This document shows positions 1 through 64,000 of a stretch of DNA of 64,000 nucleotides, piece by piece. The DNA comes from Branchiostoma floridae (Eukaryota; Chordata; Leptocardii; Amphioxiformes; Branchiostomatidae): NCBI RefSeq assembly GCF_000003815.2, contig NC_049996.1, forward strand, positions 5,598,012 to 5,662,011, in the 5' to 3' direction. Within the stretch, counting starts at the first letter, position 1, and every line of letters begins with the position of its first letter. Under the pieces are notes generated by a model, which was not told where the DNA came from, did not search any database, and saw only the letters and a program-made list of their open reading frames with translations. Made by a program: the position numbers and the translations under genes.

Positions 1-7
1 ACTTCCG

Positions 8-1456
8 TCAAGTAAATTCTCCAAGCCGAAACCGCTTATCAAGGTACTCCTTTTGCTTGTAGCTAAACCTGACAGCCTTCCTCGGACTGTGCAGTGCCCA
101 TCCTTGCTGTGGGCAAGGTGTTGTTCTAATTACTTCCAAGGATGGCTCTACATGTGGCACTGACGGGCCTTGTGCAAGCTTTTCTGCGTACTTCAACTTG
201 GCCTTGTCCAGCAAAGTCTCTCTTTCAAGGCGACGTTTGTGCTTTCCGACAGCTACATGAGCCTCCAGACCTTTGCATGTTTGGTAAACCTTGACGCAGC
301 TCTCTTCTGGGCAAGGGAAAAGGCTTGGTTGCACAGTCTCATGACTTGCCGCGTCTTCATCAGAATCTGACTCTACTTCTTGTTGAGCTTGCACTTTCTT
401 CTGCCTGGGCTTGATGGGTCGAAATGCAGACCCAGGATTTGACGGCTGACTGACAATCTTCAGCAGCGGTGGCTCTATGGCAGGCAATCGCGGCCATGGG
501 ATAAGATTCCCTTCCCCGATGTTGTAAGCTCGCCAGACACGTAGACCGGCATCACTAAACTCAAAGTTGTTGAGTTTGATGATTCCATCCAGTTTAACAG
601 ATGTCGCTGCAACACCTGCACCCACTTCACACAGGAAGACCTTCACTCCCGGGATTCCACCACGAGACTCTACGGCAATCTTAAACTCCTCAGCCGTCTC
701 AACATCGTGGCCCTCATTGATCCAGGTCTTGATGTGGGACTTCACTGTTGCGGCCTGTCTGTCGCATGATCCTTTCCCCCCTTGTGGGTCGCAGTAGTCC
801 ACTCGTCTGATGGTGACTCCTGCCGTTTCGTTGATATGCCTTGCGGCTTGAAGTATGAGTGTGTTGTGGTAACACCCAGCATTGTCACTTCGGAGGTATA
901 TGGACTGGAGGTCTGGAAGCTCTTTCTTCAATTGCTGTACTATGTGTTGCAAGATGGAGACTACTGAATTACTATCCTGTTTGCATGTCTGGAAAAGGTG
1001 GACGAATGTCTCAACTTGGATAGATGTGGCCCCTTGCAGGTGTGCTACCGTGATGTGCCAAGGTATGCCTCGCTTTCCAAACCAGTCTGTTTGGCTTTCC
1101 CTGTACTTTCTTGGCAGGAACTTCATGGCCCAGTCCATTACCAGAAGCACACTTGTATCGTCCATGTTATCCAGAAGTATGCTCCAGGCCTCATCCTGAT
1201 TAATACTGCGCAGCTGGTGGCACTGCCAAGCATTGATGTCTCGCTTGGCTTGGTCTAGTGTAAAGCGCATGTCGTCATGTTCTTCTGATGTTGGAAATGT
1301 GTTTTCTGTGAATGACTCTTCAAGGCTGTCTAAAACCTGTTGTAGACTGTCGCAGGCCTCACACGCTTCAACATGCTGGTGGGAACACGTTGTGGTGTGG
1401 TTGTCCGTACCATCGCTGAGGGCGTACTGCCGACAGTGTTCAGCTACTGATGCTTC
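8..1456 (-). CDS. 3' exon of transposase-like gene with C2H2 finger
   Basis: Open reading frame of 483 codons to a TGA at 10-8. It begins after a plausible acceptor (pyrimidine-rich tract ending CACAG at 1457). Numbering from the internal Met at 1270, acidic residues sit in contexts that look like an RNase-H/DDE-type core: MDWAMKFLP (D46), RSDNAGCYHN (D129) and GGKGSCDRQAA (D170). A C2H2 finger follows (C320, C325, H338, H344), after an acidic SDSDED stretch. I recognise this type of protein only as an uncharacterised, multicopy invertebrate family. The enzymatic role is inference. The C-terminus stops abruptly after RLGEFT and may be truncated. It pairs with the upstream block at 1572-2435. 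Confidence 0.6.
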   Translation of the reverse strand, partial: EASVAEHCRQYALSDGTDNHTTTCSHQHVEACEACDSLQQVLDSLEESFTENTFPTSEEHDDMRFTLDQAKRDINAWQCHQLRSINQDEAWSILLDNMDDTSVLLVMDWAMKFLPRKYRESQTDWFGKRGIPWHITVAHLQGATSIQVETFVHLFQTCKQDSNSVVSILQHIVQQLKKELPDLQSIYLRSDNAGCYHNTLILQAARHINETAGVTIRRVDYCDPQGGKGSCDRQAATVKSHIKTWINEGHDVETAEEFKIAVESRGGIPGVKVFLCEVGAGVAATSVKLDGIIKLNNFEFSDAGLRVWRAYNIGEGNLIPWPRLPAIEPPLLKIVSQPSNPGSAFRPIKPRQKKVQAQQEVESDSDEDAASHETVQPSLFPCPEESCVKVYQTCKGLEAHVAVGKHKRRLERETLLDKAKLKYAEKLAQGPSVPHVEPSLEVIRTTPCPQQGWALHSPRKAVRFSYKQKEYLDKRFRLGEFT

Positions 1457-1571
1457 CTGTGAAGCATGTACGTATGGAAAGACGTGGAGAGGTATTGGTT
1501 ACTTAATGAAAACAAGCGCACTTAAACATCTGCATGAACACATTTTGGTACAAAATAGTGTTGATATAGTG
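1457..1571 (-). other. Junction between the two gene blocks (intron or deletion)
   Basis: All frames are interrupted here. The 3' side has a good acceptor, but no strong donor was found at the end of the upstream block (it runs into a TAG after KVLKLSP). Either a weak donor is used or an internal coding segment was lost. Confidence 0.35.
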
Positions 1572-2435
1572 CTAAGGTGACAACTTCAAAACTTTCTCTC
1601 CGAACGGAAGGTCCTGCACGACATGGGCACTGGTGACGAATGTGATGAAGTGGTCCAGCTTTCCCGGATCTACCCTCATACGTGTGTCCACGGATGGCGG
1701 TATCAGTGCTTCCCTTCCAAATTGCAATGCGTGTTGTCTTGCGGATGTGACCTGGTACCTTGTTAAGCCTGGAAGGAGTTTTTCGAGGTCAGGAAAGCTG
1801 TTCTTGTCAGCCATTATGGACAGAATTTGCCTGCGCGTAAACGACTGACTGGCGCACTGGTAACACTCCACGAGGGAGTTTAGAAGTTCCATTTCTATGG
1901 CACTTCCGCCCATCCCAAGGGCTACATCTGTTACCTTCGATTCTCGCAGGTACTTCCAAAGGCTGTATGAATCGCCTGGGGCAAACACCTGGAGCACGGT
2001 GCTGACCGCCTCACTTGCTTGCTGCAGATGTAATCGCTGGGTTCTCTGGCTAGCCTCAGCCCATGGCACAGTGAGAACGTGTACTTTCTCAATGCGGCTA
2101 CCACTTGCCTGCAAAAGTTGCTCCATTGGGTGTTTTGGTTCGGCTATAGATGGGCCACCATTGCCATTAGATGTTTGAGATTGTGAGCTGATGGTGTATA
2201 GGCTTCTCTCAGCTGCTGGACTTCCCAAGGAGAGCGATGATGTAGGACTGTCTTGTGTTACCTCCTGAATATCATGATTGTAGAATCTGATGCATTTTGT
2301 ACCATAACAAGGTGATTGATTATTCATCTTAACGGTGCACACCCCAGTTCTTCCGCGACCGGGGTCCGTGGTAGTGCGCGACCAAAAAGTGACGAAAGGC
2401 TTCCGAGGGTCCATGTTTGAGTTGACCTTTCTCAT
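1572..2435 (-). CDS. 5' block of transposase-like gene
   Basis: Open frame of 287 codons with a Met at 2435 and a second Met (MDPRKPFVTFW) eight codons in. The C-terminal half is rich in charged and helical segments (LPGLTRYQVTSARQHAL) and ends KVLKLSP followed by TAG. The N-terminal half is Ser/Gln-rich and low in complexity. No catalytic motif lies in this part. Same strand and order as the DDE-like block downstream, so they are probably one gene or one decayed copy. Function unknown. Confidence 0.5.
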   Translation of the reverse strand: MRKVNSNMDPRKPFVTFWSRTTTDPGRGRTGVCTVKMNNQSPCYGTKCIRFYNHDIQEVTQDSPTSSLSLGSPAAERSLYTISSQSQTSNGNGGPSIAEPKHPMEQLLQASGSRIEKVHVLTVPWAEASQRTQRLHLQQASEAVSTVLQVFAPGDSYSLWKYLRESKVTDVALGMGGSAIEMELLNSLVECYQCASQSFTRRQILSIMADKNSFPDLEKLLPGLTRYQVTSARQHALQFGREALIPPSVDTRMRVDPGKLDHFITFVTSAHVVQDLPFGEKVLKLSP

Positions 2436-2990
2436 TATTTGCTGCGAAATGACATTAAACGGTTACATGGCTGAAAAGCGTAGGAAATGGTGTGTTTTTG
2501 GTGCAAATTGTGTTTTGGTCCGCGCCTTACTTCCGGGATATTCCTACGCCTGAATGTAAACAGGCCCGTGACCTGGATTGACCTCTAAAGCGCTGTGTTA
2601 AGCCAAGTTGCAATGCCGCGCGCCGTGGATGATTAAAAAAAACTGTAGAACTAGAATTTTCTTTAAAATTGGCTGGATTACTCTCGAGGTTTTCCTCTTT
2701 CTGCCGGTATCAGTCGTGCTTGCCGAAAAAATCTTCTTCATCAGTTTTATCCAATACGAAAATGCCCGATTTTGTGCATCATTTTTGACACGAAAATAAT
2801 GTTTTTTCCCTATAATTTTTCAAAATTAGAGAAGTTGAAGGATCGGAACTCAGTTGGACTTGTAGCTGAAGGAATATCCTCTCACCACATATACAGTTAT
2901 TTTGCGTCAGGATAATTCCCTGGAAGAGATGGTCGCTAGACTTGAGGGTGTGCCGCCTCCATTTGAAACCCCAAAAAACTGGGGTGTGCC
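2436..2990. other. No recognisable feature
   Basis: AT-rich sequence with short chance frames only. I see no exon, repeat family or RNA gene here. Confidence 0.5.
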
Positions 2991-3519
2991 CCCTTATACA
3001 CTACGTAGATGTTCCCTTTCTTGTCCACTGTAACATACTGAGGCAAATTCCCCTCTTTTGTTCACCCAAGCCTGCTCATATTACACGTTGTTTCAGTAGG
3101 AGTTAACCACAAGGCCTCTGCGTGCCTTCGTCTACCCGAATATCGTGTCAATGCCAGAATGACTTTGTCGGAAATCTTGTTCATGGCAATTCCATTGATA
3201 CGAAAATTCCCACTACACTTAAATTCGGCAAGGACACGTCCCTCCTTGCCTCCTTGAGTGACGGCATTTTGATAAAAATTGTCTCCATGCAAAACTACCC
3301 AAAGGGAATCGTTGCTGTCTATAGAGATGTCCTGTGGTTTCAAGTTTCTTGTGGAGAAACTGCGAAGGAAGACACCGTTCATGTTGAAGACTTGGATTCT
3401 TTTGGTTTGCACGTCAGTCACAAATATCTCGTTGGTCGAGGACGCGGTGATCCCTCCTGTAGTCGGGAACTGACCAAGTCCTTTTCCAGCCCTGCCGAAA
3501 GTTATTCTCTCTTCTATTT
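2991..3519 (-). pseudogene. NHL-repeat exon with in-frame stop
   Basis: NHL repeats are beta-propeller blades found in TRIM/brat-type and other ligand-binding proteins. On the minus strand a clear acceptor (pyrimidine-rich, ending CACCAG at 3520) opens the exon. The blades read in order: EERITFGRAGKGLGQF, TNEIFVTDVQTKRIQVF, then KPQDISIDSNDSLWVV and FRINGIAMN. A TGA at 3064-3062 interrupts, but the same frame continues as TKEGNLPQYVTVDKKGNIYV, another canonical blade, ending near 2991. The single stop inside an otherwise open blade argues for a pseudogene, a null allele or a base error. No RING or B-box exon is seen nearby. Confidence 0.75.
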
Positions 3520-3609
3520 CTGGTGGTGAAACAAAGTAAAACAAGTAGTGTGCATATAGTAGGGACCTTTTTTTAGAATCAGACTCAAATTCGAGATGAT
3601 TCCCATCTC

Positions 3610-4634
3610 AACTAGAGTTCGGCGACCTCATACCTCCATGAAAATTTAGAGCTTTCGTAAATTTCATGCAATTGACTAACACATTAACATAATTTATGCA
3701 TGGTGTTGTTCATCATTGACTAACGTACACATCTCACAATTCTAAAATTCCCATTATTAATCATAAAGCGGTTTTGCGATTTTTACATAAATTATGCAAA
3801 TAAGTTCTTCATTACCATATTTGGTATCTGCTTACATTCCACCAATCATAATTAACATGTGTTACATTTATTGAAGTCCAGTTATTAAAAACAATGGAAT
3901 TATACAATTTCCTCATTAATCATGCAAATCAATCCCTCATTTGCATAACATGTATATCATTATGGAAATCTTTGCCTAAGCTACCTGCACGCCTAAAATG
4001 CAGGCAATCCGTCGTTCCTTTCTGCAGTTATCCTCTTTGGATTGTCTTGACAAAAACGCCCCTGCAGTTCCACAATTAACTGTTAGAGGTATGAAACTTG
4101 CCCCACTTTGTCATGGCACTAAAAGCTATCTACCACCTAAATGTCAAGACCATAGCATGTCTGGAACAAGAGATACATTGAAAAAACTGCTATGATAGAA
4201 TATTCTCATTAATTATGCAAATGTACTCCTAGTAAGCATAATTAGTATTTAATCTTGTACAACATTTTCTAAGGTACCTACATACCAAAAATCATGAAAA
4301 TCCGTCGTTCCCTTCTTGAGTTATCCTCGTCAGAAGTCTTTGACAAAAATGCCCCTGCTATCCCAAAACTAGACGCTAGGGGGCCCAAAGTTACGTCATT
4401 TTTTCCTGAGCACAAGAGCTATCTAATACTTAAAAATCTTGACCATAGCATGTTCAGAACACCGAGATAGCAAAACCGGAAGTTGCGCTGCAGTACCAAG
4501 GTCACACACCAGGGGGCCCAAAATTGACCTTGACCTTCGTCTTACCAACCCCTACCTACATACCAAATATCATCGTAGTCCATCAAGAGGTTCTCAAGCT
4601 ATGATGACCACAAATGTGCGGACACACAGACACA

Positions 4635-4675
<41 letters not shown>

Positions 4676-4710
4676 AAAACTATACCTCCCTTTTTTCATG
4701 GAGGTAATGA
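3610..4710. repeat. Dispersed repeat, copy 1 (octamer-palindrome family)
   Basis: Starts AACTAGAGTTCGGCGACC and contains CCTCCATGAAAA near the left end, matched in inverse by TTTTCATGGAGG at the right end. The interior carries repeated ATTATGCAAAT and ATTTGCATAAT blocks and stretches resembling CATACCAAAAATCATG. A second copy with the same ends lies at 6573-7680. It looks like a non-autonomous element; no coding capacity seen. Confidence 0.6.
4622..4674. repeat. (CA)n microsatellite
   Basis: Uninterrupted ACACAC run near the right end of the dispersed repeat. Confidence 0.9.
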
Positions 4711-5590
4711 TGACGGTTCGCCATATTATCAACTTTGCACTTGGAATGAAGAATCTTTGTAAATACTTTTTTTACGTTTTGAAATAAGATATAGAAATCT
4801 ATATTATAAAATTGAGAATTAACGGCCAAAAAAACACAATTGTTTCCAGTGTACAATAATATATAATCTATGATTAAATTGTACCTATATCTGAAACTCT
4901 TATAGGCCCTAACGGTATCGTTTTCTCGTAACCATTAGTATATTTAGCCGTAAAACCAGAGGCCCTGGGTTAGAATCTTTTGACATGCCACCGATATTGT
5001 GAGCTCGGAAAATTCGTTCCCTCACATGCACTATTTCCGCGCTCCACCCAGGTGTAAAAAAGGTACCTGACACACGTAAAATGCTGTTATAAAATAAATA
5101 AAAGAATGGTTCGAACAACAAACAAGTGAAATTTTATCTTTAGATATTTTTAGTGTAATTTTCGGTGATATTAACAGCTCAACACTTAACAATGTAATTA
5201 TACTAGTTGCGAAATACTTTATCTTCAATCTAAGGGACAAAAGATTATTCTTAAGTCACCACATCTCATACCTTCAGTCACACTAAAACAGAACTAATTA
5301 TAGCTTCAAGAAACAACAGATTAGAGTCACACTACAATAAAGGGGGCCGATGATGCACAAATTTGATTAAAAACCATCATCTTCTTACCATCTTGCCATG
5401 TTGCCTTTTTGTGTACCGTCATTGTTGATTTTGCCTTAATTTATCTAAGTTTCCTTTTTGTGTTATCGTATGAAGTTATTGTCTGTTACTATTGTTACAT
5501 TATCTTACATTTAATCGCATCCTGTATTCAACTTCCATCCATACACATTGTATAGCTCCACTTATATTTTTTCCATTTATAACAATTCCT
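4711..5590. other. No recognisable feature
   Basis: AT-rich sequence between two repeats. Only short frames; no exon or RNA gene recognised. Confidence 0.5.
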
Positions 5591-6059
5591 TAGCCTCCAT
5601 AGCAGGCTCTCTGTGTTTTTTTGGCTCATAATACACTTGTCCACTGTCCACTGTCCACTTCTATTTGTACTGGGTCGCTGATTTCTGGCCTTTTCTGACT
5701 GTCAACCCCCAAGAGCCTGCATGGAAACGCTGCATCAAAGTGATATTAAAAAACGATTAGGGCGATTAACTAGGAGGTGCGAATTTCCTGCCTCCTAATA
5801 AACTGTACGCATCTCCACTGGACAGAGCCGTAAAATGCTTGCAGCCGACATGTGAAATGCTCCTAACGTGTGTGTTAACAGGGCAGATGAATGGATAATC
5901 GTTTTTGATATCACTTTGATGCAGCGTTTCCCTGCAGGCTCTTTGGGGTTGGCAGTCAAAAAAAGCCAGCAATCAGCGACCATTACAAATAGAAATGGCC
6001 AGCAAAAGTGTATTATGAGCCAAAAAAAAACAAAAACAGAGAGCCTGCTATGGAGGCTA
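5591..6059. repeat. Long foldback (inverted repeat) element
   Basis: Left arm (about 5591-5760) and right arm (about 5896-6059) are inverse copies. TAGCCTCCATAGCAGG pairs with CCTGCTATGGAGGCTA, and AAACGCTGCATCAAAGTG pairs with CACTTTGATGCAGCGTTT. The loop is about 130 bp. No transposase; typical foldback/MITE architecture. Confidence 0.8.
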
Positions 6060-6572
6060 ACAATTCCTAACGTTCTTGTTCGATTCATTCATTTATTATT
6101 GTTTTGAGATACATAAATCCATTTATTCATCCTGTTTTACATTATTTTGCTGTATACTTCAGTGTGTATATTTCCTATATTATTAATTTGTACACTCCAT
6201 TGTTATTTACTTTTCCGTTGGATCCGTGGTTTAAGTTTTTGCCCATGTCCTTAAGTTTTGTTCATGTGAACTGTATGTTTTACAAGTAAAATGAAAAAAA
6301 AAAAATTAGAAAAAAACGAGCACGATAACCTTTAAAATTGGTCAATAATTTGTCTGTTAGAAAGCTGTTGCCATGACAACATGAAAAAATACAGTATGAA
6401 CTTATTTTATTCACTCGAATTTCTTAACATAATTTTGTTGTAATAATTATAAGCAGATGAGAATGTTTTGTCTGTTGACTAGGTCTTGGTTTATTTTCTT
6501 ATTACTATGCCATGGTATCAACAATCTTATTCATATTGCAATTAAACATTCACAAAATTTAAAAAAATATGT
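6060..6572. other. No recognisable feature
   Basis: AT-rich stretch with a short poly(A) run near 6294-6316 and nothing that I can name. Confidence 0.45.
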
Positions 6573-7680
6573 AACTAGAGTTCGGGGACCTCATACCTCC
6601 ATGAAATATTTATTGCTTTTTTGTGGATGGTATGTATGTTTATAGTCGGTTGTATTTGATAGTAATGGTTATATAATATAAATGTTATGGGAAAGTAGTG
6701 GTGTATTTATTTAATGACACAGAGGATGTCCATCTGATTAGTAATTATCAAAATGTGACACTTGATTGTGTAATGTGCGTTTAAGAGGTCGACGGCATAT
6801 GGTAGCGTGGTGTTCCTTAAGCTTGATGTTTGGCATTTAAAATGTCTAATGGTTGTCAGCATTATTGAGGTTCGACTATGTGCCTCAGAGCTGTGTGGTG
6901 GGAGGAAGTTGGGAAACTCAGAAAGAAGAAGGGATGTGGCCAACTTTAGTCAGATGGTGATTTGATTTTCCACCAATATGTCATAACATCAGCTGTTCAC
7001 ACGGTACAAAAACGAGATGCACACTTTCCTCTGACAGCCCTACACCAACTGTAAGATGAATACTTGGCGCCAACCCCGTCTGCTAAAAACAAGTACCATT
7101 GGCTACGAAAGAGACAACTAACAACTGTCACTTATCGTAACAAAATCAGAACAAGTGTGGCGCCCATAAAACTTCTGACACCCAACCCAGATGAGAGGAC
7201 CTAATGGCATTATAATCACCATGTCACTCAAATTAGCAGTACAGTATGTGAGACATCCATACCTGTTAAGCATTATCGTTAAATGTACCTCAACTTCTTA
7301 CAATTATACTTACGCTTCACATCTCCATGATATCCAAAGCAGACATAAATAAAACTAATTATCATATTAAAAAAACTCGGGGTTCCCAAAGCAGCTGTCA
7401 CCTCACCATCTGCTTGAAGCTAAGCCCATTAACAAACACATAAAGCACGATGCCTGTACCAATATATCTCAAATATAGGGGTGATTTCTGATATTATTAC
7501 ATCAATTATTACGACAGATACGGCTCCCAAAATCTCATCGATTCGAGCTTTTATCACACTCCACCAACACAACGAGTATGAAACCAATCCATCCAGCCGT
7601 TCTTGAGTAATCATCTACACAGACAGAGACACATAACAGAAAATATAACCTCCATTCCATGACATTTCATGGAGGTAATG
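6573..7680. repeat. Dispersed repeat, copy 2
   Basis: Begins AACTAGAGTTCGGGGACC with CCTCCATGAAAT and ends ATTTCATGGAGGTAATG, matching the ends of 3610-4710. The interior has diverged and lacks a coding frame. Confidence 0.6.
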
Positions 7681-8089
7681 AACACCTATACCAAATTAGA
7701 ACATGCCGTCGTAACAGCGATGGTAGATGGGGGGGGTGTTAATATGCAGGGTTTGAGACAATCGAGACAATGAAACTTAATGAGAAAGATCACTTGCTTT
7801 GAAATCATGTGTAACTTTTTGCTCGTGGTCAATTAATCAGCAATTTCTATATAATGAGTATCTATAGTAGCCACACTTCTCCAGTCTATCAACACATCAT
7901 AACAAAGTCGGCTACTGCAGTTTTAAAAAATGTGGCAATTAAAATCATTACCATGGCGACGGTTGTATTGTTTATAAGTATTAAAGATTGTAGTTATTAA
8001 TGGGTTTTAATAGTCGTATTCCATTCGCCTTACGATTAATGTTCAGAGAGCATTGCTGTCAAAAGGGGTTCTCTTGTGAGTGGAGGGTG

Positions 8090-8780
8090 AACTAATAATG
8101 TAAATGCTTCTCATCGATTTTACAAAACAGACCCTCATTTACATAAATCATATCAGTCGATCATTTTCTCTAGCTTACCACAATGACATTAAAGCATTTT
8201 CTCATTGATTATGCAAATTAGGTCTTTATTTTGCATAATATATATCTCTCAATATTGTCTTACTCAGTTACAAAGGTCACATGTTGCGATGGTCCTAATT
8301 GAATTGAGCATGTTTAGACGAATTCCCAATTAATTATACAAATTAGCTTTCAATCTGCATAATTGATATGTAATTATATGAAGCATCGTGTAACCTATCC
8401 ACATACCAAAAATCATAACAATCCGTCAAACCCTTCTTGAGTTATTCCCTTTCAAAGTCTGATACTAAACCAGTCCTACAGTTCCAAAACAAGCCGCTAG
8501 GGAGCCCAAACCTATACTACTTATAATCCTCACGGCTTCAAGAGCTGTCTACCACTTAAAATTCATAGCCGCAACATGTCCAGAACTCGTGATATCAAAC
8601 CAAGAAGTTGTGCTGCAGTACCGTAACAGGCCGCTCGGAGACCCAAAATCTAATGGTTGCCCAGGTCTCAACAAGACCTACCCACATACCAAATATCAAT
8701 ACAATCCATCCAGGCGTTCTCGAGTTATGGTGGTCTTTTACAAACACAAACATGCACATACAAACGCTACCCAAAATATA
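8090..8780. repeat. Partial dispersed repeat with octamer motifs
   Basis: Contains ATTATGCAAATTAGG, ATTATACAAATTAGC and CATACCAAAAATCATA, the interior hallmarks of the same repeat superfamily. The ends are not clear. A related piece recurs at about 9350-9500. Confidence 0.45.
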
Positions 8781-8857
8781 ACGTTCTTGGCGAAGGTAAC
8801 TATCACATCGCTATCTCACAACCCCACATGTTATACATCATTTAAGTTCAAACAATG

Positions 8858-8909
<52 letters not shown>

Positions 8910-9085
8910 TTATTTATTTATTTATTTATTTATCCATCCATCCATCCGTCCGTCCGTCCGTCCGTCCGTCCGTCCATCCATCCATCCATCCATCCATCCA
9001 TCCATCCATCCATCCATCCATCCATCCATCCATCTATCTATCTATCTATCTATTTATCTATTTATCTAATTATTTATTTATTTAA
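8858..9085. repeat. Compound tetranucleotide microsatellite
   Basis: Successive runs of CTAT, TTTA, CATC, CCGT, CATC again and CTAT again. The order is roughly mirror-symmetric around the CCGT/CATC core. Confidence 0.95.
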
Positions 9086-9637
9086 TACAACTCTGGTACG
9101 TCTGAAGTCCTAGGCTTTTCTTAATTTTGCATGGCGATCAGTCAAAAATCGCCATGCGCGAATATGGAAAACACTGCTGTGCACACATATACCGGTATGT
9201 GCCCAGCGACTGGAAAGCTTACCCGTGGAGGTAATGATTCAGTCCGGCATGATGCAACTAAACACGCGCGGACTTTGGCATTCCTGACATTCCTGTACAG
9301 TTTTTGGAATTCTTTGCAAACGGTCACTCACTATACTATTAGGCTCGCCCATCAGGCGTTGCCAAAAAATAAACCGCTAGGGAGCCCAAGACTACATAAA
9401 TTACTCCCTATCCAAAGACGTATCCACAACTCAAAAATCTTCAACCTGGAACATTTTATCTCCAACCTTGTAGCTCCGCTGAAGTACCGCTAGGAGGCCA
9501 CTTAGAGATGGGCATATTTAGGCCCATTTGGAAGTAGTAAGAACTGGTTGGACCACTTTGGTTCACTATTAGATCCCTGAATGAAAGAGGGATACGCGTA
9601 GCCTGGGGCGTCTTTTTTTGCAGTGACAGTAAACAAA

Positions 9638-9816
9638 ATGAGAAATCTCACAAGGCCGGTCATGGCGGGCGTCTCTCCCTATCTTTTGGTGGCTTTGTGT
9701 TCATTCCTGGCCTACCACGTCATCTACAGGCAGCTGGCTCCTCTCCTGGTGAAAACCCTGGTCTCCCAACCATATTCTTCACTCGACAAGGCGAAACAAA
9801 AATACGTTAATTGGCT
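9638..9816 (+). CDS. TLC gene exon 1 (N-terminus, first membrane helix)
   Basis: Start ATG at 9638, shortly after an acceptor-like TTTTTTTGCAG (ends 9623), so an upstream untranslated exon is possible. Encodes MRNLTRPVMAG, a hydrophobic helix (SPYLLVALCSFLAYHVIY), then SSLDKAKQKYVNW. Donor GTGAGT follows at 9817; ends in phase 2. Confidence 0.7.
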
Positions 9817-12800
9817 GTGAGTTAATGATTTTGCTTTTACCGTTGGCAAATTGTTTGGGAATACGTCATGTACATCTTTTGTAACAATTTGTTTATTTGG
9901 TACTGTATATAGAGATTATTCAGGAAGAATATCCGCTGTGTTATGTCGAGAGTATACCTAGTCTTTGACAACAGTCCAATACATAATGCATGTAAACGTC
10001 AACCGAGACAATACTTTAAACCCTATCCATACTGGGTTTTTATGGCATTCCCTGTACTGGGGGTGGGCTCATTCGCCACCCTCCCTTCGTATTTTCAAAG
10101 CGACTTACTGTACGATCACCCAATTTGCAGGGGGTAATATGCTCGTCAAGTTTTATAATTTCTAAATTTTTCATATCATTATGACGTAATATGACGTACT
10201 TATTACGTCATTAATTGGCTAAAACCGGGAATTCCAATAATATCTAAATATTTCACACAAAAAGGTACCAATAAATGTTTCTTATTAATATTTAAGTGTT
10301 ATAAGACCTGTTGTCAAAAGGCGACGCAACGACGTCAAAAATTAATAAAATGACGTCATCTGTAGTTTTGCTCTCCGCCATCATGGATTATCAACCTTAA
10401 ATGTCTTAAGATACACTTTTTAAAACATATAGCGCTTAAACCCTATGAAAATGGATTGAAAATGTTCACATGAATGTTTTCTGTAAGAAAATACCAGGTA
10501 ATGATGAAATCCGGTTATACTTTTCATCATGATATTGTCGGCCGTCTTGGATTTTGACGAATTACGTGATCTCATTAGCATAATTTATGAATATTTAATC
10601 ATAAATGTTCAACTAAGATATTTTAGATATTAAAGATATATGAAAAGAAGTTTAGTTTAGCAAGAAAATCTTAATTAAAATTTCATTGTTTAAACCCAAA
10701 TTAGTGATTTTTTAAAAATTTGCCTTTCAGAAACCCGTTGCCATGGCAACACGAAAAATTATAAACTTACTTTATTTTCTGTAAATTTTTGCCAACAATG
10801 TTCCAGGAAAAGTCACTAAGTTTGGTTGTTCTAGCACAAGCCGTTTGGGAGCTATACGACTTCAAAGTCGGCGCGGGAACTTATACAATACACACACACA
10901 CAGAGTCTGGATAGGGTTGAATAGAGTAGATGTTTATACAATAGAGTCGTTCACCATTCTGAATAGACGTGCAGTGGCACGAATGGTTTCAGGTATGTGT
11001 CAAAGGTGAAGAAGTCCCCGGGACATTAAAATGCCATAATATTGTTATGCAAATCGAACCAAGAGTCAGGGAAGAGCTGTTTACAAGCCAGGGCCTTTAC
11101 CTTTGACATATTATCCACATAGCCTGCATCTACACATAACAAACCTACCTTAAATACCGTAACGGGGGGGGGGGGGTCTAAGGACTGAACTTTCTTGTGC
11201 TTGGGATAATGTCTTAAAATAATTGGTGGTTTTATTGATATATACACATAAATATATTGTTAATTATTTATTCCTTTTTAGTAACATTTTCACTTTGCTT
11301 GAATGTATTATAGGACCTTTGTCAGTTACCTTATTGTTTATTTAGAACATTATTTAGAACACCTCAATAGTTACCTGTGTTGTTTATTTTAGAACACCAT
11401 AGCTGTTACCTGTTTTGTTTATTTAGAACATAAGAATTATTCCTTGTTCCGAAAAACTGTACAACTTCATTTTCAATTCACCGATGAAGAACGGTGAACA
11501 CCGTTCGAAACGTCTAATTAAAATTTGATAATTACCCAGAAGTATAGACTGAATCATCTTCAATTTAATGTATCCTTGATGACTAATCTTCACAAGGAAA
11601 CAAACCTACTCGGAACAGTGAACGTACTTATATGTCTAGCCCCTCCTTGGTTGATAAAACTGCTTTATTTTCAACGATATGCGTTGCTAAGAGTAAAGAA
11701 AATTATATTGAAAAAAAGCTACTAAAAAAGCTATTTCAACATTTTTAGTTGTTACATTTCTTACAATGTTACATTCTTATGAGGGCCTCGACGACGGGGA
11801 AAGAGCCATGATGATGATGATATTCTTATTACATCATTTCATTCATTTCGCCGTTATGATATTGCCTTAGTTATCAATTATTGAACTATTATCATTTCCT
11901 TCCATTTTGTTAATTGATATACTTTTTTCGGTTACATTATTGTCTAATGTATAATTTTTACACATCTATCCAATCTTTATTCAGCTTATTAATTATTAAA
12001 TTGTATCATCATTTCTTATTTTGGAGGAAGACTAAGTATAAGCCAGGAGGCTTTTCTCTTCCCCCCTGCATGTACTTTCATCCGTTAATTTGTTTTATGT
12101 TATCTTTTTTAAAGGTTGTGCAAAATAAATGAAAAAAAAAAAAAAAATCAAGCGTTAGTTTTCCAAGTGCGATTGCAATGGGTGATCCTATGGGGATATC
12201 TCGAACATGTTTTTCGGACGAAAATTCGAAGAAGAGCGATTTAGACAAGAATTGAACAACATGTTCACGATCTTTAATACTTTTGACAGTCTGTTGGTGT
12301 CAGCACACAACATTTCCTTTTTTTTTTCAATAGTACAGTATCCCTGATATACACTAGCGTGGTGGGTCCATGTGCTCTACTGGTTCACCATTTCGACCAG
12401 GACTTGGTCCTTGCGGCACAGACCACTGTTTTGAGGTAAGAGTATTACAGAACAACTGCAACATACGTCAAGTAGTTCATTTGGCTAAACCATTCCAGTA
12501 ATGCAGACGATAATCTAGTAAATCTTCATTTGAAAGTGCCCACGACACAGAAATGCAGCGTTTTATTATTATATCAAAATGATAATATCGTTTATCTCTA
12601 TCTAGACCGGGGGAGGGAATTAATATTGCTAAGTTAAACGCCAACTTTGACGTCGTATAACTACATAACGACACATGATAGGACTGCCAAACTTGAATAT
12701 TTTTAACATTTAGCTGGAAACAACTAGAAAGGCCGACATTTGCTTGAGACCAAATACAGCATATTTCAGCCATCTCCCTCCACATGCAACAACAAAATCA

Positions 12801-15800
12801 CCCATTTGAAAAATCACTTTTACTACTGACGGTTCAACCCAAAAATGAATCTTACAAAATCCTCCTGTGAAAGAATGGACTCCAGTACACCCTATGTGAA
12901 TTTGCACAATAGACTAGTGCAGAAATACTCCCATTGCAAAATTGGCCATTCCATGTGTCAAATTTCAAGTCATTCGGTCCAGGAACGACGGAGATGAATC
13001 GCTTTGAAGATTTAACAGGAAAGGGAAAGAAGAAAGAAAGAAGAAACATTACGAATACAATACCATACCTATGGTTGGCTGAAAAAATATAATAGTATCG
13101 TTTAACCCCATCTAGACCTATGGAGGGAATATATTTTGCTCACACAAACTTTGACGTCGTAAAACTGCTTAACGACATATGTCAGGACTGCCAAAGTTAA
13201 TTAATTTTCCTAACATTTAGCTGGAAAAATAATAAAGTAACTCGGTCATTTTTCGTCTTTCGTCATCTCGGGATTTCTAAAAGGTAAATCTTAATCAATT
13301 AAAAAATTTTGATTGAAACAATGTGTTTTCAACATTGTATTGCTGAGCTACACTTGATTTTGCATATTATTAGTATTTCATATACTTTTTGGGACATTAA
13401 TGATTTAAGACTCACAAATGATGCTTATTCGATGCCATCATTGGTCAAAATCCAAGATGGTGGGCGAATGTATAACCAGTTTTAACTGGAATTTCGTCAC
13501 TACCTCATCAATTTTACGAAAAGCATTCGTTTCGACTTTTTAGTCCCTTTTCAGTGAATTTTTGGGTTATATGTAGGAAAAAGTATTTTTTTTCAATCAA
13601 GACTGCCAGTCCAAGATGGTAGATATATGGCGTCATTTTCTGACGTCATTATTACGTCAATGTGGTTGCAGAAATCTTGACAGACTCAAATATCAAGAAC
13701 CGGGTGCATGACTTGATCTTACACAGCACGAAATCTGGTATTTAAGCAAGCTTAAACTCAACGTAAACGCGACGTTTCTGCACCCTTTCCGCAACTTAAC
13801 GACATCTATCCGCGAACGTAAAGATCCCCTTTAATGTTACCTTTACGTTGGCACTTATATGTACTTATATGCACTCCTCACGTGCCTTTCCGCAACTATT
13901 AGACGCTTAAAGGCGTCGTTAATGACAGTTTTTCGTAACCTATACGGGAGGAAAGTATGCGTTTATTAAGACCTTTCTGCACCCTTTCCGCAACTTAACG
14001 ACATCTATCCGTGAACGTAAAGATTCCCTTTAATGCACTTATATGTACGTTTCGGCACTCCTTCACGTGCCTTTCCGCAACTATTAGACGCTTAAAGGCG
14101 TCGTTAATGACAGTTTTTCGTAACCTATACGGGCGGAAAGCACGCGTTTCTTAAGACCTTTCCGTGATCTTTTGACCACATTTACAGTCGATTTCCGTCA
14201 CGATTTCCCCACGTTTATGTGTCGTTTACACACCCTGAAAGGCACGCGAAGAAGTGCAGAAACGTACTTATCCGAACGCTTTCCGTGATCTTTCCTTGGA
14301 CTATAGTTGTCATTTATTTTTAGTAAAGGCGGCGTAAGTTTAAACCTTTCCGCATCTTTAGGTAGGCTTTATGTGTTTTGTGTGGCTTAAATTGGAACTT
14401 TTGCATCGGGTATGCGTGTCTTATTTGGTATGAATCATACCTACACCGGTATCTATGGCTTTGCCGTCTAAACTATCTTGTGAGTCCAATTGTGGACTTG
14501 GATTGGTCGACCGAGGGAACAATCGGTGTACAATATCCATGCACGAATCTCCGCTACATTTAAGTCCACAATTTGGAGTCCAGTGTCGGGCGATACGCCT
14601 GGAAAGACATCATTTCAAGCAGCATAGTTCCATCTGGCCATCACATTAGGAAAAATCCGCTGAGATTCCCGAAGACGGGTACTGTTTTGTGATGAACAGG
14701 CCGTGCTCTCCATATCTCCGCCAGCTTATGCTGGTCAAGATGACACAGTCTTGAATTCACCCTGAGTTGTGCCCCTTTGAAGACTCTCCAACATACTCCG
14801 TTTCTGGCAAGCCTTGAGTGTCCTATGGTTATGTCCGTTCCGTCCTGTAGTTCCGTTCGAATCCATTTGCGGCAAAGCCACGCCGATAATCCGTGTGTTG
14901 AAACGGATCCAAGGCTCCTTCTTGACTTGTCCCGAAACAGACGCCCTGCAAACTGGTTTCTTCTATAAATTATGGTATATTCGTTAGGTTTAAAAAACCC
15001 ACCTTTGTCTGTCATTGGATAACGCCCTATCACATGACTGGCCTCTTCTGGGAGCTGCTAATTAGAAATTCAATGCCGCGTTGTTCGTTATTCATAGTTG
15101 ACGGCGAATAAATTTGAATTTGAAAAACACCATCCCCTTTGTACGCTGTTTAGCCAATGTTAAGCTAAACACAACTGTTACCACACTAGAAAATACCAGC
15201 CTTTCTGGGAGAACGTGATTATTGCTTGTAGATAATAAATGTTCTTCCAGATGATAAGAAAGTTTTTTTGTACAATTATATAAACAGCAAACCCGCTATA
15301 TTCCCATGATACGTTACCGCGTAGTGAGGACGCTATGTCGTCGGGATGCCAAGCTGCAAGGCACAGCCACCCGCGAGCGACATACTGCACAGGCCGCCCA
15401 GTACTAGTCCTCTTACCCTGAACGGGAACATGCCGTAATTATGACCACCAATCTTCGGGGGCATGTACCCAGTCCTCCCGGCGACTGTTGTTTCCTTTCA
15501 ACAAGGAGGTTAAATATTTAATTTCCTTGCTTTCAACGCTACCTCTCCAACATCTTTTTCTGTAACTATCAATCTCCACCTCTGTAAAGAAAGTTCAGAG
15601 AGTTTTCTGAAAAGTAAGCTCAAAGGCAAAGGTAACGGAACGATATCGGTAACATACGATACTACTGGAAAAAGTAAACGCTACCTTTCCGACATCTTTC
15701 TTGCACCTGTACATAGCATCTTTTTGTGTAAAGTGAGCTCAATGGTAACGTTGTGTAAATTGAGCTCAATGGTAACGTAAAGACATTGGAAAGATACCAT

Positions 15801-18800
15801 ATGTTCCATGAGGATATTTTGATTTTCCTGGTTTCGTCAAACACGCTAACACAGAATGAATTATTCAGGCGAGGTCGCTACTTTAGTGAGAGGCGCATGT
15901 GGTATATTGAGTGGAAAATACTCGTAATTTGGTAAAAGCAATGCCTCTTTTAAGAATAATAATTAACGCTACCTTTCCGTTTGCACCTATACATTCCAAA
16001 AATTGTATCTGCTATATGTAAGTTTTAACCAGGAGCAAATGTTGCTTATCTTGGTTAAACTCAACACGTTAACACAGCAGGGGCTATTCAGGCGAAGCTG
16101 CTGCGTTATTGAGGGCGCATGTGGTATATTGAGCGGAAAATAATGCCTCTTCTTCAAATAATGATTAACGCTACCTTTCCGACATCTTTTTTCCACCTAT
16201 ACATAAAAGGGGGGAGGTTTGCTTAAACCTCCCCCCTTTTATGTAAAGTCAGCTCAAATGTAACGGAAAGACATCGGAAAGATTGTATCTTTATATGTAG
16301 CTTTCACACAGGACGAGATTTACTTTTCTTGGTTAAACTTAACACGCAAACACAGCAGGAGCTATTCATTTGAAGCCGCTGCTTTAGTAAGCGACGCATG
16401 TGGTATATTGAGCGGAAAATACTCTTAATTTGGTAAAAGTAATGCCTCTTCTTCAAGTAATGATTAACGCTACTTTTCCGACACCTTTTTTCCACCTATA
16501 CATAAAAGGGGGGAGGTTTGCTTAAACCTCCCCCCTTTTATGTAAAGTCAGCTCAAATGTAACGGAAAGACATCGGAAAGATTGTATCTTTATATGTAGC
16601 TTTCACACAGGACGAGATTTACTTTTCTTGGTTAAACTTAACACGCAAACACAGCAGGAGCTATTCATTTGAAGCCGCTGCTTTAGTAAGCGACGCATGT
16701 GGTATATTGAGCGGAAAATACTCTTAATTTGGTAAAAGTAATGCCTCTTCTTCAAGTAATGATTAACGCTACTTTTCCGACACCTTTTTTCCACCTATAC
16801 ATAAAAGGGGGGAGGTTTGCTTAAACCTCCCCCCTTTTATGTAAAGTCAGCTCAAATGTAACGGAAAGACATTGGAAAGATTGTATCTGTTATATGTAAC
16901 TTTCACAAAGGAGATTTGCTTTTCTTGGTTAGCAAACACTATTCATTTGAAGCCGCTGCTTAAGTGAACGGCACATGTGGTATATTGAGCGGAAAATACT
17001 CTTAATTTGGAAAAAGCAATGCCTCTTCTTCAAGTAATGATTAACGCTACCTTTCCGACATCTTTTTTCCGCCTATACATAAAAGGGGGGAGGTTTGCTT
17101 AAACCTCCCCCCTTTTATGTAAAGTCAGCTCAAATGTAACGGAAAGATATCGGAAAGATTGTATCTGTTATATGTAGCTTTCACACAGGATATTTACTTT
17201 TCTTGGTTAAACTAAACACGCAAACACAGCAGGAGCTATTCATTTGAAGCCGCTGCTTTATTGAACGGCGCATGTGGTATATTGAGCGGAAAATACTCTT
17301 AATTTGGTAAAAGCAATGCCTCTTCTTAGAAATAAACGCTACCATACCTATACATAAAAGGGGGAGGTCTCCATAGACCTATACTGATAAGAGTATGTAA
17401 AATGAGATCAATTGTAACGGAAGGGCAATGAAAATATATCATCTCCTATTGGTAATTTCCACCTTAGAGAACCACGAAAATAAAAAAAAGGCGAAGGTTA
17501 ACTGATTGTATGTGAACGTATGGTCGGTTCAAAGCCTGTAGATGTTTTCTGTACATAAGCAATACCCGTTTCATATACGGCGCATATAAGGATGCTTAAA
17601 GGTTATGTAAAGATATTACATGTATTTAATCTGCCTTAACGAATACGGAAAGGTTACGGAAATGTAAAACCATGGTTTCCGTGGTCTTTACGATACCGTA
17701 AACTCTGCGGAAATATTTTCCCACCTTTAGGCTACATTTAAGTATCTCGGAAAGTATGCTTAAATATTCGTTTTCGTGCTGTGAGGGATGCCACTAGTCT
17801 TCAACTGTGACCTCTCTGTCAGTAATTTTTCCCCTCAGGATACCTCAGAATGCACCATTTTAAAATTCTCTAAAACTCAGAACCATGGAAGGTCATTGCC
17901 CCCGACCCCCTGCAATACTCGTGTTTGTAGCGTTCGCTGCATGGTGAATCTCAGTCACTAAGAAATTTGGACCCCTATAATAAAGTCCTAGCTAAAAGCC
18001 TGTACAAGAGTGAAGACTGGGATTCTACAGTCCTGAAGCTGCCTTCTATCTTTACTAATGGCGGTATGCAGGATAAAAGGACACTTACTTGATCTAATGC
18101 TATATGTAATCTTCTTCAATGTTTAGGTTTATTCATAAAGATGGAACACATTCTTCTATTACAACCCCTGCACACCATTCAAAAAGGGAGATTCATCTGG
18201 AGAAANNNNNNNNNNNNNNNNNNNNNNNNNNNNNNNNNNNNNNNNNNNNNNNNNNNNNNNNNNNNNNNNNNNNNNNNNNNNNNNNNNNNNNNNNNNNNNN
18301 NNNNNGAACTTCTCACAGGGATGAAATACAGACTGTTTTGGAGGTCAAACTTTACTTGCTTCACCTCAGAGGATGATTAATGATCATTGTTATGATTATT
18401 TTTTAACCCTGTTCAGACGAGGGGGGGGGGGCTTTGAGGCCTGCGCCAACTTTGATGTCCTATAACGCCAGAACGGCTAACGCTAGAGCCACCAAATTTG
18501 ATGAGTTTTCCTAAAATATTGTTGGCAACAATTTTCAAAGTTTGACAAATTTTCCATTTTTTCTTGTTGCCATGAATTGCCGTTTGCTGACAGGCAGTTT
18601 TGCCCCAAATCACTATTTTTGGTTCTAACAATGTATTTTTCACATTTATTTGCTATATTACTGCTATTTTGTTACATAAATAAAATCTTATATTATTTAG
18701 CATATCTTTCAAAATTATATATGCATAAATTATGCTAATTTGATGACGTCATCAGCCCAAAATCCAACATGGCGGACCGTATGACCAGATCAAGAATAAC

Positions 18801-21800
18801 AAGCTAATTATCCCATAAAATTTGTAACTACCTGGTATTTTTTTCATAAAAAAACATCTAAATGAATGAATTTAGTCTATTTCCATTGCCCTTTGTGATT
18901 ATTTGTTGCAAAAAAAATATTTTTAAAAAATCAAGGTGGTGGATATAATATGGTGGAGCCCAACTCGTATATTAGATGTGTATGACGTAATTTTATGACG
19001 TCATTTTGAGGTCATTGATTGTGCTATTGGCAACGCATGTCGTAATAAACATTATTATTCTGTTATCTGCACTTGTTGTTACATTTTTGTAGCATAACTT
19101 GAAGATTTCTGAGAATACCCTTTTTTTCATGGGTCCGGCCAATATAATCAAATTAATGACGTCATAATTACGTCATCTTACGTCAACGTAACGCCAAACG
19201 TCAACTACTTGTTAGATATTAAGTTGAAATCATGTCCTAAATTTGTGGTGGCCCTACGACACGTCGTGTTAGAGTTATAGGACTTAGAAGTGGAGGGAAT
19301 TCTGCAGACATCTCATTGCAACTTACGTATTCGCTATCCTTTGATATATCATACCTACAAATATTATTTCATCTGGTCAATCTATTTTGAAGTTATTAAG
19401 GTTTTCCGGAATTAAAGTGTTTGTCCGTAATTATACTGTCGCCTGTTAACGTTATATCTTTTGTTGCATTTTAGAAACTGTCGTGACGATCACTGGTGAA
19501 CACCGTACAGATTCGTCATTGCCTAAGTTCCTACTGCATCATGCCGTCACATGCTGGGCTACATTGTTGACTTGTGTGAGTTTATGTCTCTCCTTTTCTC
19601 CTGTGGTTTAGCGGAATTAGCCTTTAGTCTTTGGCCCAAGCAAAGCATCATGGTCGTTTGCTTCCTCCCCGAAATGAGAAACAATTGATCCCCACTTTCA
19701 GTGTGATCATGTGACCACCCGTCTTGTAATTTTGATAGCCTCGTGAAAAAAAAAATCTCTAATTTATCGGGCCTGAAAACATATATGTAAAAGTTACTAC
19801 CAATTTTCTTCCAACAGTGACTGCTTTAAAGGTAAGGTACATACCTCCAAATTTTCTCATATTATGTAAAGGAGTTTTATGTAATATTGAAAAGAATAAA
19901 ACATTACAATGTGCGCATGGTAACATTAAACTCACGTGTAAATGCGTGAGTCAGAGGAGGGATCAGGCGTATCCCACACTGCATTGCCGTTTTCTGTCTA
20001 CGCCAGATATATACGTTGGACCGGAAGTTCTATTTCATTCAAAACTATGTCGGCGCCGCAGACGGACAGATACGTGGTGGCTTCCGACTTTTCGTCCTGT
20101 AAGCGTAATTTTTCAGGTCGTACCGTATCCGTAAGTTACTATACCTGACATGTGAATGCTTACAAGTTGATATTGTGCCTGTCAACCTGCAGTGCTGCCA
20201 ATTTTTTCTGGTAATGTTAAATGCATGACTGCGAAACTGGGCTGCCGACAAACAACAAATGTGCCAGGTCACAAAAAATCTGGAACAGGTGTTCTATTGT
20301 TCTGTTCTCTTTTACCATGTGCCAAAACAGGACTCTGATCCGTGCTCTATCCATATATGTCATCATTAAAATCTGCATACATAAACATTGGTGTCTACAT
20401 ACAATAGACTTTAGTCACTAGGTGGATACGTGGCGTCTTTGATTCAAAACTAGTGGCATTCCCACAGCTGTTTCCACAAACTTGAACATCTCAACGAGGG
20501 CATATCATTTATGTGTTGTTTGTCAATATGGTCCCGGGCTGATAAGAGCGCAAAATTACGGCACGTCGTCCATGGCTAAGCTGCCACAAAACCGGCCGGA
20601 TATAGCCCAAAATTTGCAACATGTGTCCGAAAATCACAAAAAAAAGGTTATTTCTTGAAGCTACACGCCAGGGAGACATCCACACCGACAGTGATCAACC
20701 GTGTGGATAACTCAGCGAGAGCTCCCTTCCCCCCAATCTCAAATTTCTCAGCAAAATGTGGGGACCTTAGATTATCGTGGCACCCAACGCAAGCTAAGAC
20801 ATCATAGTACATGTTGCACATACTGAAAACCTAAGGTCCCCACGATTTTTAGTAACCGAGGCGAAAATTCCGTCCGGGAGCATCATGAAATCTTGATGTT
20901 TACGTAATGCTGTTCGAAGACAAAATACCAAAATCTAACGTATGGAATAACTGTTGTCTCCGAAGGAACACCTAAATGTAATATTCATTGCCTCTACAAA
21001 GACACTAAATAAACCTGCCCCCTAAAACTACACACCCACGGAGCAGAAAGCCCGAAAAGTGGGCAAGACTGGAAATCACATTCAGCCACACATGACAAAC
21101 AACTGGAAGTCAGGGGTCAAAGGTAAAATTGCATTCTGGGTAACCCCTGATCCCTCCTCTGTGTGTGAGTGATATATTTTAAGAGTAGCAACATTAAAAT
21201 AATCTAGATACCGTAACCGTACGTATGAGGGTTAACTATACATATAGTCTATTTTCTTTGAAAAGTTTCTTTTTAACTTAAGGAGTAACCAGAAGGGTTC
21301 ATTCTCGCAGCAAGTGACTTCTTTTTTTAATGCAATTTGTAGCAGTCATTGGAAGAAATATGGTTGCATTTGCTCGCGAGCAATTCCGGCCTTACCAGCT
21401 CATTCGGTACTTGCATTTTGGTTACATGGTTGCGCTGTACTTATACTGTCTTATAGCAAATGATTCCATGTCAGATTATAAGTTGATGCCAATTTTATAC
21501 ATACCTGATTTGGAACTAATAAAAACGTTTGTCCCCAAGGTCTACCCTTATCTACCAGTCTACCCAAACCTCGCCATGGCGACTGAGTGTTCCACCATTA
21601 TGTTGAATATAAGGTATTTATCAATGTGGTGAATTTATGCTTAACATTGTCGGTGCTTTTGAAAAGGATAGTTTGTTTCTTTTCGTTCCTTTTCGTTTCC
21701 TTTTGTTCCTTTTCGCACTTTCGGTACTTTCCTTTTCGTTCTTTTTCGTTTCTTTTCGTTCCTTTTCGTTCGTTACGGTACTGTAGACCCAAATTTTGTT

Positions 21801-24800
21801 AACTCCAATTTCTGTGTTGGTAATTACAGTTGCGGAGTAACTATACCTGTCTTCATCATAACGATATCTATGACGTTATTAAGGAAAAAACTGATTACGA
21901 TCATTCTGTTCCAATTAGAATGTTGCTGAAAGAATTTGGCATCCCACAGTCCTCCGCGATAAACAGGTGTAACAACTTGGTCTTCTTCCTGACATTTTCC
22001 TACGTGCGAGTCTGGCTATATGTTGTCAGGATGTAGTAAGTACACTGGGGTTGTTGTTTTTTACTGCATAAGACATAGACATTTCTTTAGTCTGTTCTAT
22101 TTAAAGGATTAATACGTAATCAGGCGACGTTTTGCAGAAATCCACCTGAGATGAATCAGGGCTCGAAGTACCACCTGCATATGCAGGTTAGTGCAGGTGA
22201 AATTGGAGCTGTGCAGGTATTTCTGGTGTCTACATGCTCCTAACCTGCACTCAGGTCCATGTACTGGGTTTTATACATAAATGGCATATGATGTGTGGAT
22301 GTGGATTGTTACAAGCATGCATTGACCGTTACAGCCTATAAAGTATAAAATAACTAGAGTTCCACGAACACATACCTTTGAAAAATAAACCAGGTTTGTT
22401 ATGTAGAATGATGTCTGTAGACAAATGCGTTACTCATTTCATTTTCTTTATAATTATATGCTTTGAGTTGGTTTATAAAATTTCGGCATTGGTTATGCAA
22501 AGTAGATCCTAAATTACAATTAATTGATATCAAATTGTATCAAACATCACTTAAGCTATCAGCATACCAAAAATCATGATGATCCTTTGATCCATTCTTG
22601 ACTTATTCTCTTTCAAAGTCTTTAAATACACTCTTACTCTCTTCCCTCTTTATCAGTTACATATGTGACAACTTTGAAAGTACTATAAAAGAGTGCAGTT
22701 TATTTATGAACTTTTCCTAATCAATTATGCAAATTAGCTGTTAATTTGCATAATAAATATCACATTATAAAAGTCTTCACTAAGGCTATCTACATGCCAA
22801 AAATCAAGACGATCCGTCGACACGTTCATATTCTCTCATTAATTATGCAAATGAGGTCGTCATTTGCATGATAAATATGTATTGACATTTCTCTCTTTCT
22901 CAGCTACATATGTGACAAGTTTTAAAGTCCTGTCATGGAATGTTGTGGATTTATAAAATATCCTCATTAATTATGCAAATTAGCTGTTGATTTGCATAAT
23001 TGGTATTTCATTATGTAGGTAATCACTTACGCTACCTACATACAAAAAACACGATGATCCGTCAACATCTTCATATTTTCTTATTAATTATGCAAATGAG
23101 GTCGTCATTTGCATAATTGATATCTATTGATATTTCCCTCCTTCCCAGCTTCATATGTGACAAGTTTCAAAGTCCTATCATGGAATGCAATGGATTTATA
23201 AACTTTCCTCATTAATCATGCAAATTAGCTGTTGATTTGCATAATTGGTATTCCATTATGTAAGTCATCACTCATTCTATCTACATACCAAAAATCATGA
23301 CGATCCATCAACACGTTGTAGAGTTATTCTTGTCCAAAGTTTGAAAGGAAACCGATGCCTGCAGTTCAAAAAGCTAGGGGGCCCAAAGGGGGCCCAAACT
23401 CACAGCCGCTTGGGGGCCCAAACTCACAGCACTTACTGTCTGCCTCGAGGGCTATCTACCACTCAAAAATCATGACCACAGCATGTCCAGAATACCCCCT
23501 AGCGGCTTTTTGGGAACTGCATGCACCGATTTCCGTTCAAACTTTGGACGAGAATAACTCGAGAACGTGTAAACGGATCATCAAGATTTTCGGTATGTAG
23601 ATAGAATGAGTGATGACTTATACAATGTAATACTAATTATGCAAATCAGTAGCTAATTTGCATAATTAATGAGGAAAGTTCATAAATCCATGCCAACAGC
23701 ATATAACTCAAGAAGCTGTGTACGGATTTTCATGATATTTAGTATTAAAGTAGCGGTTGCGGAAAGGAAGGTTGTGTTCGAAAATAGTTGTCGTAGCATT
23801 TTCCGTTAGGACGCTAGCGGGCCGAGTGTGTGCGTCCGTTTGTTTGTGGAATGCATAACTCGAGAAGCCTTGAAAAAATCCTGATAATATTTGGTAGGTG
23901 GGTAGGGGTCAGGAAAACGAAGATAAATTATGATAGTGGGCCCCCTAGCGGCTTCATAAGGTACTGCAGCAAAACTTATTAACAGAAATAAACTGTGCTC
24001 TATATATCTCATTTTGACCTATATCTATGGACACAGCTGTTATACAGGTGTTTTACTGGAGCAGCCTTAGCTTGTGAGCTGGACGCCCTTACATTGGGGA
24101 CAAAGTCTTTGACAAGCATGAAATTCTGATTGACCAGGGATGCTACCATGTCATCTGTCAGGTCACAGTCTGGTTTTTGGTAATATTTGTGTGTTTGCGA
24201 GGAACACAGTTCATGCAGTCATTTGCTATTTAGTAATACATGAATAAGACCTTAAAGTCTTAAATAAAGGCATGATTATTTGGCGAAGAGATGGGTTCGT
24301 TGAACTCTAGTTTCACCATGAGGAGAAAAACACACCACCAAAGCTAATTGTTGATAAGATATTAATGAACACATATCAATCTGAGTTTTTGTATCACCCT
24401 TAAATTAGTTTGTTTCCTAAATTTGTCAAACCTTGTCAGTCACATTATATTTAGCTTAAGCTTGAGATTGCTGTAGGTGGGAAGTTTAGCGGAATACTAG
24501 TATTGAATGCTTTACGATGCGCACATCACTAGAGTTTATTTAATCACATAGTGTGTAGTATGGATTCATTAAAAGGTATCGAAAAGATGGGTTTGTCATT
24601 CGCAATGAATGTCTATTTCGTAGCCCCCTGGCGGAAACATTAACAGAATTAACAAAAACAATTTTTTGTATACAGCAAAGTATTTCATTCAACCGAGGTA
24701 TTGTTGACCTTCTGCCACTTTCATCAGAGGAATTTTAACTATTTTAAATTGCACTGCAGCTAATAAGGTACCTCTGCTGACAGATGCTGTCCCAAACTTA

Positions 24801-25626
24801 AAGTATTTACATATATAGATAATTTATGTGGCATAAATATATGTAAATACTTCACGTTTTGGGACCGCATCTCTGAGCAGCGACACCTTACCTGCAGTAC
24901 ATTGTAAACCAGTTGATTGTGACAGGAGGTTGCGTATAAAGAATGTTGTTATTCAGTGACTTACTAACCTAGTGAAACTGAATTACCACACTTAGGCCCA
25001 ATCTACACACAGTTTTTACCGATAATATCTGTGGAGATGTCGGGAGGGATCTGGAACGTTGGGAGCAGGACACCCGTGCCGCTTGCAGTCATAAACAGTT
25101 ATATAGCCTAGTGAGCCCGCGTTATATGCTAATGAGCCCTCCCGAAGTCGGGACGCATCTACACGCACGCGGAAGTTGTCGGGGACCCCTGCTTAGCTAT
25201 CGGGGACCCCTGCTAAGCTATCAGGCGAATGGTCCGGACCTTTCGGGAGAAATTTTGCCGATATCGTAATGGCGATTTTGCAGTTCCATCTAGACGCTGA
25301 AAAAAAGCTGTCGGCGAGAGATTGTCGGCTCGTAGATATCGGGGAAAACTGTGTCTAGATCGTGCCTTAGTTGGTATTGCGATTGATCTACATCTCCCTT
25401 ACAGTGTGCATGAGCAGGACTGTTTTTAATCATTGTCGATGTTTGTTTTAACAGCATACCCTTCATTAACTTGTTGATGACGAAGGAGTTCTACGCCCTG
25501 GAGTTGCCTTTCGTCGTAACGTTTGTCTGCTGTTACCAATTCTTTGTTGTGATAAACTTGCATTGGTACAGCCGGCTGTGCAGACGGTTTTCAACAAACA
25601 ACTTAGGATACGGGGATAATGGGTAA
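9638..25626 (+). CDS. TLC-domain membrane protein gene (TLCD4/TMEM56-like)
   Basis: Multi-exon gene assembled from 9638-9816, 19475-19575, 21540-21613, 21919-22035 and 25455-25626. The last four junctions keep phase exactly. TLC (TRAM-LAG1-CLN8) proteins are multi-pass membrane proteins. Some are ceramide synthases; TLCD members affect membrane lipid composition. The His-His pair in KFLLHHAVTCW and the Glu of MATECSTIMLNIR are 26 residues apart, the spacing I recall for TMEM56. The expected second exon (about 55 residues after YVNWL) was not found between 9817 and 19474; the 100-N gap at 18206 is one place for it. Assignment within the TLCD family is tentative. Confidence 0.75.
9817..13721. 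other. Intron 1, first part: dispersed repeats
   Basis: Contains CRE-like TGACGT/ACGTCA-rich repeat blocks (10180-10560), a poly-G run near 11164, and a duplicated block. CTTTGACGTCGTA followed by AGGACTGCCAAA and ACATTTAGCTGGAAA occurs at about 12640-12725 and again at 13150-13230. No coding exon recognised. Confidence 0.5.
13722..17783. mobile_element. 4.06-kb TIR element with internal hairpin array
   Basis: Ends are inverse copies: CACAGCACGAAA then TATTTAAGCA at 13722 onward, and the same sequence inverted finishing at 17783. No target duplication is obvious. The left interior holds two tandem copies (about 13782-13970 and 13975-14160) of a block with TTTCCGCAACT and CGTTAATGACAG. The right half (15530-17400) is an array of about 300-bp units. 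Motifs CTTTCCG/CGGAAAG recur throughout. A 130-codon minus frame (14641-15033) resembles nothing I know. Probably a non-autonomous DNA transposon. Confidence 0.75.
16201..17398. repeat. Tandem array of perfect 20-bp-stem hairpins
   Basis: Four perfect hairpins with 20-bp arms and a GCTT loop sit at 16201-16244, 16500-16543, 16799-16842 and 17077-17120. A degenerate fifth sits at 17352-17398. Spacing is 299, 299, 278 and 275 bp. Each arm is AT-flanked with a G6/C6 core (AAAAGGGGGGAGG). The 299-bp units at about 16245-16842 appear identical. Each hairpin is bracketed by CTTTCCGACA on the left and CGGAAAGACAT or a close variant on the right. Confidence 0.9.
18206..18305. other. Assembly gap (100 N)
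   Basis: Exactly 100 N, the usual placeholder for a gap of unknown size. It lies in the TLC-gene intron where an exon is missing. Confidence 0.95.
19270..19447 (+). repeat. Repeat copy just upstream of TLC exon
   Basis: Contains GATATATCATACCTACAAAT, GGTTTTCCGGAATTA and TATACTGTCGCCTGTT. The same sequence occurs inverted at about 44589-44750. The repeat ends 27 bp before the exon at 19475. Confidence 0.8.
19475..19575 (+). CDS. TLC gene exon with His-His pair
   Basis: Acceptor TTGCATTTTAG ends at 19474 and donor GTGAGT begins at 19576. Enters in phase 1 and leaves in phase 0. Encodes TVVTITGEHRTDSSLPKF then LLHHAVTCWATLLTC. The HH pair and the hydrophobic stretch match the conserved TLC core. 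Confidence 0.7.
19946..21172. mobile_element. Possible 1.2-kb inverted-ended element
   Basis: GAGGAGGGATCAGG near 19955 is matched in inverse by CCTGATCCCTCCTC near 21150, with flanking similarity (CCCACACTGCATT against an inverse CCCAGAATGCAAT). No transposase frame inside. Ends not precise. Confidence 0.4.
21540..21613 (+). CDS. TLC gene exon (VYPYLPVY...CSTIMLNI)
   Basis: The acceptor GTCCCCAAG (ends 21539) keeps phase 0 from the previous exon. An alternative acceptor at 21558 would break phase. Encodes the conserved acidic residue in MATECSTIMLNI and ends in phase 2 at donor GTATTT. Confidence 0.7.
21660..21785. repeat. Decamer tract (TTTTCGTTCC)n with linker
   Basis: Degenerate TTTTCGTTCC repeats around the linker CCTTTTCGCACTTTCGGTAC. 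The same linker flanks the minisatellites at 33213 and 34990. Confidence 0.85.
21919..22035 (+). CDS. TLC gene exon (MLLKEFGIPQSS...)
   Basis: Acceptor CCAATTAG ends at 21918. The split Arg codon AG|A completes the junction with the preceding exon. Encodes MLLKEFGIPQSSAINRC and a membrane helix (LVFFLTFSYVRVWLYVV). Donor GTAAGT at 22036; ends in phase 2 (TA). Confidence 0.75.
22155..22255. repeat. Possible hAT-like end fragment
   Basis: CAGGGCTCGAAGTACC followed by repeated GTGCAGGT/ACCTGCA blocks resembles the CAGGG-type ends of hAT elements. No partner end was found, so this is weak. Confidence 0.25.
22352..24312. mobile_element. 1.96-kb TIR repeat with octamer-pair array
   Basis: Ends are inverse: AACTAGAGTTCCACGAAC on the left and TTCGTTGAACTCTAGTT on the right. 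The interior repeats a block containing ATTATGCAAATTAGCTG and ATTTGCATAAT at least five times between 22715 and 23660. A second copy, interrupted by a nested MITE, starts at 32088. No coding capacity. Confidence 0.75.
24751..24901. repeat. Short foldback hairpin
   Basis: GCACTGCAGCTAATAAGGTA and CAGATGCTGTCCCAAACTT on the left are inverse to TTTGGGACCGCATCTCTG and ACCTTACCTGCAGTAC on the right. AAGTATTTACATATAT pairs with ATATATGTAAATACTT. The whole 151 bp can fold as one hairpin. Confidence 0.7.
24995..25366. mobile_element. Harbinger-like MITE, 372 bp, TTA target duplication
   Basis: Left end GGCCCAATCTACACACAG is inverse to CTGTGTCTAGATCGTGCC at the right end. Both ends are flanked by TTA (24992-24994 and 25367-25369). 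A TWA duplication with GG-starting TIRs fits PIF/Harbinger non-autonomous elements. Lies 88 bp before the last TLC exon. Confidence 0.75.
25455..25626 (+). CDS. TLC gene last exon and stop
   Basis: Acceptor TGTTTTAACAG ends at 25454. Its first base completes the split Tyr codon (TA|C). Encodes IPFINLLMTKEFYALELP, a membrane helix (FVVTFVCCYQFFVVINLHWY), and a short basic tail (SRLCRRF) ending at TAA. Confidence 0.8.
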
Positions 25627-25698
25627 TGACTAAAAATGTGTATGACACCCTTGTGTCAGCAGCAGTCGAACTAAGATGTTTAGCAAAAATTCTTATAC

Positions 25699-25881
25699 GC
25701 CAAAAAGTAGTTACTCAAGCAACTGGATATAGTTTTGGAAATTGAAAATGTCTTCATTCATAGTTAGGGTACAAAATACCTATTTCTTCCAGATCACTTC
25801 AGTGTCACTGACGAAAACTGCTGGATTCCAGTTGAAACGTCTGACCGTTTCCAAAATCATATCCAGTTTCTGCTTTTTGGC
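25699..25881. repeat. Foldback element, CGCCAAAAAGTA family
   Basis: CGCCAAAAAGTAGTTACTC on the left, with CAACTGGATATAG, is inverse to ATATCCAGTTTCTGC and TTTTTGGCG on the right. Relatives at 50425-50602 and about 55770-55820. Confidence 0.65.
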
Positions 25882-28800
25882 GTATCTTATTACCTGGATG
25901 TCTAACCTACATAGACTTTTCTAATATTGTATTCTCCGTCATATATTGTAGTCCCACCAAATGTGGTGTAAAAAAAACTCCTAATATTACATTTTTCTTT
26001 GCTAATATTACGGTGTTTCATTGTCTATTTGACATCGTGTCAATGAAAACCAAATAATGATAACCGAAAGTATTATTGTTTTGCGGACGAGGAATACTAA
26101 TGCATATGTCATCCCAAAACCTGTCCGAAGATTTTTAATCTATTACCGAATGCTAGTAAATGAATGCTGAGAAATATTCTGCTACCTAAACCCTGTATGT
26201 GATAAGGCAAAATTAAGTGTGTTTTTTTTTACTTGATACATGAAATCTAACTTGATGTGGCTTAGGTAGAAGATATTAATCCTATGTATAAACAATTTCT
26301 GTGTGATTTTTATGTGAAGTTTTAACATGACGTGAACCTATTGGACGAGGATTGTTCTGACAGGTTAATGAAAAATATATATATTAATTTCATTTGTTAT
26401 ACGTTTTATCGCAACTAGCAAGGCAGCAGCTGCATTGAGGAAAAAGTGATGGTAGACTAGTATGTTAGGCTACTTAGATGAATGCGTTCAAGTAATAATT
26501 GTACTGATAAAAATTACTTGAAACATAATACTTACATTAATGATAGCTTTACTTTTCTTTCTTGGTGCCTAGGCTATTGGCATAACACTCATTAATCACA
26601 AATGGCCAAAGGCATGTCATTTTGGTGTTGTATGTACACGGCGTACATTACGTAACGTTAGCATTATAGCCACACGTATCTACTATATTGTGCAAAGTAG
26701 CTGGGAATCGAATGGCCTATCTTGTATAATATAAGAGGACAGAATAATGGCCGTAGCGCCTCCATTTTCGGTTTGTGTTCCAATAAAGACAAAAGGTCAA
26801 ATCATCGGCGATATTAAAGTTCAAGTTCAAGTGTATCTGGCCAAGTTTGTGGTTAGCTGTAGTGTCGCCTTTTCTTACTTACTTTACTTGACTTTATCCT
26901 TCCGCTTATGCCTGGGGGGGGGGGGGGTCGCGGGGAGATGTCGCCTCGTCGCCTTTACACTAGTGGGAATAAGGGCGCCAAAGCTTAAGTGTAATGAGTT
27001 ATTACAACATTACAACGATAGAAACATTTATTGTTATGTTTACCTTCACAGAAGGTACACATATTGTTTTTGCTTAGACGTTCTTTTTTTCCGCGCACCT
27101 CAAAAACATGAATATCTCCGAAAGTAGAGCTTGGATTAACTTGAAAGCCAGAGTTATCTGGTAGGCCTGTACATAACGCACTGCACCGTGGTCATTCGGG
27201 CCCACATAGACCCAAAATAATGATTTTATGGAGCAAAAAAGGGTGAAAAAATAGCAATTTTAACACAAAATCGAACTTTAGAACACCTCTGGAATCTTGG
27301 AACGTTGTTCGAAACAAGGTCAACGACCGCCGCAGCTATCGAACAAGCCGCCGCGCCAGCAGAAGGAAATATAATACCCCAAAAGTATCGAAATGTGTGC
27401 AGGGATAGGTCACTAATTGTATGAATATATATCAAGTCAAGATTAAGTGTCTGTTGGGCATATTATTTTTGATTTTGTTTAAGTTCAGTAACCTGAACGA
27501 GCCAGTTGTACCTTATCTCTAAGCTATCCAAACATTGATATGATTCTATGTTGTGTTCGAGTTACGTCAAATCGACAACACACACGGTGTCGTACATTGT
27601 ATGCCAGCACTAGTCTTTTGATTCAACTGTTTTTACAAGGTTGCATGCTCACGCACTAATTTGTAAACAAACGCATACCGTCGACAGAGAGAATACGGAT
27701 TGGTGTATAGTTAACGTTAACCAAATTTTGAGTAAACAAGAAAAATTGTGCACAAAAAACATGCTCTACGTTACACGCAAGGTCACTGCGTATTGGCGGC
27801 TTTTACGCACGAAGATCGTCATCCAAACTGAAAGATTTACATTTGACACATATTAGGTATGCAAAACACAAACGAGGGACTTGAGGATTTTATTTCGCAA
27901 GTAAACTGACCTGAACAAGCAAGATAAACCGCAACGTGGAACGCCCTCCATCCCCATCGCACGTCGTCATAATTTCCGTTCACCATGTTCATCTTGCAGT
28001 AACGTTACCACAGCGCTGGGTTGGTCCAGATTCACAAGTGAAGCCCAAAACGGAGTCACGGTAAAGTACATTTAACCTACATACAGCTTTATACGCGTCG
28101 GGAGAGTTTACAAGTTCGTGCCCTTCACAGCACAAGTTTAACTGTTAGCACAAAATGGGACTGTTTACGCCGCTTGTTGCATTCCAAGGTCGGTGAAGCC
28201 ATGCCAACGTTCACGATCTGTTACTTCGTACCTCAATGACAGTAAAAACTTCATTTCACGCCAACGGCCTCGAAGTATGAACGCGCAAAATTCTACATCT
28301 TTGTCACAACAACGAACGAAATTCCCGCCCATGGCAACACCGGAAACTAAATATGATGACCTTTGCCGTCTGATCGGCACCGCATTTGATCTCAAAGTAC
28401 GCGGCAAATGCCTTGTTATTCCAGTCAGTTCAGTGCAAAGTCACGATATACTTTGAACCACATTTGTTTTTTACTCCGCTAGTTGCTAGTGTTTTACACG
28501 GTTTATTTTTGGACAGGCAAGGAGAAATTACTTTCAATGGTGTACGTGTTATGATGCATTCAGTGATTTACATATTCTCAGATCGAACCGCTGCCTGTCA
28601 ATCAAGTTGCGAACTTGGGAATCTAAGGTTTCATACAGACATGTTTGCTACATCAATATCCGTCGCATGCCGGCTTGTGTATCGTTAGCCGGCCACCGGG
28701 GATTTTCCAAAAGTTTATACGTCGTGCCTCAAACCAAAGGGGTTTTAAGCCTCATCTGTAAAACAATTAAATTTGCATGGCGATTTTTTAGTAAGTAAAA

Positions 28801-30249
28801 ATGTAAGATGTGCCACAACGTAGCGACCATGCTTCGAACGTAACGTGTTAACCATTTTTAAAGCTCAAATTTCCTTGGCGACGCAAAACTTGGCTATTGT
28901 ACACAACGACAGCTCTGTGCAGAAATTTATACTCAGTGATTTTTTTAACCTCCTTGCTCCGTCAAAATCTTACAAGCAGTTAGTAAAAAGATCATGATCA
29001 AAAGCGAACTTATTTTTCACGGTTTATGTAAGGCCCCGCCCTTACATAAAATGCATTGCAAGCTGGTGAGGTCTGAGCCCATGTCGTCAACTATATTGAA
29101 AGTATCTTTGACATTTGAATTTACATATTTATCTTCTTTTTTAAATTTGACTTCTGTACGTATGTGGTAGCAATAACTGACAGTTAATCGGGGGGGGGGG
29201 GGGTGATAACAAAAAAAGTCAGCAATATGCGACTGACCCTAGCAGTAGGAGAGGGGGATTTTCCTACATACATATGCTGGCGGGTTCGACCGGTCGCTTC
29301 TCTCTAGCCGCCGGCAGGCGTTAGGAACTACATTGTGCATCATCTAAACCAGCACCGTCTGCAAACACCCGCTGATTTTCTGTAGTATTTTTGCAAAATA
29401 ATTGTCTACATTTACGCACCCAGTTTGACGGCACCGACAATGACGGAAAGGACAAAATCTAACTTATACACGTGTATTCAACTTCCACTGAACTTCGCCG
29501 CGCGCGCTCTGCACCAAATCGGAGCACGGGACTAAGGTCACACCAAGTACATTTTATGGATGACATCAGCGTGCACATTAAATTTCGCCTGATTTCAGGA
29601 AAAAAAGAATTTTTGCATTTTGCCACCTTAGCGGCAAAATGCCTTGTGGCCAGAGTAGTCGACGTTGGAATGAACGGACCTGTTCAATCTATGCCGAACA
29701 TTCGTATACCTGTTAAAACTGATGTTTCTTCAGCATGTTCGCTCTAGCGCAGTGGAGGGAATTTTTCTAACTGTTTTTTTTTTCTTTTTTACATCCATTA
29801 AAGTACTAATTTTTACATCCATTGAAATACTAATTAACAATACGTTTGTACAGAACATTAAAACTGACCTTTGCACCTGTTCTACTTCTGCATTTTTTCG
29901 ATGTTGGGATATTTGAATGAACGAACCGTGAGACGTACGATACTCTGCTTATATGTCGTTCTAACTTTCCATAAAATGCCCATACAACATCTATATCACA
30001 GAATTACACAAGAACAAACTGATTTTCTCGAAAATAACTGCATACTGTATGACAAAAAGTTTCACTAAACAAATTCATTTTCATATTTCTGGACATAAAG
30101 TCATTTGCATATTTGTGAATCTCTCCATGTGCCCATATCAGGTTTAGTTACTCTGTTCTATTATATGACGTTCTAATAACTAGAAAAAAAACGTTCACAC
30201 ACCTTGGCAAAATGCCAGCTTTTTAAAGCACTTGTTTCTTCTGCATGGT
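25882..30249. other. Long stretch without recognised genes
   Basis: No exon I can name. It includes poly-G runs near 26916 and 29191, and a mildly GC-richer zone at 27300-28700 with several short frames that lack recognisable motifs. The 3' UTR of the TLC gene probably occupies its first part. Confidence 0.45.
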
Positions 30250-30939
30250 NNNNNNNNNNNNNNNNNNNNNNNNNNNNNNNNNNNNNNNNNNNNNNNNNNN
30301 NNNNNNNNNNNNNNNNNNNNNNNNNNNNNNNNNNNNNNNNNNNNNNNNNNNNNNNNNNNNNNNNNNNNNNNNNNNNNNNNNNNNNNNNNNNNNNNNNNNN
30401 NNNNNNNNNNNNNNNNNNNNNNNNNNNNNNNNNNNNNNNNNNNNNNNNNNNNNNNNNNNNNNNNNNNNNNNNNNNNNNNNNNNNNNNNNNNNNNNNNNNN
30501 NNNNNNNNNNNNNNNNNNNNNNNNNNNNNNNNNNNNNNNNNNNNNNNNNNNNNNNNNNNNNNNNNNNNNNNNNNNNNNNNNNNNNNNNNNNNNNNNNNNN
30601 NNNNNNNNNNNNNNNNNNNNNNNNNNNNNNNNNNNNNNNNNNNNNNNNNNNNNNNNNNNNNNNNNNNNNNNNNNNNNNNNNNNNNNNNNNNNNNNNNNNN
30701 NNNNNNNNNNNNNNNNNNNNNNNNNNNNNNNNNNNNNNNNNNNNNNNNNNNNNNNNNNNNNNNNNNNNNNNNNNNNNNNNNNNNNNNNNNNNNNNNNNNN
30801 NNNNNNNNNNNNNNNNNNNNNNNNNNNNNNNNNNNNNNNNNNNNNNNNNNNNNNNNNNNNNNNNNNNNNNNNNNNNNNNNNNNNNNNNNNNNNNNNNNNN
30901 NNNNNNNNNNNNNNNNNNNNNNNNNNNNNNNNNNNNNNN
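30250..30939. other. Assembly gap (690 N)
   Basis: Run of N. The right flank is a degenerate minisatellite, which is a likely reason for the gap. Confidence 0.95.
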
Positions 30940-31290
30940 GTTACTCTTGGGTCACTGTTGTAACTGAAAAACTGTGGTAAAATGATATCCAAAATGTATC
31001 CAAAATAGCTTTTCAAGAATAAAATGATGTTTACTTTTGATACTTGGTGCAAAATAGACAAAATATAACCTTGATACTGTTGAAGGCATGTTGGCGTCAC
31101 TGTTGTTTCACTGTTGTGTTCTCTTGGGTCACTGTTGTGTCACTCTTGGGTCACTGTTGTGTCACCCTTGGGTCACTCTTGGGGCATCTTGCCACTTGCG
31201 TTATTTTTTAACTTCCAAAAAAACGTCGCGCTTGCTTGTGTCACCTCTAGGTTTGCTTGTGTCACCTCTAGGTTCGCTCGCGTCACCTAT
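30940..31290. repeat. Minisatellite GTCACTCTTGGGTCACTGTTGT
   Basis: Degenerate tandem units made from GTCACTGTTGT and CTCTTGGGTCAC at 30940-30965 and 31095-31190. A second short repeat (GTGTCACCTCTAGGTT) follows to about 31290. Confidence 0.75.
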
Positions 31291-31699
31291 AGGTGCCGCG
31301 GGGTTACGTCTTCGTTGTCGAACCCCGAAGCGACGCAAGCGTGACGCGAGTGCAGTGGGAGCCCACCTTAATGGATTTCAAAGCTTTATTTAAAACATTT
31401 GAATACATATCGTTGAAGGAAACCAATTTTTTTCCACGGCTCTCTCCCCAATTTCCATGTAGAAATGTTAGGCTAGACCATGTGAAGGTAAACATTCTGT
31501 ATTTGCTTGCAAATGTTACCTTTCTAGTTGTGTATTTTGCTTATTTTTTGTGTAATTATTGTTGCAATACTTCTATCGATGTAAGGTAACATTACCAATT
31601 ATCGTCCGATTTATTCAAAAAAATTATACATCTAAACGCACTGATAGAGCTTACTATTTAAACTACGTGGAAAACGTCAGATCATCGAAAAGAACTTCC

Positions 31700-31895
31700 C
31701 GGTGTGAGTGGTTCAAAACCTACAGTCCTTTGGCCGCAACTGGGGCAATTACTGTCGTATTGAGGTCATTAGGCGCTGTATACAGGCTGCCATTTTAGAC
31801 CCTTTTGACTTAGCACCGCCTATTGTAAGCTCCTCGCAATTCAGCTCCTGGCTGCGAAGAGAGAGTAGTCGGCCCAACAAACAACAATAACAATA
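31700..31895 (+). repeat. SINE 3' portion
   Basis: Matches in inverse the 3' part of the SINE at 46592-47125 (GGGGCAATTA, GGCGCTGTATACAGGCTGCC, GCCTATTGTAAGCTC). It ends in an A-rich (CAATAA)n tail at about 31875-31895. No tRNA head is attached. Confidence 0.7.
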
Positions 31896-32087
31896 ATTTG
31901 TAATGTGTCACTTTTTCTCCCCCCGTTTAACACCATGTATGCCTACTGGGGTTTGCGCTGAAGAATTGTGCAAGCGTTACCTACCATCGTCCACTTGAGT
32001 CATCGTCCTTCAATCTGCACTAACCCGAAAGAATGATGGTTCTCACAAAAGAGCTACCAATTTCTACTAAGACAAATTTAAAATTAT

Positions 32088-32705
32088 AACTAGAGTTCCA
32101 CGAGAACATTCCTTTGCCAAATAAACCAGGTTTGTTATGTAGAATGATGTCTGTAGACCAGGGTTGTAGCCAGCACATGTCCTTCAGTCCTTTGATGGAA
32201 TTTTGCAGCTGGGGACTAAAAAAAGTTTTCCCCATTCCGTCCCCTGGGACAGAAAAAAATTGATATGTAAAGATATAAAAAACTGAAACCCATGTGTTCT
32301 TCTTCACCAAAACAGATGCCATTGAACAGTTTAGTCTACCAGCAAAATGCAGGAAATAGTGTTTCAGAGGGTCTAGATTTCAAAATTGTCTGGGACCCAG
32401 ACCCCCTAGAAATGACGCGCAACGTCACGCCATGCCCTCGGTGCTCGATAGGATTCCCATTCAAAATCGAGGGGACTGAAAATGATTTCTGGCTGGCTAC
32501 AACCCTGCTGTAGACATAAATGTGTTACTCATTACGTTTTATTTTATATGCCTAGAGTTGGTTCATAACATTTCGCCATTGCTTATAGATCCCTATTTGC
32601 ATAATAATATTAAATTGTATCAAGCATCATTAAAGCTATCAGCATACCAAAAATCAGGATGATCCTTTCATACCTTCTTGACTTATTCTCTTTAAAAGTG
32701 GGAAA
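32088..32705. repeat. Second copy of 22352-type repeat, interrupted
   Basis: Begins AACTAGAGTTCCACGAG and follows the 22352 copy to the insertion at 32159. It resumes after 32507 and is cut off by the minisatellite at about 32715. Confidence 0.8.
32159..32507. mobile_element. hAT-type MITE, 349 bp, nested
   Basis: Perfect 15-bp terminal inverted repeats CAGGGTTGTAGCCAG and CTGGCTACAACCCTG, flanked by the 8-bp duplication CTGTAGAC (32151-32158 and 32508-32515). The unoccupied target is visible in the sister repeat at 22415-22422. CAGGG ends plus an 8-bp duplication are the hAT signature. Confidence 0.93.
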
Positions 32706-32714
32706 CTAAACAGG

Positions 32715-33245
32715 GCTCCCTGTCAGTCTCTTTCCTTGTCTGTCTGGCTCCCTGTCTGAAAGCCTCCCCGTCTGTTTGGTTCCCTATCTGTCGCTCTCCC
32801 TGTCAGTCTGTCTCCCTATCTGTCGCTCTCCCTGTCAGTCTGTCTCCCTGTCTGTCTGTCTCCCTGTCTGTCTGGCTCTCTGTCTGTCTCTTTCCCTGTC
32901 TCTCCAGCTCCCTGTATGAATTCCTCCACGTCTGACTGGCTTCCTGTCTGTCTATCTCCCTGTCTGTCTGGCTCCCTGTCTGCATGGCTCCATGTCTGTC
33001 TCACCCCCACTCTGTCTGGCTCCCTGTCTGTATGACTCCCCGTCTATCTGGCTCCCTGCCTGTCTCTCTCCCTGTATGTGTCGCTCCCTGTCTGTCTGTG
33101 TCTCCCTGTCTGTCTGGTTCCCTGTCTGTCTGGCTCCCTGTCTGTATGCATCCCTGTCTGTATGCCTCCCTGTCTGTCTGGCTCCCTGTCTGTATGCCTC
33201 CCCGTCGGGTCTACCGAAAGTGCGAAAAGGAACGAAGTATGAAGC
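32715..33245. repeat. CTGTCTGTCTGGCTCC minisatellite A with linker
   Basis: Degenerate 16-bp and 4-bp units over about 500 bp. It ends in a linker (33213-33245) that is the inverse of the linker preceding array B. Long open frames here are repeat artefacts. Confidence 0.9.
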
Positions 33246-33536
33246 AAACTAAAATAAAATCAATGAGAATATAAGGAAACGGTACTGCGGGCGTTAGTAG
33301 CCTATGAAACGTGTTTTGTTTCACCCATAATTTGGCAATATCATTTTTTACGGCTGTTGTGTTTGTGGCTAAATTATTCTCTAAAGATCTGCGAAATACA
33401 AAGAAACGGAAATGATATAAGAAAGTAAGGACTAAAATTCAGTGGCTGATAGATATATATCGATTAATATACATTTTCAGAATGAGGCAAGATTGTAGCG
33501 TTGTTGTTGTATTTGGGTGGCTTCTGTTCTCCCTAG

Positions 33537-33854
33537 AGGGGAGCGCTGCATGCAAATGACCCGCGAAATCCGTTCAGGAAAGATATGCTAATATACTGCT
33601 GCCCCAAGAGCATGACAGCTCCCTTCAACATGGCCAACAACATTGTTTTCTGGAGACTGGAGACATATCTTTTTCCTCGTTCACGACGAAAGAAAAGCCG
33701 TGAAAGGATAGACATATTTACATTGTACCAAGGAGCTTTCATCAAGTTGTACCAGGAGTATTCATCATTTGGGCAGGAAGAAAGGCGCCAACGTGAAGAA
33801 TTTATGCAAAGGATATTGGGAAATAAAATTTCTGTCAACAACTTTCCGTCATAA
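33537..33854 (+). CDS. Terminal exon of an unidentified gene
   Basis: A textbook acceptor (GGCTTCTGTTCTCCCTAG, ends 33536) opens a frame of 105 codons to TAA. The product starts RGALHANDPRNPFRKDM. It has a basic patch (PRSRRKKSRER), then IFTLYQGAFIKLYQEY and a charged helix (GQEERRQREEFMQRIL), ending VNNFPS. I do not recognise the family, and no upstream exons were found on this strand. It could be a chance frame, but the codon pattern and splice signal favour a real exon. Confidence 0.4.
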   Translation, partial: RGALHANDPRNPFRKDMLIYCCPKSMTAPFNMANNIVFWRLETYLFPRSRRKKSRERIDIFTLYQGAFIKLYQEYSSFGQEERRQREEFMQRILGNKISVNNFPS

Positions 33855-34140
33855 TGAATACAAATAAATGTCTACATCTTGCGATCGACATCAGGCCCTC
33901 GCTGATGAAAAAAATCCCAATGCCGGGTTTAGATGTCCTGGTCGCAAAACAAATTTAAGGCGTTGTATTAATATTAATGTAAGTGTGAGAAAAAACGAAG
34001 GAAAACGAATTTACAACATGCTGGGCTCGAACTTCCGATCGTCAACTTCCCTGGGTTCGAACTTGCGACCTATATTTCACTAATGTCAAGCTCTTACAAA
34101 TTGAGCAATATAATTGTAACTTTGCTAGCATTGCATTTTT

Positions 34141-34514
34141 GCCGGTGCGCAAGCACCGGCTATGAGACGGCAGAAGCGGGTCTTTCTTCGTTTCGTTTGC
34201 ATGGATCATTGGATGCATGCATGGATCGGACAATTTAACCAAACCCTTCTAATAGCCATTCTATACGCCCTATTACGTAATCGAGCCAGCGTGGCCGAGC
34301 GGTGTACAGCACAGTATCAATGGAACAGTTTGCTTCTCCCGCAGTAGATGGTGGGTTCGAACCCCACTAGCTGAAATTTTTTTTCTTTGTTAGACAAATC
34401 CCATGTGGTGTTTTTTTAATAGAAAAAAGATCAATTCAGTAATTCGATGTTTACAAACTCTTTTTTCGTGTGATTTTGTTTAACATCCAGGCTTTTTCCA
34501 AAATACGCACCGGC
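34141..34514 (+). mobile_element. TIR element carrying a tRNA-like sequence, copy A
   Basis: Starts with the 20-bp palindrome GCCGGTGCGCAAGCACCGGC and ends TACGCACCGGC, inverse to the start. A tRNA-like segment with A and B boxes lies at 34284-34373. Copy B is at 48228-48593 on the other strand. The two are similar over nearly their whole length, including the tail AGCTTTCTTGTTT beyond the right end. Confidence 0.8.
34284..34373 (+). tRNA. tRNA-like (Leu/Ser class II type) pseudogene in element A
   Basis: A-box GTGGCCGAGCGGT and a perfect T arm (GTGGG TTCGAAC CCCAC). The length of about 90 nt suits a class II tRNA. The acceptor stem pairs poorly and the anticodon arm is not clear, so it is probably not a functional tRNA. 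Confidence 0.5.
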
Positions 34515-34869
34515 CAGCTTTTTTCAGAAGCTTTCTTGTTTAAACAATATCAACACAGCATGGTTTTTTATGATAAAATATGCGCAATTGTTCTCGACAT
34601 AATCCATTTCTTCTTGTGAAATTTTGTAATATAAATGTAATATGGATATTCTAAGGAATGTTATAACCACATTAACAAGTACATGAGCATAGATATGCAT
34701 AGATAGGTCTCATCAATATCCATCCCTCCATTGAACCATTGGGGCTATAGGAATTTCGTGGAGCAAGCCGCAAAATGACAAAGTAAAGCCCGTTTCATAT
34801 GCATTTGCCGATCACAGTTTACCGTTGCCTTACATTACCATTGATTTTATTTCAAGTTGCTTCATACTT

Positions 34870-35012
34870 CGTTCCTATCCGATCTTTTCGCTCCTTTTCG
34901 TTCCTTTTCGTTCCTTTTCGTTCCTTTTCGCTCCTTTTCGCTCCTTTTCGCTCCTTTTCGTTCCTTTTCGTTCCTTTTCGCTCCTTTTCGTTCCTTTTCG
35001 CACTTTCGGTAC
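34870..35012. repeat. Decamer (TTTTCGTTCC)n tract and linker
   Basis: About a dozen TTTTCGTTCC/TTTTCGCTCC units ending in CCTTTTCGCACTTTCGGTAC. Confidence 0.9.
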
Positions 35013-36060
35013 ACCGTCCCCGTCTGTCTGGCTCCCTGTCTGTGTCTCTCCCTATCTGTCTGGCTCCCTGTCTGTATGCCTCCCCGTCTGTCTGGATCCC
35101 TGTCTGCCTCTCTCCCTGTCTGTATGCCTCTCCGTCTGTCTGGCTTCCTGTCAGTTTCTCTCCCTGTCTGTCAGGCTCCCTGTCTGTCTGGCTCCCAGTC
35201 TGTCTCTCTCCCTGTCTGTCTAGCTCCCTGTCTGTCTCCATCCCTGTCTGTCTCTCTCCCTGTCTGTCTCTCTCCCTGTCTGTCTCCATCCCTGTCTGTT
35301 TCCATCCCGGTCTGTTTCCATCCCTGTCTGTCTCTCTCTCTCTGTATGTCTGGCTCCCTGCCTATCTGTCTCCCTGTCTGTCTGACTCCCTGTCTTTCTG
35401 GCTACCTGTCTGTATGGCTCCCTGTCTGTCTCACTCCCTCTCTGTATGGCTTTCTGTCTGTATGCCTCCCCGTCTGTTTGGCTCCCTGTCTGTCTCTCTC
35501 CCTGCCTGTTTGGCTCCCTGTAAGTATGCCTCCCCGTCTGTCTGTCTCCCTGTCTGTCTGTCTCCCTGTCCGTCTGGCTCCCCGTCTGTCTGGCTCCCTG
35601 TATGTCTGGCTCCCCGTCTGTCTACCTCCCTGTTTGTCTCTCTCTCTCTCTGTCGGTCTGGCTCCCTGTCTTTCTGGCCCCCCGTCTGTCTGGCTCCATG
35701 TCTGTCTCTCTCTCTGTCTGTCTGGCTCCCTGTCTGGCTGGCTCCCTCTCTGTATGCCTCCCCGTCCGTCTATCTCCCTGTCTGCCTCTCTCCTTGTCTG
35801 TCTCTTTTCCTGTCTGTCTGTCTCACCGTCTGTCTGGCTCCCCATCTGTCTGCCCCCCTGTCTGTCTCTCTCCCTGTCTGTCTGGCTCCCTGTCTGTATG
35901 CCTCCGATTCTGCCTGGGTCCCTGTCTGTCTGGCTCCCTGTCTGTATGCCTCCGATTCAGTCTGGGTCCCTGTCTGTCTGTGTCCCTGTCTGTCTTGCTC
36001 CCTGTCTGTATGCCTCCTCATCTGTCTGGCTCCCTGTCCTTTGTTACTCTCTCTCTCTCT
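35013..36060. repeat. CTGTCTGTCTGGCTCC minisatellite B
   Basis: About 1 kb of degenerate units (CTGTCTGTCTGGCTCC, CTGTCTGTATGCCTCC and similar). The lack of stop codons in the unit leaves long open frames on both strands; these are not genes. Confidence 0.95.
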
Positions 36061-36877
36061 CTTCCTTTGCTTTCTGTCGTTGTTTTGAGTTGGCTTCGGC
36101 GCAGTGGCCCTATCTATGGCCCTATCTATACCCACAGTCATTCAAAGCCTGTTGGATGTGTTATTTCTCCGTCTCCCTATCATTTGAACCCGTTATGCTG
36201 GTGTCAACTCTGTGGAACAGCGTCTTGAACACACCAAGTTTGTGTTCCAGAGGGTGATTGGATCTGAAGTTCAGGTGCCGGTCGGTGTGTGTAGGATTAC
36301 GGTAAATACTCAGATGTAGTGAACCGTCGTCTCACTTTCGACCAATTGCTGACGTCACGTATCCGCAAGATAACGTGTTGATAAGATCACGTGTCTGTGG
36401 TTGGTCATTAGTATTGATCCTGAAGAAGGCAGTGGTCATTGACAACTTGATCCGTGTATAAATTTATTTTGGAAAGATTACTACCAACACAGACGAATGC
36501 AGCTTTATTCTAAATGAACTTTTCGCATCAGTTTTGGGGTTTCCAGAGGATGTTATACATACCATCGAATCAACATTGCTCAAACAAATGTATTCAGGAC
36601 CCCAAACTCCTAAAGTATATACTACGTTTTACTTACTGCAAAGTTTTTAAAAGAAATTCCGACGGTGTTGCTGTTACGTACTTTACGCTTATGTGAAGTC
36701 TAGCCATTGGATTACCACTGATATAGTCTATGTTCCACTGTATAATGTATGTATGTTTGATGGCAACAACATCAGTATTGCTGTCTGGCATGTCCTCTGT
36801 ATTGCCTTCGGGCAATTTCAATTAAATATAATAAATAAAATAATGATCATGATATTTGTTTTCCTTCGCAATTGCAG
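36061..36877. other. No gene recognised before lectin exon
   Basis: Unremarkable sequence between the minisatellite and the lectin exon. The exon carrying the lectin signal peptide was not identified here. Confidence 0.4.
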
Positions 36878-37160
36878 CTCCTATGACAGGCGGCTGCCGA
36901 GTCGGGTACAACCTTCTTGCTAGGACCTGCTTTTGGCTCGGTTCCCGAGAAATGTCCTACGATGACGCCAGGTGGGTCTGTAAGAGGGAGCGAAACTAGC
37001 CACGCCTAAAACCAAAGAAGTAGACGTCGCTTTAAGGAGCCTGATCCGCTCAAAAGACCCCAGACAGGACTACGAGTATTGGATCGGGTTAAGGGCTGCA
37101 TTACCTCTTCATAAGAGAGACTGGCGTTGGGAAGATGGGTCTCCTTTGGGCAACTACCAA
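36878..37160 (+). pseudogene. C-type lectin-like domain, exon 1 (frameshifted)
   Basis: Acceptor CTTCGCAATTGCAG ends at 36877; donor GTAAGT at 37161. The first part reads CRVGYNLLARTCFWLGSREM and YDDARWVCK. The frame is then lost at the run AAGAGGGAGCG near 36986. Shifting frame recovers EGAKLATPKTKEVDV, the hallmark WIGL motif (EYWIGLRAAL), then RWEDGSPLGNYQ. C-type lectin-like domains bind sugars or proteins extracellularly. The break means a pseudogene, a polymorphic null or a sequencing error. Confidence 0.75.
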
Positions 37161-37658
37161 GTAAGTTTTTCATGGCATGCCTCTATTTGTCACTCTCTTT
37201 CCTCTCAGCACAACTTTTAGCAACTGTAGAATTTTGTTTAATTTGTGTATAAAAAAACCCTTTTTAACATAAATTATGGAATAATAGAAGACTTTCATTT
37301 CTGGTGGGAAAGATGTTCTACGAAAAATAAGATTAGTATTACATATATCGATATCAACATATTAGTAGCAAGCTAAAGAATGTAATTACTTTTATTTATC
37401 TATTTCTAACATACTTTTTCATCATCAGTTGCTGTTGTTGCATTGTTTTTGTAATTAAGCTTTCTGTTTAATTGCCGTTGATGCTATCACCATTTCATGA
37501 TGGATATTTTATGATAGATTTTTTTTCTGACCTCTTCTCATTCTGAACACTTTGAGCAATTCCGGCAGCGTATTTTTTTGTAAAAGGTACAGTGAATGGA
37601 TACGACTGTGTGATTTGAAGATGAGGCAAACCCAGTTACTCTCAGTGATACATTTGTC

Positions 37659-38143
37659 TTTTTTTTTTTTTTACTCAATGGTCACCACGTAACAAGGCCT
37701 GAAGGCCACTCAAGGTTACGGGTTACATGATTGGAACTGTAACAGCAACTCTTCGCCCTAGGTCAGAAACATCATGATTGAGACCAGCCCAATTGCTCAC
37801 TATGAGTGAGGACTAACTGACCCAATAGGCGAAGCAGGGGTTACGAGGGCTGCTCGGGAGATTCCCTACCCCTATTTTGGTCGGAATGGTTTGGTCCGCT
37901 CAGGTGGATGTTCGCACATGTGGCGGGTTCTTTAACGTGCATAGGGTATGGCTCTCCCCATACATGGGACCTCCATTTAACGTCCTATCCGAGGGACGAC
38001 TCATTTTTCACTTGAGTAAAGTGAGGAAAGTCGTGTAAAGTGCCTTTCCCAAGGGCACAAGACCGGCAACACGGCAGGCGGATTCGAACCGGCGACCTCT
38101 CGGTCACGGGCCGAATACACTACCACTGTGCTACGCGGCCCCA
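37659..38143 (-). mobile_element. tRNA-derived SINE in lectin intron
   Basis: Head at 38143: GCGTAGCACAGTGGTAGTG (A box) and GGTTCGAATCC (B box). The body includes AAAGGCACTTTACACGAC, and a poly(A) tail appears as a T run at 37659-37672. Relatives at 46592-47125 and 49085-49291, all minus strand. Confidence 0.88.
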
Positions 38144-38154
38144 CTATCTTGTAA

Positions 38155-38360
38155 TAGTTGAATTGTAATTTCCAGCACAAAAATTGGACTCACCCAAATT
38201 TTCGACTGCACAGCATCAGTCTTTGTGAAGAAATGAACAATCCACTGCTGTCGTGACGTCACGTTATGCTTATAGAACATGTGACTCGGTGAACAGTAGA
38301 TCATAGGTTGCAGGAAGTCTATGGCGCCCACCGTGTTTGAAATTACAGTTCAACTATTTA
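38155..38360. repeat. Short TIR element beside the SINE
   Basis: AATAGTTGAATTGTAATTT at the left is inverse to AAATTACAGTTCAACTATT at the right. The interior (GGACTCACCCAAATTTTCG, CCACTGCTGTCGTGACGTC) is shared with 62985-63110 and 63550-63937. Confidence 0.7.
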
Positions 38361-38442
38361 AAAAAATGACTTCTACCAACACAGATGAACTTTCAAGTTA
38401 ACATTTGTCTTGTATTTTGGTTTTCTCTTTTCTTTCGAACAG

Positions 38443-38592
38443 GGATGGAACCGGGCAACTCCGGATTACAGATTTGATTATTGGACAAAGCTCTGTGTGA
38501 AATACTGGTCAGTATTTACCGGTTATCCCATGTGGGAAAATCAAGACTGTTCACATAAGCACAGATTTATCTGCCAAGCGCCCCTGACATGA
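38443..38592 (+). CDS. C-type lectin-like domain, exon 2 (C-terminus)
   Basis: Acceptor TTTCTTTCGAACAG ends at 38442, phase 0, matching the previous exon. Reads GWNRATPDYRFDYWTKLCVK, then MWENQDCSHKHRFICQAPLT and TGA. The conserved Cys pair and RFIC end are present. The usual WND is WEN, and no EPN or QPD Ca2+/sugar motif is visible, so canonical mannose or galactose binding is unlikely. Confidence 0.8.
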   Translation, partial: GWNRATPDYRFDYWTKLCVKYWSVFTGYPMWENQDCSHKHRFICQAPLT

Positions 38593-40780
38593 CTGCTAAA
38601 AAGCCAAAGCAAACAGGCTTGCTTATCCTGAGCGTTGTCTTCTCAGTTAAGCTTACCACGCCGAATATGTGCAAGTTAGACATTTTGAAAAACTGCTCTC
38701 TCTGTTGAAATGTGTTCAAAATGGATTGAATTGCATCTGTATGATATGTATCATAATGACTAGAGCTTAATCTTATTGTATTATAATGACTACAACTTTA
38801 ATACCATCTAGTACCATCGTTATTATTGGTCCATTTGTTGGATGTCGTCATAGATGTTAAAATATATCTATTACCAATATATGTACATATACATAACGGG
38901 TGGGGCCCTAACATGGAATGCGCCCTATCTTGACGGTTTTTTTTCTGATCCTTTTCATGCTTAATTACGCCGTCTTTGTTGCCAATGACTGTAAAGCTGA
39001 TTAAAATGTAAATAATGTAAATATTTTCATGCACACAGCTGTCATTTGTATTCAAAACGTATAACATATTAATTTCCTTTTGTTTGAAAAACAGAATTAA
39101 AAAAATGGTACCGCCGAATCACTGCGGTCATCGTTCACAGCGTACACACAATCACAATTTTACCGTTAAAAGGAAGCTGATACATAATGTACCATTCTTA
39201 TGTCTGTTTACTTGATTCTTGAACAACCAACTTCTAAGTTCAGTACACTGTAGCGTAGCACAAAATCAGGAGGTACATTCACAAAACGTCTCACTGCATT
39301 TGCTGCTTGGAACACGGAGCGTGAATCACTCATGGGCAGTATGAATGCATGCCTTATTGAAGAATGTTCTTTGGAAAAACTTTTTAAAGATTCGTTTATC
39401 AAAGCCTTGGACTAACACTCGCTGGTATTAGCGATGAAGCGCCGTGAGTCCGAGCGCGTGAAAAAACGTGCCATGTTAGGGCACTCCCCGTTATGAATGA
39501 TGCACTCGCTATGAGTCTTGAACAATGGGTTTTTTATGCTATTGTGTAATGTTTTTCATGACCTTTTTTAATATTTCTACAATCAAATGACTTGGTGATA
39601 TAGCGTTTGCCTCAGTCTACTTTTAACGAGTAAATGTATATATGAGAAACATGACTACTCTGTACATCCTACAGAAATCACACGGCTAGCACTAATTGAA
39701 CTCATTTGTCAATGCCTCTTTCTAGGAGAATATTAAAATCATGTTTAATGTGTTGAGAGCTGTAGCATTTTGAAATATTTTAAGCAAGGATGCATAGCAT
39801 TTCTAATAAAATCTGAAAACACCAAAGCTTTGTATTCGAAATTTTGTTATTAATATCACATTTCTTTCTTTCTACGAGGATAGCCATAATCATATTTTGT
39901 TGGAGAGTAGTGCTGCGATGTGTTGGATCACTACATTAGGCACACTGGGTAGAAGTTTTCTCTTCTTAGGGCGGTTTTGGGCCAATAAATAAGTAAACGC
40001 AATAACTGAAGGTGTACTCTCACCCCGCAGTGACGCAAGTGTAGTGAGACTGCGCCTTGAGCATCGAATTATACGTTTATCTATTACATGGCCTACACGC
40101 CAATTTCAGCTTCTCATGAATAAATAAAGGTTGAAACAAACAACATATATTCAATCTTCAATAAGTAAACAGTATCGTGCCGTGGGATTTGTAACCGTTT
40201 AGGTAGGTATAAATGCAACCATCTACAGATTTGTTTCACATTCAGTCAGATTAACATATACATTTTTATTCAGATCTATTGACCCCCTTAAAAAATTATT
40301 TATTTAATTTTTTGCCAAACAACTATAAAACGACATCTACCATACCTCATTTTGGTGACCGTATCATTTTCAGAGCAAAAGATCCGTCCAGAGATTCTGT
40401 TTAGAACTGCATTTTTGCCGTGAAAGAAATTTCGTGTGGTCAGTGATCGTGGGAAGCATAGGCGGATCACTACAAATGATCATCGGTATGTCCTTGGAGC
40501 TAAACACTACTTATCTATTTATTTATTTATATATTTATTTTCTATTTTTTTCTATTTTTTTATTGCTTATCTCTCCTTAATGCAGAAAACCACATGCCAA
40601 ACACAGGGATTCACATCCTTTTCGTATCATTATTTTTCCAGTCTCCGTGAAAATTGGTATCGGAAAAAGTTGAGAAATTCGCTACCGTGTCAATCATGGA
40701 ATCCCGTGGAACAAGCTGGGGTATGTGACAGTAGCAGAATATATCTAATTTAACTTGAATGTTCCGAAAATTACTTTATC
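38593..40780. other. No recognisable gene
   Basis: AT-rich sequence after the lectin stop. The first part is probably 3' UTR. No exon or repeat family that I can name, apart from short AT tracts. Confidence 0.45.
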
Positions 40781-41970
40781 AAGTTGTTAGAAAGTAGTGC
40801 AGTGCTAGTACGAGGTACAGTAGGGGAATGGTTCCACACTTCAGACGGGGTCCGTCAAGGATGCCTCCTATCGCCAACGCTATTCAACATTTATCTTGAG
40901 CGCATCATGTCTGATGCCCTTGTGTTGCGCCCCGAACCGTGCCTTGCCCCAAACCGTGCTATGCACGGTTTCGGGCAAAGCAAGGTTCGGGGCACAAACT
41001 CTGCCTCAGATAATTGTGCACTGAGGTCTGACACAACGAACTGAATCGTTAAGGCTTGGAGACTTGATCAAGGTGCAGCTGGACGTTGTCATGTTTATAT
41101 GTGGTATATTCAAATGTAATATAAATGGGATGCACTCACATAGACGTGCTAAACTCTGTGTCTTCGATGCACAGTTTTATCAAGGAGCTATAAGCTCCTT
41201 GGTTTTATGGATGAAAATCATATACTAGTAGTGGGAATCAAAAAGGACAAGATCAAACCTTATTTGGAAACATGGGCGTGAATAATTAGTTATCACTACC
41301 CCGTCAGTAATAGTGATTGACAGCGCTTCTGGGCACAGACCGGGGTAGTCGGGCAGGTGCAATTATAAGTGAAGAAGGCTCCAAGCCTGAGATCCTGGCA
41401 CGTGCAGCAATGACGCTAAAAGCATTGGACAGACTGAAACCAATCTGGAGAGACAAAAACCTTAGCATGAGGTCCAAGCTTAGATTCCTACAGGCCCGTG
41501 TACTCTCCATCTTCATTTATCCATGTGAATCATGGACGCTAAATGCAGAGCTCCAAAGAAGGGTGCAGGCGGTGGAAATGAAATGCCTCAGAAAAATCCT
41601 TGGGATAACTTATCAGGACCACATTACAAACGAAGAGGTTATAAACAACATAAGGCAATATGCTCACTATGAAAGACTCCTAACAGTAGTGAAGAGAAGG
41701 AATTCAACTAAAGTGGTATTGACACGTAATGAGGTCAAACGGACTGTCCAAAGTCATCCTTCAAGGAACTGTCAACGGAGCTATGAGAAGGGGAAGGCAG
41801 AAGAAAAAATGAGCAGACAACATTAAGGAATGGACGGAAAGAGCTTTGCAGCGTCCATCCCGCTGACGCAGGACCGAACAGGATGGAGGAACCTGATCCA
41901 CAGTGCCACCATGCAGCGCCCCCACGACCCGGGAATACTGGGTTAAGGGACTAAGGTAAGGTAAGGTAAG
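40781..41970 (+). mobile_element. Degraded RTE-like LINE (reverse transcriptase 3' part)
   Basis: RT-domain residues SDGVRQGCLLSPTLFNIYLE at 40840-40900. After a hairpin insertion and decay, the C-terminal part runs from SRAGAIISEEGSKPEIL through LQRRVQAVEMKCLRKILGI to a basic tail. It ends in a GGTAA repeat near 41955-41970. Frameshifted and non-functional. Confidence 0.8.
40925..40996. repeat. 72-bp hairpin inserted in the LINE
   Basis: TTGCGCCCCGAACCGTGCCT and AAACCGTGC on the left are inverse to GCACGGTTT and AGCAAGGTTCGGGGCACAA on the right, with almost no loop. It interrupts the RT frame. Confidence 0.85.
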
Positions 41971-41974
41971 AAAG

Positions 41975-42160
41975 TAGGATATTGGTGTATTTTTATACAA
42001 CCAATAAATTCTCACTTCGCTTACGTTTCGAAGACTCTCAGACACCTTCCTCAGAGCTTCTAATTGGAGTTCTGCTTCTCCCCGCTCTGAGGAACGGGTG
42101 TCTGACAGGCACCGAAACGGATGCAACGTGAGTCTATACTGGTTGTTTAAAAGAAATCTC
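41975..42160. repeat. Foldback element (CAGACACCTTCCTCAG family)
   Basis: TTATACAACCAATAAATTC and CAGACACCTTCCTCAGAGC on the left are inverse to GCTCTGAGGAACGGGTGTCT and the ACTGGTTGTTTAA end. Related to 49391-49779. Confidence 0.75.
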
Positions 42161-42754
42161 CAATATTCAATATTCAATGTTAAGTGTTGTTCATTACTTG
42201 CATTTACAAAAGGAACAATCATCCATACCCAAGTTATACATGTACACATAAGGCGAAACAATAGTCATATTCAAACACAATATCACACAAACACACAAAT
42301 TAGCAGGAGCAGACATAAATTCATGTTCTTGGTACTTAACATCATCTACACAAAACCATGATATCTAAACTCGGCACAAAAAGTTTGGAATATCAACTTT
42401 GGCTCATCATACTTCCGTTGTTTCTGCATCAATTTCATCGTGTTATATATCAATAGAAAGCGTGTGTGACTTCCTTTCATAAGATTTCAAATGCCTTATG
42501 ACTATAAATTCTTGGAACGAGCACCAGGGCTGCTTACGTCAGTGGGTCACCAAAAAAAAGTGCCCAAATTTCCTTTCTTGTGTTCAACACTGTATCATCC
42601 TGCTGGTATGGGTGCGTTTGCCAATGATTCAATCTATCCTTTTTCACATAAACTTTTGTAGACAGAACATCTAAGTTTATCTTTAACATTTGAGTAGAGT
42701 ATATGTGCCCTTTTGGCAGTTGGATGACCGAATCAAGGTGCAGACGCGGCAAGG

Positions 42755-43251
42755 AAAAAGCCACGCTGACTGCCGCACGGATAGAGCGTAGTGCGTAGCG
42801 CTTGGCCATGGTGGAGGCAGTGTCATGGTGTGGTGTTTGTATGGCTGCCACAGGAAAAACAAGGTTCACTATCATCCCAGACAACCTCAATACTGTGAGA
42901 TACAGGGACACCATTCTCCATTCAGTCGCAATGTCTTACCTCGTCAGCGTGTTTATGGGACGAAATGCAATTCTGCAAGTATTAGACTACAACGCCCGTC
43001 CACAGAGCAAGGACCATTGCAGACTGTGTGCGTGGACGGGTGGCAGAATGTCATTCGGTCCCATACCTAGACATTGCCAATGAATGAAAAACGGTGTCCC
43101 TGTATCTCACAGTATTGAGGTTGTTTGGGATGATAGTGAACCTTGTTTTACCTGTGGCAACCATACAGACACCACACCATGATACCATGACACTGCCTCC
43201 ACCAAGCGCTACGCGCTGTTACACTCTATCCGTGCGACAGTCAGCGGGGCA
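42755..43251. pseudogene. Tc1-like transposase fragment with inverted partial copy
   Basis: The plus-strand frame includes FTIIPDNLNTVRYRDTIL, and GGGSVMVW appears in a neighbouring frame. Both resemble the catalytic region of Tc1/mariner transposases, frameshifted. About 170 bp (42755-42918) recurs inverted at 43088-43251, giving two arms facing each other. No terminal repeats found. Confidence 0.65.
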
Positions 43252-43348
43252 TTCTCCTTGCATTGAACAAAAGGGCATTGAACAGCATAACTCAAGAAGC
43301 TGTAGACGAATTGTTGCAAATGCATAAATCATTAAGGTCTGTACTCCT

Positions 43349-43539
43349 CGTTGAAGAGATTCATCAGTTACGTAAGTACACAGTTAATAGAACTCACGTA
43401 CCTCCAAATTTTCAATGGCTATCAGTCCACCTTGATCTCGACCCAGTTCTCGCAACTCTCGCGAGACCTGGGTCACTCCGTGATCAAGGTGGATTGATAA
43501 CCATCGAAAATTGATTGATGAAAATTCTATTAACAGTGT
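43349..43539. mobile_element. Foldback MITE with 8-bp duplication
   Basis: Flanked by GTACTCCT (43341-43348 and 43540-43547). Arms contain TCCAAATTTTCAATGG and CTCGCAACTCTCGCGAGA. Same family as 58635-58996 and 62449-62736. Confidence 0.75.
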
Positions 43540-44127
43540 GTACTCCTGACTTTGATGGTGGCTATTGAGCTTCTATGGCCGAACCAAAAGAAGGGCTGCT
43601 AGAAGCTTAATTTAGTCAGGCTAGTATTTTCACTTGTAAGGCCACACCACTTTTATTTGTTGCTTATCGTAGTCACCTGTCCATTTTGTTTTTCATTTTC
43701 AAAACTAAATCAAGCCCCGAGAAAAAATACTACAGATCCTGCAGACCTGTAAATATTACCATTCAGAGCCGCATACACATAATGTCAGTCTTAAATAATT
43801 CATTTTATTCAGAACATAAGTAACAAATCAAAGGAAGGGATTAATTTTATAAAATGTGCCATTGAACTCCTCAGGCTGTTGTTGTTTTTGTATATCTCCA
43901 CCCCAGACCGCTTGAAACAAATTATTTTTATATTTTTCGACCTGCCAATCCAATTTTTGTTAATCCGAGAAGCAACAAATAAATTCGTTGTGGCATTAGT
44001 AAACATAACAAAATTACAACCAATGAAAAAAAAAACAAATCAATTGTTTTTCCTGTGAAACAGTTAAACAGTTATGATGGCATGCTTTTGCTTGTCACTC
44101 TGAAATTGAAGAGCATAGATCAAGAAA

Positions 44128-44409
44128 ATGGATGTATTCCACAATATTTGTCTGCGTAGAATATGTAACATCTATTGGCCAAAAAAGATCAATAATGAAG
44201 AACTGTATAAAAAAGTTGCTCTACATTGGGCCCCTGAGGGGAAAAGAAAACGGGGACGTCCCAAAACTACATGGAGACGTACTGTGGCTAAAGACCTAGC
44301 GGCCATTGGGATCTTTTTGGATGCTGCTCAGCCCCTTGCACAGAACAGACCCCAGTGGAGGAAACTTATCACAGCCTTATGTCCCACATGGGATGAAGAG
44401 GATAAGTAA
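44128..44409 (+). pseudogene. LINE endonuclease/RT C-terminal fragment
   Basis: Reads MDVFHNICLRRICNIYWPKK, then GKRKRGRPKTTWRRTV and a terminal stop. This basic GRP-K-TWRR motif is typical of the C-terminus of LINE polyproteins. No upstream RT domain is attached. Confidence 0.75.
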
Positions 44410-44481
44410 GTATAGATCAAGAAGCTATAGATGAATTTTTGTAATGTTTGCTGAGTTGACAAGTCTGGCCACAGGCAGCCT

Positions 44482-44541
44482 CTAGGTTTCCTGCAGACCA
44501 AGTTTCTCCATGGCGATCAGTCGCAGCTTCTTCCGGTCAAC
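44482..44541 (-). CDS. Acyl-CoA-ligase gene, last exon
   Basis: Acceptor TTTATAAAG; phase 0. Encodes VDRKKLRLIAMEKLGLQET and TAG at 44484-44482. Position and basic character match the C-terminal end of acyl-CoA ligases. Confidence 0.85.
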   Translation of the reverse strand, partial: VDRKKLRLIAMEKLGLQET

Positions 44542-47500
44542 CTTTATAAAGTAAACCAAACAAAATGATATCATGATATGTTCAATATAAACAGGCGACA
44601 GTATAATTCCGGAAAACCTTAATAATTTCAAAATAGATTAACCAGATAAATTAGTATTTGTAGGTATGATATATCAAAGGATACTGAATATTATGTAGGT
44701 TGCAATTAGATGTCTCTTCGAAGAAAGGTCTGCAGAATTCTGGCTCAGGTTCCCAGAATTCTGGCAGAATTCTTGCTCGCAGCCAGAATTCTGCCAGAAT
44801 TTGCCTTCTTCGTGGAAACATCTAATTGCAACCTATGTATTCACCATACTTATTACTAGTCAAACGGATGTTTCACTGGACTGTGAAAACATTCGCAAAT
44901 TGGTATCTATGTTGCCAAACGACGCCAGTTTGTCTCCCGAAGTTGCTAATTTTGTAGAGTTGAAAGTAACAACTGACAAAATGACGCAAAATGAGGGAAA
45001 GAGGTACAATCACTGCAATTTTTATGATGAATTTTAATCCCTTAACATTGTTGTTTTATGTCGGTGACAACACTACCTTAACAAAAGAATTAAGTTATCT
45101 TGTATCTGATCGGGCCAAAACTGAGAATGTGACATTTCGGGCGCGGCCATGTTGTTTGTAGGGGTTACGTATTTTATACATTTGTTGCACGTCAGTTTGA
45201 CCACAGGGAAAATTGGCATAAATTCACAAAGTTGCCACGGCAACTTGGTACCATTAGGCGATGTCAATTGGTGCTCATATTAAGGAGGGGTGCTATGACT
45301 ATGAACATGGACACGAATAAATTTGAGTGGATACAAGAAGCATAAAGAAGTTATATGAATGTTGTAATTGCAACAAATACAAATATGTTGTGTTCTAGTT
45401 TAAAAGAAACATCAAATACTTCAGCTAGCATTATCACCGTCTTATCGTATCATGTCTGAGTTGTAATGCGGTATCAAAAGTATAACTCGATTGCATCAAC
45501 GTGACTTTACAACATAGTGTTAAGATCTGAAAAAAATAAAATGAAAAAGAACTACCACAGCCTCAGTCTGTTAATCACATGACAGATTAAACCGTAGAAA
45601 CTTTTGCTATTGTATCGAACATACAATTAGATAGACTAGCACAGAAATAAACATACTTCCCTTTGTACCAACTTCGTATGATTATCAATGTTAAAAGGGA
45701 ATTTAACAAAGGACGACTCACCTTTAGCAGTGTCGTGGTCACCGGAAACTCGTCAAAGAAGACGAAATAACCCGGCAGCTCAATCGGCACCATCTACATT
45801 GATACGCAAACGTGTCATAAATGTATTTATGTCATACCTGGGCCGCGAAAACGTTCGATATGGGTGTTACGGACCGTGTGATAACTTTCTGTATCACACA
45901 GGTTCTAAAGTTGTATCACACGGGCTTCCTTCGGGTAAATCGAACTATTTCGAACGGGCCGAGCACGGCACGGTTCAAAATTCGAATACCGGATTCGGAC
46001 GTTAGAATTGCTGTTGTTACAATTTTTGGTTCGAGTACACAACATCTTCTCAACTTCTGGTGCATGTTGCATCGAAACATGTGTTTTCTCAGGTGGGTAT
46101 GACATAAATAAAATACAACACGGTGTATTCCGCATCACCCTCGGTCCCAGCCCTCCCGCGGGTCGGATCACCCTCCGGCCTTCGGGCGATCCTTCCCGCG
46201 GTCGGACTGGTACCTCGGGTGATACGGTATACACCGTGTTGTATTCTATATACACAGGTTAAATTGACGTGCAACACGTGTAAAATTTGCCAGAAATGTT
46301 TAGCCTTATTTAAATATATTCAACCATACTGTGGCAATATTTGTTTATTAAATCAATATTTTGGTGACATTAATCATCCCTTGAAGGTTCAAGTTGATAA
46401 GTGAAATATTAGGATATCTTTAGCTTAGAAATTAGAGTTACACTTAGATCCAGAACGACTTCTACCAACACAGATGAATATTCAAGTTGACATTTTGGAT
46501 TACATAGATCGTCAGTCAGTAAAGAGATGCCATTGTTTGCGACGTGACGTAGTGGGGATGGCCAAAAATGTCAGGCACTGTTGTTCGTTTCAATTGTATT
46601 GTATTGTATTGTATTGTTGTATTGTATGGAACGACTACTCTCTCTTCGCAGCCAGGGGCTGAATGGCGAAGAGCTTACAATAGGCGGGGCTAAGTCGCAA
46701 GGGTCTGAAATGGCAGCCTGTATACAGCGCCTAGTGACCTCAATAGGACATTAATTGCCCCAGGTGCGGCCAGGAACTGTCATTCACCAGGAGATGTTCG
46801 TACAAAAGACGTTAAGCTGGAATACACCAGTTTATCTTCTATCATGATCAGGTAGTCACTTTATTATTCGCTGTTTTCTTATTGTCCACACTCACACCGC
46901 GCCATCGCACGTGTGGTGGGTTCTTTAACATGCCTGGGGTATGGCTCTTCCCAGACATGGGACCTCCATTTTTTACGTCCTATCCGAGGACGGCCCTAGC
47001 CAAAAATAAGTACTCATTTTCACCTAAGTAAAGTGAGGAAAGCCGTGTAAAGTGCCGCAGTCGGATTCGAACTCGAGACCTCTCGGTCCCGAGGCAAACG
47101 TGCTGTCTGTGCGCCACGCGATCTCACGTTAATGTTTGTCCTATCACTGTAGATACATCAGTTGTTGACATGTTTGTAACACTGCATAAGACATAAAATA
47201 AATAAAGAATCCAGAAGTAAAGAGTTATTCGTCTTCAATTTTAACGATACCTGGATGTCTAACCTTCACAAATGCATAAGAAATTGTATTCTCACCCCGA
47301 TCTCATCACAAAACTTCTTCATCTCATCTGAGTCTGCAGACTGCCCTTCTTTCAGGCTGAAAAGAATTCACATGATCATATAGAGAAATTAACCCGCGAT
47401 TCTTTATATTTTGTTATACGGCTAGAACGTATTAAGGAAAGAATAACGTAACGGATTCTTTGAACGGAATCGTAACAATCTTGGCGTCATAGATAGATAC

Positions 47501-50500
47501 ATAGACTTTTGCCTATTCATGAAAATAATCGTCGATATTAACACAGTCAGCTGAAGTCAATTAGACTAGTGCATTTGTCAAATTTACTTTTCTCGTTAGT
47601 CAACATGACTTTTCAATGGTAGTCCAAATTTCGCATGGTAGGCGGTATGATAGCCGTATTAATCTGCCATGTTTTATGTGAGATAATAACTTGTCCTCGC
47701 AGTCATGATTAAATCATGAGGTTTTGAAGTCTCTTTGTATGTGTTTGTGACGGTGGATTGTGTGTACACTTCTGCTATCAGCATTTAAACACAACAGAAT
47801 CCATTGCCTACGATATGTGAATATCTTCCTCCTACGCAGGGACATCCAACAGCGAAACCGCCTGTCTGGATGTACCCTGCTCTTTCAACCGTCACCCTTA
47901 GTTCCTGACCACCCTGCTTATAAACATTAATGAGCTTACCCTTATATATATGATACCTCTTTTGAAAACTGAAAAGTCTATTTTCTGATTGGCTGACAGC
48001 TGGTTTGGGGGGGGGGAGTGACGGCGGAAAGAGCTGGGCACATCCAGACGCGGTTTCGCTATTGGATGTCCCTGCGTAGGAGGATGGTGAACATTAGGTA
48101 TGTAACATGTTGAAATCAAGGGTTGTTGGAAGGCCACTTACATGATACAGGCACATATCTCCTCCACGCTTGCAGGGTCAGGTACACTCACAACCTGAAG
48201 AAACAAGAAAGCTTCTGAAAAAAGCTGGCCGGTGCGTATTTTGGAAAAATCCTGGATGGTAAACAAAATCACATGAAAAAAGAGTTTTAAAACATCGAAT
48301 TACTGAATTGGTCTGTCTTCTATTAAAAAAACATTACATGAGATTTGTCGAACAAAGAAAAAAAATTAACAAGTGGGGTTCGAACCCACGATTCACGGCT
48401 GCAAAAGCAAACTGCTATCCGCACCAAGCGCCTTAAACCTCTCGGCCACGTTGACTTGATTACGTAATCAGGCGTGTAGAAGGGCTATAAGAAGGGTTTG
48501 GTTAAATCGACCGATCCATGCATCCATCCATGCAACCGTTGAAGGGTTGAACGAACGGTTTCTCTCGCTTCAAAGCCGGTGCTACGCACCGGCAAAAAAA
48601 CTGTCATTCACCAGGAGATGTTCGTACAAAAGACGTTAAGCTGGAATACACCAGTTTATCTTCTATCATGATCAGGTAGTCACTTTATTATTCGCTGTTT
48701 TCTTATTGTCCACATTCTTCTTCAAGGATTGATGGAAAGAATGATAAAATGCTGATTTTACCCTGACGTCTTGCACTTTGGGATGCTTCGATAAAGGCGC
48801 CTCCACGACAGCAGGATGCACGTTGTAGGCATTCCTTATGATCATTTCCTGATAATACATAGGACATGTGTTATTGTGAGAATGATAATAATTAAACATC
48901 ATAAAGCTGTAGAATCCTTCTGATGCCTCTGCTATGATGAAACATAGCATTCCTGTTGTATCGTTGACAGTTTTATGTATTGTGTGATGTATGTTTGCAC
49001 ATATATGTATGCATGTGCTTTTGGGGTGTACATACATGTGTGTGGAAGAGCTTGGAAGATGTAAGGCACGTAACCGTAAGTTTGGTTTGGTTTGGTTTTA
49101 ATTGGGATCTCATTAGTGGCTGATACGTCACTATTCTTCCTGGAGCCAGGGTGAATGGTACTCATTTTCACCTGAGTGAAGTGAGCAAAGTCGTGTAAAG
49201 TGCCTTTCCCAAAAGCACAAGATCCGTGACATGGCAGGGTTCGAACTCAGGACCATTTGGGCCTGAGCCTAACGCGCTGCCGATTGCGTCACGTTCATAT
49301 CGTCTGATGGGTTTTAGTGCTTAGAAAGAGTTTACTTGTGTGTACCTCCCGAAAATAGTTTCATCAGGTTGGTAGATCATAGTAAATAAGCGTTTTATTT
49401 TACACAACCAGTTTTTTCTTACCTGCTGACGTTTCGATGTTTGTCAGACATCTTCCTCAGTGCTTCTAACTGGAGTTCTGCTTCTCGCTGCTATATGTAG
49501 CCGCTTTTGCGCTTTAGCTTGTACCCCCCCCCCCTGGATTATAGAACCATTCTGGATAAGGAAGTCCACCCCAGTGATAAACCGGGACGAGTGGGGGGGG
49601 GGGAGGGGGTTCCAAGCTCAGCCACGTTTGGGATTGTGTTCTCGCCGCAAAAGCGCCACCTACATCGGCTACATATAGCGGCGAGAAGCATAACTCCAGT
49701 TAGAAGCTCTGAGGAAGGTGTCTGACAGACATCGAAACGTCAGCAGGTGAGGAAAAAAACTGGTGTAAAAGAAAAAGCTTTAAAAAAAAACATAACAATC
49801 TGAACGTCTTGCAACTTACCGAGGCTCTACCGTAGAGCTTCAAGACACCGTGCTCATCGAGAGTGCCGACATCTCTACAGGCAGAAAATATGAACTTAAG
49901 ACTCTACTTAATGTCCACGTTATCAACTAATGATCCTACTGAATGCTTTCTAGCATGGCTTTCTATAGGTATTTGATATCAATATGTCTGCGAAATCGAA
50001 CAGCTACCATTAAACAGATAAGAGTCTGTTCTCCACCATTAAATTAGGTGTAGGCTTTTTCTTCAGCTATAACTATATTTTGATAGTCAATGATTCATAA
50101 AGAATTAAGGAAATAATAATAATTAAGTTATAGGAATCTCCAGAAGCTTCAGACTATCTAACTTCAGGGGCTTGTCAAAAGTATGGATTCACATGTTGAA
50201 CAAACTACTATGCCTTTTCTGGAGTATATAGATATGAGGTTCAGTGCGTAATATGTGCAATGGACTACAATGATCAAACACCTGCAATGTATCCACAAAA
50301 TGGTACAAACGGAGCGAAATGAGTATTGGTAATCAATGGATTTCAATTAGCATGATGACTTAGAATAAGCATTATACGTCGATGATTGTTACACATCCAG
50401 GTAATAAGGTACCCCAGAGAGAAATTACTCAAGCAACTGGATATGATTTTGGAAACGGTCAGACGTTTTAGATAGCATCCACTATCTTTCGTCAGTGACA

Positions 50501-53500
50501 CTGCGAAAGTAGGTTCACTAGGGGCCAGTGCCACTGACGAAGATGGTGGATGATATCTGAAATATCGGACCTTTTCCCAAACCATATCCAGTTGCTTGAG
50601 TAACTGTATTTTGGCGTGTAAGCAGAATACACTTTTCTCATTCTCCTGCACGTGCACTTTTATATTCTTTATCATATCTAATATCTTGCAATTAAATGCA
50701 ACAAAGGCCCAATGCTACTGTCATATGTGTAACAAAGATTTAGTTGAAACATGAGACACTACCTACCCAGTTTTGAACCAACCGTCAGCTGTTATCGCCT
50801 TTGATGTTTTCTCCTCGTCTCCACGGTAACGTTTGAACAAGCAGTACCCTCTCAAACAGACCTCCCCCTCATGGCCTAATGGTACAACCCGACCGTCTTT
50901 GTCTACAAGCTGCATCTAGGTAATATATACAGTAAGCAGATTTTTTTTTTAAATAACAATAGCCAGTGTGAGTCGGACATTGTTGCATAGATATTCCGCA
51001 TACACAACTGTATAGTATTATAAAAACAATTATATTCTAAATGCATTGCAAATAGTAGACTCATAAGTGAATGTGAGTCTGTGGCAACAGAGACACGATT
51101 GTTATTTATACATTTCTAACCGTGTCTCTTTTGAAATTTTAACAGACCTAGTTATATTTCTTTTATACGAAACGCCCTTCCACATCGGAGTCAATTGGAA
51201 ATGCCCTACATTTGTAGCGTTCTAAAGTTTATTTACGTCGACTCCAAAAGATTTATCTCCATCACGATCATTCTGTAATGTTTTTACACTGACATTTGAA
51301 AAAGAAAAGATATCATAAGATGAAGTAGCAATGGAGTTTCTTTACCTCCACATGTGGTGCCAGCTTCCCTACTGCGGCTCCTTTACCCTCTCCAATCATG
51401 TCGGCAGGAATCGCTGTCACCTTTACGAGCTCTGTCATTCCATAGGCAACCTTATTTGGAATATCATAAATGGCAACTTCTTCGTAGTCATCAAATACGA
51501 CAACACAATTTTGTAAAGCTGTTTTTTCCATGAAATATAAATATCAATATTTATATAAATGTCCCTTTACGATTAAAGTGGTTTCAATATGCAAATGAAG
51601 CTGTGATACACTTTGACACAAACATTAACATCGTTGCCCTTGTAGCGTTTTTCAGAGATTTCAATAACTTCCATCGCAGTTTGTAACAATCTTTTGTCAC
51701 AAACTGTTTTTTTTTTCATTCTACAAAAAGAGGAGCCCATTGCAAAATGATTTAAACAAAAAGTCCCCTGCAGTTCCTTATAGGGCCTTCACACTGAAAC
51801 CGAATTAACCGGAATCAAGCAGAACCAGCAGGAATGAAGAATTTGCAAAATTCGTGCCACATTCGGGTGGTAATGGACCTTATATACCCTTCACACGTGA
51901 CGAAATGAGCAGAAACGAAGATTTGATTAACATTGCACGTCCTTTGATCACTTCCTAGTACTCTACAGGGGATGTGACTGGCACATGGGACATATTTAAC
52001 TGCGACAAGAAAGGCAACAGTCAACGAACACATACGACGACAAACATACAGACAAGCCAAAACAAGTTGTCAGTACAAGGAAGCAATAAAGGAAAACTTA
52101 CGATCACTTTTGCTTTTGGCAAGACGTCGGCTGCACGATCAATCAGACTCTTTGGCGCTACGTTACCTCCTATATTTACTAGGAAGATAGACAATAACGG
52201 AATGTATTAGTAATGTGTGTTACTCCGTGAAATATCTACGCTGATAAGGACGTCTAATTGATAATTCGTACTGACTAAAATGTACTATTAGTATACCTAT
52301 AATAAGTCCGAACGATCTCTAAAGTGGTGGACATTTATTCCCTGTCAGTAGGGGCCAGTAGGTACCGGTACGGTGTACCAGTACAAAACCGGTTTTTCTT
52401 ATTGGACCAGTCCAGGAAAACCGGACCTGAAAAAATTCGGTTGGCCCCGGATGTGGACCAATTGGAAAAGGAACAGATTATCACCGGCTTACCGGTCGAG
52501 GAAAATAACAAGACCGAAGTAAAGTAGAGTCTATACTCAGTTCTACCATGTTTTGCAGCCAATAATATTAGGCAGTTGGTCTTGTAGGATTTTAAAATGC
52601 CAGTGGGAGTCGAATACTCTACAAAACAGATTTCTTTGTTGCGAAAAGTACCATTGTTTGAAGTATCGTCCATTCAAGTTCTCACATAATGAATCAGGTC
52701 CAGGTTCAGGTCCAAACCTGGCCCTGATCATCTGGACCTGAACCGGACCTGGACCTGATCTTTCTGTACCGGTACCCACCGCTACCTGGCAGTGAGAAAT
52801 TTGTGAGAAACAGTGAGAAAGACAAGCTACTCCATACGTAAGGATTTGCAAGTCGCGAAGTTTATTGTTGTTTTACTAATTATGATACATATTTACCATC
52901 TTGATATGATGTATTGACGCGTCTGTTGAGAGATTTACAGCAACTTCAGTCTTTTCTTAAGACTATGAAGACAATGATTTTAAAGAACATTACATGAAGA
53001 GGAGAAGATGTAAAACCATAGTTCGCAGTGTACGAAATGAAATGATCGTTTCTGAGAAATAAAAACTCGGAGAAATACTTGCATACATGTAGGAAATAGA
53101 TTCGATTCTGAATCATCGATCCATTGGTTTAGACTCAATTAGAATATCGTAGCCAATTGATATGGAAGGATAAGAACATATATACCTAAGATCCAAAATC
53201 AATCTCATGCGTGCCCTAACTCTGTCAATTTATCTATACGGATGTGAGACCTGGACATTCGCAACCGAGTTACAGAAAAGAATCCTCTCAATGGAAATGA
53301 GATGCTACAGGAAAATTCTGGGCATTACGTACTTAGACCGTGTCACTAACGAGGAAGTCCGTGACAAAGTAGTAACATCTACTATCATAATTCAACCAGG
53401 TGTCATAATACCGCCACCTCAAAAAAAGGAGGTTTTCCCAAGATTGTCTTGAACACCGAATGTTAAATATCCTAAATGTGACAATTCAGATATTTAGGTG

Positions 53501-56354
53501 TTGAAGACAATCTTGAGAAGGCCTCTATAACAACGTTTTTTGAGGTGGCGGTATAATGGCACCTGGTGGAATTATGCGAGTGTATGTTACATATGCCATT
53601 GGACCACATGGCAACCTCTTGACAACAGTGAAAAAGCGCTAATTGAGATGGTTTGGCCATGCGGCAAGATCGTCGGGGCTTGCAAAATCCATACTACAAG
53701 GGACAGTCCCAGGAAGCCGTAAGAGAGGAAGACGGAAGAAACGATGGGAAGACAACATAAGAGAATGGACCGGGTTGGGCTAAGCAGAAGCCATAAGAGC
53801 GACGCAGAACTGAGACAGGTGGAGGAGAATAGTGGATGGAGTCATGGTGCCCCAACGACCCATACAGAGGTCAAGGGATAGGTTAGGTGAGGTGAGCCAA
53901 ATGATGTACACCCATTACCTCCTCGAATTGAAGACATGTCGTATTCACCCAAGTTCGGACTGTGAAGCAGGTCGTGAAAGTCCTTCAGGAACAACACGAC
54001 AATCGAGTGGCACCTTGTTGAAGAGAAAAATAAGTTTTATTTTGAAGAAATATTTAACATTAATTTTTCATTGGTAAAGTTTATGTTCGACGATGTTCAC
54101 ATTCGTTGAACTTCTGAACGCTGCAAATAACAAATCCTGTCAGCAATCGTATTTATATTCATACTAGTTTCTCAGATTATGCAAATAAACCTTTCATGTG
54201 CATGATTTCTTTGGTCGATGTTCCTTTCACAGTTTCCATATGTCAAATGTTTGAATAGTCACATCACGGAAGCCATAATTTCTGTCTAATTATGTCAATC
54301 ATCGCGATAAAGCGAACTCTTGCTTTCTTCAGTTAGCCTCCTTCCAGAATCTCAACAAAAACGCCCTTGCAGTTTTAGAACAAACTGCTAGGACGCTCAA
54401 ACCTATTACTTCTTCTCTTGAACAAGAGCTGTCGTACGTGAATTAGATGATAACATTTATTATTACGTTTATCAAACCAAATCTGTATCAATAACAACCA
54501 TTGGGATCCTTGCATGACATTTCGGTAGACCATTACCACATAGGTTGTATTTGGAATGTTAATATCGTATGTACAGTCTAACCTGCACAAGAGACCACCT
54601 CTTCTTAGCGACCACTTGGCCAATACGATCGCTTTTTCTCGGTCCCGAAAATTTTCCCAATTGACGTAAGCATTAAGCAACCTCTTTACAACGACCACCA
54701 GGCTAACGCGACCGCATAAAAATTGGGACCAAATCCCTGCCCATAATGACCGCGTCATTTTCAAATCTTGAGGTGTCATTCATTTTCAATGATAACTAGC
54801 ACGATTTTGTTCGAATTCGGCCAGTTCGCGTCAGATTTGACTGCCATTACGATATTATGTTCAAAATAAAAATGGCGGCGGATGCACGTGCGTGTGCTTG
54901 CTATTTGGCATTAAACACAACGGAAACCATTTAAACTATGCATCGAGCATGTCGTAAGTCGATGCTCTTCTAACCGACCACCTGGACAAATCGACCGCTT
55001 TTGCCCGGTCCCCCGGGTGGTCATCTTGTGTACCTCTCCTCCTGAATTGTCTTCGTGATTTCCATAGATGATGGCGCTGTACTGGCAGGAACAGCAACCG
55101 CACACCCCGGAGCGAACATAGGACAGATCACGTAGTATGGGGTTGACAGGTACGGGTAGAGTGTTACTCCCTGTCATCAGAACGGTAAAAGAAAACATGT
55201 TTGTTTGAAATTGGGTACATTTGCGCTATGTGCTATGTTGCTGATATTTTTTAATAACACGAATGTCTGATATTTAGGATAATTGTGATACAAGCAGAAG
55301 TTTTCACGTTATTGGTTTGTCTCATGCATTAATTATGTTTTTATACTGGGTTTTCCTTTGTGTTAGATTTGTACCAACTAGAAACAGAAAAAAGCTAGCT
55401 GTAGATTCTTTTCCACTACCAACTCATGCATTTATAATGTTTTTATATTGGGTTTTCCTTTCTGTTACATTTTGTACCAGCCAGAAACAGAAAAAGCTAG
55501 CTGTAGATTCTTTTCCACTACCAACTCATGCATTTATAATGTTTTTATATTGGGTTTTCCTTTGTGTTACATTTGTACCAACCAGAAACAGGAAAAGCTA
55601 GCTGTAAATTCTTTTCCGCTACCAACTCCACCTATTGGCGTCATATTAACCAAATAACATGGATTTACTAGACGATTACCTCTAACATATACGCATTCAC
55701 TAAATGTAGGAAATTCGAATGTGATATATCCTTATTTAATTTTTCTATTTTTAACCATAGAACACTGCATCATTTCCAAAACTATATCCAGTTGCATGAG
55801 TGACTTCTTTTTGGCGCACTGCATCATTGTATAAAACTAATGATGACCTGAAATTTGGTATACATGATAGTGTTTTGTGCATGTGTCTTTTTCTATATGT
55901 GTTGGAAACAAGTTAAACTTTTGTTTAAAAATCGTTTGCTTTCTTTTGGCTTTTGAGATATACTTCGTAAATACATGAATATGATGTGCTGTAAATGCAG
56001 AAACATTCGCTGTGGTTTAAAGTTCTCGGCTTTCGCGGCGGCCGCTTCACCGCGAATTTGAAACCAACGCGAACATTTTTCCATGGCAGTAAGAGACTAC
56101 CTGGTGCTAGCACAAAATGAACACTACCGCGAAAAGTCAATTTTTCCGCTACCGCGAAATCAACTCTCCGCAAACGTAAATGCATTTACAGTTTATGACA
56201 CGATATGGTGGCTTACAATGTACATTTTACTATGAAAATGGAAAAAAAAGAAGTATATAAGATTATCACCAACATCCACAAAACAGAGATAAAGGTTGAT
56301 GTTCCCTAACTCTAACCCTTATATATATACGTGCTAAGGGGTCTGTATGTCGTG

Positions 56355-56420
<66 letters not shown>

Positions 56421-59400
56421 GTTAAGGTGGCATGGCACTCATGAAGACCCTACAAATGTGTAGACAGTTCGTATGGACAGTTTATGGACAGTTCATCATG
56501 GAAGACTTATGGAAGACGTAAATATTTTCGGAATAAATGAGGACCGCTTAGGAGCGCGACTTTAGTCATTCTAAGCAGCGCTAAAGCATACCAAGAAGGC
56601 AAATTGCTTGTGTGATAGCAAAGGACAAATAACAAGAAGAGTTTATTTGAGCGCTCCTGAAATTAGTTCAGTAACCTATCTTAAGTCAGGCGTTGTCAGG
56701 TACATTGTATTCAGCGAAAAGTTGAAACACGTCAAAGTGAACAAGGCCGCAGGACCGGACGGTCTTTCCAACAGAATCATCAAGTGCTTTGCCTATGAGA
56801 TTTCTACACCAGTAACGTCCATATTGAATGCCTCACTATCGGAGGGGGTCGTTCCAGAACAATGGCGACAGGCAAATATCATACCACTACCTAAAACGCG
56901 ACCGCCGTCGATCAGCGAACTTTGACCCATATCCCTGACACCTACCCTAGCAAAAGTAGCGGAAACTTTCATCTCGAAACATCTGTACTCTGACATCAAG
57001 CACAGCATTGACCCAAACCAGTTTGGTTGCATACCAGGTCGTTCTACGACACACTGCCTCGTTGATTTAATTGACCAACTGGCTAGAACAGCAGATAAGA
57101 GGGAGACAATAACAACGCTGATAACTACGGATTTTGCCAAGGCGTTCGACCTTGTGGACCACAGCATAGCCGTTTCAAGCCTACTCGGAGCAGGTCTACG
57201 CAGCTCGCTCGCCAAATGGGTATGCTCGTTCCTGTCCACTAGAAAGCAGAGAGTGATGTACAAGGGAACGTATTCAGATTGGAGGGAGACGACCTGTGGC
57301 CTACCACAAGGAACAGTGTTAGGCCCCTTAATCTTCCTTGCTCTAATCAACAGTGCAAGTGAGGATTCCCTTGCTAGGAGGTGGAAGTTCGTGGATGATC
57401 TTAACTTAGCTGAGAGCAGGTTGATCCGGGACACCTCAACAATTCAAACGGACCTCAACAGCCTCGACCAATGGGCATCCACAAGAAAGATGAAACTTCA
57501 CCCCAAAAAATGCAAAGCCATGCACGTGGTCTTTACGAGAACAGTCCTTCCACTGCCACCCCTGTCTATTGCTGGCCAACCGTTAGAGGAGGTCAAGATA
57601 GTTAAACTCCTCGGCTTGTTCATCCAGGCTGACCTTGGTTGGAACGTACATGTAGACCACATTGTCAAACAAGGCAACCGAAAGCTATTTATGCTTAAAC
57701 AACTCAACCAGTTCGATCTGTCTAGGGATGACTTACTTACCTGCTACAAAACATTCGTCCGTCCAAGCTGTGAGTACGCAGCGCCTGCCTGGCATCCTGG
57801 ACTAACTGCTAGACAGCGACGAAGGATCGAATTCATCCAGAAACGCGCATGTCGGATAATACTCCGCTCTGCCTACACTTCATACCCAGAGGCGTGCCGG
57901 ATTCTGAACTTGTCTACCCTAGATCAGAGGAGAGACCACCTCTGCCTGCAGTTCGCCCAGAAACTCCTCCAGTCACCGGACTTCCGTCACTGGCTACCAC
58001 AAACCCGGGGGGCTATCACTGGGAGAGCCACAAGGGCCAGCAACCAACTAGACACTGTCAAACCCAGAACTGAGCGCTACAAAAAAAGTGCAATCCCATA
58101 TATGATATGCCTGCTGAACAAAAATAATGGAAATTAATGTTAAGAATGCAACTGTATATTATCTATTGTATATATGTAACGTTTTTTTTATGATTTTATT
58201 GTATTTGTAGCACAGAGGTGCTGTACAGCAAGGCCGTAATTCAACCTCTGGTTGCCAGTGTCTTGTTTTTATTCTGAATAAACCAATTGATTGATTGATT
58301 GATTGATTGATTGATAGGCTTAGATATACGATTGATTGATTTAAACAGAGGATACTTTGAGAGTTTAGGAGAAGGTCGAACGCTTTTCAATGCGCTTGGG
58401 GCTAATGGTACATAATAGTATAATGTGAAGTAGTATACATTGATTACCTAAAATTAATAAGTCAAGTTTGGGTACCATCCGATTTCTACCGGGCTTCTTG
58501 TACTCACTGCCCTAAAAATCGAATTTTAAGGCAGCGAGTAAAAGGGGCCCCGTTGAAAATCGGATGGTTAAATAACAATTCCCTCTGGAGTGGAATGCTC
58601 CATCTTCTTTTAATGCTCCTTTTGTAAGCTTACCTCAGTTGTTGAAGAGATTCATCAGTCACGTATGTAAACAGTTAATAGAATTTTTTATTCAAACATT
58701 GACTAGTTTTGACAGGTAAGCAAACATACCTCCAAATTTTCGATGACTGTCAGTCCATCATGATCGCGGAGTGACCTAGTTCTCGCGAGAGTTGCGAGAA
58801 CTAGGTCAAGACTTCGCAAGGAGGCGGGGGTGAGGGGCAGAAAATCCCCGCAAGTCTCCACCTAGTTCTCGCAACTCTCGCGACAACTAGGTCACTCCGT
58901 GATCATGATGGACTGACAGTCATCGAAAATTTGGAGGTATGCTTGCTTACCTGTCAGAACTAGTCATTGACATTGTTTGAAGAAAAAAGTCTATTACGTC
59001 AAGTGGCATGCGGACAACTTTTACGGCAAATCGGATACTGTTGTACAGACTGTAGGTGCTGTGCTCAGAACACTTCGGTTGGCCAGTACTTCCCTGTACA
59101 AATAAAATATCAAAAAAGTCTATTTTGTCTGTAATCAGAAGCTAGATATAATATTTTAACATTGCTTTGATAAATGAAACACAACGTTCTGCAATTTTAT
59201 GATGAAGACATCGAATGCCTTTCTTTAATAAGTTTCTTTTAATAATTGATAGAACTTCAGAACTTTATTGCGCGACAATTGTAGCAGGTACAATGTATGG
59301 CAATCTGAATATACATTGGAGTTGAACTATATACTATTGCAAATATCTAACAACTAATCTAATCTAATGTAACAATATAAACAATCTAGTTAATATCATA

Positions 59401-62400
59401 AAAGCTAATACTTCATATCATTATGTCAATATAGCATTGTCTCGTTTTTGCAAGGAGTTTGATACTAATGTATGGATGTTATATTCATAGCTCACCGAAC
59501 TGAAAACCAGCAGGAACGTATCGTGGCAGCTCAGCTGGTGTTGGAGAGCCCTCACTTCCGCAATTAGCTTCTCATCGCTTCCCAACGTCTGAACCTCGTC
59601 CATACTATATGCACCAATGCTTAAAAAGATAGTGGGCAGAGAATTGTACTACCAGTTTCTGTCATCCTACTACGCACGGTCCCCAACCTTGTGGGGGCCC
59701 TGCTATCTGACTCCCGGTTACTGTGGGGGTCGCCACAAACTAGCTGTCAGCCAATCAGAGAATAGCCTTTCAGTTTTCAAAAGAGATCTCGCAAAGGCCT
59801 GATTGGGCGCTGATTGCCTGGTTCCCATATAAGGGTAAGCTCATTACTATTTATAAACAGGGCGGTCAGTAACCGGGGGTGGCCCTTCAGATAGCAGGGT
59901 CCCCACATAGGCGATTAGCCGGTTGGGGACCGTGCGTAGGAGGATGGTTTCTGTGGACCACCAATAATGCTGTAATGTGACCCCACAACTGCAAAGCAAG
60001 TGAAAAAGTTTAGCTTCGTATATTTTCCCCTTTCTTTGCTATCAATTGACAGAAAATAATACTCTTATCTTAACCAAAGATACCGTTAAAGTTTTCAGGG
60101 CGCCGTAAGAGCAAGGAAGACATTGTTGCTGACTTGGTGCTCTGGACTCCCAGGCATGGGAAAAAAAGCACCAGGAAGGCCAGACACCATCGGCATACAC
60201 AGACCGTGAGTTTCACAACAAGTACTAAGTGATGATGGACAGAGACACTTCGGCAGCCAAGCAAAGATGTCGTTAGATAGCTTACAAACATAAGGCTCTT
60301 ATAAGATGTCTTTGTGATACTTTCAGTAGAAAAGAAGTACAATCACACGTATTTGTTCATGTGTTTCTTAAATTATACCTGCAATTCATAGCTTTAGATT
60401 TGTAGGATTCATTACAAAGTCAAGAGTGAATTATTTGTAAATATTGAAATGTACAGCAGTAAATATTCACCCTGTCCCGATGTCTCCAAGCACAATAATA
60501 CTCGTCAGTTTGGGCAACCTGGATTTTGGACAAAAAAACATTTTAAGGTTGCTGATCAAATTAATACATACCATCAAGGATTAAGACATTTTGTGAGTGT
60601 AGGGGGTATGGCGTTCACAACACCAAATGCAACGTCCATGGTGAGTAAGGGTCATGATGACTTGCTTGATTTTCTAATATGCACCTGTATATCTATATAT
60701 AGCAATGTTGTGATTCTAAGTTTACCTTTCAATCTGCAGCTTTCCTGGTTTCGTTGTTTTAACTTCAGGAAACAAGCTGCACAAGTACGGGACCGTGTCG
60801 TCAGTCTCATTAACTCCGGTTATGTCACCCATGATAAGTACCTTCACTCCAGCCTATGGGAATAAAGGGGTTGTTTACTGAAAGTGTTGATCATCACAAT
60901 GTAGTCTACTTTGACTACAGTCCTTACGTAGTGTTACCAGTTTCAAAATGTTGGTGTCAGAATAGCGTCACTCAATCAAGCTTTCAGCAACCCTCACACT
61001 GGGCTGGCCCAGACCCTAATACAACAAGTCAAGATAATTGCAAACATCCTAATCCTGCCAAATTCCCTTCACTTCACTTCAGCTCAAGCATTTGTGCTGA
61101 CATGGGCCGATTATGGTCAGACTACGAACTGTCTGTTACCATGGTGTTGGCGGTTATGATGGCTGATTCCTATAGTGAAAGAGACTACTGAGCAAGTATT
61201 GGACAGTCTCCTTGGTGATAAAGAATTCTTACTCTTGGTATGCTGATGTTAACCAAAACAACCTTGATCATTTTACCAGATAAGCTTCTCTACTTTGCAA
61301 TTTGTTTTCAGTAAAGTCCACTCTTAGGTTGCTTGAAGCTTAATACGATTTGATTTTTTTGACTGGGTAAATTGACATACATATGGTTTGATTAGCCTGT
61401 GTTTACACAACCTCACGCTGGCTGGGGTTAATGATCCCCTCCCGAGATTTCTAGGTGGCGGCAACTGTGGGGCCGCCCGCTAGGAGCGCTATTTTAGTCA
61501 GGCTATGATTTGATCATGTGCAGACATAATAATGGTTATGACCAGCTATTGTTGCAATTAATCAAGACCAAGACCATCTATGGTAATCTTCTCTGAGTGG
61601 CCCAAAGTCTCAGACAGAGGCGTGTCCAGTTCGCAGGTCACTGTCATCGCGCAAGTGAAGAAGCGATCTCTTTACTCATCCCCTGGAGGACGAGGGGAAA
61701 ACATAATCTCCAAGCAGATGCCACGGTGCCATAAGATAGTATCAAAGCTGGCCAGGGAGTGTAGCCAGCTTAGGGAGTCAAACAGGCGGGAAGTTTGATA
61801 CTATACATTGCGCACCGTGGATCTGGTTCGAGAATAGGAAAAACCTACTCGAGAAAGCTTACCTACCCAGCAACCATTTCCAAAAACTCAGGGATTGACA
61901 CTGACGACGTGCGAGCAGCAATGCAAGACCGAATGCTATGGAGAGACATTGTGCGTCGTCTTGACCCGCCCCAGGGACGACGGATGATGATGGCGATGAT
62001 TACAATTAATAGATTGATCAATAATTCTAAGCAATGTTTAAAGGTTTACGAAATACAGTTTGGAGAACACTTTGGGGCAAAGATATAAACCAAAAGGCCT
62101 TTGATAATGTCAACTAAATTCCAAATCACTTTCTTGCGTGTAACGCATTTTGAACACCACGCGGCTTCCAAATGGACAAACGTTTCATAGTCGACCTGAA
62201 ACCATCGTCAATTTAGAGCTTCCTCTGCCCTGCTACTTTTTATGTAGAGAAGACAGCCACCGTGTATGCTCCCCAAATTGGAGTTAGGCCGCGTTCTTCC
62301 CTGTAAGATCCCCCGCTTTCTTAGTACCCCAATTGTAGATGTGTGATTACAGTACGTACCTTTTTCAGGCAATAAGTCATTGCCTCCGCGCTCCTCCCGA

Positions 62401-63285
62401 CACGCGGCGCCTGAAGCGGCAACTGAAAAAAAAACACACCAGTATATTCTTTGAAGAGGTTCACCAGTCACGTATGAATGTATGTACTGCAATATTCTTC
62501 AAATAGTGACGGTTTTTAAAGGCATAGAGACATACTTGAATTTTCGATGTCTTGCAGCACATCGTTCACGGAATGACCTAGTCTCGCGAGAGAGCACGGG
62601 ACTTGGTCCAGACTTGCGTGCCCCCTCGCGAGACTTGGTCAATTCGTGAACAAGATGTGCTGCAAGACATCGAAACTTTGTAGGTACGTCTCCATGCCTT
62701 TAAAAACCGTCACTTTTTGAAGAATATTGTTAGTAACCAGTATATTAATGTAATCACAAGCTGCAAGTTTAAAAATTATTACGTGTGTCGCTAATTGGAA
62801 TGAATCTTCATGAGCCTAATGAGAACACATACGTCTTACTGCAAAACTCCGTGTTTTTTGTTGTAAATGTAGAACTAGGTAGCGGATATTCGAAGTAAAG
62901 CACAACAATTGAAGGCATGACAACGATCCCTTAACAGGCTCGGGGAGGGGGGCACCACAGACTTTATATATCAAACTGACGATACTTTAGTCACTGAGTC
63001 ATGTGTTCTATCTGCATGACGTGACGTCACAGATGCAGTGGATTGCTCATTCCCTGACAAAGACTGCATTTGGACAGCGGAAAGCCAAATGTTTGGATTG
63101 ACTATACATTACAATTCAGCTTTGCTTCAGAACACTGAAAAATATCATAAACTAACCGCAATGGCTCCCAACTTCGCCACGGCAAAATACAAGTAGATCC
63201 ATTCCGGGCGATGACCAACGAGCCAGGCTACTACGTCACCGCGCTCTGTCCCTATGGCCTTCAGTCCTGCTGCCAGTCTGTTGGC
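44482..63285 (-). CDS. Acyl-CoA-ligase-like gene (ANL superfamily, ACSF2-like)
   Basis: ANL enzymes activate carboxylic acids as acyl-adenylates and pass them to CoA. Fifteen exons on the minus strand join in agreeing phases, plus one tentative 24-nt exon. Motifs in order: ANRLAAG and AVAKLGAIA; P-loop SSGSTGQPKC; VAYGMTE; GWFKTGD; LKLYGRASEMIIRNAYNVHP hinge; and a C-terminal K in LLKVDRKKL, then the stop. The hinge departs from the usual GRxKDxIxxGGExxxP (S for K, NA for GG). In the C-terminal loop the usual GK is LLK. One linker between 59605 and 60285 is unresolved, and exons upstream of 63285 lie outside. The substrate cannot be read from sequence. Confidence 0.85.
44589..44750 (-). repeat. 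Repeat copy just upstream of last ligase exon
   Basis: Inverse of the repeat at 19270-19447. It ends about 48 bp before the exon acceptor, in the same orientation relative to the gene as at 19270. Adjacent palindromic CCAGAATTCTGG blocks lie at 44735-44800. Confidence 0.8.
44801..45721. other. Intron without recognised feature
   Basis: Unique-looking AT-rich intron of the ligase gene. Confidence 0.4.
45722..45793 (-). CDS. Ligase exon (MVPIELPGYFVFFDEFPVTT)
   Basis: 24 codons between AATGTAG acceptor and GTGAGT donor, phase 0/0. It forms the C-terminal-domain strand before the catalytic Lys loop. Ends TTTLLK, where other ligases have TGK. Confidence 0.88.
46112..46245. repeat. 134-bp near-palindrome
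   Basis: AATACAACACGGTGTAT at the left is inverse to ATACACCGTGTTGTATT at the right. GC-rich inner arms (ATCACCCTCGG against CCTCGGGTGAT). One hairpin, open on both strands by symmetry. Confidence 0.8.
46592..47125 (-). mobile_element. tRNA-derived SINE with 116-bp foreign insert
   Basis: The head at 47125 has a B box-like GAGTTCGAATCC. The body includes GGAGGTCCCATGTCTGGG, and a (TACAA)n-type tail is at 46593-46625. Inside, 46775-46890 is not SINE sequence but an exact copy of 48599-48714. Confidence 0.85.
47296..47356 (-). CDS. Ligase exon (LKEGQSADSDEMKKFCDEIG)
   Basis: Acceptor ATTCTTTTCAG; the first C completes a split Ile codon. Ends in phase 0 at GTGAGA. Corresponds to the C-terminal-domain helix. 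Confidence 0.88.
47828..48083. mobile_element. MITE, CCTCCTACGCAGGGAC family, 256 bp
   Basis: CCTCCTACGCAGGGACATCC at the left is inverse to GGATGTCCCTGCGTAGGAGG at the right. The core (TTTTGAAAACTGAAAAG, TCTGATTGGCTGACAGCT) is shared in inverse with 59665-59943. Confidence 0.85.
48142..48194 (-). CDS. Ligase exon (VVSVPDPASVEEICACI)
   Basis: Starts after CTTTCTTGTTTCTTCAG and ends in phase 2 at GTAAGT. VVSVPDPASVEE corresponds to the VVGVPDxxxGE strand of ANL enzymes. Its pyrimidine tract coincides with the tail of the mobile element at 48228. Confidence 0.88.
48228..48593 (-). mobile_element. TIR element carrying a tRNA-like sequence, copy B
   Basis: Inverse orientation to copy A. Starts at 48593 with GCCGGTGCGTAGCACCGGC and ends TACGCACCGGC at 48228. 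The shared tail AGCTTTCTTGTTT extends to about 48202, six bases from the next splice acceptor. Confidence 0.82.
48365..48454 (-). tRNA. tRNA-like (Leu/Ser class II type) pseudogene in element B
   Basis: A box TGGCCGAGAGGTTTAAGGC, then TTTGCTTTTGCAGCC as a possible variable arm. T arm GTGGG TTCGAAC CCCAC is perfect. Better kept than copy A, but the acceptor stem (GTCAACG against TTGTTAA) is mostly unpaired. Confidence 0.55.
48599..48714. repeat. 116-bp segment duplicated at 46775-46890
   Basis: Begins AACTGTCATTCACCAGG and ends TTATTGTCCACA; identical base for base by eye in both places. Here it is intron sequence between the ligase exon and the tRNA-carrying element. Confidence 0.92.
48762..48848 (-). 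CDS. Ligase exon (hinge, EMIIRNAYNVHP)
   Basis: 29 codons, phase 0/0; acceptor TATTATCAG, donor GTAAAA. EMIIRNAYNVHPAVVEAPL then SKHPKVQDVR. This is the A8 hinge and first helix of the C-terminal domain; NAYN replaces the usual GGEN. Confidence 0.9.
49085..49291 (-). mobile_element. tRNA-derived SINE, truncated
   Basis: Head at 49291 (GTGACGCAATCGGCAGCGCG) with GAGTTCGAACCCTGCC as B box. The body matches the other SINEs (AAAGGCACTTTACACGAC) and is cut short at about 49085. Confidence 0.78.
49391..49779. repeat. Foldback element with GC-rich loop
   Basis: Left arm contains CCTGCTGACGTTTCGATG, GTCAGACATCTTCCTCAG and TAACTGGAGTTCTGCTTC. The right arm is its inverse (CATCGAAACGTCAGCAGG). Loop has C9 and G10 runs. 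Confidence 0.85.
49820..49874 (-). CDS. Ligase exon (DVGTLDEHGVLKLYGRAS)
   Basis: First base completes the split Gly codon of KTG|D; ends phase 0 at GTAAGT. Supplies the adenylate-binding Asp of TGD and the GR of the hinge motif. Confidence 0.9.
49875..50424. other. Intron without recognised feature
   Basis: AT-rich ligase intron; no repeat or exon that I can name. Confidence 0.4.
50425..50602. repeat. Foldback element, TTACTCAAGCAACTGG family
   Basis: TTACTCAAGCAACTGGATAT at the left is inverse to ATATCCAGTTGCTTGAGTAA at the right. CAGTGACACTGC and GTGCCACTGAC lie in the interior. Confidence 0.85.
50767..50915 (-). CDS. Ligase exon (GHEGEVCLRGY...GWFKTG)
   Basis: 49 codons plus 2 nt; donor GTAGGT. 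QLVDKDGRVVPLG and GEVCLRGY, then TADGWFKTG, the A6-A7 region of adenylate-forming enzymes. Confidence 0.92.
51346..51450 (-). CDS. Ligase exon (VAYGMTE motif)
   Basis: 35 codons, phase 0/0; acceptor TCCAAATAAG and donor GTAAAG. VAYGMTE is the A5 motif; KGAAVGKLAPHVE corresponds to the GxVGxPxPxxE stretch. Confidence 0.92.
52102..52178 (-). CDS. Ligase exon (NIGGNVAPKSLIDRAADV)
   Basis: Acceptor TATCTTCCTAG; phase 1 in, phase 0 out at GTAAGT. GGNVAPKSL corresponds to the GGAPxxxxL adenine-binding segment of ANL enzymes. Confidence 0.9.
52347..52795. repeat. Possible TIR element with GGTACCGGTAC ends
   Basis: GTAGGTACCGGTAC near 52357 is matched in inverse by GTACCGGTACCCAC near 52770. The interior has GGTCCAGGT/ACCGGACCTG repeats. 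Ends approximate. Confidence 0.5.
53200..53897 (+). mobile_element. RTE-like LINE 3' fragment, interrupted
   Basis: Reads LYGCETWTFATELQKRIL and MRCYRKILGITYLDRVTNEE, then a foldback insertion. It resumes LRWFGHAARSSGL with KRGRRKKRWEDNI and a GGTGAGG-type tail. The tail ends about 22 bp from a ligase exon on the other strand. Confidence 0.8.
53372..53590. mobile_element. 219-bp foldback MITE inside the LINE
   Basis: GTAACATCTACTATCATAAT and ATACCGCCACCTCAAAAAA at the left have inverse partners TTTTTTGAGGTGGCGGTAT and the ATGTTAC end. Long terminal repeats of roughly 55 bp plus further inner pairing. Confidence 0.85.
53919..54013 (-). CDS. Ligase exon (CHSIVVLFLKDFHDLL)
   Basis: Acceptor CTTCAACAAG; the first G completes a split Arg codon. 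Encodes LHSPNLGEYDMSSIRG and ends in phase 1 at GTAATG. Joins EER to VNIGGN in frame. Confidence 0.85.
54014..55033. other. Ligase intron with repeat pieces
   Basis: Contains an octamer-type repeat fragment near 54175-54400 and GACCACC/GGTGGTC-rich sequence near 54590-55020. No exon recognised. Confidence 0.4.
55034..55170 (-). CDS. Ligase exon (GVTLYPYLSTPYY...IQEER)
   Basis: Acceptor TCTGATGACAG, phase 0 in; phase 2 out at GTACAC. CPMFAPGCAVAVPAST is the hydrophobic segment following the P-loop. Confidence 0.87.
55321..55626. repeat. Three tandem copies of a ~103-bp unit
   Basis: Each copy contains TGGGTTTTCCTTTGTGTTA or a near variant, then GAAACAGAAAAAGCTAGCTG and TTCTTTTCCACTACCAACTC. 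Starts near 55321, 55424 and 55527. Confidence 0.92.
55990..56185. repeat. Repeat with CGCGGTAGTG arms (tentative)
   Basis: GC-rich block with CGCGAAAGCCGAG-type and TTTCGCGGTAG motifs repeated in both halves. I suspect a dispersed repeat but have no second copy in the window. Confidence 0.3.
56356..56418. repeat. (TA)n microsatellite
   Basis: Uninterrupted AT run. Confidence 0.95.
56600..58315 (+). mobile_element. CR1-like LINE, 3' portion, one nonsense codon
   Basis: One frame runs from about 56608 to the stop at 58137, broken only by TGA at 56923-56925. RT motifs: NKAAGPDGLSNRIIKCF, NQFGCIPGRSTTHCL, TDFAKAFDLVDHS, GLPQGTVLGPLIF and FVDDLNLA (the FVDD polymerase box). The C-terminus has RRRIEFIQKRACRIIL. 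The 3' end is an ATTGATTG repeat, as in CR1-type elements. No endonuclease domain; 5'-truncated. Confidence 0.9.
58280..58315. repeat. (TGAT)n tail of the LINE
   Basis: Short tandem GATTGATTGATT at the 3' end of the LINE. Confidence 0.9.
58635..58996. mobile_element. Foldback MITE abutting a ligase donor
   Basis: Arms contain GACAGGTAAGCAAACATACC, TCCAAATTTTCGATGACTG and GTTGCGAGAACTAGGTC with inverse partners. The right end (AAGTCTATTAC) reaches the GT of the exon ending at 58998. Confidence 0.85.
58998..59093 (-). CDS. Ligase P-loop exon (GSTGQPKC)
   Basis: 32 codons, phase 0/0; acceptor TTTGTACAG, donor GTAATA. GSTGQPKCSEHSTYSL joined to VFSS gives the A3 phosphate-binding loop SSGSTGQPK. 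Confidence 0.9.
59496..59604 (-). CDS. Ligase exon (MDEVQTLG...LLVFSS)
   Basis: Acceptor GGTGCATATAG; phase 2 in, phase 0 out at GTGAGC. ALQHQLSCHDTFLLVFSS is the strand leading into the P-loop. Confidence 0.87.
59665..59943. mobile_element. MITE, second member of CCTCCTACGC family
   Basis: CCTACTACGCACGGTCCCC at the left is inverse to GGGGACCGTGCGTAGGAGG at the right. The core matches 47828-48083 in inverse. Confidence 0.85.
60286..60309 (-). CDS. Tentative 24-nt ligase micro-exon (TSYKSLMF)
   Basis: Between TATCACAAAG and donor GTAAGC; phase 0/0 after YCLKK. TSYKSLMF resembles the xAKxLI strand that follows in ANL enzymes. Short, so uncertain. Confidence 0.4.
60310..62359. other. Ligase intron with LINE-like debris
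   Basis: Plus-strand frames at 60449-60865 and 60856-61191 have no recognisable family. At 61880-61990 a frame with DDVRAAMQDRMLWRDIVRR resembles the C-terminal tail of LINE polyproteins. Confidence 0.4.
62360..62422 (-). CDS. Ligase exon (LPLQAPRVGR...TYCLKK)
   Basis: 21 codons, phase 0/0; acceptor GTGTTTTTTTTTCAG and donor GTACGT. SAEAMTYCLKK matches the helix after the first glycine-rich turn of the N-terminal domain. Confidence 0.8.
62449..62736. mobile_element. Foldback MITE with 10-bp direct repeats
   Basis: Flanked by CCAGTATATT (62439-62448 and 62737-62746). The arms include AGTGACGGTTTTTAAAGGCA and TCGATGTCTTGCAGCACATC with inverse partners, and CTCGCGAGA in each inner arm. Confidence 0.88.
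63157..63285 (-). CDS. Ligase exon, most 5' in window (ANRLAAGLKAIG)
   Basis: 43 codons, phase 0/0; acceptor CCCCGCCGTCTCCAG, donor GTTAGT. ERGDVVAWLVGHRPEWIYLY and FAVAKLGAIA are typical of the N-terminal subdomain. The start codon must lie further upstream, outside the window. Confidence 0.9.
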
Positions 63286-63549
63286 CTGGAGACGGCGGGG
63301 ATTGAAAATGTCAGAGGACATACTACTCATGTTTCCCAATACCATCGATAACCAATGTTCATGTATAATCTCATGAATCTCATAATCACTCTTAAACTAG
63401 ATGAAATGTAAAATCCAACACACAAACTGGCACCTTAGTTAACTACCAAGAGAGACAATTGACTGAAAAATGAACCATGTGTTACTCAGCACCAAGAGAC
63501 CACGTCTAGCGTATTATTAGACATAAAACAAGGACAACAACAACTACAG

Positions 63550-63937
63550 CAAAAATTGGACTTACCCAAATTTTCGACCTAACAGCACCAGTTTTTGTCA
63601 AGGAATGAACAATCCACTGCTGCCGTAAAGTCACTTTATGCAGATAGAACACGTGACCCAGTGAGCAGTGGATCATAGGTTGCAGGAAGTCTATGGCGCC
63701 CACCGTCTCTGTTCAGGGACGGTTGTAAAGCTCTGATGTAGATGGCTTCTTTAATCCCTCTAGCGACAAAGTCTGGTTCTGTGTCCAAGATTTTAACTTT
63801 GTCCAGTGAGAACTATGATCAACTGCTCACTGAGTCACGTGTTCTATCTGCATAACGTGACGTCACGGCAGCAGTGGATTGATTCCTTGACAAAGACCGG
63901 TGCTGTTCAGCCGAAAATTTGGGTGAGTCCAATTTTT
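63550..63937. repeat. Foldback element, CCACTGCTGCCGT family
   Basis: Left AAAATTGGACTTACCCAAAT and CAATCCACTGCTGCCG are inverse to GGCAGCAGTGGATTG and ATTTGGGTGAGTCCAATTTT on the right. A partial copy lies at 62985-63110 and a relative at 38155-38360. Confidence 0.85.
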
Positions 63938-64000
63938 ATGTTGGATTTTAAAGTTAACCTAGTTCAAGAATGACTTCTACCGACATACATGAACTTTCAA

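Follow-up and report, generated by a model that had tools for sequence, protein, structure and literature searches.

A probable non-autonomous CACTA transposon of Branchiostoma floridae with 11-bp-phased ends and a tandem array of hairpin units

CACTA (EnSpm) elements have been much studied in plants and less so in animals. Their subterminal regions carry short motifs that are reiterated in direct and inverted orientation and form stem-loops, as described for soybean Tgmt* (PMC2613891) and elsewhere (PMC12730594). Tgmt* codes for a tnp2 transposase, measures 20.5 kb and has a 3-bp target duplication; its 17-bp motif, with a 7-bp part TTGGCAG, makes up 12 stem-loops at one border and just 2 at the opposite one (PMC2613891). 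In maize Spm/En, subterminal repeats of a 12-bp motif bind a second element-encoded protein, TNPA, and are needed in cis; the passages of that account devoted to Spm/En mention no hairpin units (PMC2613891). Tandem arrays inside transposons have also been described. The Jozin CACTA-like elements of Chenopodium hold near their 3′ end a satellite array described as captured, and a 171-bp monomer resembling that satellite reportedly occurs in C. sosnowskyi unlinked to CACTA elements (PMC8978399). Tetris of Drosophila virilis, whose transposase was not found (PMC4079207), and Galileo, a member of the P superfamily (PMC3573991), contain a variable number of ~210–220-bp tandem units inside their ends, for which extra transposase sites have been proposed as the reason (PMC4079207, PMC3573991).

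The window, a 64-kb stretch of the Branchiostoma floridae genome, contains at 13722–17783 a single element of 4.06 kb (4062 bases) that combines inverted ends with a tandem hairpin array (Table 1). Because of its CAC..GTG ends and the 3-bp target duplications of its relatives, we assign it with high confidence, judging from sequence, to the CACTA (EnSpm) superfamily as a non-autonomous DNA transposon. That the layout matches no named family, as the initial annotation had it, is not borne out: CACTA elements, as far as the descriptions cited above extend, unite CAC..GTG ends, 3-bp duplications and subterminal stem-loop motifs (PMC2613891, PMC12730594). The closest layout in those descriptions is that of Tgmt*, which shares the 3-bp duplication, a stem-loop motif in direct and inverted orientation, a tnp2 coding element and asymmetric borders. 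The lancelet family differs in its animal host, in ends that read CACAG (or CACGG) rather than CACTA, in its motif CTTTCCG, in the 11-bp phasing measured here and in the gathering of stem-loops into a 300-bp tandem array with perfect hairpins of up to 21 bp. The element looks like a known kind with an unusually elaborate end layout; its transposition mechanism itself is ordinary.

The end word CACAGCACGAAA occurs at 13722–13733 (+) and 17772–17783 (−), with no other exact copies in the window. The inverted match extends over 32 bp (26/32 identical, of which 12 exact), a score that shuffling the 60-bp ends reproduced once in 10,000 trials. The 12-bp match is weak proof on its own, since about one such inverted pair is expected by chance in 4.5 kb (shuffle mean 1.04); a pair within both 100-bp end windows arose in 3 of 5000 shuffles. 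The window copy itself has no target duplication: its flanks read TTA and AGG, and no stretch of 3–12 bp agrees at the two ends when one mismatch is allowed.

Dispersed copies supply what the window copy lacks. The 12-bp end word occurs exactly 329 times in the genome, versus 24 for its reversed control, and among the 263 of these 329 with known places, 35 neighbouring pairs less than 12 kb apart point towards each other, with 1 exception. Seventeen copies were fetched by two facing exact end words, so that their exact ends are no test of conservation. An exact 3-bp target duplication flanks 15 of the 17 (in L026 two of the three bases agree; L028 has none). The initial reading of a TIR element is borne out. 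The first 15 fetched copies, on 6 contigs and with differing flanking bases, all have matches to 4013 or more of the window element's 4062 bases, the longest matches being 80–96% identical. Copies without the array, which would have spoken for a chance assemblage, were not found: all 15 profiled copies carry between 1 and 5 hairpin-type units. Here the likeness to Jozin, a CACTA-like element holding a satellite array, ends, since the array contains the family's own motif clusters. Helitrons have no TIR and no target duplication, and a Helitron is ruled out by the presence of both. Two longer copies proved not to be coding versions: L019 (7.4 kb) holds a nested reverse-transcriptase element (RVT_1), and L022 (5.0 kb) 2 kb of unrelated inserted DNA that includes a 34-bp palindrome.

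Not every end word belongs to this family. Eight sampled loci comprised one family member, three members of a sister family, one locus sharing only 58 bp and three unmatched ones; 20 further loci yielded eight sister-family elements and two family copies (L047, L048). The other ten of these 20 (L029, L031, L034, L035, L036, L038, L039, L041, L044 and L046) were left out of the duplication counts; L034 and L036 are apparent duplicated segments with only the left end of the family, and L046 has a one-mismatch end 6 kb away. For the eight sister elements a single end word guided retrieval; their second end is CACGGCACGAAA with at most one mismatch, and all eight show an exact 3-bp target duplication. 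They have almost no CTTTCCG, and the four tested of the eight all show 11-bp phasing at both ends.

The window element has no recognised transposase of its own. Its middle region carries no 11-bp signal over 14400–15500, and a Pfam search of the tested frames there gave no family above cut-off; a 138-aa frame was rejected as a gene, having no Pfam match and shifting frame between copies (judged by eye). Elsewhere, Transposase_21 (PF02992) was found at 28 places of the genome and in none of 14 control genomes. One such place is 6.6 kb inward from a right end that matches that of the family. When transposase places were compared with the known end words, those not preceded by G, only 1 of the 28 lay inward of such a word, and two others, within 20 kb, lay on the outer side. 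The 892-aa frame of this relative matches Transposase_21 (E 3.2e-18), with a sub-threshold DUF4218 match, so that a tnp2-type transposase is present in the relative, whereas none is recognised in the window copy. A hairpin array of 3.4 copies, its unit 308 bp long, is also present at the locus and includes three full hairpin units that all have the same stem mismatch. A TGA beside its right end led to TGACACNGCACGAA as the predicted left end. This word is found at C6:26131244 and has 13 occurrences in 513 Mb (5 for the reversed control). We infer a single element of 19.3 kb (C6:26131247–26150558), flanked by TGA on both sides, of which ~8.7 kb is unread and whose left end is placed by position only. 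The initial annotation had proposed looking for a longer autonomous relative; a candidate is represented here by its tnp2 frame, right end and array, its extent being provisional. Locus L049 carries a kinase frame, not a known binding protein.

Table 1. Features of the element within the window.
Feature	Position	Strand	Basis and remarks
Left terminal inverted repeat, starts CACAGCACGAAA	13722–13753	+	26/32 inverted match; terminal bases near-identical among fetched copies
Left subterminal region	13771–14368	+	CTTTCCG mostly forward, 11-bp phased; 185–199-bp direct duplication; small fold-backs
Middle region, no motif, phasing or recognised coding capacity	14369–15510	.	Also matched in other copies (L047: 2193-N gap)
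Two unit-like repeats without perfect hairpin	15535–15797	+	Repeat alignment
Partial unit, no hairpin	15959–16142	+	Repeat alignment
Hairpin unit 1, perfect 21-bp stem, GCTT loop, 16200–16245	16165–16285	+	CTTTCCG on one side, two CGGAAAG 11 bp apart on the other
Hairpin unit 2, stem 16499–16544	16464–16584	+	Stem search; 388-bp exact run, lag 299
Hairpin unit 3, stem 16798–16843	16763–16883	+	Stem search
Hairpin unit 4, stem 17076–17121	17041–17161	+	Stem search
Last unit, degenerate, imperfect hairpin	17331–17450	+	Repeat alignment; relatives of the unit in other copies
Right subterminal region	17431–17751	−	CGGAAAG sites (CTTTCCG inward from the right), 11-bp phased
Right terminal inverted repeat, ends TTTCGTGCTGTG	17752–17783	−	26/32 inverted match to left end; near-identical among fetched copies

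Both subterminal regions are rich in one short motif. The element holds 21 of the 28 exact occurrences of CTTTCCG/CGGAAAG in the window, and, with at most one mismatch, the left end has 13 forward and 5 reverse CTTTCCG sites and the right end 4 reverse and 2 forward, so that direct and inverted motifs stand at both ends, as in CACTA elements. Pairs at exactly 11 bp number 7 (two of them from related units), versus 0.47 expected and 0 of 5000 randomizations. The lag-11 autocorrelation is 0.371 at the left end (13722–14368) and 0.371 at the right (17431–17783), values reached by 0 of 1000 shuffles in each case; lag 51 is slightly higher at the right end (0.381). Within a single array unit the overall value falls short of significance (73 of 1000 shuffles), the phasing there consisting of adjacent CGGAAAG pairs. 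This pitch corresponds to one helical turn and is the less expected feature of both ends. In the left half, the direct duplicates are 95–96% identical, and the fold-backs are weaker than the array hairpins (fold z −3.6 for 14065–14145 and −1.4 for 13880–13960). Neither the 11-bp spacing nor these fold-backs figured in the initial annotation.

The array was detected by TRF with a period of 299 and 4.1 copies (16137–17327). It had been described as a series of perfect hairpins with 20-bp stems; the array stands, and the perfect stem measures 21 bp and is present in only four of seven aligned repeats, being missing at 15670 and 15959 and degenerate in the last (17331). In the reported CTTTCCG/CGGAAAG bracketing, the left bracket reads exactly CTTTCCG in half of the four hairpin units, the remaining two having TTTTCCG. 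That two units are identical is confirmed by an exact 388-bp run at lag 299.

Are the hairpins the functional core of the element, extruding as cruciforms or giving rise to small RNAs that regulate or silence it? Several observations would agree with this. Two units fold with z of −8.5 and −9.2. Across 15 copies and the window, 49 units score at least 79; 37 of these are full units (few gaps, GGTTTG present), a filter that dropped incomplete units and variant forms such as L019_5958. Among these 37, 16, including the four of the window, keep an unbroken 21-bp stem on plain sequence, an extra base removing L021_3193, L023_3528 and L023_3826 from the count, and stems substitute less per base (0.012–0.017) than flanking motifs (0.038–0.042). 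However, with inserted bases ignored, the stems of the 37 units show 22 one-sided and 0 compensatory substitutions, several units have lost one arm, and an unbroken stem of at least 15 bp is gone from the array hairpin in 4 of the 15 profiled copies. The shared mismatch in the three full units of the coding relative points the same way, as does the sister family, seven of whose eight members have no stem of at least 10 bp with a loop of at most 8 (the eighth has one AT-rich 17-bp stem). The small-RNA precursors once suggested, microRNA precursors included, find no support: an Rfam gathering search of the window returned only a tRNA, and the best sub-threshold score was 30.8, where the gathering score is 82. 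The hairpin structure is not visibly maintained and decays by one-sided changes. A functional core is therefore improbable; since many units have a broken hairpin or none at all, and those of the coding relative a mismatched one, the hairpin is most likely a by-product carried in the unit.

Foldback-like elements (FB, Galileo, Tetris, Tm1), with long composite inverted repeats built of units and a P- or Mutator-type transposase, offer another comparison: tandem units of variable number within a TIR element, with possible satellite-like growth, recall Tetris and Galileo, and Tm1 also has composite ends with a repeated motif. Yet the inverted ends here span only 32 bp, the array is one-sided with no long inverted copy in the left half, target duplications are 3 bp rather than the 7–10 bp of such elements, and the coding relative carries a tnp2 transposase; membership in this group is very unlikely. 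A chance association, whether of a satellite with unrelated flanking repeats or through an assembly artefact, could appeal to the missing target duplication of the window copy, to a 100-N gap starting 423 bp to its right and to the 388-bp repeat as a possible assembly duplication, but the near-complete copies on 6 contigs refute it for the whole element, the unit number of the window copy excepted.

For the CACTA element preferred here, a mechanism can be proposed. A CACTA transposase supplied in trans would cut at the CAC..GTG termini, and a protein encoded by the element, acting as TNPA does in maize Spm, would bind the DNA at the CTTTCCG/CGGAAAG sites; the likeness to Spm/En lies in the subterminal motif repeats, the counterpart of TNPA being a proposed protein. 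Proteins bound one helical turn apart, in both subterminal regions and at the array pairs, might bring the ends together. The 300-bp hairpin units would be tandem duplications of one site cluster, their number growing or shrinking by unequal exchange or replication slippage. Of the functions initially considered for the motifs, binding or transposase sites fit best, binding itself being inferred. More tentatively, the pitch may act as a helical ruler conserved across the clan, the motif being swapped between sister families together with its binding protein and cluster amplification strengthening an end. With many non-coding copies, a nearly CTTTCCG-free sister family with similar ends and a coding relative in one genome, it can be asked what CACTA ends fix (CAC ends, perhaps the 11-bp pitch) and what they let drift (motif, hairpin), and the family suggests a route from transposon end to satellite-like array. 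Among viral contigs, the hairpin and the two-part end each gave 0 matches, and 5 contigs match the triple 11-bp CTTTCCG pattern.

The element is bounded by inverted ends of 32 bp that match at 26 positions, the first 12 bases (the end word) being exact. Its left part carries CTTTCCG sites together with a duplication of 185–199 bp, its middle is plain over 1.1 kb, and its right part consists of an array of ~300-bp units that closes in a second site-rich region. The initial annotation placed a hairpin in every array unit; four units have a hairpin whose 21-bp stem is perfect and whose loop is GCTT, and the other array repeats lack it. CTTTCCG/CGGAAAG is strongly concentrated in the element, which contains 21 of the 28 exact occurrences in the 64-kb window and, with one mismatch allowed, 51 of 205 sites (13 expected). 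The motif is oriented mostly inward at the two ends: exact CTTTCCG sites number seven forward and one reverse on the left and two reverse on the right, and sites with one mismatch 13 forward and five reverse on the left and four reverse and two forward on the right.

The search by end word proposed in the initial annotation returned 329 matches in the genome, against 24 for the reversed control. Not all of these mark copies of the same family: eight end-word loci comprise one family copy, three members of a sister family, one locus sharing 58 bp and three matching nothing. Among the 263 of 329 end words known by place, neighbours less than 12 kb apart form 35 facing pairs against one of other orientation, and 28 of the 35 are 3.1–4.7 kb long. 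Fifteen pairs, picked for facing exact end words, were fetched, and all match at least 4,013 of the 4,062 bases of the window element, an extent that this selection does not ensure. In their longest matches, a near group shows ~92–96% identity to the window element and a farther group (loci L015, L017, L019 and L022) ~80–84%. Counting units per copy, as had been suggested, gives one to five hairpin-type units (profile score at least 79) in each of the 15; in L018, L019, L021 and L022, the family's hairpin retains no uninterrupted stem that reaches 15 bp. The anticipated target duplications are exact over 3 bp at 15 of 17 copies (13 of the 15 fetched pairs, plus loci L047 and L048); L028 has none at its flanks, and two of three bases agree in L026. 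The window copy itself, flanked by TTA and AGG, has no target duplication. Galileo copies with mismatched flanks are interpreted as chimeras in the excerpt cited (PMC3573991) and, by analogy, the window copy may be one as well.

According to excerpts of published work, EnSpm elements are marked by CAC..GTG ends and 3-bp duplications, within a wider clade having 2–5-bp duplications (PMC12730594), and CACTA elements bear closely spaced subterminal repeats, both direct and inverted (PMC8978399); those of soybean Tgmt* fold into stem-loops, 12 at one border and two at the other (PMC2613891). Since the family combines CAC..GTG ends, 3-bp duplications and subterminal repeats of CACTA type, the genome was searched for the CACTA transposase family PF02992, which occurs at 28 places and in none of 14 control genomes. 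One place, C6:26143367, lies 6.6 kb on the inner side of the end word at C6:26150547; two others also have a known end word within 20 kb, but each lies on the outside of it. The initial annotation suggested seeking a longer autonomous relative, and a coding relative lies in L049, a stretch of C6. It has an open frame of 892 aa (Transposase_21, E 3.2e-18; DUF4218 below cut-off, E 0.0029), a kinase-like frame on the opposite strand, a 308-bp hairpin unit repeated 3.4 times and, matching at 75 of 79 terminal bases, the right end of the family. Its right flank opens with TGA, so that the left end is predicted as TGACACNGCACGAA, which has 13 genome matches against five for the reversed control. One match in the right orientation, C6:26131244 (known by place), occurs within 20 kb upstream, where the chance of a forward match is ~3.5e-4 by arithmetic from nine forward matches; the 1 kb preceding L049 contains no left end. 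If C6:26131244 is the left end, the coding relative would be a 19.3-kb element, with 26131258–26139999 placed inside it by position. The CACTA membership of the window element is well supported.

The sites of the window element are phased. With duplicate units taken out, the 32 remaining sites form seven pairs at exactly 11 bp, two of them from related units, against 0.47 expected from jittered positions (none of 5,000 jittered sets reaches seven). The 154 sites outside the element form no pair at 11 bp and many at 9, 10, 20 and 30 bp, spacings attributed to other tandem repeats. In the left region, base autocorrelation is highest at lag 11 (0.371, against 0.257 with s.d. 0.018 in shuffles; 0 of 1,000 reach it); in the right region lag 11 also gives 0.371 (0 of 1,000 shuffles), lag 51 standing slightly above at 0.381. 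The middle region shows no 11-bp signal, and lag 11 is not significant within a single array unit (73 of 1,000 shuffles reach it). Two CGGAAAG sites lie 11 bp apart in three of four hairpin units, the fourth having TGGAAAG as its second site.

Among the 18 loci retrieved around end words lacking a partner, eight (L030, L032, L033, L037, L040, L042, L043 and L045) contain sister-family elements of 3.8–4.7 kb, with one end CACAGCACGAAA and the other CACGGCACGAAA, and each of the eight has an exact 3-bp target duplication. All eight match the window family at 76–77% over about 110 bp at one end, and five match it at 69% over 113 bp at the other. CTTTCCG/CGGAAAG occurs at most once per fetched locus. 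L032, the single sister element run through TRF, contains arrays of 115 and 141 bp, and the 141-bp array shows autocorrelation peaks at 22 and 11 bp. In the four elements tested, which are related and therefore not independent events, lag 11 is among the best three lags at both ends (reached by 0 to 14 of 500 shuffles). The pitch is therefore common to both families, whereas the motif is not.

An unbroken 21-bp stem is found in 16 of 37 full hairpin units scored, several units have lost one arm, and the coding relative has an identical stem mismatch in all three full units. Seven of the eight sister elements have no stem of at least 10 bp (loop up to 8), the eighth having a single AT-rich stem of 17 bp. 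The 37 units show 22 one-sided and no compensatory substitutions, the latter being weak evidence because changes are so few overall. Counting against an unmaintained hairpin, substitutions per base are lower in the stem (0.012–0.017) than in the flanking motifs (0.038–0.042), so that some constraint, or repair between arms, may persist.

Cutting at CAC ends and insertion with 3-bp staggers are established for CACTA elements. The 3-bp duplications suggest that the window family is mobilized likewise, its ends being cut and inserted by a tnp2-type transposase from coding relatives. The phased sites would probably be recognized and bound by a companion protein resembling TNPA of Spm, which would pair the ends. 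Extra site clusters may strengthen the ends, which would favour array growth; the idea was put forward, in the excerpts cited, for Galileo (PMC3573991) and Tetris (PMC4079207). In the open-access literature, Repbase lying outside the search, we found no animal CACTA family with a tandem array of hairpin units and measured 11-bp phasing; the family may well be in Repbase already under some family name.

Coordinates of the element and of further features in the window (C18:5598012-5662011 of the 513-Mb assembly) and at other loci of the same genome
Location	Strand	Feature	Reading
Window 13722-17783		Element with inverted ends	
Window 10415-10868, 13148-13584, 18440-18777		Dispersed repeat in three diverged copies; the element has one on either side, in matching orientation	
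Window 11-1498, 1575-2462	Minus	Two long open frames; weak DUF7869 match in one, below cut-off (E 0.0015); transposase-like features by eye	Perhaps another mobile element
Window 3065-3607	Minus	NHL-repeat frame (PF01436)	
Window 32716-33206 (31 copies), 35017-36038 (64 copies)		16-bp minisatellites of CTCCCTGTCTGTCTGT type	Long open frames probably arise from repetition only
Window 38069-38140	Minus	tRNA-like sequence (Rfam 35.8 bits), adjoining dispersed repeats	May be a tRNA-derived SINE
Window 56926-58134	Plus	Reverse transcriptase frame (RVT_1, E 5.5e-25)	Likely a LINE
L022 3159-5156		2-kb insert that interrupts a copy of the family and contains a 34-bp perfect palindrome	
L049 5757-7061	Minus	Protein-kinase frame (PF00069, E 3.8e-21) between CACTA transposase and hairpin array	Could be a captured gene of the host, a second gene of the element or an insertion nested in it
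C5:21353424, C13:1223407, C19:6373362		CACTA transposase frames on three contigs, each of 884 aa and scoring 70.5 bits	Another family, perhaps recently mobile
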